Assembly (NCBI RefSeq): GCF_024508235.1
Contig: NZ_CP101943.1
Location: forward strand, 1,364,001 to 1,428,000
From: Halococcus qingdaonensis
GTDB taxonomy: Archaea; Halobacteriota; Halobacteria; Halobacteriales; Halococcaceae
Direction: 5' to 3'
Length of the DNA stretch: 64,000 bases
This document shows positions 1-64,000 of the stretch, in pieces (the stretch's first letter is position 1; each line of letters begins with the position of its first letter). A program made the translations under genes and the position numbers. Under the pieces are notes generated by a model, which saw nothing but the letters and a program-made list of their open reading frames with translations, had not been told where the DNA came from and did not search any database.

Positions 1-740
1 TCCTCGGCGTGGACCTTGGGCGTGAGCCCGTGTTCCATCCCGGCTTCGAGCACCCGTCTGGACTGTGCGACCGAGAAGACGTCCTCCTCGCAGAAGACGT
101 CGCAGAACTCCGCGATCCCTTGGTCGGCGACCGCGGGGAGCTGGTCGTCGACCACTCGATCGGTGTACGTCTCGGCGTCCTCGTCTTCGGGCACGGCGTG
201 TGCGCCCATAAACGTCGGCACGACATCGATCGGATGCTGTTCGTCGGCACGCCGAATCACGTCGAGCATCCGCAGTTCGGTCTCGGTATCGAGCCCGTAG
301 CCGGACTTGATCTCGACGGTCGTGGTGCCGTGGGCGCACATCATGTCGAGATGCGGGAGCAGGTTCGCGAGGAGTTCGTCGTCGCTCGCCTCGCGGACAG
401 CGTTTACGGTTCTGAGAATACCCCCACCCTCGGCGAGAATGTCTTGATACTGCTCGCCGCCGAGCTTCGCCGCAAACTCGTCCGAACGATCGCCAGCGAA
501 CAGGCCATGCGTGTGGGAATCGACGAATCCCGGAATCACGGTCTTCCCACTGGCGTCGATCGCGTGTGTGGCGTTCGCCGCGGGATACTCGTCGGTGATC
601 TCTTCGGTCGGACCGATCGCGGTCACGTGGCCGTCCGTGACGGCGATGGCGGCGTTCTCGTATCGTTCGAGCGGTGCGTCCGTTCCCGGTCCGACGACGA
701 TCTCGTTCGCGTCGTGGATTACTGTCGTGAGTTCAGTCAT
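1..740 (-). CDS. hutI: Imidazolonepropionase HutI (3' end beyond window)
   Basis: HutI hydrolyses imidazolone-5-propionate to N-formimino-L-glutamate, the third step of histidine degradation, in the cytoplasm. The first 246 codons are visible and the rest lies left of base 1. An amidohydrolase metal motif D-S-H-T-H (His76 and His78) is followed by a GLFAGDR-like stretch and later K-S-G-Y-G, all typical of HutI. The ATG overlaps the TGA of hutG (ATGA), so translation is probably coupled. It is the third gene of the hut operon; hutH would be expected further left, which cannot be seen here. Confidence 0.95.
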
Positions 741-1657
741 GATGAATCTCCGTCGTACGCACTGAGAAAGTGGGCAATCGCCCGCGCGCCGGCCGCGGCG
801 GTCAGTTCTCTTGAATCGAGCGGCGGCGCATACTCGACGACCTCGAAGCCTGCCACGCGGTCGTCGGCCGCGACGATTCGCAGCATGCGGAATAGTTCGC
901 GCGTCGTGAGTCCACCGGGTGTGGGTGCGCTCACGCCCGGTGCGGCCGTCGCGTCGAGCACGTCGAGATCGACGCTGACGTAGACTGTATCGACCCCGGC
1001 CATCGCATCGAGTGCGCGCTCGGCAGCACTCTCGACATCGTCACCGACGGCCTCGCTTGTGACGATCTCGCCACCCTGTTCGTCCACATACTCGGCATAC
1101 GCCGTCGATGTCTCGAAGTGACGTGCACCGACGCAAGCGTAGGCGTCGAGCCCCGCCTCGTGAAGCTGCCGGTAGGGTGTCCCGCTCGTCGGTTCGCCAC
1201 GCACCTCACGACAGTCGAGATGGGCGTCGAAGTTGACGACGCCGAGTGATTCGGAGAGCAGCGGCGCAGCATTCGGATACGTGAGCGAGTTGTCGCCGCC
1301 GAGGAAGATCGGCAGCGCGTCGCTCGCGTGGATCTCGCGAGTTATCTCGCGGATCGATTCCTGGACCGTGCTGACGTCGCCGTCCAGAACCTCGACGTCG
1401 CCGAGATCGCCGACCGATTCGACGGGCCCCGCGTCGAAATGATGGGTTTTGACTCCAGTGAGCGCCTCGCGGAGCGCTGTAGGACCTTCACGTGCGCCGC
1501 GTCGGCCGATCACCGCGCCGTCGTACGGCTCGCCGACGAGGACGGTGTCGAACTCGCTGGCATGGTCGAGGGTTATCGGTTCGACGATATCGCCGAACTG
1601 CTCGTCGTTCGGGTCGGCGGAGGGGCCGTCCCAGGCCGGCGGTTCGCGCAGGCTCAT
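737..1657 (-). CDS. hutG: Formimidoylglutamase HutG (arginase/ureohydrolase family)
   Basis: HutG converts N-formimino-L-glutamate to glutamate and formamide with a binuclear Mn centre. The 306-residue protein carries the ureohydrolase metal motifs in order: GGDN in the N-terminal half, N-F-D-A-H-L-D near the middle, and S-V-D-L-D-V-L-D towards the C-terminus. Length is normal for the family. It overlaps hutU upstream (ATGA at 1654-1657) and hutI downstream (ATGA at 737-740), so hutU-hutG-hutI is one translationally coupled unit. Other ureohydrolases (agmatinase, guanidinobutyrase) share the fold; the hut context decides the assignment. Confidence 0.94.
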
Positions 1658-3390
1658 CGCCGATCCTGCATCGGAACGGGCACGTCCGACTGGCCGGCCT
1701 CGTCGATGGCATCCTCGTAGCCTGCGTCAGCGTGGCGGATCACGCCCATGCCGGGGTCGGTCGTGAACACGCGCTCGGCCTTCTCGGCAGCCAGATCGGA
1801 GCCATCGAGCACGACGTGATTGTTCGCATGGAGCGCGTTGCCGATGCCGACGCCGCCGCCGTCGTGGACGCTCACGATGTCCGCACCCGCGGCGCAGTTG
1901 AGGAGGGCATTGAGGATCGGCCAGTCGGCGACCGCGTCGGTGCCGTCTTTCATCGCCTCGGTCTCGCGATGCGGGCTGGCGACGCTGCCCGCGTCGAGGT
2001 GGTCGCGCGTGACGACGATCGGTGCGCTGATCTCGCCCTCGGCGACCAACTCGTTGATCCGGAGCGCGAAGCGGGCGCGTTCGGTGACCCCATCGTCGTC
2101 AGTTTCGTACCCGAGCCAGCAGACCCGCGAGGGAAGTCCCTGAAAGGAGACCTGCTCCTGGGCGAGATCGATCCAGCGGGTGAGCGAGTCGTTTTCGGGG
2201 AACAGTTCGGTGACTGCCTCGTCGGTGCGACGGATGTCCGCGGGATCGCCCGACAGCGCCGCCCAGCGGAACGGGCCGCGACCGCGACAGAACATCGGGC
2301 GGATATAGGCGGGAACGAACCCGGGGAAGTCGAACGCGTCCTCACGCCCGCGGTGATCCTCGACCTGCCCGCGGAGGTTGTTGCCGTACTCGAAGGCGAT
2401 CGCACCCTCTTCTTGGAGGTCGAGGATGGCGTCGACGTGGCGCTCCATCGTATCGAGACTCTCCTCGACGTAGCGCTCGGGGTTCTCCTCCCGGAGCTCG
2501 TCGGCTTCGTCGACCGTGTAGCCGCTCGGATAGTAGCCTTCGAGTTCGTCGTGGGCGCTCGTCTGGTCGGTCACGACATCGGGAACGAAATCGCGCTCAG
2601 CCATCGCTTCGAGCATGTCCGCGACGTTCATCTCGACGGCGACGCTGTAGGGTTCGCCGGCGTCGGCCGCCGCTGCGGCCTCGTCGAGCGCCTCGTCGAG
2701 ATCCTCGGCGCGTTCCATCAGGTAATCGGTCTCCAGGCGACGCTCGATCCGGTTGGCGTCGACCTCGGCGGCGATACAAACGCCCTTGTTCATCGTGACC
2801 GCGAGCGGCTGTGCACCACTCATTCCACCCAAACCGCCGGTGGCGACGATCTTTCCTTCGAGGTCGCTATCATACTCCTGGCGACCGAGTTCGGCGAGGG
2901 TTTCGTAGGTTCCCTGGATGATCCCCTGCGTGCCGATGTACGCCCACGAGCCGGCGGTCATCTGGCCGTACATGATCTTCCCCTCGGCTTCGAGTTCGTG
3001 GAACTGCTCCCAGTCGTCCCACCTCCCGACGAGATTCGAGTTCGCGATCAGGACCCGGGGCGCGCGCTCGTGGGTCGGAAACCGTCCGACGGGTTTGCCT
3101 GACTGGACGAGCAGGGTTTCCTCGTCGTCGAGTTCGCGCAGTTCGGCGAGGATCGCGTCGTAGGCGTCCCAGCTCCGGGCGGCTCTGCCGGTCCCGCCAT
3201 AGACAACGAGCTCCTCGGGTTTTTCGGCTACCTCGGGATCGAGGTTGTTGTTGAGCATCCGGAGGGCCGCCTCCTGCCGCCAGCCCTCGCACTCGATCTC
3301 GGTGCCCGTGGGCGCTCCCTGGTACTCGCGCCACTGCGCCGACGGCTCGCCGATGCCGGCCTCGTCCGGTGCGGGTTCTTGTTCGCTCAT
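1654..3390 (-). CDS. hutU: Urocanate hydratase HutU
   Basis: Urocanase converts urocanate to imidazolone-5-propionate using tightly bound NAD+. The 578-residue protein has the family hallmarks: a [10 protein letters not shown] segment, the glycine-rich NAD+ segment G-L-G-G-M-S-G-A-Q, and [15 protein letters not shown] with the conserved cysteine. A roughly 35-residue acidic N-terminal extension makes it slightly longer than bacterial enzymes. It is the first gene of the hut operon; a TATA-like box lies about 60 nt upstream and a 9-bp inverted repeat sits between box and ATG. Its expression is therefore probably controlled at this site. Confidence 0.97.
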
Positions 3391-3391
3391 C

Positions 3392-3429
3392 GGCCAAACT
3401 ATGCGAACGAGTCACGAGACAGTTTGGCC
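3392..3429. promoter_or_regulatory. Inverted repeat at the hutU transcription start
   Basis: A perfect 9-bp inverted repeat, GGCCAAACT (3392-3400) and AGTTTGGCC (3421-3429), with a 20-bp spacer, lies directly before the hutU ATG at 3390. Measured from the TATA-like box at 3444-3453, it would span the transcription start and 5' UTR. It may be an operator for a hut regulator or a hairpin in the leader. Function is inferred from position only. Confidence 0.45.
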
Positions 3430-3443
3430 TCCAAGCGGTGGTT

Positions 3444-3453
3444 GATTTTTAAG
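3444..3453 (-). promoter_or_regulatory. TATA-like box of the hut operon
   Basis: On the minus strand the sequence reads CTTAAAAATC. Archaeal TATA boxes lie about 25 nt upstream of transcription starts, which would place the start near 3422 and give hutU a short leader of about 30 nt containing the inverted repeat. Confidence 0.45.
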
Positions 3454-3788
3454 CCGATCTGGAGCGGGGGTGTTACGGTCGTTCGTAGATCGATCGAATC
3501 GATGGCGAGCGATCGGTGTGAGCATGAATATAAAAATACCCCTCCGTTCGGCAGTATTCCTTCCTTGTTCGCGCTGGGATAACAGAGAGCTATGCGAACA
3601 ACACCCAGGATAGACGATCACGAACCGGCACGGACCCCGATCTCACAGTCATGGATTTCGCTGGTCGCAGATTGGCAATCGGCTGTGGGAGTCGTCTTCC
3701 AGTCCAGTGGGAGCGATTCTGGCGGTTGGTGGCGGAGCGGGCGAAGTGAGAAGTCATTTAGTGAGACCACCACGGACGATCGACACGA

Positions 3789-5261
3789 ATGGTAGCGTTC
3801 GAACCGCGGCTGTTCGCGGAGATCGATCCCGACGAACGCCCGTCGCTCGCGGCGTCGCTCGTCCCCGTCGCGGCGATGATCGTCTTCCTCAGCGTCGGTA
3901 TCGTCGTCTTCGACCTCGACCCGCAGTTTCCCCTGTTCTGGGGGATCGCCTTCACTGGACTGTTCGTCCGATACCGTCTCGGCTTCTCGTGGGACGCGCT
4001 CTACGACGGCATCACCGACAGCATCCTGATGGGGATGCGGGTCGTGCTCATCATGTTCGTCGTCTACGCGCTCGTCTCGACGTGGATCCAGGCCGGGACG
4101 ATTCCCGGACTGATGTACTACGGGCTCGAACTGCTCACACCCGAGATCTTCCTCCCGCTCACCGCCATCCTCGCCGCGATCGTCTCGTTCGCGGTCGGTT
4201 CATCGTGGACGACCGCGGGCACGCTCGGCGTCGCCTTCATCGGTATCGGCTCGGGGCTCGGCATCCCCGCGCCGATGACTGCCGGTGCGATCCTCTCGGG
4301 GGCGTACACCGGGGACAAACAGTCGCCGCTCTCCGACACGACGAATCTCGCGGCCGCGGTGACGAACACCGATCTCTACGAGCACATCAACGCGATGCGC
4401 GCGGGCACGCTGGTTGCGTTCGGCCTCTCGGTCGTTCTATATGTAATCCTCGGCCTGAGCGCCTCCGGGTCGATCCCGGCCGGGCGCGTCGGCGCGATCC
4501 AGAACGCCATCGCGGGCTCCTACGCCGTGTCGCCGCTCGTGTTCGTCCCGATCCTCGTCACCTTCGGGCTGGCCATCTACGGGGTTCCGGCGCTCCCGAC
4601 GCTCGGCACGGGCGTCTTCGCGGGCGCATTCACTTCGATGGCCGTCCAGGGGACCGGTTTCACCGCCGCGTGGACGGCCGCACAGTCCGGGACGGCCCCC
4701 GAAACGGGGATGCAGCTCGTCGACGGACTGCTCGAAAGCGGCGGCCTGCTCGGGGGTGCATGGATCGTGACGATCGCGCTCGCTGCGCTCTCGCTCGGTG
4801 GCATCCTCGAACGGACGGGTATGCTTGCCGTGCTCGCCCACCATCTGGGTCGGCTGAGTCGTGGCGTGGCGAGTCTCACCGGCGTGACGGCAATCTCGGC
4901 CGTGGCGATGAACATGCTCGCCGCCGAGCAGTACATCAGCATCGTCGTCCCCGGGATGACCCTTCGCAATCTCTACAACGAACAGGGCCTGAAGAGCAAG
5001 AACCTCTCGCGCGCCGTCGAGGCCAGCGGGACGACCTCCGCGGCACTCATCCCCTGGAACAGCGGCGGGCTGTTCATGGCCGGCACGCTCGGTGTCTCGA
5101 CGCTATCGTACGCGCCCTACTACTTCTTCGGCTTCCTCTCGCCGCTCGTCCTCATCGTCATGGGGCTCACCGGCTGGCAGATCGCGTACAAGGACGGAAA
5201 GACGGGCGAGACGACACCGACGAGCGAGGGATCCGTCCCCGCCGCCCCCGGCGAGGACTGA
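3789..5261 (+). CDS. nhaC: NhaC-family Na+/H+ antiporter
   Basis: A 490-residue polytopic membrane protein with about 11-12 hydrophobic segments. It carries the NhaC signature region around residues 130-200: a G-S-S-W-T-T-A-G-T segment, then G-A-Y-T-G-D-K-Q-S-P-L-S-D-T-T-N-L-A. The C-terminal half repeats similar motifs (A-E-Q-Y-I-S-I-V-V-P-G-M, then S-G-T-T-S-A-A-L-I-P-W-N). NhaC proteins exchange Na+ for H+, useful to a high-salt organism. It lies divergent from the hut operon and alone in its transcript. Some NhaC relatives exchange organic acids, so the substrate is inferred from family. Confidence 0.88.
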   Translation: MVAFEPRLFAEIDPDERPSLAASLVPVAAMIVFLSVGIVVFDLDPQFPLFWGIAFTGLFVRYRLGFSWDALYDGITDSILMGMRVVLIMFVVYALVSTWIQAGTIPGLMYYGLELLTPEIFLPLTAILAAIVSFAVGSSWTTAGTLGVAFIGIGSGLGIPAPMTAGAILSGAYTGDKQSPLSDTTNLAAAVTNTDLYEHINAMRAGTLVAFGLSVVLYVILGLSASGSIPAGRVGAIQNAIAGSYAVSPLVFVPILVTFGLAIYGVPALPTLGTGVFAGAFTSMAVQGTGFTAAWTAAQSGTAPETGMQLVDGLLESGGLLGGAWIVTIALAALSLGGILERTGMLAVLAHHLGRLSRGVASLTGVTAISAVAMNMLAAEQYISIVVPGMTLRNLYNEQGLKSKNLSRAVEASGTTSAALIPWNSGGLFMAGTLGVSTLSYAPYYFFGFLSPLVLIVMGLTGWQIAYKDGKTGETTPTSEGSVPAAPGED

Positions 5262-5305
5262 CGCCCATGAGGCAGGTTTAGGGCAGCGCAGCCGTTGTGC
5301 GGCGT

Positions 5306-5959
5306 ATGTACGAGGCGACCTTCCGCATCGAGGGCGACGGGGCCTACGCCGCCGCGACCGCGGGAACGGATGCGACGGTCGAACTGTGGTGTAACGACCA
5401 CTGCGATCTCCTCTACGTCACGAACGAGGCCGTCGACGGGGTACGTGCGCACGTCCGCGAGCGTGTCGGCATCAAGGACAGTCTCCAGCGGCCGAACGAG
5501 TCGGTGCTCGTCACCGACGATTGTCTGAAACGCCACGAGCGAAGTTCGATCGAGACGTATCTCGCGCGTCACGACTGCCTGCTCCTGCCGCCGCTGCGCT
5601 ACGCCGACGGCGCGAAATCCTGTCGCGTGCTCGCGCTCGATCCGGCCAACCTGACGGGCTGTTATCGCGATCTCGTCGATGACGGTTTCTCGGTCTCGGT
5701 CGAACGGAAACGCGAGATCGAGACGGTCGCCCACGACGCGCCGTTGCTCAGCCTCGACGGCGTGCTGCCCGATCTCTCGCCCCGCCAGCGCGAGACGCTC
5801 ACGACCGCCCACGGAAAGGGCTACTACGAAATCCCGCGCGAAACGACGACCAGCGAGATCGCCGATGAAGTCGGGGTCGAACGGCGCACCGCCGAGGAAC
5901 ATCTCCGGCGGGCGGAAAACAAACTCATGGCGGCGCTGATGCAGTACGTCGGCGTCTGA
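5306..5959 (+). CDS. Bat-type HTH transcriptional regulator
   Basis: A 217-residue protein whose C-terminal segment (about residues 155-210) is the HTH_10 domain found in bacterio-opsin activator (Bat)-like proteins: L-S-P-R-Q-R-E-T-L, then G-Y-Y-E-I-P-R, then T-S-E-I-A-D-E-V-G-V and A-E-E-H-L-R-R-A-E-N-K-L. The N-terminal 150 residues do not match a named sensor by eye. The ATG at 5306 is preferred to a GTG three codons upstream. It lies 44 nt after nhaC on the same strand. Haloarchaea encode many such regulators and the target genes cannot be read from this sequence. Confidence 0.82.
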   Translation: MYEATFRIEGDGAYAAATAGTDATVELWCNDHCDLLYVTNEAVDGVRAHVRERVGIKDSLQRPNESVLVTDDCLKRHERSSIETYLARHDCLLLPPLRYADGAKSCRVLALDPANLTGCYRDLVDDGFSVSVERKREIETVAHDAPLLSLDGVLPDLSPRQRETLTTAHGKGYYEIPRETTTSEIADEVGVERRTAEEHLRRAENKLMAALMQYVGV

Positions 5960-6044
5960 GACGCCTGTACAGTCCGAATTGCGAAAATCGCAGTCCCGCG
6001 CAGTCGATATCGTTTTGGCCGCCGATCACCTACGAGACGGTACG

Positions 6045-6650
6045 ATGATGGCAACGACACACGCGCTGGCCGGCGTTGCCGTCGCCTCGCTCGTCGCGCT
6101 CGGTGCCCCCGAACAGGCACCCATGGCGCTCGCGGCGGCGTTCGTCGGCGGCCTGTTCCCCGACCTCGATCTCTACGCCGGCCACCGCAAGACGCTCCAC
6201 TTCCCGGTCTACTACTGGCCGTTCGCGCTCGCCGCCGGCGCGCTCGCCGTCGTTTCGACCGGGCCGGCGACCGTCGCCCTCGTCTGCTTCCTCCTCGCGG
6301 CGGCGCTCCACTCGACGATGGACGTCTTCGGCGGCGGGCTCGAACTCCGGCCGTGGCGTGCGACCTCCGAGCGGGCGGTGTACGACCACTTCGCGGGCCG
6401 TTGGCGTCGACCACGGCGCTGGGTGCGCTACGACGGTGCGCCCGAGGACGCGCTGCTCGGCGCGCTACTGGCCATCCCGCCGCTGCTCGTCGCTGGCGCA
6501 CCGCTGCGCTGGCTGATCGGGACGACGGTCTGTCTCTCGGTCGGCTACGCGCTCGTCCGCCGGCGAGTGCCCGCAGTAACCGAGCATCTGATCGGGTTCG
6601 TCCCTGCCACGATGACCGAGTACGTCCCCGAACGGTTCGTCGAGGGCTGA
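6045..6650 (+). CDS. DUF457/YdjM-like membrane protein (putative metal-dependent hydrolase)
   Basis: A 201-residue membrane protein beginning M-M-A-T-T-H-A-L-A-G, followed by F-V-G-G-L-F-P-D-L-D and a central H-S-T-M-D-V-F-G-G-G. This pattern of His and Asp residues next to membrane segments is characteristic of the DUF457/YdjM family, annotated as membrane-bound putative metal-dependent hydrolases. Four to five hydrophobic segments are visible. Starts at 6045 or 6048 are equivalent (two ATGs). Biochemical activity is unproven for the family. Confidence 0.72.
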   Translation: MMATTHALAGVAVASLVALGAPEQAPMALAAAFVGGLFPDLDLYAGHRKTLHFPVYYWPFALAAGALAVVSTGPATVALVCFLLAAALHSTMDVFGGGLELRPWRATSERAVYDHFAGRWRRPRRWVRYDGAPEDALLGALLAIPPLLVAGAPLRWLIGTTVCLSVGYALVRRRVPAVTEHLIGFVPATMTEYVPERFVEG

Positions 6651-6755
6651 GGCGACCATTACGGATCGCCGACCCTGCCGACGCCGCAGTCGGATTCCGT
6701 CGACGTCGCCGGCCACCGTTTTTTGTCACTCGCCGTCGAACGTCCGCTGACGATC

Positions 6756-7631
6756 ATGTACGACACCATCCTCGTTCCGACCGACGGCAGCACCGGGGCG
6801 CACGCGGCCGCACAGCACGCGCTGGCGCTCGCGGACGCCTTCGACAGCCGACTCCAGTTTCTGAGCGTCGTCAACGCCGCGAACGAGGACGGAATCGTCG
6901 GTCTCGATTCGATCGCCGAGCGGCGGACGGTGCTCGACGAGGAGGCGGCCGACGCGCTCGAAACGCTCGAAGCGCTCGCGACCGAGACGGACGTTTCCTA
7001 CGAGACGGCGATCGAACACGGTACGGTCCACGAGACGATCCTCGATATCGCCGATCGTGACGCCGATCTCGTCGCGATGGGCACCCACGGGCGCACGGGT
7101 CTCCAGCGCGTGCTCATCGGCAGCGTCACCGAGCGCGTCGGCCGGACGAGCGACGTTCCAGTCTTCACGACGCGACGGGAACCGGCCACCGATGCCGGCT
7201 ACGGCGACGTGCTGATCCCGACCGACGGCAGCGACGCTGCGACCGCCGCCGTCGAACACGGGTTGGCGATCGCCGATCGCTACGACGGCACCGTCCACGC
7301 GCTGTCGGTCGTCGATCTGAACTCGCTGGCGGGCTCCTACGACGTCGGTCCCGGCATCTCGACGGTCATCGACACCTGGTCGGACGACTGCGAGCGCGCC
7401 GTCGCGACCGTCGCCGACACGGCCGAGGAGCGCGGGATCGACGTCGTCACCGAAGTCGTCCAGGGTACACCCTACCGGGCCATCACCGACTACGTCGACG
7501 CGGCGGATATCGATCTCGTCACGATGGGGACGCATGGCCGAACGGGAATCGAACGCTATCTCGTCGGTAGCGTAACCGAGCGCGTCGTCAGAACCAGCGA
7601 CGTTCCCGTCCTCACGACGCGAGACGTCTGA
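6756..7631 (+). CDS. Tandem-domain universal stress protein (UspA family)
   Basis: A 291-residue cytoplasmic protein made of two UspA domains (about 1-144 and 147-291). Each starts with a Y-D/G-D...L-I/V-P-T-D-G-S strand and ends with the ATP-binding motif G-T-H-G-R-T-G followed nine residues on by G-S-V-T-E. Both copies keep the glycine pattern, so both probably bind ATP. The ATG at 6756 is chosen because the first domain starts immediately after it. Monocistronic by spacing. Usp proteins act in stress responses; no specific role can be assigned. Confidence 0.9.
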   Translation: MYDTILVPTDGSTGAHAAAQHALALADAFDSRLQFLSVVNAANEDGIVGLDSIAERRTVLDEEAADALETLEALATETDVSYETAIEHGTVHETILDIADRDADLVAMGTHGRTGLQRVLIGSVTERVGRTSDVPVFTTRREPATDAGYGDVLIPTDGSDAATAAVEHGLAIADRYDGTVHALSVVDLNSLAGSYDVGPGISTVIDTWSDDCERAVATVADTAEERGIDVVTEVVQGTPYRAITDYVDAADIDLVTMGTHGRTGIERYLVGSVTERVVRTSDVPVLTTRDV

Positions 7632-7905
7632 TTTCCAATCGTCGGGGCCACGCGTCAGATTCGCCACCAGTTCGTCGGTAATACGTCAGTAACGTGCCGA
7701 CCGCACGGCAATGGTCGACGAACGGGTGCGTTTGTCTTGCACTGACACACGATAATCATCCTGATTGACTGCGAACGACCGAACCAATAGCAATATGATG
7801 GTGTGGTTGTCTAGGTGTGGATGAGATGTTTGCACTCGATTCGATAGCTGGTGGCTTCGTTCTCCGACCGCGGTTCGACGCGCGCTCGACCGGCCGGCGG
7901 TGTCG

Positions 7906-8874
7906 ATGAGCACACGGCAACTGGCGATCGCGTTCGTCACGCTCGGCACGCTCTGGGGGAGTTCGTTCGTCGCGATCGACCTCGGACTGCCGTACTTCCC
8001 GCCGCTGGAGTTCGCCGGCTTGCGATTCCTCATCGCCGGCGTGGTGATCCTGGCCTACGCGTGGCTGACGACGCCGCGCTGGCGACCACGAGGTCGTCGT
8101 GAATGGACGCTCGCGGGCGTCGCGGGGGCCTTTCTCATCGGCGGCCACCACTCGTTTCTCTATCTCGGCCAACAGTATCTCAGCGGTGCCGTCGCCGCCA
8201 TCGTCGTCAGCCTCGGGCCGGTACTGACGGCGCTGTTCGCCGTCGCCATCCTCGATGCCCATCTCTCGGCGCTCGACGGGCTCGGGTTCGCGTTCGGCCT
8301 CTTCGGCGTGTTGCTGGTCGCCCAGCCCGGCATCGCCGAGGAGAGTAGCTTACCGCTCGCCGAGCGGATCGCGGCGCTCGATCCCGGCGCGCTGCTGGCC
8401 GGCGACATGACCGGCATCGTGCTGGTCTTCTTCGCGGCGGCCTCGTTCGCGCTCGGCGGCGTGCTGACGCGGACGATCGAGACGACGCTGCCGATGCGCA
8501 CCGTCCAGGCCTGGGCGATGTTGATCGGAGCGGCGTTGCTCATGCTCACGGGCGGCCTGCGCGGTGAATCGCTCGCCGCCATTCGATGGACGCCGACGGC
8601 GGGGATCTCGCTGCTCTATCTCGGCCTCGTCTCGGGTGCCGGAGCCTTTCTCATCTACTTCACGCTGCTCGACCGCCTCGGCCCGGCACAGGTCAACCTC
8701 ATCGGCTATCTCGAACCCGCGGCCGCGACCGTGCTCTCGTGGCTCGTCCTGGGCCAGCTCATCGACACGCTGACCGCGCTCGGCTTTGCCGCCATCATCG
8801 CCGGGTTCGTCTGCATCCAGCGGCGCTCGCTGGTCAACCTCTTCGTCCGGCGGTCGTCGCCCGCTTCCGACTGA
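7906..8874 (+). CDS. EamA/DMT-family transporter
   Basis: A 322-residue membrane protein with ten hydrophobic segments and two EamA repeats. The first opens with G-T-L-W-G-S-S-F-V-A-I; the second contains the typical L-G-L-V-S-G-A-G-A-F-L-I-Y-F and N-L-I-G-Y-L-E-P-A-A-A-T. Drug/metabolite transporters of this type usually export amino acids or other metabolites. An in-frame GTG two codons upstream (7900) is an alternative start. The 268-bp gap before it holds no recognisable gene. Confidence 0.87.
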   Translation: MSTRQLAIAFVTLGTLWGSSFVAIDLGLPYFPPLEFAGLRFLIAGVVILAYAWLTTPRWRPRGRREWTLAGVAGAFLIGGHHSFLYLGQQYLSGAVAAIVVSLGPVLTALFAVAILDAHLSALDGLGFAFGLFGVLLVAQPGIAEESSLPLAERIAALDPGALLAGDMTGIVLVFFAAASFALGGVLTRTIETTLPMRTVQAWAMLIGAALLMLTGGLRGESLAAIRWTPTAGISLLYLGLVSGAGAFLIYFTLLDRLGPAQVNLIGYLEPAAATVLSWLVLGQLIDTLTALGFAAIIAGFVCIQRRSLVNLFVRRSSPASD

Positions 8875-8920
8875 ACTCCTTCCCGCGGTTCTCCGAAAGA
8901 TCGGCGAAGACCGACGACCC

Positions 8921-9658
8921 TTATTTCCGTGCGAAAATCAGATAGCCGGTGTGCCCGACACCGGCCGTCGAGGGGCGCGTCCCGCGCTCGTCGACGTCCA
9001 TCTCGCGCTGGATCGTCTCGTACGTGTCGGCGTCCATCCCCACCGAGTCGAGCGTTTCGACCGTCTCGCGCATGCTCTCGACGAACGGCGAGTAGATCGC
9101 GACGAATCCCCCCGGAACGAGCAGATCGGGCGCGTGTTCGACGACCGCCGGCGCGTCCGCGGTGTCGAGCGTGAGCAGGTCGAAGCGACGATCGAGTTCG
9201 TCGAGTTCGTCGAGCACGTCGCCAGTGCGGACGTCGACGCTGCCGCCGCTCGTGTCCTCCTCGACCCCGGCGAGAGTCATGTTCTCGCGGGCGACGGCGG
9301 CGAACTCGGGGTCCTGTTCGTACGTCGCGACCGACGCGCCCGCACGGCCGAGCGCGGCGGCGAGCACGCCCGTTCCGGTGCCGGCGTCGAGCACCCGGTC
9401 GCCAGTCGCGACGCCGGTGTGGCCCATCACCAGACCGATGTCTCGGGGTAACATCGGTGCGCCGGTGCGCTCGAAATGGTTGAAGAGATCCGGACCGCGG
9501 AGCTCTCTGACTTCGAATTCGGTGCCGAGATGCGTTTCGAGCACGTCGCCACTACTCGCGTCCGTCGGTACGTCGAGCACGCCGAGATCCGTCTCCAACT
9601 TCGCGCCCGGCTCGCGGAGATACTCGCGGCCCTCGCCGACGAGCAGAACGGCCGTCAC
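8921..9658 (-). CDS. trmI: tRNA (adenine-N1)-methyltransferase TrmI
   Basis: Archaeal TrmI makes m1A at positions 57/58 of tRNA using S-adenosylmethionine. The 245-residue protein has the family's N-terminal beta domain, the substrate segment [13 protein letters not shown], and the SAM-binding motif [21 protein letters not shown] strand follows. The start is set at GTG 9658: it overlaps the TGA of the upstream alpha-NAC gene as GTGA and puts the domain directly at the N-terminus. An open frame extends further upstream only as an antisense-like arginine-rich run. Confidence 0.9.
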
Positions 9659-10050
9659 TCCAGTCGCGAGACCGCCGCCGCGAGGTCGCCGTCCTCGGCG
9701 TCGAGCGCCTCGCGTGCCTCCTCGGGACTCGCATCCGTGCGCTGGGCGACGATCTCGACGTCCGAATCGGGAATCCGATCCGTACCGCCCGTGTCGGCAT
9801 CGTCGTCGCCCTCGCCGAGCGGGATCGCTTCCTCGTCGTCGGCCGAGCGTGTCTCGGGCTCGCCCGTGATGGTGTAGGTCGCCTGTCCCTGGGCGTCCAT
9901 CCGCTGGACCTCGGCGTCGTCGAAGACGAGTTCCTCGTCGCCGGTGCGGATGACGATCTCCTCGGCATCGATCTCCTCGATGTCGATGCCCATCTGTTTC
10001 ATCATCTGTTGCATCTTGCGCGGGTTCAGACCGCCGCCTCCTCCGAACAT
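9655..10050 (-). CDS. nac: Nascent polypeptide-associated complex alpha homologue (aNAC)
   Basis: Archaeal NAC binds ribosomes and nascent chains as a homodimer. The 131-residue protein starts [13 protein letters not shown], then [14 protein letters not shown], the NAC domain (about 25-80). An acidic linker follows, then a C-terminal UBA domain (about 95-131) with [12 protein letters not shown]. Start at 10050 matches the conserved N-terminus. Its stop codon overlaps the trmI start, linking a nascent-chain factor with a tRNA modification enzyme. Confidence 0.95.
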
Positions 10051-10148
10051 ACCTGCGGATGGACAGCCAGCGCCTTGTGGCTTCCGACCCACTCCGAGAC
10101 GACCGCGCGGAGGCAAACGGTTTTGCGCGACCGCTTCCCAGACAATCC

Positions 10149-10448
10149 ATGCGCCGAGCGGACGCCGACGCGACGACGCGCCAACGCATCGCCGACCATC
10201 TCCGCGAACAGCCGGCCGCCGCGAGCAGCCTCGCGACCGAGTTTTCGATCACGACGGCGACCGCGCTCGATCACGTCGAGCACGTCGCCCAGTCGATCGA
10301 CGGGACCGACGAGGAGCTGCTGGTCGCCCCGCCGGAGTGTCGTGACTGCGGGTTCGACGGGTTCGACGACCGCATCAACCGCCCCTCACGCTGTCCCGAG
10401 TGCAAGAGCGAGGCGATCGAGGAGCCGCGCTTCACTGTCGAGGGGTAG
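10149..10448 (+). CDS. HTH plus zinc-ribbon predicted transcriptional regulator (COG3357-like)
   Basis: A 99-residue protein with an N-terminal winged-helix region (about 5-60) and a C-terminal zinc ribbon C-R-D-C ... C-P-E-C (about 64-85) ending in E-E-P-R-F. This architecture matches the small archaeal COG3357 predicted regulators. ATG 10149 is chosen; an upstream in-frame ATG would overlap the divergent NAC gene's promoter. Divergent from NAC and convergent with the next regulator, overlapping its end by 17 nt. Target unknown. Confidence 0.78.
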
Positions 10449-11232
10449 CTTCAGCTTCGGGGGCCTCGACGGGCTCGGCCACTGCCCGGTGATCCTCGTA
10501 GACGTCGTTCGCCCACCGCACGAGCGCCTCGTCGGCCCCGTCGAGGCACTCGTGGAGCGAGCCGTGCTCGTCGTAGGTCGAGACCAGCACGCGCTCGTCG
10601 AGAATCGCGAGCCCGAACGTGATCTCACCGGGATAGAGATAGAGCGTGAACCGATCGATCGAATGCGCGGCCGCGAGCGCCTCCGGGTAGGCCGACTGCG
10701 ACGCATCGAGCACCGAACTATCGATGAGATACTCCATCTCCGCCCCGGACGTGGCGAGTTCGCGCGCACCGTCGTTGAGCACGGGGCTGACGACCGGGGA
10801 GATGCCGCGAAACGTGTCGACGTCGCTCGTGGCGAACGCGTCGGCGACGTGGCCGATGGCCGCGTGGGGGTTCTCCGGCGCGTTCGACACCAGCTGCGCG
10901 TCGTCGAGCGCCGCCGCAGGCAGCGTCGTGGCCGCCTCGCCGAGATGTTGGAGAAACGATCCCCACTCGTCGACGCGCTCGATCGTCGCTTCGAGCAGTT
11001 CGTACTGATCGAGCACGAGCCGTCCGCCGACCGTAAGCTGGTAGACACCGCCCTCGTTGTGGATCCACTCGCGGTCGGCGAGCCCGTCGAGCGCCCGATG
11101 GACCGTCGAGCGCGACAGCCCACACTCACAGACCAGTTCACACTGCCGACGCGGCCGTTCCTGGAGCGCTTCCAGGATCCGGACGCGATTTTCCGAACCG
11201 GCGAGAAACGCGACGTGTTCCCAAGACGCCAT
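10432..11232 (-). CDS. FilR1/DUF1724-type transcriptional regulator
   Basis: A 266-residue protein. Residues 1-75 form a winged HTH (N-R-V-R-I-L-E-A-L, then C-G-L-S-R-S-T-V-H-R-A-L-D-G-L). The remaining 190 residues resemble the middle/ligand-like domain of FilR1-type archaeal regulators (formerly DUF1724), with a characteristic R-F-T-L-Y-L-Y-P-G-E-I-T-F-G-L segment. Such proteins are common in haloarchaea and have unknown ligands. The 3' end overlaps that of the convergent zinc-ribbon regulator. Confidence 0.8.
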   Translation of the reverse strand: MASWEHVAFLAGSENRVRILEALQERPRRQCELVCECGLSRSTVHRALDGLADREWIHNEGGVYQLTVGGRLVLDQYELLEATIERVDEWGSFLQHLGEAATTLPAAALDDAQLVSNAPENPHAAIGHVADAFATSDVDTFRGISPVVSPVLNDGARELATSGAEMEYLIDSSVLDASQSAYPEALAAAHSIDRFTLYLYPGEITFGLAILDERVLVSTYDEHGSLHECLDGADEALVRWANDVYEDHRAVAEPVEAPEAEATPRQ

Positions 11233-11280
11233 TCGATTGGGGATTTCCGTGCAGACGAAAGAAGCTTCCGCTGGGTACTG

Positions 11281-12168
11281 TCAACCGCGGCGATACTCCT
11301 CGATCGCTGCCCGGTAGCCCGAGCGATAGGTCGGATGGGAAAACTCGTAGCCCAGTTCCCGAAGCTTGTCGTTCGAGCAGCGTTTCGACGTCTCGATGCG
11401 TCGCCGCGCCGGTGCCGAGAGTCCCTCGTCGGCGAGGCGCTCGGCGGTCGTCCGTTTCTCCGGGCGGGGCACGTCACACTCGTCGGCCAGCCAGTCGGCG
11501 AATTGCCACTTTGCGACCGGCTCGTCGTCGACGGCGAGCACCGTCTCGCCGCGCGCCACGTCGCTTTCGAGCAGGAATCGGATCGCGCCGGCGGCATCGG
11601 CGCGATGGACCATGTTGAGATACCCCTCCGTCACGGGCCCGTCGAGGTAGCGATCGAGCCGGTAGCGTTCCGGACCGTAGAGACCCGCAAAGCGCACCAC
11701 GGTGCCGTCGATGCCGTGTTCGTCCGCTGCCGCTATGGCGATCCGCTCGGCCTCGGCGAGCACCTCGGTCTTCTCGGTCGTCGGCTCGATGGGTGTCCCC
11801 TCGTCGACCCAGTCGCCGTCGTGATCGCCGTAGACGCCCGTCGAGGAGGTGTAGACGAGCCGATCGGGTGGCTCCTCGCGTGCGCCGAAGGTCTCGATGG
11901 CGGTCCGGAGCCCGTCGACGTAGATCTCGCGGGCGGCGTCGGCTCCGCGACCGCCGGAGCTCGCGGCGAACACCACCGTATCGACGTTCGGAACGGCCGC
12001 GAGCTCCTCCTGACTGGTGACGTCGGCCTCGACGGCCTCGAAACCGGCGCGTTCGATCGCCGCCCGCCCGTCGGCCGATCGGCGCACGCCGACGACCCGG
12101 CGATCGGGCGCGAGGCTACGACCGAGTGCAAGGCCGACGTAGCCACAGCCGAGGATGGCGACGCTCAT
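11281..12168 (-). CDS. NAD(P)-dependent epimerase/dehydratase-like SDR protein
   Basis: A 295-residue atypical/extended short-chain dehydrogenase. N-terminal Rossmann motif I-L-G-C-G-Y-V-G-L-A-L-G; the T-S-S-T-G-V-Y-G-D segment corresponds to the active-site serine region, and F-A-G-L-Y-G-P-E-R follows as in YeeZ-like proteins. The usual YxxxK pair is not clear, as in other YeeZ relatives, so catalysis is uncertain. The start overlaps the stop of the upstream gene by ATGA (12165-12168), suggesting coupled translation. Confidence 0.8.
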   Translation of the reverse strand: MSVAILGCGYVGLALGRSLAPDRRVVGVRRSADGRAAIERAGFEAVEADVTSQEELAAVPNVDTVVFAASSGGRGADAAREIYVDGLRTAIETFGAREEPPDRLVYTSSTGVYGDHDGDWVDEGTPIEPTTEKTEVLAEAERIAIAAADEHGIDGTVVRFAGLYGPERYRLDRYLDGPVTEGYLNMVHRADAAGAIRFLLESDVARGETVLAVDDEPVAKWQFADWLADECDVPRPEKRTTAERLADEGLSAPARRRIETSKRCSNDKLRELGYEFSHPTYRSGYRAAIEEYRRG

Positions 12169-13052
12169 GGCTTTCGTTCCTCGATGTAGCCGTGGAGCAG
12201 CGCGAACTCGTCGAGCTCCATCGCGAGCCGTCCCTCGATCTTCTGCTGGATCTCGCGCGCGTCGAGCGCACCGTCGATGCCCGATTCGAGCGCCTCGACG
12301 TCGAGAACTGCGGTGGTCATCCCCATCAGGAGATGATCGCGTGCTTCCATGGCGATGGCGTCGGCGTCGGGTTCCTCGGGATCGAGCGCGAGCACGGCCG
12401 CGGCCTCGTCGAGTGTGAGCGACGGCGATTCGCCGTTCGTGAGCGCCCCGACGCCCTCGACGCCCGTCTCCTCGCGGATCGTGTCGCTGCCGTGGCTCTC
12501 GACGACCGAACGGAGGAGTTCGTCGTACCGCGCGCGCAGTTCGTCGGGCGTGAGTTCGCCCGCATTCTCGACGTCGTGGAACATGGCTCCGGTAGCCGTC
12601 CCCGACGTAAGTGGATTGAGTTCGTCCGTGACGCCGTATCCCCGAGCGAGCGCCTCGGCCAGACCGGTCACGGCGGCGAGTTCGCCCACCCGTCCACCGC
12701 GAGCGAGCGCCGCGCGGGCCGCCACGAGCGGTTCCCGATGTGCTCGCCGCGCCAGCGTCGCATCTCGATCGGCGACGAGGGCGGCGAAGCGAGCCGCGGC
12801 GAGCAACATGCCGACCGTCCCCTCGTCGTGACGGCGCTCGCAGTCCTCGTCGTGGATTTCGATTTCGGTGATAGAGTCGTCGAGCGCCGCGATGGCGGTC
12901 GCCCGACAGGCTGGCGTCGTCGCGATCCGGCCATCCCCGACGCAGTCGCTCGCGTCGATCAAAAGACGACTGCTCTCGACGGATGGTTCACAGTCACAGC
13001 GTGCGTCCACCCGGTTGGTCGGCTCGATGCTCGTGCGATGCGACGGCTCCAC
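12165..13052 (-). CDS. Haloarchaeal conserved hypothetical, mainly helical
   Basis: A 295-residue acidic protein with no motif I can name. It is rich in alanine, leucine and glutamate, with long predicted helices and no membrane segment or signal peptide. I have a weak impression of haloarchaeal proteins in the polyprenyl-synthetase-like all-helical group, but the DDxxD motifs of prenyl synthases are absent. The start at 13052 is uncertain; the first 35 residues look atypical. It overlaps the downstream SDR gene by ATGA, so the two probably act together. Confidence 0.6.
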   Translation of the reverse strand: MEPSHRTSIEPTNRVDARCDCEPSVESSRLLIDASDCVGDGRIATTPACRATAIAALDDSITEIEIHDEDCERRHDEGTVGMLLAAARFAALVADRDATLARRAHREPLVAARAALARGGRVGELAAVTGLAEALARGYGVTDELNPLTSGTATGAMFHDVENAGELTPDELRARYDELLRSVVESHGSDTIREETGVEGVGALTNGESPSLTLDEAAAVLALDPEEPDADAIAMEARDHLLMGMTTAVLDVEALESGIDGALDAREIQQKIEGRLAMELDEFALLHGYIEERKP

Positions 13053-13121
13053 GCCGCCGATTGGTCGCGGCTTCGGGTTTGAACGTTCGTGCTCGGTGCA
13101 AGCAGCCGGGAATGCCGGTAA

Positions 13122-13466
13122 TTACTCGTAGGCCAGCTGCATGATCCACTGCGAGAAGGCGTCGCTGTCGGCCTCGACGTCCTCCTCGCCGACCAGCGGC
13201 GAGAGGTTGTTGCCGGCCATCAGCAGCGAGAAGTCGAGATCGCGCGCCGCCGGGGCGATGTAGTAGGTGTTGTGGCCCTCGTAGACGGTGTCCTCGCGCT
13301 CGACGAGCCCGTGCTCTTCGAGGCGCTCGGCGATGCGACTGCCTGTGCGCGAGTCGACATCGAGCTCCTTCCAGAAATCGCTTTGGTGGATACCGCCCGT
13401 CGAGCGAACGAGTTCGAGACCGGCACGCTCGTCCTCCGAGAGCTCCACCTCGGCCGTCGTGCTCAT
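13122..13466 (-). CDS. Small winged-helix regulator
   Basis: A 114-residue protein with a MarR/Lrp-like winged helix at residues about 10-70: S-E-D-E-R-A-G-L-E-L-V, I-H-Q-S-D-F-W-K-E-L, then R-I-A-E-R-L-E-E-H-G-L-V-E-R-E. The final 45 residues contain a G-H-N-T-Y-Y-I-A strand and a helix. Similar one-domain HTH proteins are widespread in haloarchaea. It is followed 69 nt later by the conserved helical protein on the same strand. Confidence 0.75.
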   Translation of the reverse strand: MSTTAEVELSEDERAGLELVRSTGGIHQSDFWKELDVDSRTGSRIAERLEEHGLVEREDTVYEGHNTYYIAPAARDLDFSLLMAGNNLSPLVGEEDVEADSDAFSQWIMQLAYE

Positions 13467-13490
13467 ACGCTATCCACACCGCCGGATGGG

Positions 13491-14240
13491 TTAAATCCGG
13501 CGTTCGACCGGCTCGAACGCGGTTCGACAGGGTGGCCCGTCGGCGAACGCGTACTTGCCATCGCCATCCTCGTCGATGGTGATGAGCGACGACGAGCGCG
13601 TGCCGAAGCCGAACTCCTCGTGATGGACGCAGACCCCGTAGTCGTGATCGCCAAGGACATCGGCCGCGCGATCGAGCCACTCCTCGCTCGTTTCGCCGGG
13701 ATCGGGCTGAAGCGCCGCGCGCACCTGGCGGCCGTTTTCGGCCTGGCGCTCGCCGCGCTCGGGCCACGACTCGGGCACGTCGACGTCGCCGATCGCGCCG
13801 GTGTTCATCACGACGTGGACGCCGGGGTCGAGGTTTCGGAGCTGCAACTGGCCGTCCCATTCGAGCAAGATCGCCGCCCGCGCATCGGCCACCACGACGT
13901 TGAACCCCTCGTACTCGTCGGCCTCAACGGCGCGCTCGACGTGACGGGCGGCCGCCTCCGCCGAGTCGCGTTCGAGCGCGTCCCTGACGAGCAGTCCGCG
14001 CGAGCGCTCGCCCGCCAGCTCCTGATCGGTCCAGCGGTTCGTCACCGCGACGAACAGTCCGTGCTCGTTGTAGCCGATCCACGTCCCGCCGGCCTTGGCA
14101 TCGCTCGGAGCAAGGATTGCGGGTTCGTCCGAGAGCAATCCTGGTGGGTTCGACTCGCGGTCGACGGCCTCGTCGCGGTTGGCCGCCACCGCCACCGGAC
14201 GGTCGGCGAAGACCTGCCACGCGAGCACGAGGGTGCACAT
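13491..14240 (-). CDS. NRDE-family (TANGO2-like) protein
   Basis: A 249-residue cytoplasmic protein starting M-C-T-L-V-L-A-W and containing the eponymous A-N-R-D-E motif at about residue 20, followed by G-G-T-W-I-G-Y-N and V-T-N-R-W. The N-terminal Cys2 suggests an Ntn-hydrolase-like arrangement after Met removal, as proposed for the family. Function is unproven; the eukaryotic relative TANGO2 has been linked to lipid/haem handling. It is a single gene between a regulator and the AglD-like gene. Confidence 0.83.
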   Translation of the reverse strand: MCTLVLAWQVFADRPVAVAANRDEAVDRESNPPGLLSDEPAILAPSDAKAGGTWIGYNEHGLFVAVTNRWTDQELAGERSRGLLVRDALERDSAEAAARHVERAVEADEYEGFNVVVADARAAILLEWDGQLQLRNLDPGVHVVMNTGAIGDVDVPESWPERGERQAENGRQVRAALQPDPGETSEEWLDRAADVLGDHDYGVCVHHEEFGFGTRSSSLITIDEDGDGKYAFADGPPCRTAFEPVERRI

Positions 14241-14290
14241 GGTTCGAAGAAGGGGCCGGCGCGCCTAAATAGGCCTGGTCAGTGCACCAG

Positions 14291-16093
14291 TCAGTCGTCG
14301 GTCGGTGTCGCCTCGACCTCGCTGCCCTCCTCGACGGCGGTCGTGAGCGAGACGTTGAGCACGAGCATCGAGGCGAGTCCACCGACGACGGTGACGATGT
14401 TCTTCACCGCGTGGTCGACGATGGCCGCGCCGAGGGCGATCGGCGTGGCGACCGGTGTCAGTCCGACGACGAGCAGGCTGAACGCACCCTCGTAGAGACC
14501 GAGCCCGCCCGGCGAGAGCGGGAGCACTTTGGCGAGGTTGCCGACGCTGACGGCGAAGAAGCCGACGGCGACGAGCGTCGTGAGAGGCAGTGCGACGTCG
14601 AAGGCGGCGAACACGAGCAGGGCAGTGATGACGTCGAGCGTCCAGATCACGACGCTGCTCGCGCCGATACGGGCGAACGCACCGCGATCGCCGGCGACAG
14701 TTTGCACGTCGCCGACGAACCGCTCGATGACGCCCGCGACGCGGTCGGCGTAGGCGTCCGAGCTCACCTTCTCCATCCCGCGACGGACGAGATTGCGATC
14801 CGAGCGCGCGCTGGCGACGATGGCACCGACGAGGACGATAGCGGCCACCCCGACGCCGCTGGCGACGAGGAGGGCGACGCGCCCGCTTTGATTCCCGCCG
14901 GCGACGGTCGCACCAAGCCCCGAGAGGCTAGTGATCCCCGTCCCGGCGAGTCCAATGAGAACGACGCCGGCGAGCAGCGTGATCGTGAGCAGATCGAAGA
15001 CCCGTTCGACAGCCAGCGAGGCGAAGCCCGTCGGGTAGGGGACGCGTCGGCGTGTCTTGACGACGTAGGCCCGGACCGCGTCGCCCGCCCTCGCCGGGAA
15101 GACGAGGTTGCCGGTCTGGGAGATGAACACCGCACCGGTGAGGAAGCCGAGCCCTTCGGTGTAGCCGAGCTCTTCGAGGATGTCGCGGTAGCGTCCCCCG
15201 CGGAGCGGCCACGAGAGAACATAGACGAGCGCCGCGGCGACGACGAGCGCCGGGTTCGCGGTCTCGATCTCGGCGATCATCCGTGAGACGTCGATGTACT
15301 GTGGCATCAGCGCGACGGCGAACAGCGTGAGCAGCGTGCCGGCGACGAGCGTCACGCGCCGAGTGATCCGTGGCGCGACGGCGAGCTGCCACCACGTTCG
15401 CAGCACCCCGCTGCCCATGCCGAGCACGTCGCGGACGAAATCGACCTTCGTATCGCCCTTCGGCGTCCAGTCGACGGGGAACTCCCGGACGCGGTAGCCG
15501 GCGCGCTGGGCGCGCACGAGTAGCTCGGTGTCCCAGAACCAGTGGTCGTCCTCGACATCGGTGAGGAGATCGTCGAGCACCGCGCGGTCGAAGGCCTTGA
15601 ACCCACACTGGTGGTCGTGGACCGACGAGCGTAGGAACAGCCGGACGAGCCCGTTGTAGACGCGGCTCGGCACGTCGCGGTTCGCCGGCCGGTCGGCGTC
15701 GCTCGCCGCGAGCAGGCGCGAGCCGGTGGCGACGTCGTACTCGCCGGAGCGAACGGAGGTGACGAGTTCTTCGAGATGCCCCATGTCCGTCGCGAGATCG
15801 GTGTCGAAGTACGCGAGCGTGTCACCGCGCGCCGCCCGGAAGGCACGGGTGAGCGCGCCGCCGCGGCCGAGCCGCTCGTCACTGTGGACGTGGCGCACGC
15901 GGTCGTCCTCGCGGGCGAGCCGGGCGGCGATTTCGGGCGTGTCGTCGGTACAGCCGTCCTCGGCGACGAGCAGCTCGAACGAGCCGTCGGGGAGGAACGA
16001 TCCGAGCGTGTCGAGCGTGGTTTCGACGGTCGCTGAGAGCGTGCGCTCCTCGTCGTAGGCCGGAAGGACGACGCTCACGGCGACCGAACTCAT
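14291..16093 (-). CDS. AglD-like glycosyltransferase fused to flippase-like membrane domain
   Basis: A 600-residue protein. Residues about 1-240 are a GT2 glycosyltransferase: S-V-V-L-P-A-Y-D-E-E, the nucleotide-sugar D-T-D in A-Y-F-D-T-D, then Q-C-G-F-K-A-F and a D-T-E-L-L-V-R-A segment. The remainder has about eight hydrophobic segments of the UPF0104/LPG-synthase-TM type, including S-P-G-G-L-G-L-Y-E-G. Haloferax AglD, which acts late in S-layer N-glycosylation (dolichol-phosphate hexose step), has the same two-part architecture, so a related role is likely. Start at 16093 is chosen because the GT2 strand begins at once; an upstream ATG adds nine non-conserved residues. Confidence 0.85.
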   Translation of the reverse strand: MSSVAVSVVLPAYDEERTLSATVETTLDTLGSFLPDGSFELLVAEDGCTDDTPEIAARLAREDDRVRHVHSDERLGRGGALTRAFRAARGDTLAYFDTDLATDMGHLEELVTSVRSGEYDVATGSRLLAASDADRPANRDVPSRVYNGLVRLFLRSSVHDHQCGFKAFDRAVLDDLLTDVEDDHWFWDTELLVRAQRAGYRVREFPVDWTPKGDTKVDFVRDVLGMGSGVLRTWWQLAVAPRITRRVTLVAGTLLTLFAVALMPQYIDVSRMIAEIETANPALVVAAALVYVLSWPLRGGRYRDILEELGYTEGLGFLTGAVFISQTGNLVFPARAGDAVRAYVVKTRRRVPYPTGFASLAVERVFDLLTITLLAGVVLIGLAGTGITSLSGLGATVAGGNQSGRVALLVASGVGVAAIVLVGAIVASARSDRNLVRRGMEKVSSDAYADRVAGVIERFVGDVQTVAGDRGAFARIGASSVVIWTLDVITALLVFAAFDVALPLTTLVAVGFFAVSVGNLAKVLPLSPGGLGLYEGAFSLLVVGLTPVATPIALGAAIVDHAVKNIVTVVGGLASMLVLNVSLTTAVEEGSEVEATPTDD

Positions 16094-16159
16094 TGCTCCG
16101 AATGCGCCAGCCATCGACAAATCATTTCCGGGTTCTACACGGTCCCCGTTCGCTCGCTC

Positions 16160-17860
16160 TCAGTCGGCCCCTTCCGGCGCGCGGGCAGTGGCGAAACCGG
16201 GGAGCTCGACGCCGAGCGCGTCGCTGGCCTCGGCGGGCGACCCGTACGGCCGGTTCACGACGAGCGTGCCCGCGCGCTGGTCGCCGAGCCCGGGCAACGC
16301 CGCGAGTTCGTCCATCGAGGCACGGTTGAGATCGAGCGGTGCCGGCACGCCCGATACGGAGCGATAGCCGTGGTCGGTGACGGCGACGTCGGTGACGTTC
16401 CCGAGATCACGCTCGCCAGGAATCGCCACCAAGAGTGGGTAGGTTCCGAGCTGCCGACCGAATGTCTTGCCGTCCTGATGGTATTCGAGATGGACGTCCG
16501 GCAGGAGCGTCCCGGCGGGCGCGACACGCTGGAGCATCGGGTTGTCGATCTCCTCGCGGACCTCGGTTTTGTACTGCTTGAACAGTTTCTTGTGATCGTC
16601 GGCGATCTGCGTGCCGGTCTCGCTCATCTCGGTCCCGTCGAAGGCCATCACCTGCCGGATGTTCACCCGGCGGAGCGAGAGGCCGGCGTCGTAGACCCGG
16701 TGGAGAAATTCCTTATTGAGTTCGAACGTCTCCTCGCGCTCGCCCTGCAGCCCGTGGAGGAGATTGATACCGGGCAGCAGTTTCGGCAGGCGGTTAGCGG
16801 TTCCATCACTCTCAGGCCGCCAGCCGGCCTCTTCGTTGACGATCTCGACGGCGCGGAAGCACTCGTCGGCGGTCACGTTCAGATCGTTCTGTTCCTGGAC
16901 GACGGGGTCGGCGCTTTCGAGCCCGAAGGCAGCCGTGTCGCCGGGCGTGTTGTGTTCGGCGATGATCCGCAGTCCCTCCCGCGATTGCTCCGGCCAGCGC
17001 ACGATGGTGATCGGGTTGATGTTGTCGAGGTGGAGCGTTTCGAGGTCGGGCGCGACATCCCGAATGCCGCCGTAGAGCTCCCGGAGCGCGTCGGGGTTGG
17101 GTGCTTCACCGTCGCCGCCGTAGGCGAGAAGGTCGGCCTGTCGGCCGAGGCGGAAGTGTTTGACGCCGCGGTCGGCGAGCGCAGCGACTTCGTTGACGAT
17201 CGAATCGGGCGGACGAAAGGAGGGGTTTCCATACAGGGGTTCGGTACAGAACGAACAGCGGTAGGCACAGCCCCTGGACGTTTCGAGCTCGCAGATGAGG
17301 TAGTCGGGATGGTTCGGGTGCTGGGAGACGACGAACGCGCCCTGTCGTGCCCAGCGCGTGACTTCCCCGACATCGCGGACGCGATTGCTGAACCCCTCCA
17401 ACCCATTGCCCACGAGATCGTGGGCGGCGGCCTCGACGTCGCCCTTGGCGACGAACTCGAAATCGAGGTCCTTGCGTTCGGTCTCTTGGCCGCCGGCGTT
17501 CTCCTCCCCGACGCCGAACCGTACCGGACCACCCATCAGGCTCGTGCCCTCGGCGACCCACGCGAGCTCGCGGACCTCGTCGGGTTCGGCGGGCGTGCCG
17601 CCGACGTACTTTCCGGGAACGGTCATCCCACCGAGATAGATCATCAGATCGGCCTGGGCGACGTCACGCCACTTGTCCCGCTCGTCGCGCAGTTCGTCGA
17701 TCGTGTGGTAGGTGATCTGCTCTTCGGGAACGCCCGCATCGACGAGCGCGCCGGCGGTGAACCGTGGATACGTGGAGATGTACGGCGGCACCCCGAAGTG
17801 GGCGGGTTCGTCGACGTACCCATCGACCAGGGTGACGTCGAGCGTGGCTGGATCGGTCAT
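16160..17860 (-). CDS. Archaeal radical SAM protein with C-terminal helix-hairpin-helix (COG1031-like)
   Basis: A 566-residue enzyme. The N-terminal 180 residues resemble a cobalamin-binding-like Rossmann domain. A radical SAM cluster motif follows: C-A-Y-R-C-S-F-C with Cys198, Cys202 and Cys205, inside E-L-E-T-S-R-G-C. The last 60 residues hold a helix-hairpin-helix (L-N-R-A-S-M-D-E-L-A-A-L-P-G-L-G), a nucleic-acid binding fold also seen in ComEA. This matches an uncharacterised archaeal Fe-S oxidoreductase group. Substrate is unknown; the HhH suggests RNA or DNA. It is divergent from a small zinc-finger gene. Confidence 0.85.
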   Translation of the reverse strand: MTDPATLDVTLVDGYVDEPAHFGVPPYISTYPRFTAGALVDAGVPEEQITYHTIDELRDERDKWRDVAQADLMIYLGGMTVPGKYVGGTPAEPDEVRELAWVAEGTSLMGGPVRFGVGEENAGGQETERKDLDFEFVAKGDVEAAAHDLVGNGLEGFSNRVRDVGEVTRWARQGAFVVSQHPNHPDYLICELETSRGCAYRCSFCTEPLYGNPSFRPPDSIVNEVAALADRGVKHFRLGRQADLLAYGGDGEAPNPDALRELYGGIRDVAPDLETLHLDNINPITIVRWPEQSREGLRIIAEHNTPGDTAAFGLESADPVVQEQNDLNVTADECFRAVEIVNEEAGWRPESDGTANRLPKLLPGINLLHGLQGEREETFELNKEFLHRVYDAGLSLRRVNIRQVMAFDGTEMSETGTQIADDHKKLFKQYKTEVREEIDNPMLQRVAPAGTLLPDVHLEYHQDGKTFGRQLGTYPLLVAIPGERDLGNVTDVAVTDHGYRSVSGVPAPLDLNRASMDELAALPGLGDQRAGTLVVNRPYGSPAEASDALGVELPGFATARAPEGAD

Positions 17861-17941
17861 GGGGTCACAAGAGCGTCGCGGCGTAAAACTCCCACTCTCA
17901 CGACCCGTGGGGTTGATAGGTCGTCCGGCAGTACGGGACGT

Positions 17942-18100
17942 ATGCCCGCAACCCTCGAAGTGGTCTGTGAGAACGACGACTGTGAGCTCGACATGTTCGA
18001 GATGCACTACACCTACGACATGCCCGACGACGTGGGCATCGACGCCTTCGAATGTCCGTACTGCACTAAGACGGACTCGCTCCGGGAGGTCGAACTGTGA
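17942..18100 (+). CDS. Small zinc-binding protein, 52 residues
   Basis: A 52-residue protein with Cys9 and Cys14 (C-E-N-D-D-C) and a C-terminal C-P-Y-C at about 38-41, enough for one zinc site. It is acidic and typical of the many tiny zinc-finger proteins of haloarchaea. Its TGA overlaps the GTG start of the Hsp20-like gene (GTGA), so the two are translated together. Function unknown; a partner or regulator role with the chaperone is only suggested by linkage. Confidence 0.75.
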   Translation: MPATLEVVCENDDCELDMFEMHYTYDMPDDVGIDAFECPYCTKTDSLREVEL

Positions 18101-18594
18101 GCAGCGATGTCGGCGAATCGGTCCTCAAGCGCGTGCTCGACGGCGTCGGACGGTTCGCTGGTCGTGCCCAGGAGCGCCGCCCGCTGGCGACCGATCTGCT
18201 CGAAAGCGACGACGCCTATCTCGTCGTCTTCGACGCGCCCGACGCGAACGCCGACGATGTCCAAGTCCGCTTCTCCGAGCGCGCCGTCCACGTCCGTATC
18301 GACCGCACCCGCGAGCACCGCGAAGGGTTCGAGATGCGCTTTCCCGGTCGCGGCCTCTCGCTCGACGGCAGCGTGACGCTCCCCGCCGAGGCGACGGTCG
18401 ATCCCGACGTCGCGAGCGCGTCGCTCACCGCCGAGGGCACGCTCGAAGTCGAGCTACCGAAAGTCGAGGATTCCGACGACGGGCCGATCCGGATCTCCAC
18501 CGACGAGGGCGAGACGGCTGACGACGAGACAGTCGAGGATACGTCTGTAGAGACTGACGAGGAGACGACGGACGACGACGTCGACGAGTTCTAA
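18097..18594 (+). CDS. Hsp20/alpha-crystallin-like protein with acidic tail
   Basis: A 165-residue protein beginning with GTG. Residues about 38-125 have the alpha-crystallin beta-sandwich pattern (L-V-V-F-D-A-P-D-A-N-A-D-D-V, then S-L-T-A-E-G-T-L-E-V-E-L-P-K). The last 40 residues are almost all Asp, Glu, Thr and Ser and probably disordered, an adaptation to high salt. Small heat-shock proteins hold unfolding proteins. The canonical C-terminal I-x-I is replaced by I-R-I before the tail. Convergent with the Nudix gene, overlapping its stop by 4 nt. Confidence 0.8.
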   Translation: MSSDVGESVLKRVLDGVGRFAGRAQERRPLATDLLESDDAYLVVFDAPDANADDVQVRFSERAVHVRIDRTREHREGFEMRFPGRGLSLDGSVTLPAEATVDPDVASASLTAEGTLEVELPKVEDSDDGPIRISTDEGETADDETVEDTSVETDEETTDDDVDEF

Positions 18595-19205
18595 ACCGGG
18601 AAGTCGGCATCCGAATCGACGACGCGATCGGGATCGTCGGGAACGCGCCAGTCGGTCGTCAGTTCCAGAAACTGCACGAGGATGCGGCCGGTCGCACCCC
18701 AGACCACGTAGTCGCCGACGCGGAAGAAGTGGAGTCGGATATCGCCGTAGTGAGGGTGATCGCGGCGTTCGGAATCGTAGTTGTCGGGATCGGTGAGCGC
18801 CGCGATCGGGAGCACGACGACCTCGGCGACCTCGTGCTCGTCGGGGACATACTCGCGATCGGGGACGCGCGCGACGAACGGCCGGACGGCGTAGCGCGTG
18901 ATGGTACGGATATCGTCGAGTCGGCCGACGACCTCGGCGGTGTCAGGGTCGAGACCGATCTCCTCGTCGGCCTCGCGCAGCGCGGTTGCAGTCAGATCAT
19001 CGTCGATCGGCTCGCGCCCGCCGCCGGGGAAGCTCATCTGTCCGGGGTGTTCGCCGAGGTGGTCGGCGCGCTTGGTGAAGAGGAGATGTGCGCCGCCGTA
19101 GTCGTCCGGGCGCTCGCGCGTGATGACCGGCACGAGCACGGCCGCGTCGCGCTGCTCGTCGGTGACGCCCGTGGCGGCGTGCTCGGCGACCCGCGCGAGA
19201 TGCAT
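18591..19205 (-). CDS. Nudix hydrolase, CoA pyrophosphatase type
   Basis: A 204-residue Nudix protein. The Nudix box is visible: F-P-G-G-G-R-E-P, then T-A-L-R-E-A-D-E-E-I-G-L, preceded by K-R-A-D-H-L-G-E-H-P-G-Q-M-S-F, the signature of the CoA/NUDT7-like group (COG0494). Members cleave CoA or dinucleotide pyrophosphates with Mg2+ or Mn2+. Single gene; a TTAAT element at 19230-19234 lies about 26 nt upstream of the ATG. Confidence 0.88.
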   Translation of the reverse strand: MHLARVAEHAATGVTDEQRDAAVLVPVITRERPDDYGGAHLLFTKRADHLGEHPGQMSFPGGGREPIDDDLTATALREADEEIGLDPDTAEVVGRLDDIRTITRYAVRPFVARVPDREYVPDEHEVAEVVVLPIAALTDPDNYDSERRDHPHYGDIRLHFFRVGDYVVWGATGRILVQFLELTTDWRVPDDPDRVVDSDADFPV

Positions 19206-19322
19206 ACCGTCGTGAGACGCCGACGGGGCTTAATTCGTCCGCTCCGTTCGTCTCGGGACGATCGTTTCGGGTCGTTTATGCCACCGCCGTTCGTCCCCTC
19301 GACAGCATGATCGGATCGCAGC

Positions 19323-20372
19323 GTGACCGGCGGCGACCGGCAGGAGCCTGACGTGGCGACCGAATCCGCGGACATCCTCGACCGGCGCTCGATCGGGAAG
19401 ATGCTCGTCGGCTTCCTCATCGCCGCCGTGCTCCTCTACTTCCTCGGCAACGTCGTCGGCTGGGCCGACATCGCCGACGCGCTCGCGCGTGCCGACCTCC
19501 GCTGGGTGGCCGTCGCTTGTCTCTGTACCTGTGGCTACCTGCTCGCGTGGACGAAGACCTGGCAGGTCGTCCTCGATGCCGGCGGGATCGAGATTCCTTA
19601 CCGGGAGCTGATTCCGACCTATCTCGCGGCGACGTTCGCGAACTACACGACGCCGTTCGGTCAGGCCGGCGGCGAACCGTTCATCGCCTACGTCCTCTCG
19701 GCCGACACCGAGGCGAGCTACGAAGAGAGTCTCGCAAGCGTCTCGACGGCCGATCTGATGCATCTGCTGCCCTTTTTCACCTTCGCCGGCATCGGGCTCG
19801 CGGCGCTCGCGATCACCGGGACAGTGCCGCCGGGCGCGAGTTCGATCCTGATCGGACTCGCCGCCATCGCCATCGGCATACCGGCGATCGTCTACGGTGC
19901 GTGGCGACGGCGCGATCTCGTCGAGCGGATCATCACAACGCTCGCCCGTCCGGTGACGACACGCACCGATCGGGTGTCGATGGAGCGGATCGAGACGCGC
20001 ATCGACACCTTCTACAGCCAGATCGCGCGCATCGCCGCGGAGCCGCGCGATCTGCTCGTCGGGATCGTCTACTCGTATCTCGGCTGGATCTGTTTCGCCG
20101 CGCCGCTGTATTTCGCCGCGCTCGCACTCTCGTTGCCGGTCGATCCGCTGCTGGTCGCCTTCCTCGCCCCCGCGAGCTCGCTCGCCGGCTTCGTCCCGAC
20201 GCCGGGCGGTCTCGGCGGCGTCTCGACGGCGATGGTCGCACTCGTGGTCGCGCTCACCCCCGTCGGTGCCGGCGCGGCGGCCGCGCTCGCGATCCTCTAT
20301 CGGGCGACGAGCTACGTGTTTGCACTCATCGTCTGTGGCCCGGCCGCGCTCTACGTCACCGCCCGCGCCTGA
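19323..20372 (+). CDS. UPF0104/flippase-like integral membrane protein
   Basis: A 349-residue protein with eight to nine membrane segments, related to the lysylphosphatidylglycerol-synthase transmembrane region. Motifs: Y-T-T-P-F-G-Q-A-G-G-E-P-F near residue 105 and F-V-P-T-P-G-G-L-G-G near residue 285. The same fold forms the C-terminal half of the AglD-like protein at 14291-16093, but here it stands alone. Such proteins are thought to move or modify lipid-linked substrates. GTG 19323 is the only start consistent with the N-terminus; a nearby ATG is out of frame. Confidence 0.82.
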   Translation: MTGGDRQEPDVATESADILDRRSIGKMLVGFLIAAVLLYFLGNVVGWADIADALARADLRWVAVACLCTCGYLLAWTKTWQVVLDAGGIEIPYRELIPTYLAATFANYTTPFGQAGGEPFIAYVLSADTEASYEESLASVSTADLMHLLPFFTFAGIGLAALAITGTVPPGASSILIGLAAIAIGIPAIVYGAWRRRDLVERIITTLARPVTTRTDRVSMERIETRIDTFYSQIARIAAEPRDLLVGIVYSYLGWICFAAPLYFAALALSLPVDPLLVAFLAPASSLAGFVPTPGGLGGVSTAMVALVVALTPVGAGAAAALAILYRATSYVFALIVCGPAALYVTARA

Positions 20373-20849
20373 TCAGTCGCCCGCGGCCGCATCGAGTCGA
20401 TCACGCACGCCGTCGAGGGCGATCGGGGCCCACGTTTCGAGATCGTAGCTCACGTCGAGCAGCCGCGCGATACGTTCGTGATCGTCCTCGGCGACCGCAC
20501 GCGCCGCGTCCGCGCGGAACCGCTCCTCGACGACTGCCCCAAGTGCTGCGCGATCGGGCGTACAGGCATCGACGTCGAGGATGTGTGGCAGGTCCTCGGC
20601 ACCGTCGGGAAGCGCCGGGAACGCCGTCGGACCGGCGGCGAGCAGCCGTTCGTCCGCGGTCCGGTCGGCGATCGTATCGGGATCGAACGCGACGAGTCGA
20701 TAGGCCGCGAGCGCCGCGTCGACGTCCGGGCTGTCGAACTTCGCACCGCGCTTGAACGCGAGTTCGTCGCCCGCGGTGGCGAGTTCGCTCCGCGAAAGTG
20801 CGCCGAAGAGATCGACGATGCCGGCGAGCTCGTCGTGGGTCAGCTTCAT
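20373..20849 (-). CDS. Haloarchaeal conserved hypothetical protein
   Basis: A 158-residue, strongly acidic, alpha-helical protein starting M-K-L-T-H-D-E-L-A-G-I-V-D-L-F-G-A-L. No signal peptide, membrane segment or metal motif is present. Its style fits small haloarchaea-specific DUF proteins of unknown function. Its stop is directly adjacent to the stop of the convergent membrane-protein gene, with no spacer. I do not assign a function. Confidence 0.6.
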   Translation of the reverse strand: MKLTHDELAGIVDLFGALSRSELATAGDELAFKRGAKFDSPDVDAALAAYRLVAFDPDTIADRTADERLLAAGPTAFPALPDGAEDLPHILDVDACTPDRAALGAVVEERFRADAARAVAEDDHERIARLLDVSYDLETWAPIALDGVRDRLDAAAGD

Positions 20850-20875
20850 TCGATCGTCCTACCGTGGGCCACGGG

Positions 20876-21970
20876 TTAGTCCTTTGCTGCCGCGAGATCG
20901 GCCCGAACCGCTGCCCGGACCTCGTTGGGGTCGAGCGGTGCGTCGGTCCACGCCGGCAGCCGATCGTCGATCTCGGGTGGCTCGATGGCCGCCGCGTAGT
21001 CGCCGACCTGCGCGCGTTCGTCGTCGGCGTCGTACTCCAGCCCGTTGTGGGTGGCGTCGGCGGCGTACTGGCGGACGAACCGCGCCGCCGTCCGCTCGTA
21101 GCGCGCCGGCAAGGTATCGTACGCGGGGCGCACGCCGTGTCCTTCGACCGCGCGCAGCAGCGCTCGCCCGACCTCCCGGCTCATCGCTGCCAGGCCGTCG
21201 GCCCCCGACACCGACCGGTGATCGTGGACGTCGATCCCGAGATCGACCTGTGCGGTGTCCGCAAACCCTGCCTCGTCGAATGCGGTCGCCAGCCCGTCGA
21301 TTTCAAGCCCCCAGCCCCGGCCGAGCCGGAGTTCGCGCGCGAGCGAGCCGGTGAGTCCGATCTCGCCGGCGAGCGCGTAGCGGAACGCGCCGAAGTAGCC
21401 GAGGACCGCTGCGTCGTGGCGCTCGCAGAGAGTGGCCACGAGCGGTTCGTAGAAGAGGCGGAACAGCCGGCCGAACAGCTGATTACGCTCGATGCGGGCG
21501 TAGTAGCCCTTCACGAACGAGAAGCCGTCGGCGAGCGGCGCGCAGAGGCGGCGGACGTCGGCGGGCGAGTACGAGAGCGCGTCGGCGTCGTGGACGACGA
21601 CGAACTCGTGGTCGCTCGCGGGGCCGAGCGCGAGCCAGACGTCCCGACCTTTCCCGCTCTCGCCGTCGAGACCGTGCTCGTCGAGCAGCGCGGCGAGGCG
21701 CGGCCCGCCACACCAGAACAGTTCGATATCGATGGCGAACCCCGACAGCCACTCGGCGATCGACTCGACGCGCTCGCGCGGGGCGCGCAAGGCGACGATG
21801 ACGGTGGCCACGTCGAGCGTGGCGAGCGACGAAAAGACGTGCTCGGCCGCATCGGTGCGGTGCTCGCGGCCGGTCATCGGGACGACGACCGCCGTGCGCT
21901 CCGTCGGCGCGGCCGGCGGCTCGTCGGCGAACCCGTGTAGCGTCGTGATCCGTTCCTGAACGTACTCCAT
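20876..21970 (-). CDS. Glucosyl-3-phosphoglycerate synthase-like glycosyltransferase
   Basis: A 364-residue cytoplasmic glycosyltransferase of the GT2/GT81 type. It has A-V-V-V-P-M-T, then the nucleotide-sugar D-A-D motif in V-V-V-H-D-A-D-A-L-S-Y, then F-V-K-G-Y-Y-A-R and G-R-G-W-G-L-E-I-D, all like GpgS/mannosyl-3-phosphoglycerate synthase relatives. Those make compatible solutes, though haloarchaeal members are uncharacterised. The ATG at 21970 gives a normal family N-terminus. It is divergent from menA across a 402-bp gap. Confidence 0.75.
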   Translation of the reverse strand: MEYVQERITTLHGFADEPPAAPTERTAVVVPMTGREHRTDAAEHVFSSLATLDVATVIVALRAPRERVESIAEWLSGFAIDIELFWCGGPRLAALLDEHGLDGESGKGRDVWLALGPASDHEFVVVHDADALSYSPADVRRLCAPLADGFSFVKGYYARIERNQLFGRLFRLFYEPLVATLCERHDAAVLGYFGAFRYALAGEIGLTGSLARELRLGRGWGLEIDGLATAFDEAGFADTAQVDLGIDVHDHRSVSGADGLAAMSREVGRALLRAVEGHGVRPAYDTLPARYERTAARFVRQYAADATHNGLEYDADDERAQVGDYAAAIEPPEIDDRLPAWTDAPLDPNEVRAAVRADLAAAKD

Positions 21971-22372
21971 GAGTCGAACTCGCCACTCGCGCGCTCGATG
22001 CTCGGTAGTTTCGTTCGGGACGAGCGCGCCGGGCCTGTTCGTCCATCGTCGGGCCTGCGGCCAATCAAGCCTTCCGGAACGCCGTTCGTCTCGAAAACAG
22101 ACACGGGAAAGGTGCGCGGTGATGCCAGGGCAGCGGACCGTGTTCCCGTGTGACCGGAACCCTCTGGTTCCGTTTGGATGCACGATGCAGAAGGCCCTAT
22201 ACTTACTCCCTGACCGACGTTTCAAACACTGAAGCATGTGTCACGCCGTGAAACATACCACCTGTCGACAGATCAATTCGTTCTCGAACGGCAACGAGAA
22301 TAGGTGTTTCGTCGGTCTCGTCGGCGATCCGTATCCCAACGTTAACGCTCCCGGCTGCCTGATTCTCCGGAA
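21971..22372. other. Divergent intergenic region, glycosyltransferase / menA
   Basis: A 402-bp gap. It contains a perfect 7-bp hairpin with a CTCT loop (22155-22172), an AT-richer stretch around 22195-22330, and a 46-codon open frame (22236-22376) that ends inside the menA start codon. A GTTAAC element at 22341-22346 lies about 28 nt before the menA ATG. No tRNA or known RNA is recognised. Confidence 0.5.
22155..22172. repeat. Perfect 7-bp hairpin
   Basis: CGGAACC (22155-22161), CTCT loop, GGTTCCG (22166-22172). It stands between divergent genes, so it is not an obvious terminator of either; it could be an operator or part of a small RNA. Confidence 0.4.
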
Positions 22373-23314
22373 ATGAGTACACAGGAGGTCTCCCGCGGCC
22401 GCGCGTGGCTGATGGCCGCGCGACCGCAGACGCTGCCGGCGGCCGCCGCGCCGGTGTTCGTCGGCACCGGTCTCGCCGTCGCGATGGACGTGTTCGCCCC
22501 GCTGCCCGCGCTGGCGGCGCTCGTCGGCGCGCTGCTCATCCAGATCGGGACGAACTTCGCGAACGACTACTACGACGCCAAGTCCGGCGTCGACTCCGAG
22601 GATCGCGACGGGTTCACGAGAGTCACCCAATCGGGCCTCATCGGGGCGAGCGAGGTCCGGCGCGCGATGATCGCCACGTTCGCGCTCGCCATCGTTCTCG
22701 GGAGCTATCTGGTCTTCGTCGGCGGACTGCCGATCGTGATCGTCGGCCTGTCGAGCGTCGCCGCGGGGATCCTCTACACCGGTGGCCCCTACCCCTACGG
22801 CTGGTACGGCCTCGGCGATCTCTTCGTGTTCGTCTTCTTCGGGCTGGTCGCCGTCAGCGGCACCTACTATGTGCAGGCCGCGGCTCTCGCACGATCGTTC
22901 CCGCTCTGGCTCCCACCCGACACGCTGCCGCTCGCGGCCGTCGTGGCGAGCCTGCCCGCCGCGGGCCTCTCGACCAACATCCTGATCGTTAACAACCTGC
23001 GCGATCGCGAGACCGACATGGCGGCGGGCAAGCGCTCGCTCGCGGTGCTCCTCGGCTACCGCTGGAGCCGCGTCGAGTTCCTGCTGATGACGGGAATGGC
23101 CTACGTGATCCCCGTCGTCTTCTGGCTCACCGGCTCCGGCGCGCTCGTGCTCGCACCGCTGCTGACGCTGCCGTACGCCGCCTCGATCGCCGCGACCGTT
23201 CTGACCAGAACCGACGGCGATGCGCTCAATCCCGCGCTCGAACGGGTGGGCAAACTGCTCGCGGCCCACTCCGTGCTCTTCGCGCTCGGGCTCGCGCTGC
23301 CGAGGGTGCTATGA
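22373..23314 (+). CDS. menA: 1,4-dihydroxy-2-naphthoate polyprenyltransferase MenA
   Basis: MenA attaches the polyprenyl chain to dihydroxynaphthoate in menaquinone synthesis. The 313-residue UbiA-type membrane protein has about eight hydrophobic segments. Both aspartate-rich motifs are present: N-F-A-N-D-Y-Y-D-A-K-S-G-V-D near residue 60 and N-N-L-R-D-R-E-T-D near residue 205. The downstream menC start overlaps its stop (ATGA), so menA-menC-menE is one unit. Context rules out other UbiA enzymes. Confidence 0.95.
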   Translation: MSTQEVSRGRAWLMAARPQTLPAAAAPVFVGTGLAVAMDVFAPLPALAALVGALLIQIGTNFANDYYDAKSGVDSEDRDGFTRVTQSGLIGASEVRRAMIATFALAIVLGSYLVFVGGLPIVIVGLSSVAAGILYTGGPYPYGWYGLGDLFVFVFFGLVAVSGTYYVQAAALARSFPLWLPPDTLPLAAVVASLPAAGLSTNILIVNNLRDRETDMAAGKRSLAVLLGYRWSRVEFLLMTGMAYVIPVVFWLTGSGALVLAPLLTLPYAASIAATVLTRTDGDALNPALERVGKLLAAHSVLFALGLALPRVL

Positions 23315-24321
23315 GGATCGAACCGCTCTCGCTGGCGCTCGCGAGCCCGCTCTCGACCGCCCGGGGCACGATCGACACGAGGGAGGGGTTCCTCGTCACG
23401 ATCGACCACGAGGGGACGCGAGGCGTCGGCGAGGCGACACCGCTGCCCGGCTGGACGGAATCGCTCGACAAGTGTCGGACGGCGCTCGATCGTGTACTCG
23501 ATACCGACGACTGGTCAGCAGCGCTCGATGCGCTCGACGGTACACCGGCCGCCCGCCACGGGCTCGCGCTCGCGCTCGCCGACGCCCGCTCGCGTGCCGC
23601 CGGTCTCCCGCTCTACCGCCATCTCGGCGGCGATCCGACGGACGAGATCCCGGTGAACGCGACGATCGGCGACGGCTCAGTCGACGAAACCATCGCCGAA
23701 GCCACCGCGGCCGTCGAACGGGGGTTCGAGGCTCTCAAGCTCAAAGTCGGCGCGCGGGCGATCGTGGAGGACATCGAGCGCGTCGCCGCCGTCCGGGAGA
23801 CGGTCGGGAACGATATCGAGCTCCGTGCCGACGCGAACGGTGCGTGGGACCACGAGACGGCACGCGCAGCGCTCGATGAGTTCGCCGACGCGGGGCTCGC
23901 GTACGTCGAACAACCGCTTCCCGCGGACGATCTCGCCGGCCACGCCGATCTCCGAGGACGGCTGCCGATCGCGCTCGACGAATCGCTCGCGATTCACTCC
24001 GTCGAGCGCGTTCTCGCCGCCGATGCTGCGGACGTCATCATCGTAAAACCGATGGCGCTCGGTGGGCCGAATCGCGCGCGTGCGGCCACGCTCGCCGCCC
24101 GCGAGGCCGGCTGCGAGGCGGTTCTCACGACGACGATCGACGGTGCACTCGCACGGGCAGGGGCCGTCCACGTCGCGGCGAGCTTCCCTGACCCGCTGGC
24201 GGCCGGGCTCGCGACCGCTGATCGGCTCGCCGAGGATCTCATCTCTGATCCGGCACCGATCGACGACGGCCACGCGCGCGTGCCACAGGGACCGGGCAAC
24301 GCGCCACTGGAGGACGGATGA
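23311..24321 (+). CDS. menC: o-Succinylbenzoate synthase MenC
   Basis: A 336-residue enolase-superfamily enzyme that dehydrates SHCHC to o-succinylbenzoate. Expected catalytic elements are in order: A-L-K-L-K-V-G (KxK base), L-R-A-D-A-N-G-A-W (metal Asp), a metal Glu in Y-V-E-Q-P-L, A-L-D-E-S-L (metal Asp), and V-K-P-M-A-L-G-G (second Lys). The sister activity is N-acylamino-acid racemase, but the menA and menE neighbours overlapping on both sides (ATGA) fix it as MenC. Confidence 0.95.
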   Translation: MRIEPLSLALASPLSTARGTIDTREGFLVTIDHEGTRGVGEATPLPGWTESLDKCRTALDRVLDTDDWSAALDALDGTPAARHGLALALADARSRAAGLPLYRHLGGDPTDEIPVNATIGDGSVDETIAEATAAVERGFEALKLKVGARAIVEDIERVAAVRETVGNDIELRADANGAWDHETARAALDEFADAGLAYVEQPLPADDLAGHADLRGRLPIALDESLAIHSVERVLAADAADVIIVKPMALGGPNRARAATLAAREAGCEAVLTTTIDGALARAGAVHVAASFPDPLAAGLATADRLAEDLISDPAPIDDGHARVPQGPGNAPLEDG

Positions 24322-25790
24322 CAGACGTGCTCGCCCGGCGCGTGCAGGCCTCGCCCGACGCGACCGCGCTCGTCGGGGTCGGAGGAGCGGAGTGGACCTA
24401 CCGCGAGCTCGACGAGCACGTCGAGCGGGTCGCCGGCCGGCTCGCGGCGCTCGGGATCGCGGGCGAACATCTCGGCTGTCTACTCGAAACCCGGCCCGCG
24501 ACGGCCGTTCTCGTCCACGCGGCCGCCCGCCTCGGCTGCGTGCTCGTCCCGCTGAACACGCGTCTCACGCCTACCGAACTCGACAGCCACGTCGAACGCG
24601 CGGAGCTCGCGGCGCTCGTCTGCGGGGCGGACACCGCCGACACCGCCGTCGAGCTCTCGGTGGACGTTCCGACCGCTTCCGTCGACGACACGGAGCACAC
24701 GGAGATCACTGTCCTGGACAGCGTCTCGCCGGCGGAGTTCGCGCCCGCCTCGCGCGACGCCGACGATCCGGCAGTCATGCTCGCCACGTCGGGGACGACC
24801 GGCGAGCCGAAGCTCGTCGTGCTCACGACCGAAAATCTGCGTTCGAGCGCCGTCGCCTCGGCGTTTCGGCTTGGCATCACGCCCGACGACCGCTGGCTCG
24901 ATCCGCTCGCGGTCTACCACATGGGCGGGCTCGCGCCGATCGTTCGCTCCGCACTCTACGGGACGACCGTCGTCATTCCGGGCGAGTTCGACGCCCGAGC
25001 GACGCTCAACGCGCTCGAACGGTTCGATTGCACCGGGATCTCGCTCGTGCCGACGATGCTCCGGCGGCTTCTCGCCGCCGGGTCGCTCGCCGACTCGCTC
25101 CGGTTCGTCCTCCTGGGCGGTGCGCCCGCCTCGGAAGAACTCATCGAGCGTTGTGAGAAGCGCGGTGTTCCCGTCCACCCCACCTACGGCATGACCGAGA
25201 CGGCCTCGCAGGTCGCCACCGCACGTCCCGGAGAGGCGTTCGCCCACACCGGTACGGTCGGCCGCCCACTCCTGGACACCGATCTCTCGGTTCTCGGCGG
25301 CGACGGGAAATCCGTCGACATCGGCGAGACGGGCGAGCTCGTCGTGTCCGGCCCGACGGTGTTCGCGGGTTACTACGGCGATCCCGACGCGACCGCGCGG
25401 GCATTCTCCGAGCGAGGCTTTCACACCGGCGACGTCGGCCATCGCGACGCTGGCGGGCGGCTCTGGGTGACGGGCCGGCGCGACGAGATGATCTCGACGG
25501 GTGGGGAGCTCGTCGCGCCCGGCGAGATCGCCCGCGTGCTCCGGTCCCATCCGGCCATCGACGACGCCGGCGTCGTCGGTCTCCCCGATCCCGACTGGGG
25601 CGAGCGCGTCGGTGCACTCGTCGTCGGGGATGTCACCGACGCCGAGACGGTTCGAAATTACTGCCGCGAGCGCCTCGCCGGTTTCAAACTCCCGCGAACG
25701 ATCGCGTTCGCCGACGAACTCCCCCGCACCGCCTCGGGCACCGTCGCGCGCCGGGTGGTCCGGGAGCGTCTTCTAGACAACGGCGACTGA
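24318..25790 (+). CDS. menE: o-Succinylbenzoate-CoA ligase MenE
   Basis: A 490-residue AMP-forming acyl-CoA ligase. Motifs: P-loop-like S-G-T-T-G-E-P-K, A5 Y-G-M-T-E-T-A-S-Q, A7 F-H-T-G-D-V-G, A8 hinge region G-R-R-D-E-M-I, and the catalytic lysine region near the C-terminus (L-P-R-T-A-S-G-T-V). It activates o-succinylbenzoate before ring closure by MenB. Overlaps menC by ATGA. MenB, MenD and MenF are not in this window. Confidence 0.93.
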   Translation: MTDVLARRVQASPDATALVGVGGAEWTYRELDEHVERVAGRLAALGIAGEHLGCLLETRPATAVLVHAAARLGCVLVPLNTRLTPTELDSHVERAELAALVCGADTADTAVELSVDVPTASVDDTEHTEITVLDSVSPAEFAPASRDADDPAVMLATSGTTGEPKLVVLTTENLRSSAVASAFRLGITPDDRWLDPLAVYHMGGLAPIVRSALYGTTVVIPGEFDARATLNALERFDCTGISLVPTMLRRLLAAGSLADSLRFVLLGGAPASEELIERCEKRGVPVHPTYGMTETASQVATARPGEAFAHTGTVGRPLLDTDLSVLGGDGKSVDIGETGELVVSGPTVFAGYYGDPDATARAFSERGFHTGDVGHRDAGGRLWVTGRRDEMISTGGELVAPGEIARVLRSHPAIDDAGVVGLPDPDWGERVGALVVGDVTDAETVRNYCRERLAGFKLPRTIAFADELPRTASGTVARRVVRERLLDNGD

Positions 25791-25808
25791 TCGGGTCGGC
25801 CGTGGCTC

Positions 25809-28800
25809 TCAGTCAGCGCCGCCCTCCGCGACCGGCCGACCGTCGGTGTCGAGCGCCGCTGCAGTCGGTGGCTGTGTCCGTACGTCCGCGCCCTCGCGCT
25901 CGTCGATGACGTCGGCGTAGGCATCTGGCATCACCTTCACGAAATTCGTCAGCTCCTCGTCCCAGTCGTCGAGAACGGACTGCCCGCGGTCGGAGCCGGT
26001 GTAGGTGACGTGGTTTTCGACCAGCCGGCGGAGCATCCGCTCGTCCTTCTCGTCGAGTTCCGTGGTCGTGCTCACCATGCCGCGGTTGACGCGCGATTCG
26101 AACTCGTTCTCCCTATCGAGCACGTACGCGACGCCGCCGCTCATGCCGGCCGCGAAGTTCTTCCCCGTCTCGCCGAGCACCGCGATCGCTCCCCCGGTCA
26201 TATATTCGCAGCCGTGGTCGCCGACCGACTCGACGACGCCCGTGACACCCGAGTTGCGCACCGCGAACCGCTCGCCGGCCTTCCCGTTGACGTAGATCTC
26301 GCCCTCGGTCGCGCCGTAGAGGGCGACGTTCCCGATCAAACTGTTCGCCTCGGGTTCGTAGGGCGCGGTCGGCGGCGTGTTCACGACGAGTTTCCCACCG
26401 GAGAGCCCCTTGCCGACGTAGTCGTTGGTGGTCCCGGTCAGATGCATCGTCACGCCCGTGGCGAGAAAGGCCCCGAAGCTCTGGCCGGCCGTCCCGTCGA
26501 AGTCCACGGTTATGGAATCCTCGGGGAGACCATCGCCGCCGTGCTCGCGGGAGATATGGTGGGAGAGCAGCGCGCCGACCGCACGATCGGCGTTCGAGAT
26601 CTCCCGACTGAGCGAGACGGGTTTTCCGTTCTGGATGGCCGTCTCGGCGTCGGCGATCAATTCGTGATCTAGCTGCTCGTCGATCTCGTGGGTCTGGTCT
26701 CGTATCTTCGTGCGTTCGGTGCCCGGCTCGCCGTCGCTGCGCGGCTCGGCGAGCATCGACGAGAGATCGAGCTTTCTGGCCTTCTCGTTGGCGACATCCG
26801 TGCGCTGGGTGAGGAACTCGGGGCGGCCAATCATCTCCTCGACGGTTGCAAAGCCGAGTTCGGCCATGATCTCGCGGAGTTCCTGTGCGATGAACGTCAT
26901 GTAGTTGATGACGTGTTCGGGCTCGCCGGGGAAGCGCTCCCTGAGCTCCTCGCGCTGGGTGGCGACGCCGACCGGACAGGTGTTTTCGTGACACTGGCGA
27001 GCCATCACACAACCCGAGGTGACGAGAGAAGCGGTCCCGAACACGTACTCCTCGGCCCCCAGGAGCGCCGCGATGGCCACGTCACGGCCGGTCTTCATGC
27101 CGCCGTCGGCCGAGATCCGGATGCGCGAGCGGAGTCGGGTCTCCCGGAGCAGTTGGTTCGCCTCGGCCAGTCCGAGCTCCCACGGCAGACCCGCATTTTT
27201 GATCGAGGTGCGCGGGCTCGCACCCGTCCCGCCGGAGTGCCCCGAGATGTGGACGACGTCGGCGTTGGCCTTCGCCACACCCGCCGCGATCGTGCCGATG
27301 CCCGCCTCAGAGACGAGTTTGACGTTGATGTCGGCCTCGGGGTTCGCCGCCTTCAGATCGTGGATCAGCTGCTTCAGGTCCTCGATCGAGTAGATGTCGT
27401 GCAGCGGCGGCGGCGAGATGAGGCCGACGCCCGGCGTCGCGTATCTGACGTGGGCGATCATCTCGTTGACCTTCTTCCCGGGGAGATGGCCGCCCTCGCC
27501 CGGCTTGGAGCCCTGGGCCATCTTGATCTGTATCTCGTCGGCCGACGTGAGATACTCCGAGGTGACGCCGAACCGACCCGACGCCACCTGCTTGACCGGA
27601 CACTCCTTTTCAGTATGGAACCGTGCCGGCGGCTCGCCACCCTCGCCGGTGTTCGATTTCGCCCCCAACCTGTTCATCGCGATCGCGTTCGTCTCGTGCA
27701 TCTCCGGCGAGAGGCTGCCGAGGCTCATCGCCGCCGTCGAGAACCGCTCGACGATCTCGTGAACCGGTTCGACCTCTTCTACCGAAATCGACTCGCGCTC
27801 GCTGTCGAATTCGAGCAGACCACGCAGCGTCTGGAGCTGCTCGTTCTGCTCGTTCATCAGACGGGCGAACTCCTCGTACTGCTCGTAATCGCCCTGCCTG
27901 ACGGCCTGCTGGAGCGTGCCGACGGTCTGGGGGTTCCACTCGTGGAAGATCCCGTCCGAGCGGTGTTCGTACTCACCCTGCCGTTCGATATCGGGCTCGT
28001 CGCCGAACGCGAGCACGTGGCGATCCTCGAGATCGTCCTCGATCTCCGCGAGGCCGATGCCCTCCGTGCGGGCGGTCGTTCCCTCGAAGTAGTCGGCGAC
28101 GAAGTCGGAATCCAGTCCGACTGCCTCGAAGATCTGGGCCCCCTGATAGCTCTGGACCGTCGAAATCCCCATCTTCGACATGGTTTTCAGGAGTCCGTCC
28201 TCGAGCGCGCCCCGGTAGGCCGCGACGGCCGCATCGCGGTCGGCACCGTCCGCGCCGCGCGTGAGGTCCGCGATCGTCCGGTAGGCGAGATACGGGTTGA
28301 CCGCACCCGCGCCGTAGCCGACGAGCGCCGCGACGTGATGAACGGTACGTGGGTCGGCCGATTCGACGACGAGCCCGACGCGGTTGCGACGGCCGTTGCG
28401 CACCAGGTGATGGTGGACGGCACCGGTCGCCAGCAGCGACGGGATCGGTACCCGCTCGCCGCTCGCTGTCCGATCCGAGAGAATCAGGATATCGTTCTCG
28501 TCGGCGGCCACGGTCGCCTCGCGTCGCACGCGCTCGACGGCCGATTCGAGATCGTCGTCGACGTCGTAGGTGATGTCGACGACACGGCTCTCCATCCCGT
28601 TGGCCGCCTCGCCCTCGATCCCCCTGATGGCTGCCGTCTCGTCGTTCGAGAGAACGGGCGAGTCGGCGACGAGCTGGCGTGCGTGAGCCGGCGACTCGGC
28701 GAGCAGGTTGCGCTGGTTGCCGAGGCGCGTTTCGAGCGACGTCACCAGCTCCTCGCGGATGTAATCGAGCGGCGGGTTCGTCACCTGCGCGAACAGCTGC

Positions 28801-30371
28801 TTGAAGTAGGTGAACAGCGGGCGGTTGAACTGCGAGAGGACGGAAAGAGGTGTGTCGTCGCCCATCGACCCGACCGGGTCCTTCCCCTTGGTCGCCATCG
28901 GTTCGAGCAGGTTATCGAGTTCGTCGTGGGTGTAGCCGTAGAGCGCCTGGCGGCTGCGGAGATCGGTGTTGCTCTCGTGCTCCGCGTATTCCTGGTGATC
29001 GCCTGCCGCGTCGACGAGGTCGGCGAGATCGACCTGCTCCTCGTCGATCCACTCGCCGTAGTTCTCGTGGGTCAGTTCCGCGAACACCTCCTCGTCGGGC
29101 AGAACGCGCCCTTCCTCGGGATCCGCGAGGAACAGTTGGCCAGGTTCGAGCCGGCCGCGCTCGGCGACGTTCGCCGGGTCGAGATCGAGCGCCCCGGTCT
29201 CTGAGGCCATCACGAGCCGTCCATCGGTCGTCACGTCGTAGCGACAGGGCCGGAAGCCGTTGCGATCGAGCACCGCACCGACCCGCTCGCCGTCCGTCGC
29301 CGCCACCAGCGCCGGCCCGTCCCACGGTTCGGACAGTGAGGCGTGGAAATCGTAGAACGCACGGCGCTCGTCGCTCATCTCGTGTTCGTCGCCGCGGAAC
29401 GCCTCCGGGATCAGCAGCCTGAGCGCGTGTGGGAGCTCGCGGCCCGATTCCATGAGGAGTTCGAGCGCGTTGTCGACGCTCGCGGTGTCCGACTGCTTCG
29501 CATCGGCGATCACCGGCCTGACCGCATCGACGTCGAACTCGTCGGTATCGATGTCGGTCTCGCGGGCGCGCATCCAGTTGACGTTGCCCTGGATCGTGTT
29601 GATCTCGCCGTTGTGGATGGTTCGCCGGTAGGGATGGGCGAGATGCCACGCGCCGAGCGTGTTCGTCGAAAAGCGCGCGTGGACCATGACGAACGTCGAG
29701 GCGAGCCGCGAATCCCGAAGGTCGGGGTAGTAGCCGGCGAGCTGATCGCCCTTCAGCAGTCCCTTGTAGACGAGCGTCTGGCGGTCGAGCGAGCAGACGT
29801 AGAAGCGCTCGTGGCCAGCGGGCTCGCGCTCGGCGACGCGCTTTTCGACCGCTCGACGGCCGACGTAGAGCCGCGTGTCGAACTCGTCGGTGGCGAGATC
29901 CTCTTCGGGGACGACGATCGCCTGGTAAACCGCTGGTTCGGAATCGATCGCCGTCCGTCCTAGATCTGTGTTGTCCGTCGGGACCGCCCGCCAGTGGGCG
30001 ACCGAGAGGCCGTGCTCGGCGAGTTCGTCGGCGACGAGTTCCTGGAGCACCTCGCGTGCGGCATCGTCCTGGGGGAAGAACAGCGATCCGACGGCATAGG
30101 TCCCGGAGAGATCAATCGGGAGTTCGTCGGCGAAGAATTCGTGAGGTGTCTGAAGCATGACGCCCGCGCCGTCGCCGGTGTTCTCCTCCGCGCCGGTCGT
30201 CCCGCGATGTTCGAGATTCGAGAGGAGTTCGAGCCCGTCGGCGACGACCGAGTGGCCTCCCTCCCCGTCGAGATCCATAACGACCCCGACGCCGCAGTTC
30301 GCGCGCTGCTCGGACGGATCGGCCAGTCCCGTGGCCGCCGACTGCTCTCCGTGGGAATGTGTGTCATCCAT
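25809..30371 (-). CDS. gltB: Glutamate synthase, large subunit (ferredoxin type likely)
   Basis: GltB makes two glutamates from glutamine and 2-oxoglutarate. The 1520-residue protein has: a class-II glutaminase domain (about 26-420), whose nucleophile is the Cys of R-A-N-C-G-V-G after a 25-residue propeptide; a central domain; an FMN/3Fe-4S synthase domain with G-C-V-M-A-R-Q-C-H-E-N-T-C-P-V-G; and a C-terminal GXGXG beta-helix. No small NADPH subunit is adjacent, so ferredoxin is the likely donor. ATG 30371 is chosen over a TTG two codons upstream. Confidence 0.95.
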   Translation of the reverse strand: MDDTHSHGEQSAATGLADPSEQRANCGVGVVMDLDGEGGHSVVADGLELLSNLEHRGTTGAEENTGDGAGVMLQTPHEFFADELPIDLSGTYAVGSLFFPQDDAAREVLQELVADELAEHGLSVAHWRAVPTDNTDLGRTAIDSEPAVYQAIVVPEEDLATDEFDTRLYVGRRAVEKRVAEREPAGHERFYVCSLDRQTLVYKGLLKGDQLAGYYPDLRDSRLASTFVMVHARFSTNTLGAWHLAHPYRRTIHNGEINTIQGNVNWMRARETDIDTDEFDVDAVRPVIADAKQSDTASVDNALELLMESGRELPHALRLLIPEAFRGDEHEMSDERRAFYDFHASLSEPWDGPALVAATDGERVGAVLDRNGFRPCRYDVTTDGRLVMASETGALDLDPANVAERGRLEPGQLFLADPEEGRVLPDEEVFAELTHENYGEWIDEEQVDLADLVDAAGDHQEYAEHESNTDLRSRQALYGYTHDELDNLLEPMATKGKDPVGSMGDDTPLSVLSQFNRPLFTYFKQLFAQVTNPPLDYIREELVTSLETRLGNQRNLLAESPAHARQLVADSPVLSNDETAAIRGIEGEAANGMESRVVDITYDVDDDLESAVERVRREATVAADENDILILSDRTASGERVPIPSLLATGAVHHHLVRNGRRNRVGLVVESADPRTVHHVAALVGYGAGAVNPYLAYRTIADLTRGADGADRDAAVAAYRGALEDGLLKTMSKMGISTVQSYQGAQIFEAVGLDSDFVADYFEGTTARTEGIGLAEIEDDLEDRHVLAFGDEPDIERQGEYEHRSDGIFHEWNPQTVGTLQQAVRQGDYEQYEEFARLMNEQNEQLQTLRGLLEFDSERESISVEEVEPVHEIVERFSTAAMSLGSLSPEMHETNAIAMNRLGAKSNTGEGGEPPARFHTEKECPVKQVASGRFGVTSEYLTSADEIQIKMAQGSKPGEGGHLPGKKVNEMIAHVRYATPGVGLISPPPLHDIYSIEDLKQLIHDLKAANPEADINVKLVSEAGIGTIAAGVAKANADVVHISGHSGGTGASPRTSIKNAGLPWELGLAEANQLLRETRLRSRIRISADGGMKTGRDVAIAALLGAEEYVFGTASLVTSGCVMARQCHENTCPVGVATQREELRERFPGEPEHVINYMTFIAQELREIMAELGFATVEEMIGRPEFLTQRTDVANEKARKLDLSSMLAEPRSDGEPGTERTKIRDQTHEIDEQLDHELIADAETAIQNGKPVSLSREISNADRAVGALLSHHISREHGGDGLPEDSITVDFDGTAGQSFGAFLATGVTMHLTGTTNDYVGKGLSGGKLVVNTPPTAPYEPEANSLIGNVALYGATEGEIYVNGKAGERFAVRNSGVTGVVESVGDHGCEYMTGGAIAVLGETGKNFAAGMSGGVAYVLDRENEFESRVNRGMVSTTTELDEKDERMLRRLVENHVTYTGSDRGQSVLDDWDEELTNFVKVMPDAYADVIDEREGADVRTQPPTAAALDTDGRPVAEGGAD

Positions 30372-30426
30372 ATGCAACGGGCTCTCATTGACAGGGATAA
30401 GAGGCTAACCCTGAAAGGATAAGTGT

Positions 30427-30436
30427 GTATTAATAC
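30427..30436. promoter_or_regulatory. 10-bp palindrome upstream of gltB
   Basis: GTATTAATAC is self-complementary and lies about 56 nt before the gltB ATG, close to a TTAT element at 30396-30399 (about 27 nt from the ATG) on the minus strand. It could be a TATA-like element in its own right or a regulator site; evidence is positional. Confidence 0.3.
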
Positions 30437-30508
30437 CACTCAAGGATGTCAGTACATCCGTCCCGCGGTCGTCAGCGCGGAAAAAGAGGATTCAGGGGGT
30501 GGAACCGC

Positions 30509-31966
30509 TCAGTACGACTTGGCGAAATACGCTGTCTCGGTCGCGTCGTCGCCACAGATCGCACACGTGTCGTCGATCGGCCCCTCGTCCTCGTCGAAGG
30601 GGACCATCACGATCTCGGCGGCGATCTCGTCTTTGATCTCGGTCTCGCAGCCTTCCTCGCCACACCACGCGGTCTTGACGTAGCCACCGTGCTGACCGAT
30701 CGTACCGAGCAACTCGTTGCGACTCTCGGCTTCGCGGACGTTTTCCTCTAGCTCTTCTTCGGCGGCGGCGTACAGTTTCGCGTAGACGGTGTCGAGATGC
30801 TCGTCGACCGTGTCGGCGATACTCTCACGCCCCTCGACGATCGATTCGCCGTCTGGACGGTGGACGAGCGTCGCTTCCTCGTCTTCGACCTCGTGCGGCC
30901 CGATCTCGATGCGCAGCGGAACGCCGTTGAGCTCCCATTCGTTGAACTTGAAGCCGGGGTTGCGCCCGTCGCGATCGTCGAGTTCGACCCTGATGTCCGC
31001 CTCGTCGAGCTCGGCGGCGAGCTCGGCGGCGTAGTCGAGCACCTCCTCTTGAGTGTCCTCCTGCCAGATGGGCACGACGACGACCTGTTCTGGTGCGATC
31101 GCGGGCGGGAGGACGAGCCCCTGATCGTCCGAGTGGGTCATGACCATTCCGCCGAGCGCGCGCCAGGAAAGGCCCCACGAGGCCGTATGCGCGACGTGTT
31201 CGTTCTCGTCCTCGTCGACGTAGGTCACGTCGAACGCCTCGGCGAACCCGTCGCCCAGGTAGTGACTCGTCGCCGCCTGCAGGCTCTTGCCGTCGGGCAT
31301 CAGCGACTGCACGGCGGTCGTCGTGTCGGCCCCAGGGAACTTGTCGTGTTCGGGCTTGCGCCCCTCCAGCACGGGGATCGCGAGCACCTCCTCGTGGAGG
31401 CGACGGTACTGCTCCAGGCGGAGCATCGTCTCCTCCCACGCGCTCTCGCCGTCGCGGTGGGCGGTGTGGCCCTCCTGCCAGAGGAACTCCTTGGTGCGGA
31501 AGAACGGTTTCGTATCCGTCGCCTCCCAGCGGACCACCGAACACCACTGGTTGAGGCGCATCGGGAGATCGCGGTGGCTCCGGATCCACTGGCTCATGAA
31601 CGGCGTGATGATCGACTCGCTGGTCGGGCGGACCGCGAGGCGCTCGTCGAGCTCGTCGTTGCCCGCCTCCGTCACCCACGCGACCTCCGGATCGAACCCC
31701 TCGACGATCTCTTTCTCGCGTTCGAGGTAGCTCTCGGGGATGAACATCGGGAAGTAGCTGTTCTGGACGCCCGTGTCCTTGAACCAGCCATCCAGATGAT
31801 CCTGGATCCCCTCCCAGAGGGCGTAGCCACGGGGGCGGGTGACGATGAACCCGCCCATCGGCGCGTAGTCGGCGAGCCCCGCCTTCTGGACGAGTTCGGC
31901 GTACCACTCGCCGGGGCTGTGCTCCTTCGATTCGGTGATCCCGAGGTCCTGCTGTGGGTCGCTCAT
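30509..31966 (-). CDS. proS: Prolyl-tRNA synthetase (archaeal/eukaryotic type)
   Basis: A 485-residue class II synthetase that charges tRNA-Pro. Order: N-terminal catalytic core with G-G-F-I-V-T-R-P-R-G-Y-A-L-W; motif 2 region around Q-W-C-S-V-V-R-W-E and F-F-R-T-K-E-F-L-W-Q-E-G-H-T-A-H; the Q-A-A-T-S-H-Y-L-G segment; then the anticodon-binding domain. The C-terminal domain carries cysteine pairs (C-G-E-E-G-C and C-A-I-C) for zinc and ends in Tyr, diagnostic of the archaeal type. ATG 31966 matches the conserved start and lies about 25 nt after a GTTTAAC box. Confidence 0.97.
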   Translation of the reverse strand: MSDPQQDLGITESKEHSPGEWYAELVQKAGLADYAPMGGFIVTRPRGYALWEGIQDHLDGWFKDTGVQNSYFPMFIPESYLEREKEIVEGFDPEVAWVTEAGNDELDERLAVRPTSESIITPFMSQWIRSHRDLPMRLNQWCSVVRWEATDTKPFFRTKEFLWQEGHTAHRDGESAWEETMLRLEQYRRLHEEVLAIPVLEGRKPEHDKFPGADTTTAVQSLMPDGKSLQAATSHYLGDGFAEAFDVTYVDEDENEHVAHTASWGLSWRALGGMVMTHSDDQGLVLPPAIAPEQVVVVPIWQEDTQEEVLDYAAELAAELDEADIRVELDDRDGRNPGFKFNEWELNGVPLRIEIGPHEVEDEEATLVHRPDGESIVEGRESIADTVDEHLDTVYAKLYAAAEEELEENVREAESRNELLGTIGQHGGYVKTAWCGEEGCETEIKDEIAAEIVMVPFDEDEGPIDDTCAICGDDATETAYFAKSY

Positions 31967-31987
31967 AGATACCGATCCGTCCGCTGG

Positions 31988-31994
31988 GTTAAAC
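31988..31994 (-). promoter_or_regulatory. TATA-like box of proS
   Basis: GTTTAAC on the minus strand, centred about 25 nt upstream of the proS ATG, consistent with a leaderless or nearly leaderless transcript. Confidence 0.5.
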
Positions 31995-32225
31995 ACGGTA
32001 CGATTCGCTCGTGTGAGATGATGAAGAGCAGCTCTGCAGTCGATCGGCGAAAGCGGTTGACTAGTCCAAATACCAAACCGCCATATCGGGGGTACATCTG
32101 TTAATGAATACATAGTACAATAATCGTAGTTGAAATCTGGAAGGTATTTTCGATTGAATGTCGATATTTCGAATGAACCAGAAGAGAATAAGTGTCAAAT
32201 CATACAAGAGCCACTGTTAGCACAG

Positions 32226-32236
32226 CATTTAAATCG
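32226..32236 (+). promoter_or_regulatory. TATA-like box of the AT-rich two-gene cassette
   Basis: CATTTAAATCG on the plus strand is centred about 27 nt upstream of the ATG at 32258, the spacing of a leaderless haloarchaeal transcript. It supports real transcription of the small acidic gene and the following membrane protein. Confidence 0.5.
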
Positions 32237-32257
32237 TACTATATGTAACACAGTCGC

Positions 32258-32497
32258 ATGACTGATGATGAACCAGACGAAAATGAGAGCAATGAAGAAA
32301 GTGAACAACCCCATATTAAAAAATCTCGAAGCGTTGATGTAGATGATCTTTCCGGAGAAGTCGAAGGGGGTCAAGAAGTAACTGATGTTCGAGATGCTCC
32401 CGAAGAAGGATATACGATGGCTCCTTCGCAGAATAATCCAGATCGTAATAGTGATGATGAGAATGACGATACAAACGGCGAAGATTCAGACAACTAA
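32258..32497 (+). CDS. Small acidic, probably disordered protein
   Basis: A 79-residue protein with a large excess of Asp, Glu, Asn and Ser, no cysteine, no hydrophobic segment and no recognisable domain; it ends in D-S-D-N. It is unlike neighbouring genes in base composition: codons ending in A or T are common (GAT, AAT, GAA). It starts just after a well-placed TATA box and precedes the DUF6338-like gene by 17 nt on the same strand, so the two form a likely operon. I do not recognise it; it may be a soluble partner of the membrane protein. Confidence 0.6.
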   Translation: MTDDEPDENESNEESEQPHIKKSRSVDVDDLSGEVEGGQEVTDVRDAPEEGYTMAPSQNNPDRNSDDENDDTNGEDSDN

Positions 32498-32514
32498 CTA
32501 ACTCCAAACCTACC

Positions 32515-33210
32515 ATGCCAATTACAGCGCAAGCACTTGTATTGGCATCTCTGTTGATCGCGCCGGGACTTATTGCAGTTCTTATTGCAATTACTCTTGG
32601 TGTTGTAGAACGAGAGGTGACGCAATACCAACTATACGGGACAGCTTTTGTATCTAGCATCCTTATTGACGTTGTCTTTGTTTGGATTGTTCAGGTCTCT
32701 GGGAAAGATGTAACAGGAAGAGATGCACTTGAAAACATATTCTTTACCGAATCAGGATTCCAGGTCATCGCTGCCGTTGGTCTTTTTGCTATAGCCATTT
32801 TTGTTGGTGTTATATATTCTATCGGTTTACATTTCGACATCCCTGATAAATCTCGTGCACTACTCGGACACTTCACTTCTCGTCGTCGAAATCCGTGGCA
32901 ACCCTGGGAAGGAACACTAAAAGACGCTGATGTAGTACAGATAAATCTCTCGACAGGATATGATGTTGTGGGACGTCTTGGAGAATACAGTCGGGTTGGG
33001 AAAGAGAGGCAAATAATGCTTCACTCCCCACAATTTGATTTTGAAGACGAGCCAAATCGGATGAAAATACTCCTTTTCGAAGATGAAATCGATACTGTAT
33101 CAATCCAGTCTATTGAGAGTCAATCAGGGCTCAATCGGCGTACCAAGATATTCAGCTGTGTCATCATTTTGTTTCTGGTCGTTGTGGCTGCTATAAGTAT
33201 ATTTTACTAA
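32515..33210 (+). CDS. DUF6338-like membrane protein
   Basis: A 231-residue protein. Three N-terminal membrane segments (about 4-28, 42-62 and 83-104) are followed by a cytoplasmic region with R-R-R-N-P-W-Q-P-W and the strand-rich block V-V-Q-I-N-L-S-T-G-Y-D-V-V-G-R-L-G-E-Y-S. A last hydrophobic helix spans about 212-230. The N-terminal helices plus the 'G-x-x-V-x-G-x-L-x-x-Y-S' block resemble DUF6338, a family of unknown function. AT-rich codon use contrasts with the chromosome, a sign of transfer. Substrate or role cannot be read. Confidence 0.7.
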   Translation: MPITAQALVLASLLIAPGLIAVLIAITLGVVEREVTQYQLYGTAFVSSILIDVVFVWIVQVSGKDVTGRDALENIFFTESGFQVIAAVGLFAIAIFVGVIYSIGLHFDIPDKSRALLGHFTSRRRNPWQPWEGTLKDADVVQINLSTGYDVVGRLGEYSRVGKERQIMLHSPQFDFEDEPNRMKILLFEDEIDTVSIQSIESQSGLNRRTKIFSCVIILFLVVVAAISIFY

Positions 33211-33333
33211 AAACAAATATTAGCCGTTCTATCATCTGACATCGGCACAAATCGGATCGATAACCATAGTATGTCCATCTCCTATATGTTGTTGAGTGAA
33301 TTAAGTCGGGAACTGGATTTGGTTACGACTGAT

Positions 33334-33813
33334 CTATTCCAGTCGGCGTTTGGTCTCGCGGTGGCGATAGCGGAACATCGGCTCGAAGCCGATATCGCTG
33401 AAGGATTCGGCGAGACGGCCGAGCTCGCCGAACGGGAGGCGACACTCCACGCGATCGCGGAGGATCGTCCCGCCGGCATCGGCGTAGAAACTGTGGGTGT
33501 GGACCCAGTGCTCGAACGGACCGTCGTGCATCGTGTCGCGGAACAGTCCTGCCTGTCCGTCGCGCCGCCGCTCGACGATCCGGGAGGTCCAGCCCTGTCG
33601 CGGGCCGACACCGAACGGGCGCATCGAGAGGTCGATCTCGGACCCCTCCTCCAGGATATCGGGATCGGGTTCGCCGTCCGGGCCGCGCGAGGCCTCCACC
33701 CGGAGGTTCATGAGTCGGGGCGTGACCGCCGTCAGCCCGGTGATCGCCGAGTGGAACTCCCAGACGTCCTCGAAGGGCGCGCGCAGGTACGTCTCGCGCT
33801 CGTAGGTGGCCAT
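33334..33813 (-). CDS. SRPBCC-family protein (polyketide cyclase/START-like)
   Basis: A 159-residue protein of the START/SRPBCC fold: Y-L-R-A-P-F-E-D-V-W-E-F-H at the N-terminus, a central M-R-P-F-G-V-G-P-R-Q-G-W-T-S-R-I segment, F-R-D-T-M-H-D-G-P-F-E-H-W-V-H-T-H-S-F, and a final helix. It matches the ligand-binding SRPBCC proteins often annotated as cell-division inhibitor or cyclase-like. Ligand unknown. ATG 33813 starts directly at the first strand. The AT-rich island ends just downstream of its stop. Confidence 0.83.
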   Translation of the reverse strand: MATYERETYLRAPFEDVWEFHSAITGLTAVTPRLMNLRVEASRGPDGEPDPDILEEGSEIDLSMRPFGVGPRQGWTSRIVERRRDGQAGLFRDTMHDGPFEHWVHTHSFYADAGGTILRDRVECRLPFGELGRLAESFSDIGFEPMFRYRHRETKRRLE

Positions 33814-33924
33814 AGTCCACCCTCGCCCCGCGCGGGCAAAACTCCCGCGGACGGGCAACGGCGGCGAACGGGCAACGGCGAAAAAAGCGGCACACATATA
33901 TCTCGTGGCTGAGAATCGGCAAGT

Positions 33925-34158
33925 ATGACCCAGACCTGCAGGAACTGCAAGCGCACCTTCGGCAGCGAACTCGAACTCGAACTCCACCGCGACGTCTGTT
34001 CGGACGCCCAGTTGGTGTGTGAGGTATGTGGCGAGCGCTTCGCCGAGCGGTACGCGACGACGGACGGCTGGCGATACGACTGTCCAAACGACGACTGCGA
34101 CGGCACAGGACTGAAAGAGGACCTCCGACCCGTCAGCGACGTCCTCGTCAGCCAGTAG
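33925..34158 (+). CDS. Small C2H2-type zinc-finger protein
   Basis: A 77-residue protein with two metal sites. The first is C-R-N-C ... H-R-D-V-C at residues 5-25, a C2H2-like finger; the second is C-E-V-C ... C-P-N-D-D-C at 32-58. Small multi-finger proteins of this kind are a hallmark of haloarchaea and mostly uncharacterised. It is divergent from one SRPBCC gene and its 3' end overlaps the convergent second SRPBCC gene by 11 nt. Confidence 0.8.
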   Translation: MTQTCRNCKRTFGSELELELHRDVCSDAQLVCEVCGERFAERYATTDGWRYDCPNDDCDGTGLKEDLRPVSDVLVSQ

Positions 34159-34618
34159 CGTCGCCGGCGAGTCGTTCGATCGCGACCAGCGCCCGCCGAC
34201 AGATCGGTGCGTACGCCGCCGCAGGCAACGGGATCTCGAACGCCGCCCGACAGTTCTCGCCCCAGGACTCGACCCGATGACCGGTCGCCGGAACGCCGGC
34301 GATGCGCCACGTCCACCGACGATCGGCACAACTCGTGACACGAAACGGAACCCGCAGCCCGCCGTCCGGCAGGCCCGAGAACAGCGCGCCCGGACCCACG
34401 GTTTCGACGTGGCCGCGCGATCCGTCCTGAATGAACCGGTCGGGACAGTCGACGGCCGCGATCGACGGTCCCCACTCGGGCCAGCGCTCGGTATCGGTCA
34501 GGATCGACCAGACGATCTCGGCGGGCGCGTCGATCGACCGCGAGATCAGCAGCCGACGGCCGTCGGGTGTGCGCTCGATGGACGTGTTCACGACACGTCT
34601 TCCGCTCTCGGGCGGCAT
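34148..34618 (-). CDS. SRPBCC-family protein
   Basis: A 156-residue SRPBCC/START-like protein: S-R-S-I-D-A-P-A-E-I-V-W-S-I-L-T-D-T-E-R-W-P-E-W-G at the N-terminus and W-T-W-R-I-A-G-V-P-A-T-G-H in the middle, as in polyketide-cyclase-like lipid or ligand binders. ATG 34618 is used; GTG 34591 would remove nine residues and is also plausible. It is divergent from the aldo/keto reductase (75 bp apart). Confidence 0.78.
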   Translation of the reverse strand: MPPESGRRVVNTSIERTPDGRRLLISRSIDAPAEIVWSILTDTERWPEWGPSIAAVDCPDRFIQDGSRGHVETVGPGALFSGLPDGGLRVPFRVTSCADRRWTWRIAGVPATGHRVESWGENCRAAFEIPLPAAAYAPICRRALVAIERLAGDATG

Positions 34619-34693
34619 ATACCGTCGGTCGATGGCGACGACCGATCTCGGGCCGATGCTACGACTTTTCCCGGCGGCCGCCGATGACATGCT

Positions 34694-35671
34694 ATGGAAT
34701 ACACGACTCTCGGTGACACGGGCATGGAGGTCAGTCGGCTCTGTCTCGGCTGCATGAGCTTCGGCAGTTCGGACTGGCGCGACTGGGTGCTCGAAGAGGA
34801 GGAGAGTCGCGAGATCATCGAGCGCGCGATCGACCTCGGCATCAACTTCTTCGATACGGCGAACATGTACTCGCTCGGTGAGTCCGAACGCGTGCTCGGC
34901 AACGCACTCGCGGGCTACGATCGCGACTGGCCGGTCGTCGCCACGAAAGTCTACCACCCGATGGACGAGGACAACCCGAACGCCGGCGGACTCTCCCGGA
35001 AGGCCATCGAGCAGGAACTCGACAACAGTCTCGATAGGCTCGGAATGGACACGATCGACCTCTACCAGACCCACCGCTGGGACGGGAACACGCCGATCGA
35101 CGAGACGCTCGGCGCGCTCGACGACGCGGTGCGCCGCGGGAAGGCCAGATATATCGGCGGCTCGTCGATGTGGGCTCACCAGTTCGCCGACGCGCTGCAC
35201 ACGAGCGAAATGGAGAACCTCGAACGGTTCGTGACGATGCAGAACCACTACAATCTCGTCTATCGCGAGGAGGAGCGCGAGATGCTCCCGCTCACCGACA
35301 AGGAAGGCATCGGCGTCATGCCGTGGAGCCCGCTCGCGCGCGGCTACCTCACCCGCCCACACGAGGATATCGGCGCGACCGACCGCGGTGCGAGCGAGGA
35401 ACACCTCTACGAGCATCCATACCGCGCGGGCGGCGGGCGGGAGATCAACGAGCGCGTCCAGGAACTCGCCGACGAAAAGGGCGTCACGATGGCACAGATC
35501 TCGCTCGCGTGGCTGCTACACAAGGAGTGGGTCGACGCACCGATCGTCGGCACGACGAGCGTCGAACACTTGGAACAGGCCGTCGAAGCGCTCGACATCT
35601 CGCTGTCCGAGAGCGACCAGGAGTACCTCGAAGAGCCCTACGAGCCGGTGCCCGTTTCGGGTCACGACTGA
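34694..35671 (+). CDS. Aldo/keto reductase
   Basis: A 325-residue TIM-barrel NADPH oxidoreductase. Catalytic tetrad elements are visible: Asp and Tyr in F-F-D-T-A-N-M-Y-S-L-G-E-S-E, Lys in V-V-A-T-K-V-Y, and His in D-L-Y-Q-T-H-R-W-D. C-terminal S-L-A-W-L-L-H and I-V-G-T-T-S-V-E-H are the NADPH-binding region. Closest in style to the AKR11/12-like group that reduces aldehydes; true substrate unknown. Confidence 0.9.
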   Translation: MEYTTLGDTGMEVSRLCLGCMSFGSSDWRDWVLEEEESREIIERAIDLGINFFDTANMYSLGESERVLGNALAGYDRDWPVVATKVYHPMDEDNPNAGGLSRKAIEQELDNSLDRLGMDTIDLYQTHRWDGNTPIDETLGALDDAVRRGKARYIGGSSMWAHQFADALHTSEMENLERFVTMQNHYNLVYREEEREMLPLTDKEGIGVMPWSPLARGYLTRPHEDIGATDRGASEEHLYEHPYRAGGGREINERVQELADEKGVTMAQISLAWLLHKEWVDAPIVGTTSVEHLEQAVEALDISLSESDQEYLEEPYEPVPVSGHD

Positions 35672-35737
35672 GCCGCGCGGCCTGTCGTGCGATAGCGTTC
35701 CAGTCGCTTTATCCGCGTCTCGACCCTATGATTCGCC

Positions 35738-36928
35738 GTGAATACCGACCGTGCCACGCTTGCGGCGATGATCTTCGCCGTCATGTTCGGGCAGGTGGCA
35801 CTCTATCCTGGCGTGCCGGAGCTCGTCGCTGCGCTCGATGCGCAAACGACGCTCGACGCAAGCACGTGGTTTCTCGCGGCCGAATACGCGGGATTCGTCC
35901 TCTTCGCCGGCGTCTGGGGTGCACTGAGCGATGCCGGCGGCCGCCGTTCCCGGTTCATCGTCGCCGGCGCGCTCGGCGGCGTGGCGAGCTACGCGCTCCT
36001 GGTCGGGCTCGCGTGGTTCACCGAGCTCGGCTTCACGACGATGCTTCTCGTCCGCTTCGTCGAGGGAAGTTTCACCATCGGGGCGTTCTCGCTGTCGATA
36101 ACGATGCTGATGGATATGGAGGGCGGGCACGGCCGCAACATGGGTGCGGCGGGCATCGCCATCGGCTCGGGGACGGCGCTCGGCGCGCCGCTCGGCGGTC
36201 AGCTCTCGGCCGTCGGCCCGCTCGTCCCGCTGGTCGTCGCCGCCGGCCTACTCTGTCTCGTCGCGCTGCTCGCGGTGCGACTGTCGGAACGCACAGTCGA
36301 GAGCCGGCGGGGCGGCATCGGGGCGGCGCTCTCGGGGCTCGCCGACCGGCCGGCGCTCGGATTACCCTACCTGTTCGGCTTCGCCGATCGCTTCACCGCA
36401 GGGTTCTTCGCGCTCGTCGGCACGCTCTACTTCAGGCAAACCTTCGGCCTCGATGCCGGCACGGCGGGGCTCGTGCTCGGATTGTTCTTCGCGCCGTTCG
36501 CGCTCGGCCAGTACCCGATGGGGCGACTCTCGGACCGGATCGGCCGCCTACTCCCCGTCGTCGCCGGGTCGGTACTCTACGGCAGCGCAGTGCTCGCGGT
36601 CTATCTCGCACCCACGATCGAGATCGCCAGCGCGACGATGGTGCTCTTAGGAATCGCCGGCGCGCTCGTCGCCCCGGCGACGATGGCGCTCGTCACCGAT
36701 CTCGCGACCGACCGCGGCACGGCGATGGGCGGGTTCAACGTCTTCGGCAGCCTCGGCTTCCTCGTCGGGACAGTGGGCGGCGGCGCGATCGCCGACAGTT
36801 TCGGCTTCGGCGCGGCCTTTCTCGCCGCCGCGGCGCTCGAAGCCGGCGTCGTGATCGTGACGCTCCCGCTGCTCGTCCGCCTTGACGTTCCCCGGAGCGT
36901 GTTGCTCGGTGATCACGACTCCGCCTGA
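35738..36928 (+). CDS. MFS transporter
   Basis: A 396-residue, 12-helix major facilitator protein. The A-like motif after TM2 reads G-A-L-S-D-A-G-G-R-R-S-R, and the symmetrical one in the second half is M-G-R-L-S-D-R-I-G-R. Both are hallmarks of drug:H+ and sugar-type MFS carriers. GTG start at 35738. A single gene between an aldo/keto reductase and an NTF2-like protein; substrate unknown. Confidence 0.87.
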   Translation: MNTDRATLAAMIFAVMFGQVALYPGVPELVAALDAQTTLDASTWFLAAEYAGFVLFAGVWGALSDAGGRRSRFIVAGALGGVASYALLVGLAWFTELGFTTMLLVRFVEGSFTIGAFSLSITMLMDMEGGHGRNMGAAGIAIGSGTALGAPLGGQLSAVGPLVPLVVAAGLLCLVALLAVRLSERTVESRRGGIGAALSGLADRPALGLPYLFGFADRFTAGFFALVGTLYFRQTFGLDAGTAGLVLGLFFAPFALGQYPMGRLSDRIGRLLPVVAGSVLYGSAVLAVYLAPTIEIASATMVLLGIAGALVAPATMALVTDLATDRGTAMGGFNVFGSLGFLVGTVGGGAIADSFGFGAAFLAAAALEAGVVIVTLPLLVRLDVPRSVLLGDHDSA

Positions 36929-36988
36929 GAGCCCGACAATCGGCCGTCCGTCCCGAGAACGTTTCCCGCTGGAAGCGATAGCCGACGC

Positions 36989-37339
36989 ATGGCCGATCCC
37001 GAATCCGTGGTCCGGCGGTACTACGAACTCGTCGACGCCGAGAACTACGACGACCTCGTCGCGCTGTTCGCCGACGATGTCAGCTACGAACGCCCCGGCC
37101 AGGACGCCATCGAGGGTCGCGACGCGCTGCGAACGTTCTACGAGGAGGGTCGCCCGCTCGACGACGGCTCACACGAGGTCCACGACGTGCTCGTCGACGG
37201 CGATACGGTCGCCGTTCGGGGCTCGTTCTCCGGTCGGCAAAACGGTGAGCGCGTCGGGTTCGACTTCGCCGATATCCACGAGTTCGAGGGCGAGACGATC
37301 GCGCGGCGATACACCTTTACCGACCGCGACGAGGTCTGA
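36989..37339 (+). CDS. NTF2-like / SnoaL-type protein
   Basis: A 116-residue cone-shaped NTF2-fold protein: V-V-R-R-Y-Y-E-L-V-D-A-E-N-Y-D-D-L-V-A-L-F at the N-terminus, then the G-R-D-A-L-R-T-F-Y region and four strands ending R-R-Y-T-F-T-D. Such proteins bind small ligands or act as isomerases (SnoaL, ketosteroid isomerase). No catalytic residue can be assigned with confidence. Confidence 0.8.
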   Translation: MADPESVVRRYYELVDAENYDDLVALFADDVSYERPGQDAIEGRDALRTFYEEGRPLDDGSHEVHDVLVDGDTVAVRGSFSGRQNGERVGFDFADIHEFEGETIARRYTFTDRDEV

Positions 37340-37457
37340 GGCGTCGTTCTTGACGTGAAATCCCGTTTCAGCAGATTTATTCGGAATCGAGGCCGAACGA
37401 CCCTATGCATCGTTTTCACACGGTCAGTAGCGCCCCGTTCGATCGTTCGGCCGCTGG

Positions 37458-38732
37458 GTGGCCGGCGAACTGATGGCGTCCGCGGCCGAATCAGGCGACG
37501 TCGACTATAGCGCCCGCGCACGCGAAGCACTCGGCTACTCGCGCTGGTGGCAGATCGCCGCCGCGGCGGTGATGATGGCACTCATCAGTCCCTACCAGTA
37601 CGTCTGGTCGTCGATCGAAGGGCCGCTGGCGGCCGATCTCGACCTCCAGCTGTCGGCGCTCGGCCTCGTCTTCACCCTGTTCGTCGCCTTCCAATCGATC
37701 TCACAGTTTCCCGTCGGGACGTGGCGTGACAGCCACGGCCCGCGCCGCATCAGCCTGCTCGCCGGCGTGCTCGCCGGCGGCGGCTATCTCGGTCTCGCCT
37801 ACGCGACCGAACTCTGGCAAGTCTACGTGCTCTATTCGCTCGGCGCGATCGGCGTCGGCATCGTCTACACCGTCGCCATCAACACCGCGCTCAAGTGGTT
37901 CCCCGACCGGCGCGGGCTCACCACGGGCATCGGCACGATGGCGTTCGCCGCCGGCAGCGCAGCGTTCATCCCCTACGTCCGCGCGAACGCAACCGTCGGG
38001 GGCTATTCCGACGTGCTCCGCAACATGGGACTGCTCATCGGTATCGGCGTCCTCGTCGGCGCGGTCGTGCTCCGCGACCCGCCGACGGACTGGCTTCCAG
38101 GGCGAACCGACGGCGGGCAGGCGACGGCAGCCGCGCACTCGGGAAACGACTACACCTGGCGCGAGATGCTGCGCACCTGGCAGTTCTGGGATCTGCTCGT
38201 CATGTTCGCGTTCGTCAACACGGCCGGGCTGATGCTGACGGCGAAGGTCGTCTCGTTCGCCCAGCAGTTCGGTCTCGCGGCGACGGTCGCCACCGCCTCG
38301 GCGACGATCCTCGCGCTCGTCGGCGGCCTCAGCCGCGTCGTCGTCGGCGGCGTCTCGGATCGGCTCTCTCGCCGGCGCACCATCCTCGCGTCGGCGATCC
38401 TCACCGGTGTCGGCCTGTTTGCGCTCGTCTGGTTCGCTCGACTCGGCTCCGGCATCGGCTTCGTCGCCGCCGTGATCGTCACCACGTTCTTCTGGAGCCC
38501 GCAGTTCGCACTCTTCCCGAGCATCGTCGGCGACTACTACGGGCAGGCGAACTCGTCGAGCAACTACGCGCTGGTCTACATGGGAAAGGTCGCCGGCGGT
38601 ACCCTCGGCGGCGTCGTCGCCGGCTTCCTCATCACCATCGTCGGCTGGTCGACGACGTTCCTCATCGGCGGCGGTCTCTCGCTGCTGGCTGGCATCGGCG
38701 CGTTCGCGCTCAGACCGCCCAGCCGATCCTGA
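37458..38732 (+). CDS. MFS transporter, OFA (oxalate/formate antiporter) type
   Basis: A 424-residue, 12-helix MFS protein. Hallmarks of the OFA group: Q-Y-V-W-S-S-I-E-G-P-L in TM1-2 loop, F-P-V-G-T-W-R-D-S-H-G-P-R-R, and G-I-G-V-G-I-V-Y in the first half. OFA carriers exchange organic acids such as oxalate/formate or monocarboxylates. The GTG at 37458 and ATG at 37473 are alternative starts. Convergent with the gamma-glutamyltransferase gene, 21 bp apart. Confidence 0.85.
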   Translation: MAGELMASAAESGDVDYSARAREALGYSRWWQIAAAAVMMALISPYQYVWSSIEGPLAADLDLQLSALGLVFTLFVAFQSISQFPVGTWRDSHGPRRISLLAGVLAGGGYLGLAYATELWQVYVLYSLGAIGVGIVYTVAINTALKWFPDRRGLTTGIGTMAFAAGSAAFIPYVRANATVGGYSDVLRNMGLLIGIGVLVGAVVLRDPPTDWLPGRTDGGQATAAAHSGNDYTWREMLRTWQFWDLLVMFAFVNTAGLMLTAKVVSFAQQFGLAATVATASATILALVGGLSRVVVGGVSDRLSRRRTILASAILTGVGLFALVWFARLGSGIGFVAAVIVTTFFWSPQFALFPSIVGDYYGQANSSSNYALVYMGKVAGGTLGGVVAGFLITIVGWSTTFLIGGGLSLLAGIGAFALRPPSRS

Positions 38733-38753
38733 TAAAAATACGTCGAGAGTACG

Positions 38754-40433
38754 TCAGTAGCCGGCGACCGTGCCGTCCTTCCGGGGTTCGGTCGCGCCCG
38801 AAAGGGTACCCTCGTTGTTTCGCGCGATCTGTGCGCCGCCGAACTGCGTCGGCGTGTCGACGCGCACCTCGTGGCCCATCCGGGCGAGTTTCGTCGCGAG
38901 ATGGCCGCCGATACGACCTTCGACGGCGAGCGAGCCGTCCTCGCGGTAGCGCCATCGGGGGCGATCGAGCGCCGCCTGGAGGGGCAGATCGTAATCGACG
39001 AGGTTGGAGAGCACCTGCACGTGCCCCTGTGGCTGCATGAACCCTCCCATGACGCCGAAGGCCGCCCAATCCTCACGATCCCCGTCGGGTGCGAGATCGA
39101 CGACGCCGGGGATGAGCGTGTGGAACGGGCGCTTGCCCGGTGCGAGGCTGTTCGGGTGCTCGGGATCGAGCGAGAACGACGCGCCCCGGTTCTGGAGGGC
39201 GATGCCAGTGTCGCCGGCGACGAGCCCGCTCCCGAAGCCGGCGAACCGCGAGTTGATGAATGAGACGACGTTCCCCTCGCCGTCGGCGACGCAGAGCAGC
39301 ACGGTGTCGGCGTCCTCGGCGTGGCTGTCGGGCACCCCGAAGCTCACGTCGCTCGCGACCGCACCGATATCGGTGGCGCGCTGCTCGGCCCACTCGCGTG
39401 AGGCGAGCGGCGGCACGTCCTCGTGGTTCGGATCGGTGATGTAGCGATGGCCGTCGTGGAAGGCGCGTTTCATCGCCTCGGAGAAGTAGTGGACGCGCTC
39501 GGGCGACTCCAGGGGGTGTGCGCCGGCGTCGATCTCCTCGGCGATGTTGAGCGCTTCGAGCGCGACGAGCCCCTGGTTATTGGGCGGGAGTTCGTACACG
39601 TCCGCGCCGTGATAGCGCGTCGAGACCGGTTCAGGGAACTCGACTTCGAACTCCGCGAGGTCCGCGTGCGAGAGGAAGCCGCCCTTCCCCTGGATCTCGT
39701 CGACGATCGACTCGGCGATCTCGCCCTCGTAGAACGCGTCCGCACCCTGCTCGGCGATCGTCGCGAGGCTCTCGCCGAGTCGCGGCAGGCTGATCCGCTC
39801 GCCGGCCGCGGGGGCGGCACCGTCGTCGAGGTAAGCTTCGGCTGCGTGGGCGTCGGTGAACAGCTCCTCGCCGGCCTGCCAGTGGTGGGCGATGACCTCG
39901 GAGACGGGGTAGCCGTCGGTCGCGTAGCGGATCGCGGGCTGGAGCGCGTCGCCGAGTGAGCGCCGCCCGTAGCGCTCGACGGTCGCCTCCCAGCCGCGCG
40001 CGCTGCCGGGCACCGTGACGGCGTGTGGTCCGAGAAACGGCATGCCGAGTTCGTCGGAGTCGTCGCTGCCGTCGACCGCGTAGCCGCGATCCGCCGGATA
40101 CCACGAGGCCGAGTCCTCGTGGTCGCGCACCGACTGACGGACGTTCTCGATCGTCGCGTCGGCAGGCGCACCACCACAGGCGCGCATCGCGCCGACCTCG
40201 CCGTCGGCGGTGCGATAGAGCGCGAACGCGTCGCCGCCGAGGCCCGTGCTCGTCGGCTCGACGACGTTGAGCGCGGCCGCGGTGGCGACGGCGGCGTCGA
40301 AGGCGTTGCCGCCCTCGCGGAGGAGTTCGAGACCGGCCTCGGCGGCGAGCGGCTGGCTCGTGGCGACGATCCCCTCGTTCGCGTAGACGGTCGAACGGCG
40401 TGACGTGAACCGATCCAGATCGGGGTTGGGCAT
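38754..40433 (-). CDS. ggt: Gamma-glutamyltransferase
   Basis: A 559-residue Ntn hydrolase that splits gamma-glutamyl peptides and is made as a self-cleaving precursor. The nucleophile is Thr377 in E-D-A-D-T-V-L-L-C-V-A-D-G-E-G-N-V-V; upstream E-G-G-N-A-F-D-A-A-V and G-L-G-G-D-A-F and downstream G-F-G-S-G-L-V are also conserved. There is no signal peptide, so it appears cytoplasmic, unlike the secreted bacterial enzyme. It follows an ABC peptide-binding protein by 34 nt on the same strand, suggesting joint use of imported gamma-glutamyl peptides. Confidence 0.92.
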   Translation of the reverse strand: MPNPDLDRFTSRRSTVYANEGIVATSQPLAAEAGLELLREGGNAFDAAVATAAALNVVEPTSTGLGGDAFALYRTADGEVGAMRACGGAPADATIENVRQSVRDHEDSASWYPADRGYAVDGSDDSDELGMPFLGPHAVTVPGSARGWEATVERYGRRSLGDALQPAIRYATDGYPVSEVIAHHWQAGEELFTDAHAAEAYLDDGAAPAAGERISLPRLGESLATIAEQGADAFYEGEIAESIVDEIQGKGGFLSHADLAEFEVEFPEPVSTRYHGADVYELPPNNQGLVALEALNIAEEIDAGAHPLESPERVHYFSEAMKRAFHDGHRYITDPNHEDVPPLASREWAEQRATDIGAVASDVSFGVPDSHAEDADTVLLCVADGEGNVVSFINSRFAGFGSGLVAGDTGIALQNRGASFSLDPEHPNSLAPGKRPFHTLIPGVVDLAPDGDREDWAAFGVMGGFMQPQGHVQVLSNLVDYDLPLQAALDRPRWRYREDGSLAVEGRIGGHLATKLARMGHEVRVDTPTQFGGAQIARNNEGTLSGATEPRKDGTVAGY

Positions 40434-40467
40434 GTGGTTGCTCACCACCCGACCCTCCTAAAGATGG

Positions 40468-42321
40468 CTATCCGAGCGTGACCTCGTTGAACTTCTGTTT
40501 GTAGTCGCCGGCGATGCCGAACGGCGAGATGTCGACCGAATCGTACCAGAACCGGGGCGTGACCTCGTGGTAGACCGGCAGGCTGGCCATCGCCTCCCAG
40601 TTGGCCTCCTCCATCGTGATGTACGCCTCGTTGCGGGCCCGCTTGGCCTGTTTCGTCGGTGCGGTGTTGTTCTGGACCGTCCCCCATGCGTCGATGGCGC
40701 GCTGGGCGGACTGGGTATCGGTCGGGCGATTGGTGTACGACTCCGGCGACGGCGTGCTCGTGTCGGAGGTTGCAGGGTTGAGATGCTTGACGAACGCGTC
40801 CGGTGCGGCCCACGGGACGATCCAGCCGAGCGTGAACGCGTCGACGCTGCCCTTCTGGACCTGTTCGAGCAGCGAGGAGAACTGCGTCTGCTGGATCTGC
40901 ATCTCGATGTGGGCGCTCGCGAGCTGATCACGCAGCAGCTTCGCGGTTTCGAGCCACGTCTTCGACTGATAGATCGTCATGCCGAGCGAGAACGTGTTGT
41001 TCGGTCCGTAGCCCGCGTCCTCCATCACCTGTCGCGCCCGGTCGAGCTGGGATTCGTTGTAGCCGTAGGGATACTCCTGCTTCGCGTGTTTCTCGTAGGC
41101 ATCCGGCCCGCCCGGATAGATGCTCGGGATCGTGTAGTGGTAGGCCGGCAGCCCGCGCCCTTTGAACACCTGATCGACGACGGTGCCCTGGTTGAGCGCG
41201 TACGCGGTCGCCTTCCGAACGGGCGTGGGCACGTTCGGGACGTTGAACCCGATGTAGAAGACCGACAGCGACGGCACTTCGAGATAGTTCACGGTCGCGC
41301 CGTTTCGCAGCGGACCGTACGTCCCGAACCGGCGTCCTTTGTCGTCCGTGCGCTCGATGGCCGCCCGCTCCTGTTTGTACTGTGCGGTCGGGATGTTGAA
41401 GACGTCCGCGTTGCGCTCCATCACGAAGTTGTAAATGGCGCTCGTGTCCTCGATGAGCTGCCAACGCACGCCGGCGATCTTCGGGCCCGTTCCGTGGTAG
41501 TCGTCGAAGCGCTCGACGCTGACGCTGGTGCCCGACTGGTAGTTGCCGAATCGAAACGGCCCGGCCCCGATCGGGTCGTTGGCGAACTTCCCCTGTTCCA
41601 TCCGGCCCTGATAGCCCTGGATGTCGCCGACGATCCCCTCGGGAACCGCCGCGAACTGGTTGTTCGAGAGCACCTGCAGCGCGGCGTGGAACGGCTGTTC
41701 GATCTCGAACCGGAACGTGTACTCGTCGACTGCCTCCGTGGCCAGCGTGTTCGGCTTGTAAGCGTCGTCGCCGTCCGTCTCGTGGGCAATGCCGACCGAG
41801 TCGAGGATGTCCGCGACCGCCTGCGAGTTCGGCGAGCCCGCCAACCGCTCGTAGCTGTAGACGAAGTCGTTCGCCGTCACCTCGTCGCCGTTGTGAAATT
41901 TCACCCCTTCCTTGAGCGAGAAGGTGTAGGTCGTGTAATCGTCCGAGACCTCGTATCCCGAGGCGATGAGCGCCGTGACCGGCACTTCGCCGTTCGGATA
42001 CGTCATCAGCCCGTCGAACAGCTGCGTCGTGACCGCGCCCGAGGCGGTGTCCGACGCCGCGATCGGGTCGAACGACGAGACTGTCGAGTTGACCAGATCG
42101 AGGCGATCGTTCCCGATCTTTCCGCCACCACCTCCGCCGCTACCGTTCTGTGCCTCGGAGCCGTTCCCCGCCGTGCCGTTCGTGCCCGAGTCGTTCGTAC
42201 CCTGCCCGTCGCCGTCACCAGTGCAGCCCGCGAGCGCCGCACCGCCCGCGATCGCGCCCGTCGTTTTGAGGAACCGACGGCGCGTTCGTGTGCCTTCATG
42301 TGCCACTGTATCAGTTGACAT
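40468..42321 (-). CDS. ABC transporter substrate-binding protein, peptide/nickel family (lipoprotein)
   Basis: A 617-residue extracellular protein. The N-terminus has a Tat-type twin-arginine signal (R-T-R-R-R-F-L-K-T-T-G) followed by the lipobox A-L-A-G-C. A Gly/Ser/Asn-rich linker follows, then the SBP_bac_5 fold with F-K-G-R-G-L-P and E-Y-P-Y-G-Y-N-E-S-Q. Family members bind oligopeptides, dipeptides or nickel. No permease or ATPase gene is next to it, so it must pair with one elsewhere. It lies 34 nt upstream of ggt. Confidence 0.93.
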   Translation of the reverse strand: MSTDTVAHEGTRTRRRFLKTTGAIAGGAALAGCTGDGDGQGTNDSGTNGTAGNGSEAQNGSGGGGGGKIGNDRLDLVNSTVSSFDPIAASDTASGAVTTQLFDGLMTYPNGEVPVTALIASGYEVSDDYTTYTFSLKEGVKFHNGDEVTANDFVYSYERLAGSPNSQAVADILDSVGIAHETDGDDAYKPNTLATEAVDEYTFRFEIEQPFHAALQVLSNNQFAAVPEGIVGDIQGYQGRMEQGKFANDPIGAGPFRFGNYQSGTSVSVERFDDYHGTGPKIAGVRWQLIEDTSAIYNFVMERNADVFNIPTAQYKQERAAIERTDDKGRRFGTYGPLRNGATVNYLEVPSLSVFYIGFNVPNVPTPVRKATAYALNQGTVVDQVFKGRGLPAYHYTIPSIYPGGPDAYEKHAKQEYPYGYNESQLDRARQVMEDAGYGPNNTFSLGMTIYQSKTWLETAKLLRDQLASAHIEMQIQQTQFSSLLEQVQKGSVDAFTLGWIVPWAAPDAFVKHLNPATSDTSTPSPESYTNRPTDTQSAQRAIDAWGTVQNNTAPTKQAKRARNEAYITMEEANWEAMASLPVYHEVTPRFWYDSVDISPFGIAGDYKQKFNEVTLG

Positions 42322-42527
42322 TGTACCACTCCTCACACGGGGAGGTATCCATTAGAGTCTTTTGTTGGAGATCGCGTGCTGTCGTGCGCTTTGCATCGAT
42401 TGCAGACACGAACGTCACCCACAGATCTCGCTGCCAAAAGACAGGAGACAGGTATCGATGTCGAACGATCGAAACGGCCGAGCGGATCCGTCAGAAGCGG
42501 AGCCGTTACACAGTGACGGACGGGGGA

Positions 42528-45167
42528 TCAGCGGAGGAATCCGAGCAGTTCGTAGTCGTGATCGGGGGAGTACCGCCGGAACAGCAGGCTGTTCGACAGC
42601 ACCGACACCGACGAGAACGCCATCGCCGCGGCGGCGAGTGCCGGTTGGAGCAGCCCCAGCGAGGCCAGCGGGATCATCGCCGTGTTGTAGCCGAGCGCCC
42701 AGAAGAGGTTCTGCTTGATCTTCTGGAGCGTGCCGTCGGAGATGCGAATAGCTTTCACGACGTCGAGCGGGTCGTCGCGCATCAGCGTGACGTCGGCGGC
42801 CTCGATCGCGACGTCAGTCCCCGAACCGATCGCCGTGCCGACGTAGGCGGTCGCGAGCGCCGGCGCGTCGTTGACGCCGTCGCCGACCATCATCGCCTTC
42901 TTCCCGTCGGACTGGATGTCGTCGAGCGCGTCGGACTTGTCCTCGGGCAGGACCTCCGAACGGACGTTTTCCGGACTGATGCCGACCGCCTCGGCGACCG
43001 CTTCGGCCGTCCGCTCGTTGTCGCCGGTGATCATCCGGACCGTCACGTCGCGCTCCTGCAGCGCCGCCACCGCCTCTTTCGCGCTCTCTTTGACCGTGTC
43101 GGCATCGGCCACGACACCCAGGAGACGGCCGTCGCTCGTGTCGGCGGGCACGCGTGCGACCAGCATCGCGGTCTTCCCCTCGCCTTCGAGCCGTTCGAGT
43201 TCCTCGACGGCGGGTTCGGGATCGATGCCGGCCTCGCGCAGTAACGTCCGATTGCCGACGAGCACCTTCTCGCCGTCGACCATTGCACGCACGCCCTGTC
43301 CGGGTACGTTCTCGAACCCCTCGGAGTCGGCGAGATCGATGCCGCGCTCCTCGGCCCCGTCGACGATCGCCCGCGCGAGCGGATGCTCGCTGCCGGATTC
43401 GGCGCTCGCGGCGGCCCGGAGCACGGTCTCCTCGTCGATCGTTTCGGTGGCGGGTTCCGCGTCGCCGCCGATCGCTTGCGTACCACCGTCGGCCGCCGTC
43501 TCGGTGCCGCCGTCGGTGGCGGAGCGGTCGTCGAGCGGGACGACGTCGGTCAGTTCCATCTCGCCCTCGGTGAGCGTTCCGGTCTTGTCGAACACCACGG
43601 TGTCGACGTCTTTGGCGCGTTCCAGGACGTCGCCACCCTTGAACAGCACGCCGTTTTTCGCGCCGATCGAGGTGCCGACCATCGTCGCCGCTGGGGTCGC
43701 CAATCCGAGTGCGCAAGGACAGGCGATCAACACGGCGGAGGCGAACACGACCACCGCGAACTCGAAGACCGAGACCGTGCCGCCGGCGATCGCTGGTCCG
43801 CCGGCGACCAGTCCCCACAGCGGGAGCCAGTCGACGAACCCGGCGAACGCTTCGGGGAACAGATACCAGACGACGCCCCACAGCAGCGCGTTCGCGATCA
43901 CGATCGGGACGAAGTACGACGAAATGCGGTCGGCGAGGTTCTGGATGTCGGGCTGGCGCGACTGGGCTTCCTTCACGGTCTGGACGATCTGCTGGAGCGC
44001 CGTGTCCGCACCGACCTTCGTCGCCTCGACGATCAGCAGGCCGTTCTCGTTGATCGTCGAGCCGACTACCTCGTCGCCCTCGCCCTTCTCGACGGGCACC
44101 GACTCGCCGGTGACCATCGACTCGTCGACCGCCGACTGGCCCGAGACGACGGTCCCATCCGTGGGGATCTTCTCGCCGGGTCGGACCTTCATCCGGTCGC
44201 CGACATCGACCTCGTCGAGGGGGATCTCCTCCTCGTTACCGTCCTCGTCGACGATAGTCGCCGTATCGGCCTCCATCTCCAGGAGCTGCTGGAGCGCCGC
44301 GCCGGCCTGGCCCTTCGAGCGCGCTTCGAGATAGTTGCCGAACGTGATGAACACGAGGATCAGCGCGGCGGTGTCGAAGTAGAGACTCCCCGCGAGCAGC
44401 CCCAGCAGGACGACGACCGAGTAGACGTAGGCCGTCGACGAACCGAGCGCGATCAGCACGTCCATGTTCGCCGTCCGATTCTTGACGAGCGCGTTGTACG
44501 CGTTCTCGTAGAACGGCCGCCCGAGCACGAGCTGGACGGGCGTCGCGAGCAGGAACTCGATCCAGCCGAAGTCGACGCCGAAGATCGTCTCGGGGAGCGC
44601 GCCACCACCCAGAAGCAGCTTCTCGACCATGAACGCGATCAGCGGGAGCGACAGCGCCGCGCCGAACAGGGTGAGTCGGAACTGGCGGCGGATCTCACCC
44701 TCGCGGGCGGCGTCGCGCTGATCCCGTTCCGACTCGCCGCTGCCGTCGTCGCGCACGGGCGAGTAGCCGGCGTCCTCGATCGCCGCGTAGAGATCCTCGC
44801 GGTCGGTGTCCGCGGGGTTGTATTCGACGGTCGCCTCGTCGGTCGCGTAGTTGACCTCCGCAGAGAGAACACCCGGAACGGCTTCGAGCGCCTCCTGGTT
44901 GGTCTCGGCGCAGTTCGCACACGACATGTCCGTGATGGCGATCGACGTCGAGCTGCTCACCGCCTCGTAGCCGGCGTCGTCGACCGCATCGTAGATCTCG
45001 GAAAGCGACACGGCGTCGGGATCGTACTCGACGGTTCCCTCGTCGGTCGCGTAGTTGACGGTCGCCTCGCTCACCCCCGCAAGCCCCTCCACTGCTTCCG
45101 TTATCGACTGGGCGCACGTCGCACAGCTCATGCCCCGAACGTCGAGTCGAGCGGTTCGGTTACTCAT
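42528..45167 (-). CDS. copA: Copper-translocating P1B-type ATPase CopA
   Basis: An 879-residue copper exporter. Two N-terminal HMA domains carry G-M-S-C-A-T-C (Cys15, Cys18) and D-M-S-C-A-N-C (Cys83, Cys86). Eight membrane segments follow, with the transport motif C-P-C in [12 protein letters not shown], the phosphorylation site D-K-T-G-T-L-T, S-E-H-P-L-A, and the hinge [11 protein letters not shown] Thr/Gly/Asp-rich insertion of about 35 residues sits after D-K-T-G-T-L-T in the nucleotide domain. The start lies about 25 nt after a TATA-like box; the next gene upstream is a metal-sensing regulator. Confidence 0.96.
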
Positions 45168-45188
45168 CGGTTGTAACTACGGGCCCCA

Positions 45189-45196
45189 CGTTTAAC
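45189..45196 (-). promoter_or_regulatory. TATA-like box of copA
   Basis: The minus strand reads GTTAAACG, centred about 25 nt upstream of the copA ATG, typical for a leaderless haloarchaeal promoter. A GGGCCC palindrome (45181-45186) lies between box and ATG. Confidence 0.5.
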
Positions 45197-45266
45197 CTGG
45201 TTTCCGTTACGATCATCGAAGATTCTCGGCAGCAGGATTTTCGATTCCAAACCCGATCGAGACCGA

Positions 45267-45860
45267 TCACGCAGCGCCTTCCTCGAATCGCTCGTACTGC
45301 TCCTCGAAGCGCGCCTCGCAGGAGGGACAGCAGAACTGATAGAGATCGCCGTCGATCCGGGTCGCGACACCCTCGCTCGTCACCGTATTGCCACACTCCG
45401 CACACGTGAGCGCGAACTCCGTGCCGCCGGTCGAGGGTCGCCACTCGGCGTCCGTGAGCAGTTCGACCTCGTAGTCGGCAACGTGATCGGTCTCGATCGT
45501 CCGCGAAAGCCAGAACGGAACGTCGCCGTCCGCGATACGTGCATAACAGAGGAGGTCGCCCTCGGCGGTCGTGAACACGTATTCGACGGCTTCGGCGTTG
45601 AGCAGCGTCTCGCGAACATCTTCGAATCTCTCCGGGGGCACCGACAGCGTGAGCAACACCGGAACGCCACCGCCGAGCTGCGAGCGGTCGATGTCGACCG
45701 TGAATCGACGGAGAACGCCACGTTCCTGGAGCCGTTCGACGCGGTCGGCGACCGCCGGTGCCGAGAGGCCGACGACCTCGGCGAGCTCGCTCCAGGGTCG
45801 GCGCGCGTCGCTCAGCAACAGTTCGAGCAGTTCGAGATCGGTTTCGTCGAGATCGCGCAT
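45267..45860 (-). CDS. Lrp/AsnC-type regulator with C-terminal TRASH metal-sensing domain
   Basis: A 197-residue transcription factor. Residues about 4-65 are the AsnC winged HTH (L-E-L-L-L-S-D-A-R-R-P, then V-G-L-S-A-P-A-V-A-D-R-V-E-R-L). A RAM-like beta-alpha domain occupies about 70-140. The tail is a TRASH domain with C-A-E-C ... Y-Q-F-C-C-P-S-C and a following F-E-E-Q-Y-E-R-F helix. TRASH domains bind metals, notably Cu+, and archaeal HTH-TRASH proteins regulate copper ATPases. It is encoded 99 nt upstream of copA on the same strand, so copper control of copA is a strong inference. Confidence 0.88.
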   Translation of the reverse strand: MRDLDETDLELLELLLSDARRPWSELAEVVGLSAPAVADRVERLQERGVLRRFTVDIDRSQLGGGVPVLLTLSVPPERFEDVRETLLNAEAVEYVFTTAEGDLLCYARIADGDVPFWLSRTIETDHVADYEVELLTDAEWRPSTGGTEFALTCAECGNTVTSEGVATRIDGDLYQFCCPSCEARFEEQYERFEEGAA

Positions 45861-46036
45861 GCCAGATTGACGGGAGCGACGGCCAAAGGTCCTTCCGACC
45901 GATCGGTTTGGAATCGACGGTTCATCGGTCGAGCAACGATCGATTCGCAGTCAATACCGAAAGACGAGAAGGGTGAGCACGGAGGGGTCGAACCGGTACG
46001 AGATCTGGGTCGCAGTGCTTTCGAGTCTATCGCGGT

Positions 46037-47032
46037 CTACGGTCGCGGCGCGGCCTTCTGGAGCGCCGTTTCGGCGATGTTGCCGCCGTAGTCGGCACTG
46101 CGCGACAGCGAGTCCGCGACGAGACCGAGCCGTTTGACGCGCTGGGGATCGAGCGTTCGGAGCAGGTCGTCCACTTCGCGGGCACGTTCGTCGACCGTCT
46201 CGATGCCCGCCATCGCCTCGTTGGCCAGTTCGACGGCCTCGTCGGAATCCTCCGAGAGCAGCGCGTCCATCGCCGTCTCGACGACCGCTGCGGCGTCGCT
46301 GTGGAGCGTCCCGAGCGCTTCGCCCGCGTCGTCGGGGACGCCGTCGAGCGCACCCGCGAGATCGGCGATCTTGGTCGCGTGATCGGCGACGCGTTCGAGC
46401 TGGCGCGCACTCGTATGGTAGTCGAAACACGTCTCGCGCGGCAGGCCGATGTCGGACGCCGCGCTCGGATGACGGAGCGCACCCCGGAAGACGCGCGAGG
46501 TCATATACCAGAGCCGATCGACGTCGTCGTCGCGCTCGATGACGTCGGCCGCCAGGTCCTCGTCACCGGTCCGCAGCGCCGTCACGGCGTCGTCGAGCAT
46601 GGTGAGCGCGACCAGTCGCATCCGTGTGACGGCGTTGTGGATCGACAGTTCGGCTGAGTCGAGAAGATCCTGCAAACACACGTGCTCGGCCGTCTCCTCG
46701 ATGATTTCGAGCCCTACCAGCCCCTGGGCGGTCTCCCGGATGGTCCGGCGCTGAGCGGCGTCGACGCTCGCCGTTTCGAGCGTGATAACGTCGAACCCGC
46801 TGACGTACATCGTCACGACCGCACGGGTGAGTTCGCCGTCGTTCAATCCCGTCACGTCGAGCGTCCCCTCGGCGTTCTCGGTCTCGGTGCGTGGGGCGAG
46901 CAACAGCGATCCCTCCTCGGGGTAGAACTCGATCTCGCCGCCGGCCTCGACGCCGTGGGCGGTCGCCCACCCCTTCGGCAACGAGACGGTGTACGTCGAG
47001 CCCCCGGTGACCTGCACCTTGCGCGTCTCCAT
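46037..47032 (-). CDS. PhoU-domain protein with N-terminal AbrB DNA-binding domain
   Basis: A 331-residue protein. Residues 1-50 form a SpoVT/AbrB swapped-hairpin (R-K-V-Q-V-T-G-G-S-T-Y-T-V-S-L-P-K-G-W-A). The rest contains two PhoU-like helical bundles with D-R-L-W-Y-M-T-S-R and E-R-V-A-D-H-A-T-K-I-A-D. Haloarchaeal PhoU-AbrB proteins are thought to regulate phosphate uptake genes. It is divergent from a second PhoU gene with AT-rich promoter elements between. ATG 47032 is used since the AbrB strand starts immediately. Confidence 0.88.
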   Translation of the reverse strand: METRKVQVTGGSTYTVSLPKGWATAHGVEAGGEIEFYPEEGSLLLAPRTETENAEGTLDVTGLNDGELTRAVVTMYVSGFDVITLETASVDAAQRRTIRETAQGLVGLEIIEETAEHVCLQDLLDSAELSIHNAVTRMRLVALTMLDDAVTALRTGDEDLAADVIERDDDVDRLWYMTSRVFRGALRHPSAASDIGLPRETCFDYHTSARQLERVADHATKIADLAGALDGVPDDAGEALGTLHSDAAAVVETAMDALLSEDSDEAVELANEAMAGIETVDERAREVDDLLRTLDPQRVKRLGLVADSLSRSADYGGNIAETALQKAAPRP

Positions 47033-47055
47033 GCTTCTGATCGTCACGCCGACAC

Positions 47056-47071
47056 AATAAATCCGTTTATT
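47056..47071. promoter_or_regulatory. AT-rich inverted repeat between the two phoU genes
   Basis: AATAAA, TCCG, TTTATT (47056-47071) is a perfect 6-bp inverted repeat about 24-39 nt upstream of the PhoU-AbrB ATG. It overlaps where its TATA box should be and may serve as promoter plus operator. Confidence 0.4.
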
Positions 47072-47263
47072 CTATATAGTAAATCGACGATTTGGTAAAT
47101 GGGTGGAAGACATCTATTGGTTGCCGCAAATCCAACGCTTCGGATCTGTAGCGGTACATAGTTCGATATTGAAATCGTTATTCATCCGAAATCGGTCGTC
47201 GATCGGCGTGTAGACGGTGATTTCGGCGAAGGGTACATTAGGTGGAGGGTCCGACGGGGCGAC

Positions 47264-47932
47264 ATGCCCCGCGAAAGCTATCAGGAGCAGCTCGACAGTC
47301 TCCGCGAGGACGTCCTCTACATGAGCGAGATCGTGCTCGAACGCCTCCGAATGGGGCTCGAAGCGCTCTCGACGAAGGACGAGCGCCTCGCACACGAAAT
47401 CATCGAAGGTGACGACGAGATCAATCGGATGTATCTCGATCTCGAACGGAGTTGCATCGATCTCTTCGCCCTCCAGCAGCCCGTCGCCGGCGATCTCCGC
47501 TTCATCGCCTCCTCGTTCAAGATCATCACCGATCTCGAACGGGTCGCCGATCTCGCCACCAATCTCGGCGAGTACACCCTCCAGGCCGAACGCGACGTCT
47601 TCCCCGAGGTCGATATCCAGGGTATCGGGGGCATCACCCAGGAGATGATCGAAGCGGCGATGACGGCCTACGACGAGAACGACATCGACGCCTGCTACGC
47701 CATCGACGAGCGCGACAACGAGCTCGACGATCTCTGTGAACGCGCCTCGGAGATCGTCGTCCGCGATCTCATCGAATCGGAGCTCGATCCGGCCGACACC
47801 GACCAGCTCATGGCCGACGTCTCCCGCCTGCTGCTCACGATCCGCGACCTCGAACGCGTCGGCGACCACGCCGTCAACATCTCCGCACGCACCCTCTACA
47901 TGGTCGACAACGACGACGAACTCATCTACTAG
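47264..47932 (+). CDS. phoU: Phosphate uptake regulator PhoU
   Basis: A 222-residue classical PhoU of two three-helix bundles. Metal-binding signatures E-I-I-E-G-D-D-E-I-N-R, D-L-E-R-V-A-D-L-A-T-N and D-L-E-R-V-G-D-H-A-V-N are all present. PhoU modulates the Pst phosphate transporter and its signalling. No pst gene is adjacent on this side. A TACATTA element is about 27 nt upstream of the ATG and a T5 tract (47937-47941) follows the stop. Confidence 0.93.
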   Translation: MPRESYQEQLDSLREDVLYMSEIVLERLRMGLEALSTKDERLAHEIIEGDDEINRMYLDLERSCIDLFALQQPVAGDLRFIASSFKIITDLERVADLATNLGEYTLQAERDVFPEVDIQGIGGITQEMIEAAMTAYDENDIDACYAIDERDNELDDLCERASEIVVRDLIESELDPADTDQLMADVSRLLLTIRDLERVGDHAVNISARTLYMVDNDDELIY

Positions 47933-47936
47933 TACC

Positions 47937-47941
47937 TTTTT
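47937..47941 (+). terminator. Oligo-T tract after phoU
   Basis: Five consecutive T residues lie 5-9 nt after the phoU stop codon. Archaeal RNA polymerase terminates at such tracts without needing a hairpin, so this is a likely termination site. Confidence 0.45.
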
Positions 47942-47950
47942 ACTTCGTCG

Positions 47951-48105
47951 GGTGGCCTCCCTGCGGTCGGCCACCACTCCTCGCAAAAAGCTACGCTAAA
48001 AACTCCCTGCTCGCGCCTGACGGCGCTCGCAGTGAACCGCGCTCACTGCTCACGGTTCACTCCGTTCACCGTTCGCTACCGAGGTTCTCCCTCCGGTCGA
48101 ACCTC
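47951..48105. repeat. Series of hairpins with a conserved loop
   Basis: Two of the hairpins, 47951-47975 and 48081-48105, have different 7-bp stems but loops that differ at one base: TCCCTGCGGTC and TCCCTCCGGTC. A repeated loop with changing stems suggests selection or a repeat-element origin rather than chance. Confidence 0.45.
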
Positions 48106-48472
48106 GCTTCGCTCGCGCGGACACTATCCCACTCTCCGCGACCGCCCGCAAACCGCACAGCACCGCCCCGCCGAAGCCCTCGCGCTCCCGGCGTTCCTGT
48201 GAGCCACAGGCGAACGGGTGCTCGGAGCGCGCGAAGCGTGCTCCGGCGGTCGCGCTCGCCCTTCATCCGCCAGGGACAGCATGATAAGCGATTCGACGGC
48301 AGAGAACGGAGATCGACGAAACGTTCGCAGAGACGTGGACAGCTTTCGACCGACTTGCGATGCAACGTTCCCCAGCCGGTAACTCGATCATTTCGATCGA
48401 GGCGTGATCTCGATCCATCCTAATGGATGGAAGGCGAGCGCCGAAGCACGAAGTCGACCAGAAAACGTGGCG

Positions 48473-50338
48473 TTAGTAGTGTCGTTCCTTCGGCTCGTAG
48501 CTCTTGTCCTCACCGTCGAGGATGACCGGCGCGTAGTAGAGATCGGGCGAGCCCTCGTTCCACGCGAGCATCGTGTGTTTGATCCAGTTCTCGTCGTCGC
48601 GGTCCTGATGCTCCTCGCGCCAGTGTGCACCTCGGAACTCGGTGCGGGCGAGCGCCGAGAGCGTGATCGCCTCGGCGAGATCGATGAGATTCCTGGTTTC
48701 GATCGTGTGCTGGAGATCGGTGTTGAACGTGCGCGAAGGGTCGTTGACGTAGACATCCTGATAGGCCTCGCGGGCCTCACGGATGTCGCGTAGCGCCTGC
48801 TTCAGCCCCTCCTCGTTGCGGAAGACGTTCACGTTCTCGGTCATCGACTCCTGGAGCTTCGAACGGATGTCGGCGTGTTGGACGCCGTCGTCTTTCTCCA
48901 AGAGATGCTCGATGCGCGCCTGTTCCTCGTCGAGCGCGCGCTCGACGGTTTCGTCCATGCCGACCACTGCGCCACCATCGGTTGCAGGGTCGTCGCCGGC
49001 CCGCCCGCCGTCGGCGGCCACACCGTCCTCGGAGGTGTCGATCGCGCCCGGCGAGACGGGAGTGTCGACGTCGCCGGAACCGATGCTCGCGGAGGGGCCC
49101 GTCTCGATCTCGGCGGTCTCCATCTCCTTGCCGGCGGCGTGACGACCTGCGCGTGCGCCGAAGACGATGAGTTCGGGCAGTGCGTTCCCGCCCAGCCGAT
49201 TCGAGCCGTGGACCGAGACGCAGGCACACTCGCCGGCGGCGTACAGTCCGTTGATACAGGTCTCGCCGTTCTCCGAGACCTCGATGCCGCCCATCGCGTA
49301 GTGCTGGCCGGGCTTGACGCGCATCGGGTCCTCCAGGGGGTTGACGCCCTCGAAATCCTCGGAGAGGTGGATGATGTTCTCGAGCCGATCGGTGATGCGC
49401 TCCTCGCCGAGGTGGCGCATGTCGAGGTGGACGTAGTCGTCCTCGAAGCCCCGGCCCGCGTTGATCTCGGTGAGTTCCGCTCGCGCCACGACGTCGCGAG
49501 AGGCGAGCTCGCCGACGTTTTTGGCGTAGCCACCCTCGAACATGAAGCGCTCGCCCTCGGCGTTGTAGAGGATGCCACCCTCGCCACGGACGCCCTCGGT
49601 GATGAGCACTCCCGTGGAGGGCAGCGTCGTCGGGTGGAACTGGATGAACTCCATGTCCTCCAGGGGAACGCCCGCCCGGTAGGCCATCGCGGGACCGTCA
49701 CCGGTGTTGGCGACGGCGTTCGTGGTGTGATCGTAGACCTGGCCCGGCCCACCCGTCGCGAGGATCACGCCGTTGCGGGCTTTGAACGCGTCGACCTCCC
49801 CGGTCTGGACGTCGTAGGCGACGACGCCGTGGCACTCGCGGTCCTCGGGCTCCGCGTGGTCCGTGACGGCGAGGCGGGAGACGTACCACTCGTCGTACAC
49901 GGTAATTCCTCGTTTGACGACCTGCTCGTACATCGTATGGAGTAGATGATGGCCGGTCTCCGCGCCGGCGTAGGTCGTCCGGGGGAAGGAGAGCCCGCCG
50001 AAGGGTCGCTGGCTCATCCGGCCATCGTCGTCCCGGGAGAAGGCCATCCCCCAGTGTTCGAGCTGGACGGTCTCTTTGGGGCTCTGATGGCAGAGCGTCT
50101 CGATGGCGGGTGCATCGCCCAGATAGTCCGAGCCCTTCATCGTGTCCTCGGCGTGGCTCTCGAAGGAGTCGCCGTCCCGGAGCACGGCGTTGATCCCGCC
50201 CTCGGCGGCCCCCGTGTGGCTTCGCACGGGATGGAGTTTCGAGACGAGGGCGACGTCCGCGCCCTCCTCGTTCGCCGCGACCGCCGCCCGAAGGCCGGCC
50301 CCGCCCGCGCCGACCACGATGACGTCGTGTTCGTGCAT
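48473..50338 (-). CDS. sdhA: Succinate dehydrogenase flavoprotein subunit SdhA
   Basis: The 621-residue catalytic subunit oxidises succinate to fumarate. FAD motif G-A-G-G-A-G-L at the N-terminus, the covalent-flavin His41 in S-H-T-G-A-A-E-G-G-I-N, then catalytic H-G-S-N-R-L-G-G-N-A-L-P-E-L. The C-terminal helical domain has R-I-E-H-L and R-E-A-Y-Q-D. A Gly/Asp/Ala/Ser-rich insertion of about 55 residues lies between the FAD domain (near residue 405) and the helical domain; it looks disordered. Last gene of the sdhCDBA cluster, separated from sdhB by an unusual 212-bp spacer. Confidence 0.97.
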   Translation of the reverse strand: MHEHDVIVVGAGGAGLRAAVAANEEGADVALVSKLHPVRSHTGAAEGGINAVLRDGDSFESHAEDTMKGSDYLGDAPAIETLCHQSPKETVQLEHWGMAFSRDDDGRMSQRPFGGLSFPRTTYAGAETGHHLLHTMYEQVVKRGITVYDEWYVSRLAVTDHAEPEDRECHGVVAYDVQTGEVDAFKARNGVILATGGPGQVYDHTTNAVANTGDGPAMAYRAGVPLEDMEFIQFHPTTLPSTGVLITEGVRGEGGILYNAEGERFMFEGGYAKNVGELASRDVVARAELTEINAGRGFEDDYVHLDMRHLGEERITDRLENIIHLSEDFEGVNPLEDPMRVKPGQHYAMGGIEVSENGETCINGLYAAGECACVSVHGSNRLGGNALPELIVFGARAGRHAAGKEMETAEIETGPSASIGSGDVDTPVSPGAIDTSEDGVAADGGRAGDDPATDGGAVVGMDETVERALDEEQARIEHLLEKDDGVQHADIRSKLQESMTENVNVFRNEEGLKQALRDIREAREAYQDVYVNDPSRTFNTDLQHTIETRNLIDLAEAITLSALARTEFRGAHWREEHQDRDDENWIKHTMLAWNEGSPDLYYAPVILDGEDKSYEPKERHY

Positions 50339-50405
50339 CCTTGTTCGTGATGAGGGCTACCCGGACTTGAGGTTGTTCATGCCCGGCGTCGAGTTCCGGG
50401 TTTTC

Positions 50406-50516
50406 TCAAGAAACGTCGTACTCCCCGGCTGGTTCGAGACCTGCGCGATCGATGTCTATCGCTTCGTATTTGCCCTCGAAACCCAGGAAGTCCGCAAAAG
50501 TCCTCGCCATTTTCAC
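50406..50516 (-). CDS. Candidate 36-residue microprotein between sdhB and sdhA
   Basis: The minus strand from GTG 50516 to TGA 50406 encodes 36 residues beginning M-K-M-A-R-T-F-A-D-F-L-G-F-E-G-K. A strong Shine-Dalgarno-like GGAGG (50525-50529) lies 8 nt before the GTG. The peptide is acidic with no membrane segment. It fills most of the 212-bp gap inside the sdh operon. Codon use is only moderately GC-biased at third positions (about 61% by my count), so it might be chance. Not a family I recognise. Confidence 0.35.
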   Translation of the reverse strand: MKMARTFADFLGFEGKYEAIDIDRAGLEPAGEYDVS

Positions 50517-50550
50517 GTGCTTCGCCTCCGTGCTAGATAACTCTATTACG

Positions 50551-51405
50551 TTACCAGAACTTCAGATTGTCCTTCACTGCCTCGCGCTTCATCTCCTGAA
50601 TGTGCTCGGTGAGCGGGATGTCCTTCGGGCAGACCTCGGTACAGGAGAACTGGGTCTGACAGCGCCAGACGCCGTGTTCCTGTTCGAGGATGTTCATCCG
50701 GTGTTGCTTGATGTCGTCGTCCTCGCGCTCGTCCATCGCGAACCGGTAGGCCTTGTTGATCGCGGCGGGGCCGAGATACTCGTTGTCGCCGGCGGCGATG
50801 TTACACGAGGACTGGCAGGCTCCACACCAGATACAGCGCGTGCTCATCTTCACTTTCTCGCGGTTCTCGCGGCTCTGGAGCTGCTCCTCCTCGTCGGGCG
50901 TCTCGCCCTGGAAGTACGGCTCGACGGCCTCCATCTGGTCGTAGAAATGCTCCATGTCGACCACGAGGTCCTTCTCGACCTCCTGGTGGGGGAGCGGTTC
51001 GACGCGCACGGGCCGCTGGTCCAGATCCTGGATCTGCGTCTGGCAGCCCAGCCGTTGTGAACCGTTGATGAACAGCGCGTCCGAGCCACAGACCGCCTGC
51101 CGGCAGGAGTGCCGGAAGGTGAGCGTCGAGTCGAACTCGTCGCGGGCGTACATCAGTGCATCGAGCACGGTCGTCCCCTGCGGTGCGGGCACGTGAAAGT
51201 CGTCGAAGCGCGGCTCGCGTTTGGCTTCGACCTCCGGATCGTAGCGGAACACCTTGAGGTGTGCGCGCGGCGTCTCGTCGCCGGTCGATTCCTCTTCGGT
51301 GCGCTGGGCTTCGCGTTCGCCCTCGGTGAGGCTCTTGCGTTCGAGGCGCTGCTCTTGTGGCGATTCGTCCGTTTCCTGTTCGCTTCGTTGTAGCTGTGTA
51401 CTCAT
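50551..51405 (-). CDS. sdhB: Succinate dehydrogenase iron-sulfur subunit SdhB
   Basis: The 284-residue subunit carries electrons from FAD to the quinone site. An N-terminal acidic extension of about 50 residues precedes the ferredoxin domain with C-R-Q-A-V-C-G-S-D-A and C-Q (2Fe-2S). The C-terminal domain has C-I-W-C-G-A-C-Q-S-S-C and C-Q-T-Q-F-S-C-T-E-V-C-P-K-D for the 4Fe-4S and 3Fe-4S centres. It follows sdhD by 4 nt. Confidence 0.97.
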   Translation of the reverse strand: MSTQLQRSEQETDESPQEQRLERKSLTEGEREAQRTEEESTGDETPRAHLKVFRYDPEVEAKREPRFDDFHVPAPQGTTVLDALMYARDEFDSTLTFRHSCRQAVCGSDALFINGSQRLGCQTQIQDLDQRPVRVEPLPHQEVEKDLVVDMEHFYDQMEAVEPYFQGETPDEEEQLQSRENREKVKMSTRCIWCGACQSSCNIAAGDNEYLGPAAINKAYRFAMDEREDDDIKQHRMNILEQEHGVWRCQTQFSCTEVCPKDIPLTEHIQEMKREAVKDNLKFW

Positions 51406-51409
51406 GTGT

Positions 51410-51775
51410 TTACACCAGTCCCGTCATCGCGAGTGCGAGTCGGATCCCCTGCACGACGAGTCCAACGCCGGCGATTGCCAGCACGCCAAGAACGACCTTC
51501 TTCTGGGTGCCCTTCAGACCCTGGTTCACCAGCGCGTTGAACACGCCGTTGACGCCGTGGAACGTCGCCGTCACGAGGAAGAGCACCATCGTGACGAAGT
51601 AGCCTACCTGGCTCATCCGCGCCTGCGAGCCCAGGAAAGTGATCTCGTAGGCGTGGTTGACGAAGTGCAGCAGCATGAAGTGGAAGGCGAGCACGATGAC
51701 GAGGAACGCCGCGGTCAGTCGCTGGAGGAACCACGCCCAGCCGCGCCGATCGAACGAGGAGTAGCGTTCGGCCAT
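51410..51775 (-). CDS. sdhD: Succinate dehydrogenase membrane subunit SdhD
   Basis: A 121-residue protein with three hydrophobic segments and a haem-ligand-type His in the first helix (L-A-F-H-F-M-L-L-H). It follows sdhC with no gap (stop and start adjacent), and precedes sdhB by 4 nt. It forms the membrane anchor with SdhC and reduces menaquinone. Confidence 0.9.
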   Translation of the reverse strand: MAERYSSFDRRGWAWFLQRLTAAFLVIVLAFHFMLLHFVNHAYEITFLGSQARMSQVGYFVTMVLFLVTATFHGVNGVFNALVNQGLKGTQKKVVLGVLAIAGVGLVVQGIRLALAMTGLV

Positions 51776-52168
51776 TCAGAAGGCCCCCGAGAGGAAGGTC
51801 GGCACGCTCGCGACGGCGATCGCACCCGTCAGCACGAGCGATGCGTAGAAGCTCTTGTCCTGCGATTCGAGACCCACGCCGAGATCGATGAACAGCAGCC
51901 GGATCCCGTTCATGATGTGGAAGGTCGCCACGGCGAGCAGCCCCACTTCGAGAACGCGAACCAACAGCAGACTTTCGAGCGAGCGCAGCGTCGTCGTGTA
52001 CAACTGCGGGCCGGAGATCGCGGTGCTCAGCACGGCGACGTGGGTGAACAGGTAGCCGATGAGCACCCAGCCGGTGAACTTGTGAAATATCCACGCCCAC
52101 ATGCCGGGCGCGAACTCCCGCCACCGCCCGAAGTCCTCGATGAGACCCCGATTATGCGACTGACTCAT
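51776..52168 (-). CDS. sdhC: Succinate dehydrogenase cytochrome b subunit SdhC
   Basis: A 130-residue membrane anchor with three helices. The segment [18 protein letters not shown] is diagnostic of SdhC, and [10 protein letters not shown] contains the haem ligand His. ATG 52168 lies about 28 nt after a TTTAT box, so the operon transcript is probably leaderless. First gene of sdhCDBA. Confidence 0.93.
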
Positions 52169-52190
52169 GCACGTTAACGGTCGAACCCGC

Positions 52191-52200
52191 ATGATAAAGG
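52191..52200 (-). promoter_or_regulatory. TATA-like box of sdhCDBA
   Basis: CCTTTATCAT on the minus strand, centred 27-28 nt upstream of the sdhC ATG. This is the classical spacing for a leaderless transcript. Confidence 0.6.
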
Positions 52201-52294
52201 CGTTACGTCACCGGATAGCGCCACAGACCGCACGACGGCTCCCGATCCACGGCCGATACCGGCAATGGACGGCGGGCATATCGATAATAACTCA

Positions 52295-52311
52295 TAGCAA
52301 ATAAATTGCTA
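52295..52311. promoter_or_regulatory. Palindromic operator-like element upstream of the CDF gene
   Basis: TAGCAA, ATAAA, TTGCTA: a perfect 6-bp inverted repeat in 17 bp, about 38 nt upstream of the TATA-like element at 52346-52354 and about 70 nt upstream of the CDF exporter ATG. A metal-responsive repressor or activator site is plausible; nothing in the window identifies the protein. Confidence 0.42.
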
Positions 52312-52345
52312 ATCATGGCCAGCAACCGGAGTCATTTTGACAGTA

Positions 52346-52354
52346 GAGTTAATA
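52346..52354 (+). promoter_or_regulatory. TATA-like box of the CDF gene
   Basis: GAGTTAATA, centred about 28 nt upstream of the ATG at 52379. Confidence 0.45.
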
Positions 52355-52378
52355 CAGTCGGAGAACCGATAGTTGGTA

Positions 52379-53383
52379 ATGAGCGATACGCCAGTGCACA
52401 CTGGTGAGCAAGAGGGTGGTGGAGTCGGCAGCCACGGAGACGAGACGGGCCACGACCACGATCACGCGACCGGTCACGATCGTGTGGACGGTCACAGCCA
52501 CACAGGCAGCCACGGCGACACGAGCACCCGCAACCTCGCGCTCGTCGCGGTGATCAACCTGCTCGGCTTCCTCGCCGAGCTCGCCGGTGGCCTGCTGTTC
52601 GGCTCGGTCGCCCTGTTGAGCGACGCGATCCACATGCTGTTCGACGCGCTCGCGTACGTGATGGCGTTCGCTGCCTCCTACGTCGCCGCTCGCTACGGCA
52701 CCGACGATCGCTACTCGTTCGGCCTCCACCGGCTCGAACCGCTCTCGGCGTTCGTCAACGGCGCACTCCTGCTCCCGATGGTCGGCTTCATCCTCTACGA
52801 GGCGTACCAGCGCTTCGTCGACCCCGTCGCCATCGCCACCGGGCCGACGCTCGCCATCGCCGTCGGCGGTCTCGTGATAAATCTGCTGTCGGTCTACGTC
52901 ATCGAGGGCGGCGAGATGAGCCTCAACGAGCGCGGCGCGTTCTACCATCTCCTCGGCGATGCCGGCGGGTCGATCGCGGTCATCGTCTCCGTGCTCGCGG
53001 TCGAATACACGGGAGTCCGGATCGTCGACCCGATCACGGCGGGGCTCATCGCGCTCGTGATCGTCTGGAGCGCGGGCAAGCTCCTGCGCGGGAGCGGCCG
53101 GATCTTCCTCCACCGCACGCCGTTCGACGTCGCGGCAGTGCGCGCGACGATCGAGGAGACCGACGGTGTCGAGCGGGTCGCCGACCTCCACGCGTGGCAG
53201 ATCTGCAGCGAGATCATCATCGCCACCGCACACGTCGAAGCCGACACCGCCGCCGACGACAACGCGCTCACCCGACGCGTACACGACGTGCTCGCCACGA
53301 ACGACGTCGATCACGCGACCGTCGAACTCTGTCCATCCAGCGAGGACGATCACGCTCACCTCACTGCCCACGATCACCGCTGA
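52379..53383 (+). CDS. Cation diffusion facilitator (CDF/ZnT-type) metal exporter
   Basis: A 334-residue protein with six membrane helices. The N-terminus is a His-rich loop (H-D-H-D-H, G-H-S-H) that can gather Zn2+. TM2 has the metal site S-D-A-I-H-M-L-F-D and TM5 the H-L-L-G-D pattern. The C-terminal cytoplasmic domain (L-H-A-W-Q-I, H-A-T-V-E-L) is the dimerising metal-sensing domain and ends in another His cluster. Substrate likely Zn2+, Co2+ or Cd2+. ATG 52379 is preferred to GTG 52373. Confidence 0.93.
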   Translation: MSDTPVHTGEQEGGGVGSHGDETGHDHDHATGHDRVDGHSHTGSHGDTSTRNLALVAVINLLGFLAELAGGLLFGSVALLSDAIHMLFDALAYVMAFAASYVAARYGTDDRYSFGLHRLEPLSAFVNGALLLPMVGFILYEAYQRFVDPVAIATGPTLAIAVGGLVINLLSVYVIEGGEMSLNERGAFYHLLGDAGGSIAVIVSVLAVEYTGVRIVDPITAGLIALVIVWSAGKLLRGSGRIFLHRTPFDVAAVRATIEETDGVERVADLHAWQICSEIIIATAHVEADTAADDNALTRRVHDVLATNDVDHATVELCPSSEDDHAHLTAHDHR

Positions 53384-53506
53384 CCGACAGACGCCGGACC
53401 CGCTCGACCATACCCGCCACGAGAACGGGTCGTATCGACGGACAATCGAGGGGGAAGGAAAGGATCGAACCGGCCGGTATGGCGTGCGCACCGATCGTCG
53501 CGAGGG

Positions 53507-54091
53507 CTACGACTCGTAGTGGTGCCAGATGTAGAGCGTGGCGAGGCTGCGGTAGGGTCGCCAGCGTTCGGCGATCTCACGCATCTCCGCACGCGTCAAC
53601 TCCTCGCCATCACCGTACAGCGATTCGATGCCGCGGCGCACCGCGAGATCACCCAGCGGGAGGACGTCCTCACGACCGAGCGCGAAGATGAGATACATCC
53701 GCGCGGTCCACTCGCCGACGCCATGGATCTCGCCGAGCTCGTCGATGACTTCCTCGTCGGACGCGTCGGCGAGCCCCTCGCGACCGAGATCGCGCTCGCG
53801 GAACGCGCGGGCGGCGTTTCTGACGTACTCGGTTTTCGTCTCCCCGAGACCCGCATCGCTGAGTTCGTCGGCGTCGGCCGCGAGCACTGCCGCTGGCGTG
53901 ATCTCGTTGAAGCGCTCGAAGACACGTTCGCGGACGGCGTTCGCCGAGGCCGTCGAGACCGACTGGTTGATGATCGAGACGACCAGTCGCTCGAAGGGGT
54001 CTTCAGCGGTGTCGATCTCGAGTTCACCGAACTCCTCGACGAGCGCGCGCAGTACGGGATCCTCGCGGAGCGTCTCGTGGGCGTCGGACAC
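53507..54091 (-). CDS. DNA-3-methyladenine glycosylase II (AlkA-like)
   Basis: A 194-residue HhH-GPD glycosylase that removes alkylated bases. The helix-hairpin-helix I-H-G-V-G-E-W-T-A-R-M-Y and the catalytic Asp in L-P-L-G-D-L-A-V-R-R-G are visible. Length matches the short archaeal AlkA type with no N-terminal TBP-like domain. Convergent with the CDF gene; 123 bp between them contain an ACCCG/CGGGT stem near 53427-53450. Confidence 0.88.
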   Translation of the reverse strand: MSDAHETLREDPVLRALVEEFGELEIDTAEDPFERLVVSIINQSVSTASANAVRERVFERFNEITPAAVLAADADELSDAGLGETKTEYVRNAARAFRERDLGREGLADASDEEVIDELGEIHGVGEWTARMYLIFALGREDVLPLGDLAVRRGIESLYGDGEELTRAEMREIAERWRPYRSLATLYIWHHYES

Positions 54092-54167
54092 GTCTCGAAT
54101 GGGTGTGTGACGGCGATATCGGTTGTGGTCGCGGCGATCGCTCGCCAGCGACGCATCCGAATCGATC

Positions 54168-55010
54168 TCAGCCGAGCGCGACGTCGAGCGAGAGCATCAC
54201 GACCAGTCCGACGATCGTGCCGAGCGTCGCCACCCGCTCGTGGCCGCGCTCGTGGGTCTGGGGGACGATCTCGTCGATGATGACGTAGAGCATGCCGCCA
54301 GCGGCAAAGCCCATCGCGTAGGGCAGGAGGGGAGCGGCGAACGAAACCGCAACCGCGCCGAAGACGGCGATCGGGAGCTCGACGAGCCCCGAGCGGATCC
54401 CCGTGATGCCGGCGTAGAACAGCGAGCCGAGCCCGGCGTTGCGGGCGGCGACCGCGACCGCGAGCCCCTCCGGGATGTTCTGGATGCCGATGGCGAGCAT
54501 CAGCGCGATGGCGTTGCTCAGGTTACCCGAGCCGAAGCCGACACCGACCGCGAGTGCCTCGGGCATGTTGTGCAGCGTGATCGCGACGATGAAGATGATG
54601 AGTGGGGTGATGCGACGCTCGCTGGCAGCGCGGTGGGCTGCAACTGCCTCGCCCCCGTCGGCTGAGAGCTCCTCCTTGCTGCGACCGGTGACGAGACGCT
54701 GGACGTAGGGAACCCATTTCTCACCGCGGTCGAGGACGATCGCGCCGAGCAGGACGCCGACGACGACCGGGAAGAGGCTCCCGTTGGCGTACTCCTCGAT
54801 GCCGGGGATGATGAGGCTCGTGAAACTCGCTGCGAGCATGACGCCGCCGGCGAAGCCGAGCGCGCCGTCGAGCGCGCGCTCGCTCGGATCGCGCCAGACG
54901 ATCACCGACAGCGCGCCGACGGCGTTGAGCCCGGCGATCACCAGCCCGCCGACGAGCGCCTGCCAGATCGGGTCCGTGCCGGCTAGCCGGACGAACAACT
55001 CCTCTAACAT
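54168..55010 (-). CDS. ZIP-family metal transporter
   Basis: A 280-residue protein with eight membrane segments. The two metal-binding helices are H-N-M-P-E-A-L-A-V-G (TM4) and Q-N-I-P-E-G-L-A-V (TM5), a signature of the ZIP/ZupT group. A short charged loop lies after TM3. Members import Zn2+ or related divalents, opposing the CDF exporter 1.6 kb away. ATG 55010 begins the first helix; an in-frame upstream extension is not protein-like. Confidence 0.9.
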   Translation of the reverse strand: MLEELFVRLAGTDPIWQALVGGLVIAGLNAVGALSVIVWRDPSERALDGALGFAGGVMLAASFTSLIIPGIEEYANGSLFPVVVGVLLGAIVLDRGEKWVPYVQRLVTGRSKEELSADGGEAVAAHRAASERRITPLIIFIVAITLHNMPEALAVGVGFGSGNLSNAIALMLAIGIQNIPEGLAVAVAARNAGLGSLFYAGITGIRSGLVELPIAVFGAVAVSFAAPLLPYAMGFAAGGMLYVIIDEIVPQTHERGHERVATLGTIVGLVVMLSLDVALG

Positions 55011-55094
55011 GGGTCCGCCGTCCGACGGTGGTGATCTTCGGGGGGCATCGTATCGTTCGTCGTAGCCGATAAACGGCTCCTGTGCTGCATCCAA

Positions 55095-55140
55095 CGACTC
55101 GTTTAGTCGGATGAAAGGATATGTGTTTCGTCTCCGAAAC
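55095..55140. promoter_or_regulatory. Two short palindromes in the ZIP upstream region
   Basis: CGACT, loop, AGTCG (55095-55109) and GTTTCG, TCTC, CGAAAC (55125-55140). They lie 85-130 nt before the ZIP ATG. They could be regulator-binding sites or leader hairpins. A TATA-like sequence (TATCCTTTCATC on minus, 55110-55121) lies between them. Confidence 0.35.
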
Positions 55141-55180
55141 AGTTCGTTGTCGTCGGTGCTACCGTTCGTGATCGCGAGCG

Positions 55181-55212
55181 AAAAACGGGCCGGCCGGTTT
55201 GGCCCCCGGCCC
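55181..55212 (-). terminator. GC hairpin plus T5, intrinsic-terminator-like
   Basis: Minus-strand hairpin GGGCCGG/CCGGCCC with a 12-nt loop directly followed by G and TTTTT (55181-55185). It lies about 203 nt after the sucD stop, and could end either the sucCD message or the candidate small RNA. Confidence 0.45.
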
Positions 55213-55286
55213 GTGGTTCGCGTATGCTCCCACACTCGGCGGCCCCGTGTCGGCCGAGCGTAGCGCAGACCTCGTGTGTCTGCATC
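55181..55286 (-). ncRNA. Candidate structured small RNA downstream of sucD
   Basis: Read on the minus strand, a TATA-like box CATTTAAGAAA (55305-55315) predicts a start near 55286. Three hairpins follow in order: GCAGAC/GTCTGC (55265-55283), CTCGGC/GCCGAG (55235-55258) and GGGCCGG/CCGGCCC (55187-55212). The last is followed by G and five T. The unit is about 105 nt, independent of sucD by its own promoter. An open frame starting at ATG 55285 runs past the T tract and is not protein-like in composition. No known RNA family is recognised. Confidence 0.35.
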
Positions 55287-55414
55287 CCACGGTTGCACAG
55301 CCAGTTTCTTAAATGTTGTTACCAATTGCCACGCCCTGCTGGTGGTCGCCGATTCAGGGCCGATCGGAACGCAGGACTGATCTCGGAGACGATCGAAAAC
55401 GGGAAATCGTCGGG

Positions 55415-56284
55415 TTACAGCAGCTCTTCGACGTTGTCAGCGACTTCCTCGGGCGTGTCGCCGACGGGGACGCCGGCGTCGCCGAGCGCTTCGATCTTGC
55501 TCTCGGCGGTGCCGGCACCGGAACCGCTCACGATCGCGCCGGCGTGACCCATCCGCTTGCCGGCGGGCGCGGTTCGGCCCGCGATGAAGCCCGCCACGGG
55601 CGTGTCCATGTTCGCGTCGATGTATCGGGCGGCCTCCTCCTCGTCGCTGCCGCCGATCTCGCCGCACATCACGACCGCCTCGGTTGCCGGGTCCCTTTCG
55701 AACAGCGAGAGCGCGTCGACGAAGTCCGTCCCGATGATCGGGTCGCCGCCGATGCCGATCGCCGTCGTCTGACCCAGCCCGCGATCGGTGAGGTTGTCGA
55801 CGACCTGGTAGGTCAGGGTGCCCGAGCGCGAGACGAGTCCCACGTTGCCCGACGAGAAGATGTTACCCGGCAGGATTCCCAACTTGGCTTCGCCGGGTGT
55901 GATCACGCCGGGACAGTTCGGTCCGACGAGATGTTTGTCGGTCTCGCCGAGGCGCTTCTTGACGCGGCTCATGTCCTGGGTCGGGATGCCCTCGGTGATC
56001 GCCACCACCAGATCGACGGGCGAATCGAGCGCCTCGAAGATCGCGTCGGCCGCAAAGGCCGGCGGGACGAGGACAACGGACGCGTCGGCGTTCTCGGCCT
56101 CGGCAGCGCCGGCGACCGTGTCGTAGACTGGAACGCCATGAACTTCCTCGCCGCCACGTCCCGGGACTGCGCCGGCGACGACGTTCGTCCCGTACTCCAT
56201 CATCTGACCGGCGTGGAACTCGCCCTCGCCGCCAGTGATTCCTTGAACCACCACGCGCGTGTCCTCGTCGACGAGCACGCTCAT
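55415..56284 (-). CDS. sucD: Succinyl-CoA synthetase (ADP-forming), alpha subunit SucD
   Basis: The 289-residue alpha subunit binds CoA and is phosphorylated on His. Motifs: V-Q-G-I-T-G-G-E-G near residue 15, C-P-G-V-I-T-P-G near the middle and the phosphohistidine loop [14 protein letters not shown] near the C-terminus. It overlaps sucC by ATGA (56281-56284). Together with SucC it makes succinyl-CoA interconversion with ATP, feeding SDH. Confidence 0.97.
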
Positions 56285-57423
56285 TGCGCACCCCCGGCCT
56301 GCTCGACGGCTCGCTGGACCGCGCCTTCGAGCGTCTGCTCGACGTCGAGCGCGTCGGCGTTCAAGATCTCCATGCCCTCCTCGGCGTTCGTCCCAGCCAG
56401 CCTGACGACGACGGGTTTCGGGAGCTCGTCGAACTCCTCGATGGCGCTGTTGATGCCGCGTGCCACCTCGTCGCCGCGGGTGATGCCCCCGAAGAGGTTG
56501 AAGACGACGCTATCGACGTTGTCGTCCGAGAAAACCATGTCGAGCGCGTTCGCCACGCGTTCGGCCTTCGCGCCGCCACCGATATCCAGGAAGTTCGCCG
56601 GTTCGCCGCCGTAGTAGTCGACGAGATCGAGCGTCGTCATGACGAGCCCCGCACCGTTGCCGATGATGCCCACGTTGCCGTCGAGGCGGACGTAGTCGAA
56701 CCCGTACTCGTTGGCCTTCGCTTCGAGATCGTCGCCCGCCGCGGCCTCCTCCATTTCGGCGAGGTCTGGCTGGCGGAAGAGAGCGTCGTCATCGATGTTC
56801 ATCACCGCGTCGGCAGCGACGACCTCGTCGTCGCCCGTGATCATCAGCGGGTTGATCTCGGCCTCGCTCGCGTCGCGGTTCTCCCAGAGGTCGAACAGCG
56901 TCGTGAGCACGCTCGCGACGTCGGAGGCGACCTCGCGATCGACGCCCGCATCGTAGACCGCGCGGTTAGCCTGGTAGTGGTGCATGCCGAAGGCGGGATC
57001 GACGTGTTCGCGCGCGATGGCCTCCGGGCTCTCCTCGGCGACCGATTCGATGTCGACGCCACCCTCCGAGGAGACCATCGCCACGGGCTCGCCCGCGCCG
57101 CGGTCCATCGTCACGCCGACGTAGAGTTCGTCGACGAAATCCACGGCCTGTTCGACGAGCACGCGCTCGACGGTGTAGCCCTTGAGATCCATCCCGAGAA
57201 TCGAGTCGGCGGCCTCGCGGGCCTCGTCGTCGTTCTCGGCGAGTTCGATCCCGCCGGCCTTCCCCCGTCCGCCGACGTGGACCTGTGCCTTCACCGCGAC
57301 CGGATAGCCGATCGATTCGGCCGCGTCGAGCACCTCGTCGGTGCTTTCGGCCAGCGCTGACTCGGGCGTCGGCATGCCGGCCTCGGCGAAGACCTCTTTT
57401 GCCTGATATTCGTGGAGTCGCAT
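56281..57423 (-). CDS. sucC: Succinyl-CoA synthetase (ADP-forming), beta subunit SucC
   Basis: A 380-residue ATP-grasp subunit. It begins [12 protein letters not shown], followed by [15 protein letters not shown] and later [10 protein letters not shown], the CoA-subunit interface. ATG 57423 is the conserved start. A TTTAT box lies about 29 nt upstream. First gene of sucCD. Confidence 0.97.
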
Positions 57424-57447
57424 CACCTCGTGAACGGAGTGGCGAGC

Positions 57448-57456
57448 GCATAAATC
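57448..57456 (-). promoter_or_regulatory. TATA-like box of sucCD
   Basis: GATTTATGC on the minus strand, centred about 29 nt upstream of the sucC ATG, consistent with a leaderless transcript. Confidence 0.5.
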
Positions 57457-57563
57457 CCCGCGATTCACGACGTCGCTCGTTCCGGTGAACGGGCTCTCGT
57501 CGGACAGATCGTGGACATGTCGCCGCTTGCAGCCCCCGATCGCTGTTCGCCGCCCCTTCTCAC

Positions 57564-58223
57564 TCAGAGCACGTCCGGCGAATCGGCGATGACGCCGTCG
57601 ACGCCCGCACGAGCGAGCAGATCGGTCGCGATCGAACTGTCGATCGTCCAGACGTTCACCGCCATGCCGGCGTCGTGGGCGCGCTCGATCGCGTCGGTCA
57701 GCAGCCAGTGGCTCCAGTGGACGTGGATATACTCGCAGTCGAGCGCGAGTGCGTTCTCGAAGTCTTCGTCGGTGTTCAGCCCGAAGAGGTAGGCCAGCTC
57801 CACCGTGGGGTCGTCGGTGTCGAGCTGATCGAGCGCCTCGCCGTCGAACGAGGAGACGATGACCTCATTGTCGACCGTCGAAGCAGCGGCGACCGCCTCG
57901 TTCGCGATCCCGCGCTCCTTCAGTTCGAGATTGATCCCCGTTCCATCTGGGATCGCGTCGGCAGCCTCCGTAAGCGACACAATTCCAGTATTCGTGTCGT
58001 GTACGTCGAGCGCTTCGAGCCGAGAGAGTGGGAGCTCGTCGACGCGCCCGGAATCGTCGGTCGCCCGGTCGACCACCTCGTCGTGGAAGACGACGAGCTC
58101 GCCCGAGCCACACCGTCGAACGTCGAGTTCGATCATGTCCGCGTCGGCGATCGCGTTCTCGATGGCGACAAGCGTGTTCGCGGGATAGCGGTCGGCGAAA
58201 GCGCGGTGGGCGATCAGCCGCAT
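57564..58223 (-). CDS. Glycerophosphodiester phosphodiesterase (GDPD family)
   Basis: A 219-residue TIM barrel. Catalytic residues are visible: H-R in A-H-R-A-F-A-D-R-Y-P-A-N-T, metal ligands in I-E-L-D-V, and the second His in V-V-F-H-D-E. C-terminal N-V-W-T-I-D and G-V-I-A-D-S-P complete the family pattern. It hydrolyses glycerophosphodiesters; in archaea, possibly lipid breakdown products. No signal peptide. ATG 58223 is used since the first strand begins there. Confidence 0.9.
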   Translation of the reverse strand: MRLIAHRAFADRYPANTLVAIENAIADADMIELDVRRCGSGELVVFHDEVVDRATDDSGRVDELPLSRLEALDVHDTNTGIVSLTEAADAIPDGTGINLELKERGIANEAVAAASTVDNEVIVSSFDGEALDQLDTDDPTVELAYLFGLNTDEDFENALALDCEYIHVHWSHWLLTDAIERAHDAGMAVNVWTIDSSIATDLLARAGVDGVIADSPDVL

Positions 58224-58297
58224 CAGGGCCGTTTGGCCGCCGACGTACAAATCCTTCTCGGAGGTAGCTTTTTCTCGCCGGTCGACGAGTCACCGTC

Positions 58298-59281
58298 ATG
58301 CGCGCCGTCAGATACCACGATCACGGCGGTCCGGACGTGCTCAAAACAGAGGAGATCGACGACCCGACACCTGGCGACGATGAAGTGCTCGTCGACGTCC
58401 ACGCCGCCGGCGTCAACCCCGTCGATACCTACTTCCGAGAAGGAGGATACGAACCGTTCGCGCTCCCGATGATCCCGGGGACCGATGTCGCCGGCGAAGT
58501 CCACGAGACCGGCTCCGCGGTCGAAGGGTTCGCGGCCGGCGATCGCGTCTACGGGACGGGCATCGGCCGCGACCACTACGGTGGCTACGCCGAGCGCGTT
58601 GCCGTCCCCACGGATCGACTCGTCACGCTGCCCGACAGCGTGGATACGACTGCGGCGGGTGCGGCGGGCGTCGCCGGCGTGACGGCCTGGCGCGCGCTCG
58701 TCGATCACGCGGCGCTCGAACCCGGCGAAACCTGTCTGGTCCACGGTGGCTCCGGCGGGGTCGGCCACGTCGCGGTCCAGCTCGCCGCCGCGGCCGGCGC
58801 ACGGGTGCTGACGACCGCCAGCCCGGACTACCACGATCGACTCGCCGAACTGGGTGCCGACACGGTCTTCGATTACTCGCGGGACGATCTCGCCGACGCG
58901 GTGCAGGAAATCGCGAGCGCGGGTCCAGGCACCGATGGCGTCGACGTGATCCTCGACCACCGTCTCGACGACTACCTCCAGTTCGATGCTGACGTGGCCG
59001 CGACCGGCGCGCGGGTGGTCGGCATCGGCGAGAGCGATCCGGCGGTCGGGCTGGAGAACGACGGCGTCGCCCGAAGTAAGGACGTCTCCTACCAGTTCAT
59101 GAGTATGTTCAACACGCCCGAGTTCCGCGTGCTGCTCGCCCGGCTGGCCCAGTTGATGGATACGAGTGATCTCACGATCGACATCGCCCGCGAGTACGGA
59201 CTCGACGGGGCGGGCGACGCCCAGCGCGCCGTTCTGGAGGAGAGTTTCCTCGGAAAACTCGTGCTCGTTCCGGGGCAGTGA
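58298..59281 (+). CDS. NADPH:quinone reductase-like medium-chain dehydrogenase
   Basis: A 327-residue MDR-family protein without catalytic zinc cysteines. N-terminal GroES-like domain with H-D-H-G-G-P-D-V-L, I-P-G-T-D-V-A-G-E-V; Rossmann domain with V-H-G-G-S-G-G-V-G-H-V-A-V-Q-L. That is the quinone oxidoreductase (zeta-crystallin) type. It reduces quinones or enones with NADPH. Divergent from the phosphodiesterase gene. Confidence 0.9.
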   Translation: MRAVRYHDHGGPDVLKTEEIDDPTPGDDEVLVDVHAAGVNPVDTYFREGGYEPFALPMIPGTDVAGEVHETGSAVEGFAAGDRVYGTGIGRDHYGGYAERVAVPTDRLVTLPDSVDTTAAGAAGVAGVTAWRALVDHAALEPGETCLVHGGSGGVGHVAVQLAAAAGARVLTTASPDYHDRLAELGADTVFDYSRDDLADAVQEIASAGPGTDGVDVILDHRLDDYLQFDADVAATGARVVGIGESDPAVGLENDGVARSKDVSYQFMSMFNTPEFRVLLARLAQLMDTSDLTIDIAREYGLDGAGDAQRAVLEESFLGKLVLVPGQ

Positions 59282-59334
59282 TCGGCCCGGATCGTCTCGC
59301 AACGTTCGTAACCCGGTGTTGAGTAGGGCGGGCC

Positions 59335-60297
59335 ATGTCGCTGCTCTCGGTCTTCGCCACGGCCATCCTCCCCATCGTCACGATCGCGGCGGTCGGCTTC
59401 GTCCTCGGGCGTGTCCGCGAGATCGATGTCGGCCCGCTCAACACCGTCACCGTCTACGTGCTCGTGCCGGCACTGGTCTTCCACAGCCTCACGACGACCA
59501 CGGTCGGCGGCGCGACGCTGGCGAAGGTGTTCGTCGGTGTCGTCGTCTTCATCCTGGCCATGGTCGGGCTCGCTGAAGGCGTCGGCCGCGTCCTCGGCGA
59601 GAGCGAACCGATACAGAGCGCGTTCGTGTTGGTGAGCGCCTTCTCGAACTCGGGCAACTACGGGATCCCCCTCTCGGAGTTCGCCTTCGGCGAGACCGGG
59701 CGGGCGACGGCGGTCCTCTATCTGGTCGCTCAGAGCGTCGTCATCTACACCGTCGGCGTGTATCTCGCCTCGCGGGCCGGCGGCGCGCGCGGTCTCGGCG
59801 CGCTCACGAAAGTGTTCAGACTGCCGCTGGTCTACGCGGTCGTGCTCGCACTCGTCGTGCGCGCGCTCGGGCTCGTCCCACCGGCCGACGGCGCGACGAT
59901 GACGACGATCCAGCTCGTCGGCGACGCGTCGATCCCGCTGATGCTCATTCTCGTCGGGATCCAGCTGGCGAGCGCGAACTACGGGGCGGCGCTGTCGCGC
60001 GTGGGCCCGGCGAACGTCTTCAAACTCCTCGTCGCGCCGGTCGTCGGGCTCGCCATCGCGAGCGTGCTCGACTTCGGGAACACGACCGTCGCGCGCGTGT
60101 TCGTCCTCGAATGTGCCGCGCCGGCGGCGATAACGTCGCTCATCCTGCTCATCGAGCTGGGCGGTGAGTCCCCGACGGGTGTCAGCGGCCCGGAGTACGT
60201 CAGTGCGGCCGTCCTCACGACGACGCTCCTGAGTGTGCCCGTACTGACGCTGTTGATAACGCTCCTCAAATCCGGCCTCGTCGAGTCGCTGTTGTAA
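59335..60297 (+). CDS. AEC-family (auxin efflux carrier-like) transporter
   Basis: A 320-residue, ten-helix carrier. The N-terminal half has F-S-N-S-G-N-Y-G-I-P near residue 103; the second half has I-P-L-M-L-I-L-V-G-I-Q-L. Prokaryotic AEC proteins often carry malonate, malate or other organic anions. It lies 55 bp upstream of a D-lactate/glycolate-type oxidoreductase on the same strand, so its substrate may be an organic acid used by that enzyme. Confidence 0.87.
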   Translation: MSLLSVFATAILPIVTIAAVGFVLGRVREIDVGPLNTVTVYVLVPALVFHSLTTTTVGGATLAKVFVGVVVFILAMVGLAEGVGRVLGESEPIQSAFVLVSAFSNSGNYGIPLSEFAFGETGRATAVLYLVAQSVVIYTVGVYLASRAGGARGLGALTKVFRLPLVYAVVLALVVRALGLVPPADGATMTTIQLVGDASIPLMLILVGIQLASANYGAALSRVGPANVFKLLVAPVVGLAIASVLDFGNTTVARVFVLECAAPAAITSLILLIELGGESPTGVSGPEYVSAAVLTTTLLSVPVLTLLITLLKSGLVESLL

Positions 60298-60322
60298 CGG
60301 AGTTGGTATCCGTTATCATAGC

Positions 60323-60329
60323 TCTTAAC
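60323..60329 (+). promoter_or_regulatory. TATA-like box of the FAD/Fe-S oxidoreductase gene
   Basis: TCTTAAC, centred about 27 nt before the ATG at 60353. Confidence 0.45.
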
Positions 60330-60352
60330 AGCGCTTCGTGCCCACTGAGTGT

Positions 60353-63349
60353 ATGGCCGTCGACGACGAGTTCTACGACCCACCGGACATCCAGACTTCG
60401 GCCGATTCGCTCGATCACGACCACGCCGACGTCGCCGAGTATCGGGCACTCGCCGACGATCTCCGCGAGCAGGTCCGTGGCGAAGTGCGCTTCGACGAAT
60501 ACTCACAGATCCTCTACGCGACCGACGGCAGTATCTATCAGGCTCGGCCCGCCGGCGTGGTCTGCCCGCGCGACACCGAGGACGTGCGGGCGGCGATCCG
60601 TGTCGCCGCCGACCATGACACGCCGGTGCTCCCGCGCGGCACCGGTTCGTCGCTGGCCGGGCAAGCCGTGGGACCGGGCTGTGTCGTGCTCGACACGACC
60701 CGCCACATGGACTCGATCCTGGATGTCGATCCCGACGGGAAAACTACAACCGTCCAGCCCGGCGTCGTCCAGGACCATCTCGACGATTACCTCGATCGGT
60801 GGGATCTCAAGTTCGCGCCCGATCCCGCCTCCTCGAACCGAGCCACGATCGGCGGCGGCATCGGCAACAACAGTACCGGCGCGCACTCGGTGCGCTACGG
60901 CATCACCGACGCCTACACCGCGGAGCTGCGGGTCGTGCTCGCCGACGGCTCGCTGATCCACACCCGCGAGGTGGTCCTCGACAGCCCCGAGTGGGATGGC
61001 ATAGTAGGGAAAGAGGACCGCGAGGCCGAACTCTATCGCACGGTACGGAAACTGGTCGAGGGGAACGAGGCGGAGATCGCCGAGCGCTATCCGACCCTGA
61101 AACGGTCGGTGTCGGGCTACAACCTCCACAAAGTCATTGACAAGAACGAGGCCGGCGAGGAGGTGATCAACCTCACGAAGCTGTTCGTCGGCGCGGAGGG
61201 GACTCTGGGGACGATCGTCGAGGCAACGCTCGAACTCGTGAGCAAACCGGACGAGACCGCGCTGGCGCTCTACTGTTTCGAGAGTCTGGGCGACGCGATG
61301 GAGGCCGTCCCCGAGGCGCTCGACTTCGACGTGAGCGCCGTCGAGCTGATGGACGACGAGGTGTTCCGGCTGGCGAGCGAATCGACGGAGTTCGCGCAGT
61401 ACGCCGAACCGATCCCCGAGGGGACGGCCGCGGCGCTGATGCTCGAATACGACTCGGAGCTCCGGGACGATTTCGAGGACGCGATCGGCGAGACGAACGC
61501 CCACTTCGTCGACGAGGGAAGCGCCTTCGAGGTACTGGAGGCCTACACCGAGGAAGATCAGTTGAAGCTCTGGAAACTCCGCAAGGCCGCGATCCCGCTC
61601 CTAATGAGCTTGGAGGGCGATCCGAAACCCTACCCGTTCATCGAGGACGCGACCGTGCCGCCCGAAGAGCTTGCCGAGTACGTCGGGGAGTTCGAGGAGG
61701 TTCTCGAAGCCCACGACACGTCGGCGGCGTACTTCGCGCACGCCGGGTCGGGGACGCTCCACATACGGCCGATCTTGAATCTCAAAGACGGCGAGGGGAT
61801 CGAGACGATGCACTCGATCTCCGAGGACGTCACCTCGCTCGTGCTGGAGCACGACGGCTCCTTTTCGGGCGAGCACGGCGACGGCCTCGCGCGCACGGAG
61901 TTCAACCCGAAGATGTACGGCGAGGCGCTCTGGAGCGCGTTCCAGGAGCTCAAACTCGCCGCCGATCCCGACCGGCGGATGAACCCCGGGAAGGTCGTCT
62001 ACTGGGAGGACGATCCAGCCGACATGCGCGAGAACCTCCGGTACGGGGCGGACTACTCCTCACTCGAACCGCAGACCGAGATGGACTTCGAGCGCGAGGG
62101 CGGCTTTTCGCACGCCATCGAACTCTGCAACGGCTGTGGCACCTGCCGCCAGACCGATTCGAACACGATGTGTCCGACCTACCGTGCCTCGAAGGAGGAG
62201 ATCCAGACGACGCGCGGGCGGGCGAACATGCTCCGGGCGGGGATCTCCGGCGAGATATCAGAAGAAGAGATGTTCTCCGAGCGGTTCCAGGAGGAAGTGC
62301 TCGACCTCTGTGTGGGCTGTAAGGGCTGCAAGAGCGACTGTCCGACGGGTGTCGACATGGCGAAAATCAAGACGGAGGTCAAACACGAGTACCACGAGCG
62401 CGAGGGAGCGGGCCTCCGCGAGCGCCTCTTCGCCAACATCGATAGCCTTGCCGCGCTCGGCAGCCGATTTGCGCCGCTGTCGAACTGGGGGACGAAACTA
62501 CCGGGCGCGCGAACCGCGATGGAACGGATCGCCGGCATCGCCGCGGAGCGCGAACTCCCCCACTTCGAGCGCGAGAGTCTGGAGGAGTGGTTCACCGCCC
62601 GCGGCGGCTCTCAGGTCCCGCTCGCCGACGCCAACGAGAAGGCGCTTCTCTTTCCCGACACCTACACGAACTACAGCAACACCACGCCGGGGAAGGCCGC
62701 AATCTTGACGCTCGAAGCGGCGGGTGTCCATGTCGAGATCCCCGACGACGTGGTGTCGAGCGGTCGACCGGCCTACTCGAAGGGTTTTCTCGACGAGGCT
62801 CGCGGGCGTGCAGAGACGAACGTCGCGGTGCTCGATCCCTACGTTCGGGACGGCTGGTCGATCGTCTTCACCGAACCCTCGGACGCCGTGATGTTCCAGG
62901 ACGAGTATCTCGATCTCCTTCCCCAGGACGGCGCGACCGAGCGTGTTTCCGGCAACGCCTACGGCGTTCTCGAATACATCGACGTGCTGCGGCTCGATGA
63001 TGAAATCGACTTCGAGGGACAGAACGAGTCGCTCACCTACCATGGCCACTGCAACCAGAAGGCGCTCAACAAGGACCACCACGCGGTCGGCGTTCTCAGA
63101 CGGGCCGGCTACGCCGTGGACCCGCTCGATTCGGGCTGCTGTGGCATGGCCGGCTCCTTTGGCTACGAGGAAGAACACTACGACCTCTCGCAAGCGATCG
63201 GCAACATCCTCTTCGAGCAGGTCGACGAGAGCGGCGGCGAGGAAGTGGTCGCTCCCGGCACCTCCTGTCGGACCCAACTCGGCGATCGACCCGGCGAAAC
63301 CCCGCCGCGTCATCCGATCGAGAAGGTCGCGCTGGCGATCACGCGCTGA
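60353..63349 (+). CDS. FAD-linked oxidase / Fe-S oxidoreductase fusion, D-lactate or glycolate dehydrogenase type
   Basis: A 998-residue protein joining GlcD-like and GlpC-like halves. Residues about 35-540 form a PCMH-type FAD oxidase (L-P-R-G-T-G-S-S-L-A-G-Q-A, G-G-G-I-G-N-N-S-T-G). Residues about 580-680 carry two cluster sites: C-N-G-C-G-T-C ... C-P and C-V-G-C-K-G-C-K-S-D-C-P. The C-terminal CCG domains include D-S-G-C-C-G-M-A-G-S-F-G. Relatives oxidise D-lactate or glycolate and pass electrons to the quinone pool. The ATG at 60353 is chosen over a GTG five codons upstream. Exact substrate uncertain. Confidence 0.88.
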   Translation: MAVDDEFYDPPDIQTSADSLDHDHADVAEYRALADDLREQVRGEVRFDEYSQILYATDGSIYQARPAGVVCPRDTEDVRAAIRVAADHDTPVLPRGTGSSLAGQAVGPGCVVLDTTRHMDSILDVDPDGKTTTVQPGVVQDHLDDYLDRWDLKFAPDPASSNRATIGGGIGNNSTGAHSVRYGITDAYTAELRVVLADGSLIHTREVVLDSPEWDGIVGKEDREAELYRTVRKLVEGNEAEIAERYPTLKRSVSGYNLHKVIDKNEAGEEVINLTKLFVGAEGTLGTIVEATLELVSKPDETALALYCFESLGDAMEAVPEALDFDVSAVELMDDEVFRLASESTEFAQYAEPIPEGTAAALMLEYDSELRDDFEDAIGETNAHFVDEGSAFEVLEAYTEEDQLKLWKLRKAAIPLLMSLEGDPKPYPFIEDATVPPEELAEYVGEFEEVLEAHDTSAAYFAHAGSGTLHIRPILNLKDGEGIETMHSISEDVTSLVLEHDGSFSGEHGDGLARTEFNPKMYGEALWSAFQELKLAADPDRRMNPGKVVYWEDDPADMRENLRYGADYSSLEPQTEMDFEREGGFSHAIELCNGCGTCRQTDSNTMCPTYRASKEEIQTTRGRANMLRAGISGEISEEEMFSERFQEEVLDLCVGCKGCKSDCPTGVDMAKIKTEVKHEYHEREGAGLRERLFANIDSLAALGSRFAPLSNWGTKLPGARTAMERIAGIAAERELPHFERESLEEWFTARGGSQVPLADANEKALLFPDTYTNYSNTTPGKAAILTLEAAGVHVEIPDDVVSSGRPAYSKGFLDEARGRAETNVAVLDPYVRDGWSIVFTEPSDAVMFQDEYLDLLPQDGATERVSGNAYGVLEYIDVLRLDDEIDFEGQNESLTYHGHCNQKALNKDHHAVGVLRRAGYAVDPLDSGCCGMAGSFGYEEEHYDLSQAIGNILFEQVDESGGEEVVAPGTSCRTQLGDRPGETPPRHPIEKVALAITR

Positions 63350-63353
63350 CGCC

Positions 63354-63584
63354 TCAGCCGCCCGACTCGCCGAACAGCTGACCGATCGTCCGCAGTAGGT
63401 CGACGACCGATTCGAGGATCGCGTCGATGCGCTCGATGAGATCCTGTACCCCTTCGAGCTGGAGCACGACTGCTGCGCCGCCTGACAGTTCGACGGGAAG
63501 GGCTGCTGCGTCGGGGCTACCGAACACGACGGCGACGGCAACGCTGACGGCCACCAGTCCGACCGCTACGGGAAGCGGTTTCAT
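63354..63584 (-). CDS. Small secreted or membrane-anchored protein
   Basis: A 76-residue protein with a short charged start (M-K-P-L), a hydrophobic segment of about 20 residues ending near A-V-V-F-G-S-P-D-A-A-A, and an amphipathic helix (I-E-R-I-D-A-I-L-E-S-V-V-D-L-L) towards the C-terminus. The N-terminus may be a Sec signal or a single anchor. Its stop lies 4 bp from the convergent oxidoreductase stop. No family recognised. Confidence 0.55.
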   Translation of the reverse strand: MKPLPVAVGLVAVSVAVAVVFGSPDAAALPVELSGGAAVVLQLEGVQDLIERIDAILESVVDLLRTIGQLFGESGG

Positions 63585-63671
63585 GGATCGATGGTATCTC
63601 GCGCTCGCCTATACCGGTTGCGGTGGCCTACCGCGCGCCACGGTATCATCCGTTTTCTCGAACCGTTCGGT

Positions 63672-64000
63672 TCAGGAATCGCGCCGCTGGCGGGCGCAGT
63701 CGGTAATGGGGTCGAGCACGCTATCCGCGATCTCGTAGGGGTCGGTCTCGCCGGCCGTGACGCCCGCGACGAGTTCCTCGATACCGCCACGGGCGGCGAT
63801 CTCCTCGGTGAGGAGGTCGGCGGTGTCCTCGCGCAGAAGGGTTCGGATCTCCTCGGCGTAGCGGGCGCGCGCCTTCGCGTCGAGTTCGCCCGTCGCTTCG
63901 AGATGTGCGCGATGGTCGTCGAGCGCGCTGACGTACTCCTCGACGCCCTCGCCATGGGTGGCGACCGCCTCGACGATCGGCGGCATCCAGCCGTTTTCGG
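63672..64000 (-). CDS. MeaB/ArgK-type GTPase, C-terminal part (cut by the right edge)
   Basis: Only the C-terminal 108 residues are in the window; the gene continues to the right. The segment W-M-P-P-I-V-E-A-V-A-T-H-G-E-G-V, followed by a helical tail with R-Y-A-E-E-I-R-T-L-L, matches the C-terminal dimerisation domain of MeaB. MeaB is a G-protein chaperone that protects and loads adenosylcobalamin-dependent methylmalonyl-CoA mutase, next to succinyl-CoA metabolism. The GTPase motifs themselves are outside the window. Confidence 0.85.
   Translation of the reverse strand, partial: ENGWMPPIVEAVATHGEGVEEYVSALDDHRAHLEATGELDAKARARYAEEIRTLLREDTADLLTEEIAARGGIEELVAGVTAGETDPYEIADSVLDPITDCARQRRDS

Follow-up and report, generated by a model that had tools for sequence, protein, structure and literature searches.

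The window analyzed here, a 64,000-nucleotide stretch of the Halococcus qingdaonensis chromosome (NZ_CP101943.1, positions 1,364,001 to 1,428,000), contains a low-GC insertion of 1,322 bp (32009 to 33330, no strand assigned) between proS, whose start codon lies near position 31966 on the minus strand, and an SRPBCC gene. The insertion carries two genes on the plus strand, one encoding a short, acidic, disordered protein (32258 to 32497, 79 aa) and the other a DUF6338 membrane protein (32515 to 33210, 231 aa). GC content is 41.6% across the insertion versus 67% in the flanks, and elsewhere in the window stretches of this length all have at least 60.1% GC (mean, 66.5%; SD, 2.2%). These measurements bear out an earlier note on this DNA, which had reported an abrupt fall in GC to roughly 40% between proS and the SRPBCC gene, two same-strand genes 17 nt apart, and flanks free of integrase, transposase, and repeats; such repeats as we found in the window are short and away from the insertion borders, with no transposase flanking it. 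A milder GC dip (55%) at 47001 to 47500, between two PhoU-like genes, resembles an ordinary intergenic and coding stretch.

The earlier note had proposed looking for an empty site in close relatives, and three congeneric genomes (G061, G077, and G053) have one: proS directly adjoins the SRPBCC gene, with DNA identity of 84 to 92% on both the proS and SRPBCC sides and 93 to 98% identity in the ProS protein. Alignment to all three genomes breaks at 32008/33331, and this break, together with the adjacency of proS and the SRPBCC gene in relatives, identifies the 1,322-bp stretch as an insertion, which has taken the place of about 9 to 18 nt of the ancestral intergenic region. More distant members of the genus share the proS side alone. 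The empty sites rule out a conserved housekeeping locus. No target-site duplication, terminal repeat, or integrase was found at the insertion, nor any plasmid DNA match to it, and with neither repeats nor a plasmid match we rejected remnants of a mobile element at the borders. The 64-kb window contains no detectable Rfam family or tRNA, and thus no sign of tRNA-targeted integration. The cassette stands alone between chromosomal genes, and neither a defense gene nor a mobile gene was found beside it in the window.

A TATA-like box (TTTAAAT, 32228 to 32234, plus strand) lies 24 to 30 nt upstream of the ATG of the short gene, the spacing expected for a leaderless haloarchaeal transcript; the sequence suggests that this box acts as the promoter, in line with the earlier description of a well-placed TATA box. 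The predicted product is strongly acidic, as had also been proposed (28 D/E versus 5 K/R; pI, 4.05), and no signal peptide is apparent by eye. Residues 50 to 61 form the motif EGYTMAPSQNNP, encoded at 32405 to 32440 (plus strand); in an alignment of 15 sequences, the motif proline is the sole invariant residue of the C-terminal half. The core of the window motif, GYTMAP, is a looser version of a GYxP form and also occurs in the three nearest relatives (L028, L014, and L034). In closely related pairs, dN/dS is 0.26 to 0.62 for the short gene (distant pairs are saturated) and 0.07 to 0.21 for the DUF6338 gene; over these pairs the short gene shows the purifying selection of a coding sequence. 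Coding-type selection and recurrence beside DUF6338 rule out a chance open reading frame (ORF). A tblastn search with the window microprotein, a short query of low complexity, found only itself.

Across the haloarchaeal order, PF19865 (DUF6338) exceeds its cut-off in a patchy set of 41 of 392 genomes, and a threshold of E ≤ 1e-15 places relatives of the window protein in 24 of the 392 and in 15 of 95 genera. Along with the empty sites, this distribution excludes the conserved chromosomal position across the genus that the earlier note had named as a refuting case. DUF6338 is single copy in the H. qingdaonensis genome; Haloferax volcanii has a DUF6338 over the cut-off, and G061 and G099 carry DUF6338 genes elsewhere in their genomes. 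Every one of the 23 haloarchaeal loci examined from the window's clade has an acidic short ORF directly upstream of DUF6338, making the short gene a real and constant partner there. Within this clade the two genes do co-occur as neighbors, which disposes of the possibility, raised earlier, that the short gene is never conserved next to DUF6338.

The haloarchaeal short ORFs are about 65 to 130 aa long, are often Ser/Asp-rich, and end anywhere from 32 nt past the DUF6338 start to about 30 nt short of it (the true start is uncertain in L083). Their motifs vary by clade, from GYTMAP or GYTVAP in the window group to GYIPT, GYIPA, GFGHIPT, GYGFIRPS, VTMAPEHVP, and IPxSVDP-like forms elsewhere; GY is absent from the L002 clade and from the L038/L039 clade, and 13 of 47 haloarchaeal loci match a loose regular expression for these degenerate motifs. 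A second haloarchaeal DUF6338 clade (L017, L023, L024, and L019) has a different acidic short ORF containing ADTPDSDPRG, sometimes in two tandem copies, and a third has no short ORF. Three further arrangements were observed. DUF6338 genes of one clade, possibly a housekeeping version, lie directly downstream of the translation elongation factor 2 (EF-2) gene without a short partner (L085, L099, and also L029). In L015 and L031, the DUF6338-like proteins are long (537 and 574 aa), and the gene upstream resembles by eye a Panacea/SocA antitoxin-type domain. In L026 (G099:C54), the DUF6338 frame continues into transposase-like sequence, a sign that a mobile element may lie at the end of the gene.

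The earlier identification of the second product as a DUF6338-like membrane protein is supported by a PF19865 match over the curated cut-off (E = 8e-14; 52.1 bits versus 26.5; model positions 1 to 198 of 205). Its predicted layout comprises three N-terminal membrane helices (residues 5 to 29, 37 to 61, and 84 to 106), a five-strand barrel (138 to 200), and a C-terminal membrane helix (206 to 230). An AlphaFold2 model built with 31 sequences has a mean pLDDT of 85.2, and its Foldseek matches in the PDB are nearly all Sm/LSm proteins, including archaeal SmAP, spliceosomal Sm, and Edc3 (best E, 5.5e-4; TM to target, about 0.5 to 0.8). A separate model of a bacterial DUF6338 also matches Sm proteins, more weakly (best E, 2.2e-3), and hhalign against haloarchaeal SmAP gave a weak match in consistent register (E = 1.5e-4 in one comparison; probability, 52%; 59 columns). 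These models predict that DUF6338 is an Sm/LSm domain (32926 to 33114, plus strand) anchored in the membrane. The conserved Y-D-V-V-G-R-L-G-E-Y-S block, singled out earlier from the sequence, falls within it and corresponds to the second strand of the predicted LSm-like fold. The window protein has no match to Pfam LSM, and both the Sm1 D-x-H-M-N and the Sm2 RGD signatures are absent from the alignment of DUF6338 with SmAP. Because these signatures are missing, an RNA-binding role is less likely, and we rejected a canonical RNA-binding Sm protein.

Divergent haloarchaeal queries led to bacterial plasmids, and from these to further bacterial and viral records. In total, bacterial DUF6338 was found in 21 plasmid records, one Klebsiella phage-plasmid, 21 viral contigs, and 6 of 5,426 Escherichia coli genomes. 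An alignment of all DUF6338 proteins was too divergent for a viral scan; the bacterial group alignment retrieved the 21 viral relatives and the haloarchaeal group alignment none, and a search of a phage collection with the window protein likewise gave no match. In bacteria the gene order is reversed, with DUF6338 followed by one to four tandem microproteins (mean, 55 aa) carrying GYxP repeats. A GYxP microprotein lies within 400 nt of DUF6338 in 29 of 34 bacterial loci, and GY.P occurs in 46 of 106 ORFs near DUF6338 (43%) versus 12 of 2,123 background ORFs of the same loci (0.6%). The 46 GYxP ORFs, from 28 loci, contain 87 GYxP motifs, 60 of them GYQP, and most end in PPKxP. A reverse search with the ending PPPKKP* only recovered 56 short ORFs; 37 have G[YFH]xP, 26 of these just downstream of DUF6338, and every short ORF beside DUF6338 has G[YFH]xP. 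Since the pairing persists between domains despite the reversed order, gene context favors a shared function over inherited synteny. The motif link between archaea and bacteria itself, drawn from a short and partly degenerate sequence, is best read as suggestive.

Eleven viral ORFs carry GYQP...PPPKKP-type sequence with no DUF6338 nearby. Among these (L262, L231, L193, and L227; L200, L225, and L256; L217, L236, and L259), the neighbors are lysis genes in some cases and terminase or glycosyltransferase-like genes in others, and an N-terminal membrane helix is present in some of the proteins. Their occurrence without DUF6338 suggests that the motif may have another receptor, and these proteins may serve as decoys, as triggers, or as ligands for a different partner.

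The DUF6338 module is found on plasmids, a phage-plasmid, prophages, satellites, and Tn7-like cargo, and several copies are operonic with defense genes. In Mesorhizobium, a CBASS cyclase (E = 6e-125) and a 2TM effector lie upstream of DUF6338 with a 10-nt gap; in Acinetobacter, a metallohydrolase (MBL) and an E2-E1-JAB protein lie 10 to 14 nt upstream, with a WYL regulator; in Proteus, a ThsB-type TIR and a caspase lie downstream inside Tn7-like cargo; and in Streptomyces, a CHAT protease follows the microprotein by 3 nt. Other defense genes are nearby and not clearly operonic: TIR and caspase genes in Curtobacterium (divergent), TIR in Dietzia, type I restriction in Gordonia, TIR and SIR2 in E. 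coli elements, and DUF4062 in Acinetobacter baumannii. No defense neighbor was found at either of the two Rhodococcus loci or at the A. pittii and Pantoea loci. Matches to PADLOC at E ≤ 1e-10 cover 193 families among haloarchaeal neighbors of DUF6338 (212 proteins) versus 61 in control regions (184 proteins), figures that count families rather than systems, with controls from the same or matched genomes that are imperfectly matched for plasmid position. The families include DISARM, BREX, Hma, type IIG, and type IV Cas; the DUF6338 proteins tested gave no match to PADLOC models. The defense genes that the earlier note thought worth seeking in homologue neighborhoods are thus present at the CBASS, E2-E1-JAB, TIR-caspase, and CHAT loci. 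Where that note had allowed for a defense, stress, or signaling module, this genomic association favors a role in conflict or defense.

The literature offers partial parallels. In Pseudomonas stutzeri, the well-expressed operon Pstu14405_12030 encodes DUF6338 and three proline-rich microproteins, which its authors found not to be conserved beyond P. stutzeri and suggested were de novo genes; DUF6338 also occurs in biosynthetic clusters (PMC10433244). That operon resembles the cassettes described here in joining DUF6338 to several short proline-rich proteins, whereas our comparison finds partners of this kind repeatedly in both bacteria and archaea, and we would expect the P. stutzeri microproteins to carry GYxP. 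Although the window protein belongs to PF19865 by sequence, a predicted Sm/LSm fold and a conserved short partner appear neither in the family description nor in that paper, the single one found on DUF6338, and both are new here. Dcp2 carries several helical leucine-rich motifs to which the LSm domain of Edc3 binds (PMC4320757). This domain shares with the DUF6338 model an LSm fold, appears among the Foldseek matches, and pairs that fold with short linear motifs in a disordered protein; it differs in being eukaryotic, soluble, and part of mRNA decapping, in recognizing a leucine-rich helix rather than GYxP, and in that its binding is demonstrated, whereas for DUF6338 binding is proposed.

A gene pair that joins several unrelated defense systems also has a precedent, in the nuclease-protease pairs that such systems have acquired repeatedly (PMC12799240); activity was shown for those pairs, whereas the pair described here is predicted to combine a membrane LSm protein with a peptide. 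CBASS-type membrane effectors (2TM/SLATT) are also small membrane proteins in defense operons, and one DUF6338 gene lies 10 nt after a CBASS 2TM gene, but the cytosolic domain of DUF6338 is predicted to be LSm. Since one A. baumannii DUF6338 adjoins DUF4062, we compared the Swarozyc (DUF4062) paper, which does not mention DUF6338. Searches for "GYxP motif" found no literature, and "GYQP" gave unrelated sequence matches only, among the matches listed. No described system joining a membrane-anchored LSm protein to motif-bearing microproteins was found in the open-licence literature, where a subscription-only description would escape notice, and we therefore regard the module as a new kind.

We propose that DUF6338 and its partner form a co-functioning, mobile, two-part LSm-peptide module with a role in conflict or defense, probably against viruses, and we give this reading a probability of about 0.5. 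Its firm results are the pairing and, as a structural model, the LSm fold. DUF6338 would be a small membrane protein with a cytosolic Sm/LSm-like barrel, and its partner a short, soluble, disordered protein with a linear motif (GYxP in bacteria; GYIPT, GYTMAP, GYGFIRP, and more degenerate forms in haloarchaea). By analogy with Edc3 and Dcp2, the natural reading is that the LSm domain reads, and would bind, the peptide motif. Abundant peptides could hold DUF6338 quiet or set its assembly; their loss, cutting, or displacement upon infection would free DUF6338, which would oligomerize and thereby damage or seal the membrane. We infer binding, inhibition, a membrane effect, and defense from these patterns; likewise, the membrane part might form a pore and the peptides might activate rather than inhibit, and the detailed order of events is tentative at best. 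Using read-through of the stop between both genes as a pseudo-complex for AlphaFold (L122, DUF6338 plus microprotein), we observed no docking, and pLDDT was 42 to 53 over the microprotein (42 to 46 over most of it), a part covered by one alignment row only, so this model lends binding no computational support. Also weighing against the module reading are the degenerate haloarchaeal motifs, the haloarchaeal DUF6338 clades without this partner, the phage microproteins that bear the motif in the absence of DUF6338, and a window copy with no defense gene beside it.

Alternatively, the cassette could be a selfish toxin-antitoxin element rather than a defense system, with DUF6338 as a membrane toxin and the short protein as its antitoxin. 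Mobility, frequent location on plasmids, an acidic and disordered partner, and a short gene placed first in haloarchaea all suit this reading. We nevertheless consider it rather unlikely, given that the short protein has no detected DNA-binding domain, that up to four tandem microproteins downstream of a bacterial DUF6338 would be unusual for an antitoxin, and that the module is embedded in defense operons. The patchy distribution, the mobile-element and defense context, and the excess of defense-family matches over control regions also make it improbable that DUF6338 is an accessory regulator of membrane or envelope stress (e.g., osmotic or membrane-tension control) that has no conflict role and spread by ordinary horizontal transfer, as the clade adjoining EF-2 in a few haloarchaea and the isolated chromosomal position of the window copy might suggest.

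We find it very unlikely that the microproteins give rise to secreted peptides of the bacteriocin or RiPP type, with DUF6338 as an immunity or export protein: small genes in tandem that repeat a core motif, proline-rich composition, and DUF6338 in biosynthetic clusters point that way, but the pairs examined have no constant modification, leader-peptidase, or transporter genes beside them, and the window cassette consists of two genes only, without a signal peptide by eye. Least credible is an anti-defense or superinfection-exclusion factor serving the mobile element rather than the host; presence on phages, phage-plasmids, prophages, and plasmids would accord with it, whereas the module also sits inside defense operons, a few nucleotides from core genes, and the copy in the window is on the chromosome and adjoins no mobile gene.

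The LSm-peptide reading can be extended, speculatively and with the odds well against it, to an immune logic common to bacteria and archaea, in which a membrane LSm receptor set by motif microproteins would serve as a plug-in effector of unrelated defense systems and the free motif peptides of phages would act as decoys or triggers. If true, a receptor-peptide principle, a fold reading a short motif, would join the prokaryotic conflict systems, DUF6338 would gain its first role, and a class of microproteins missed by annotation or called de novo genes would be accounted for.
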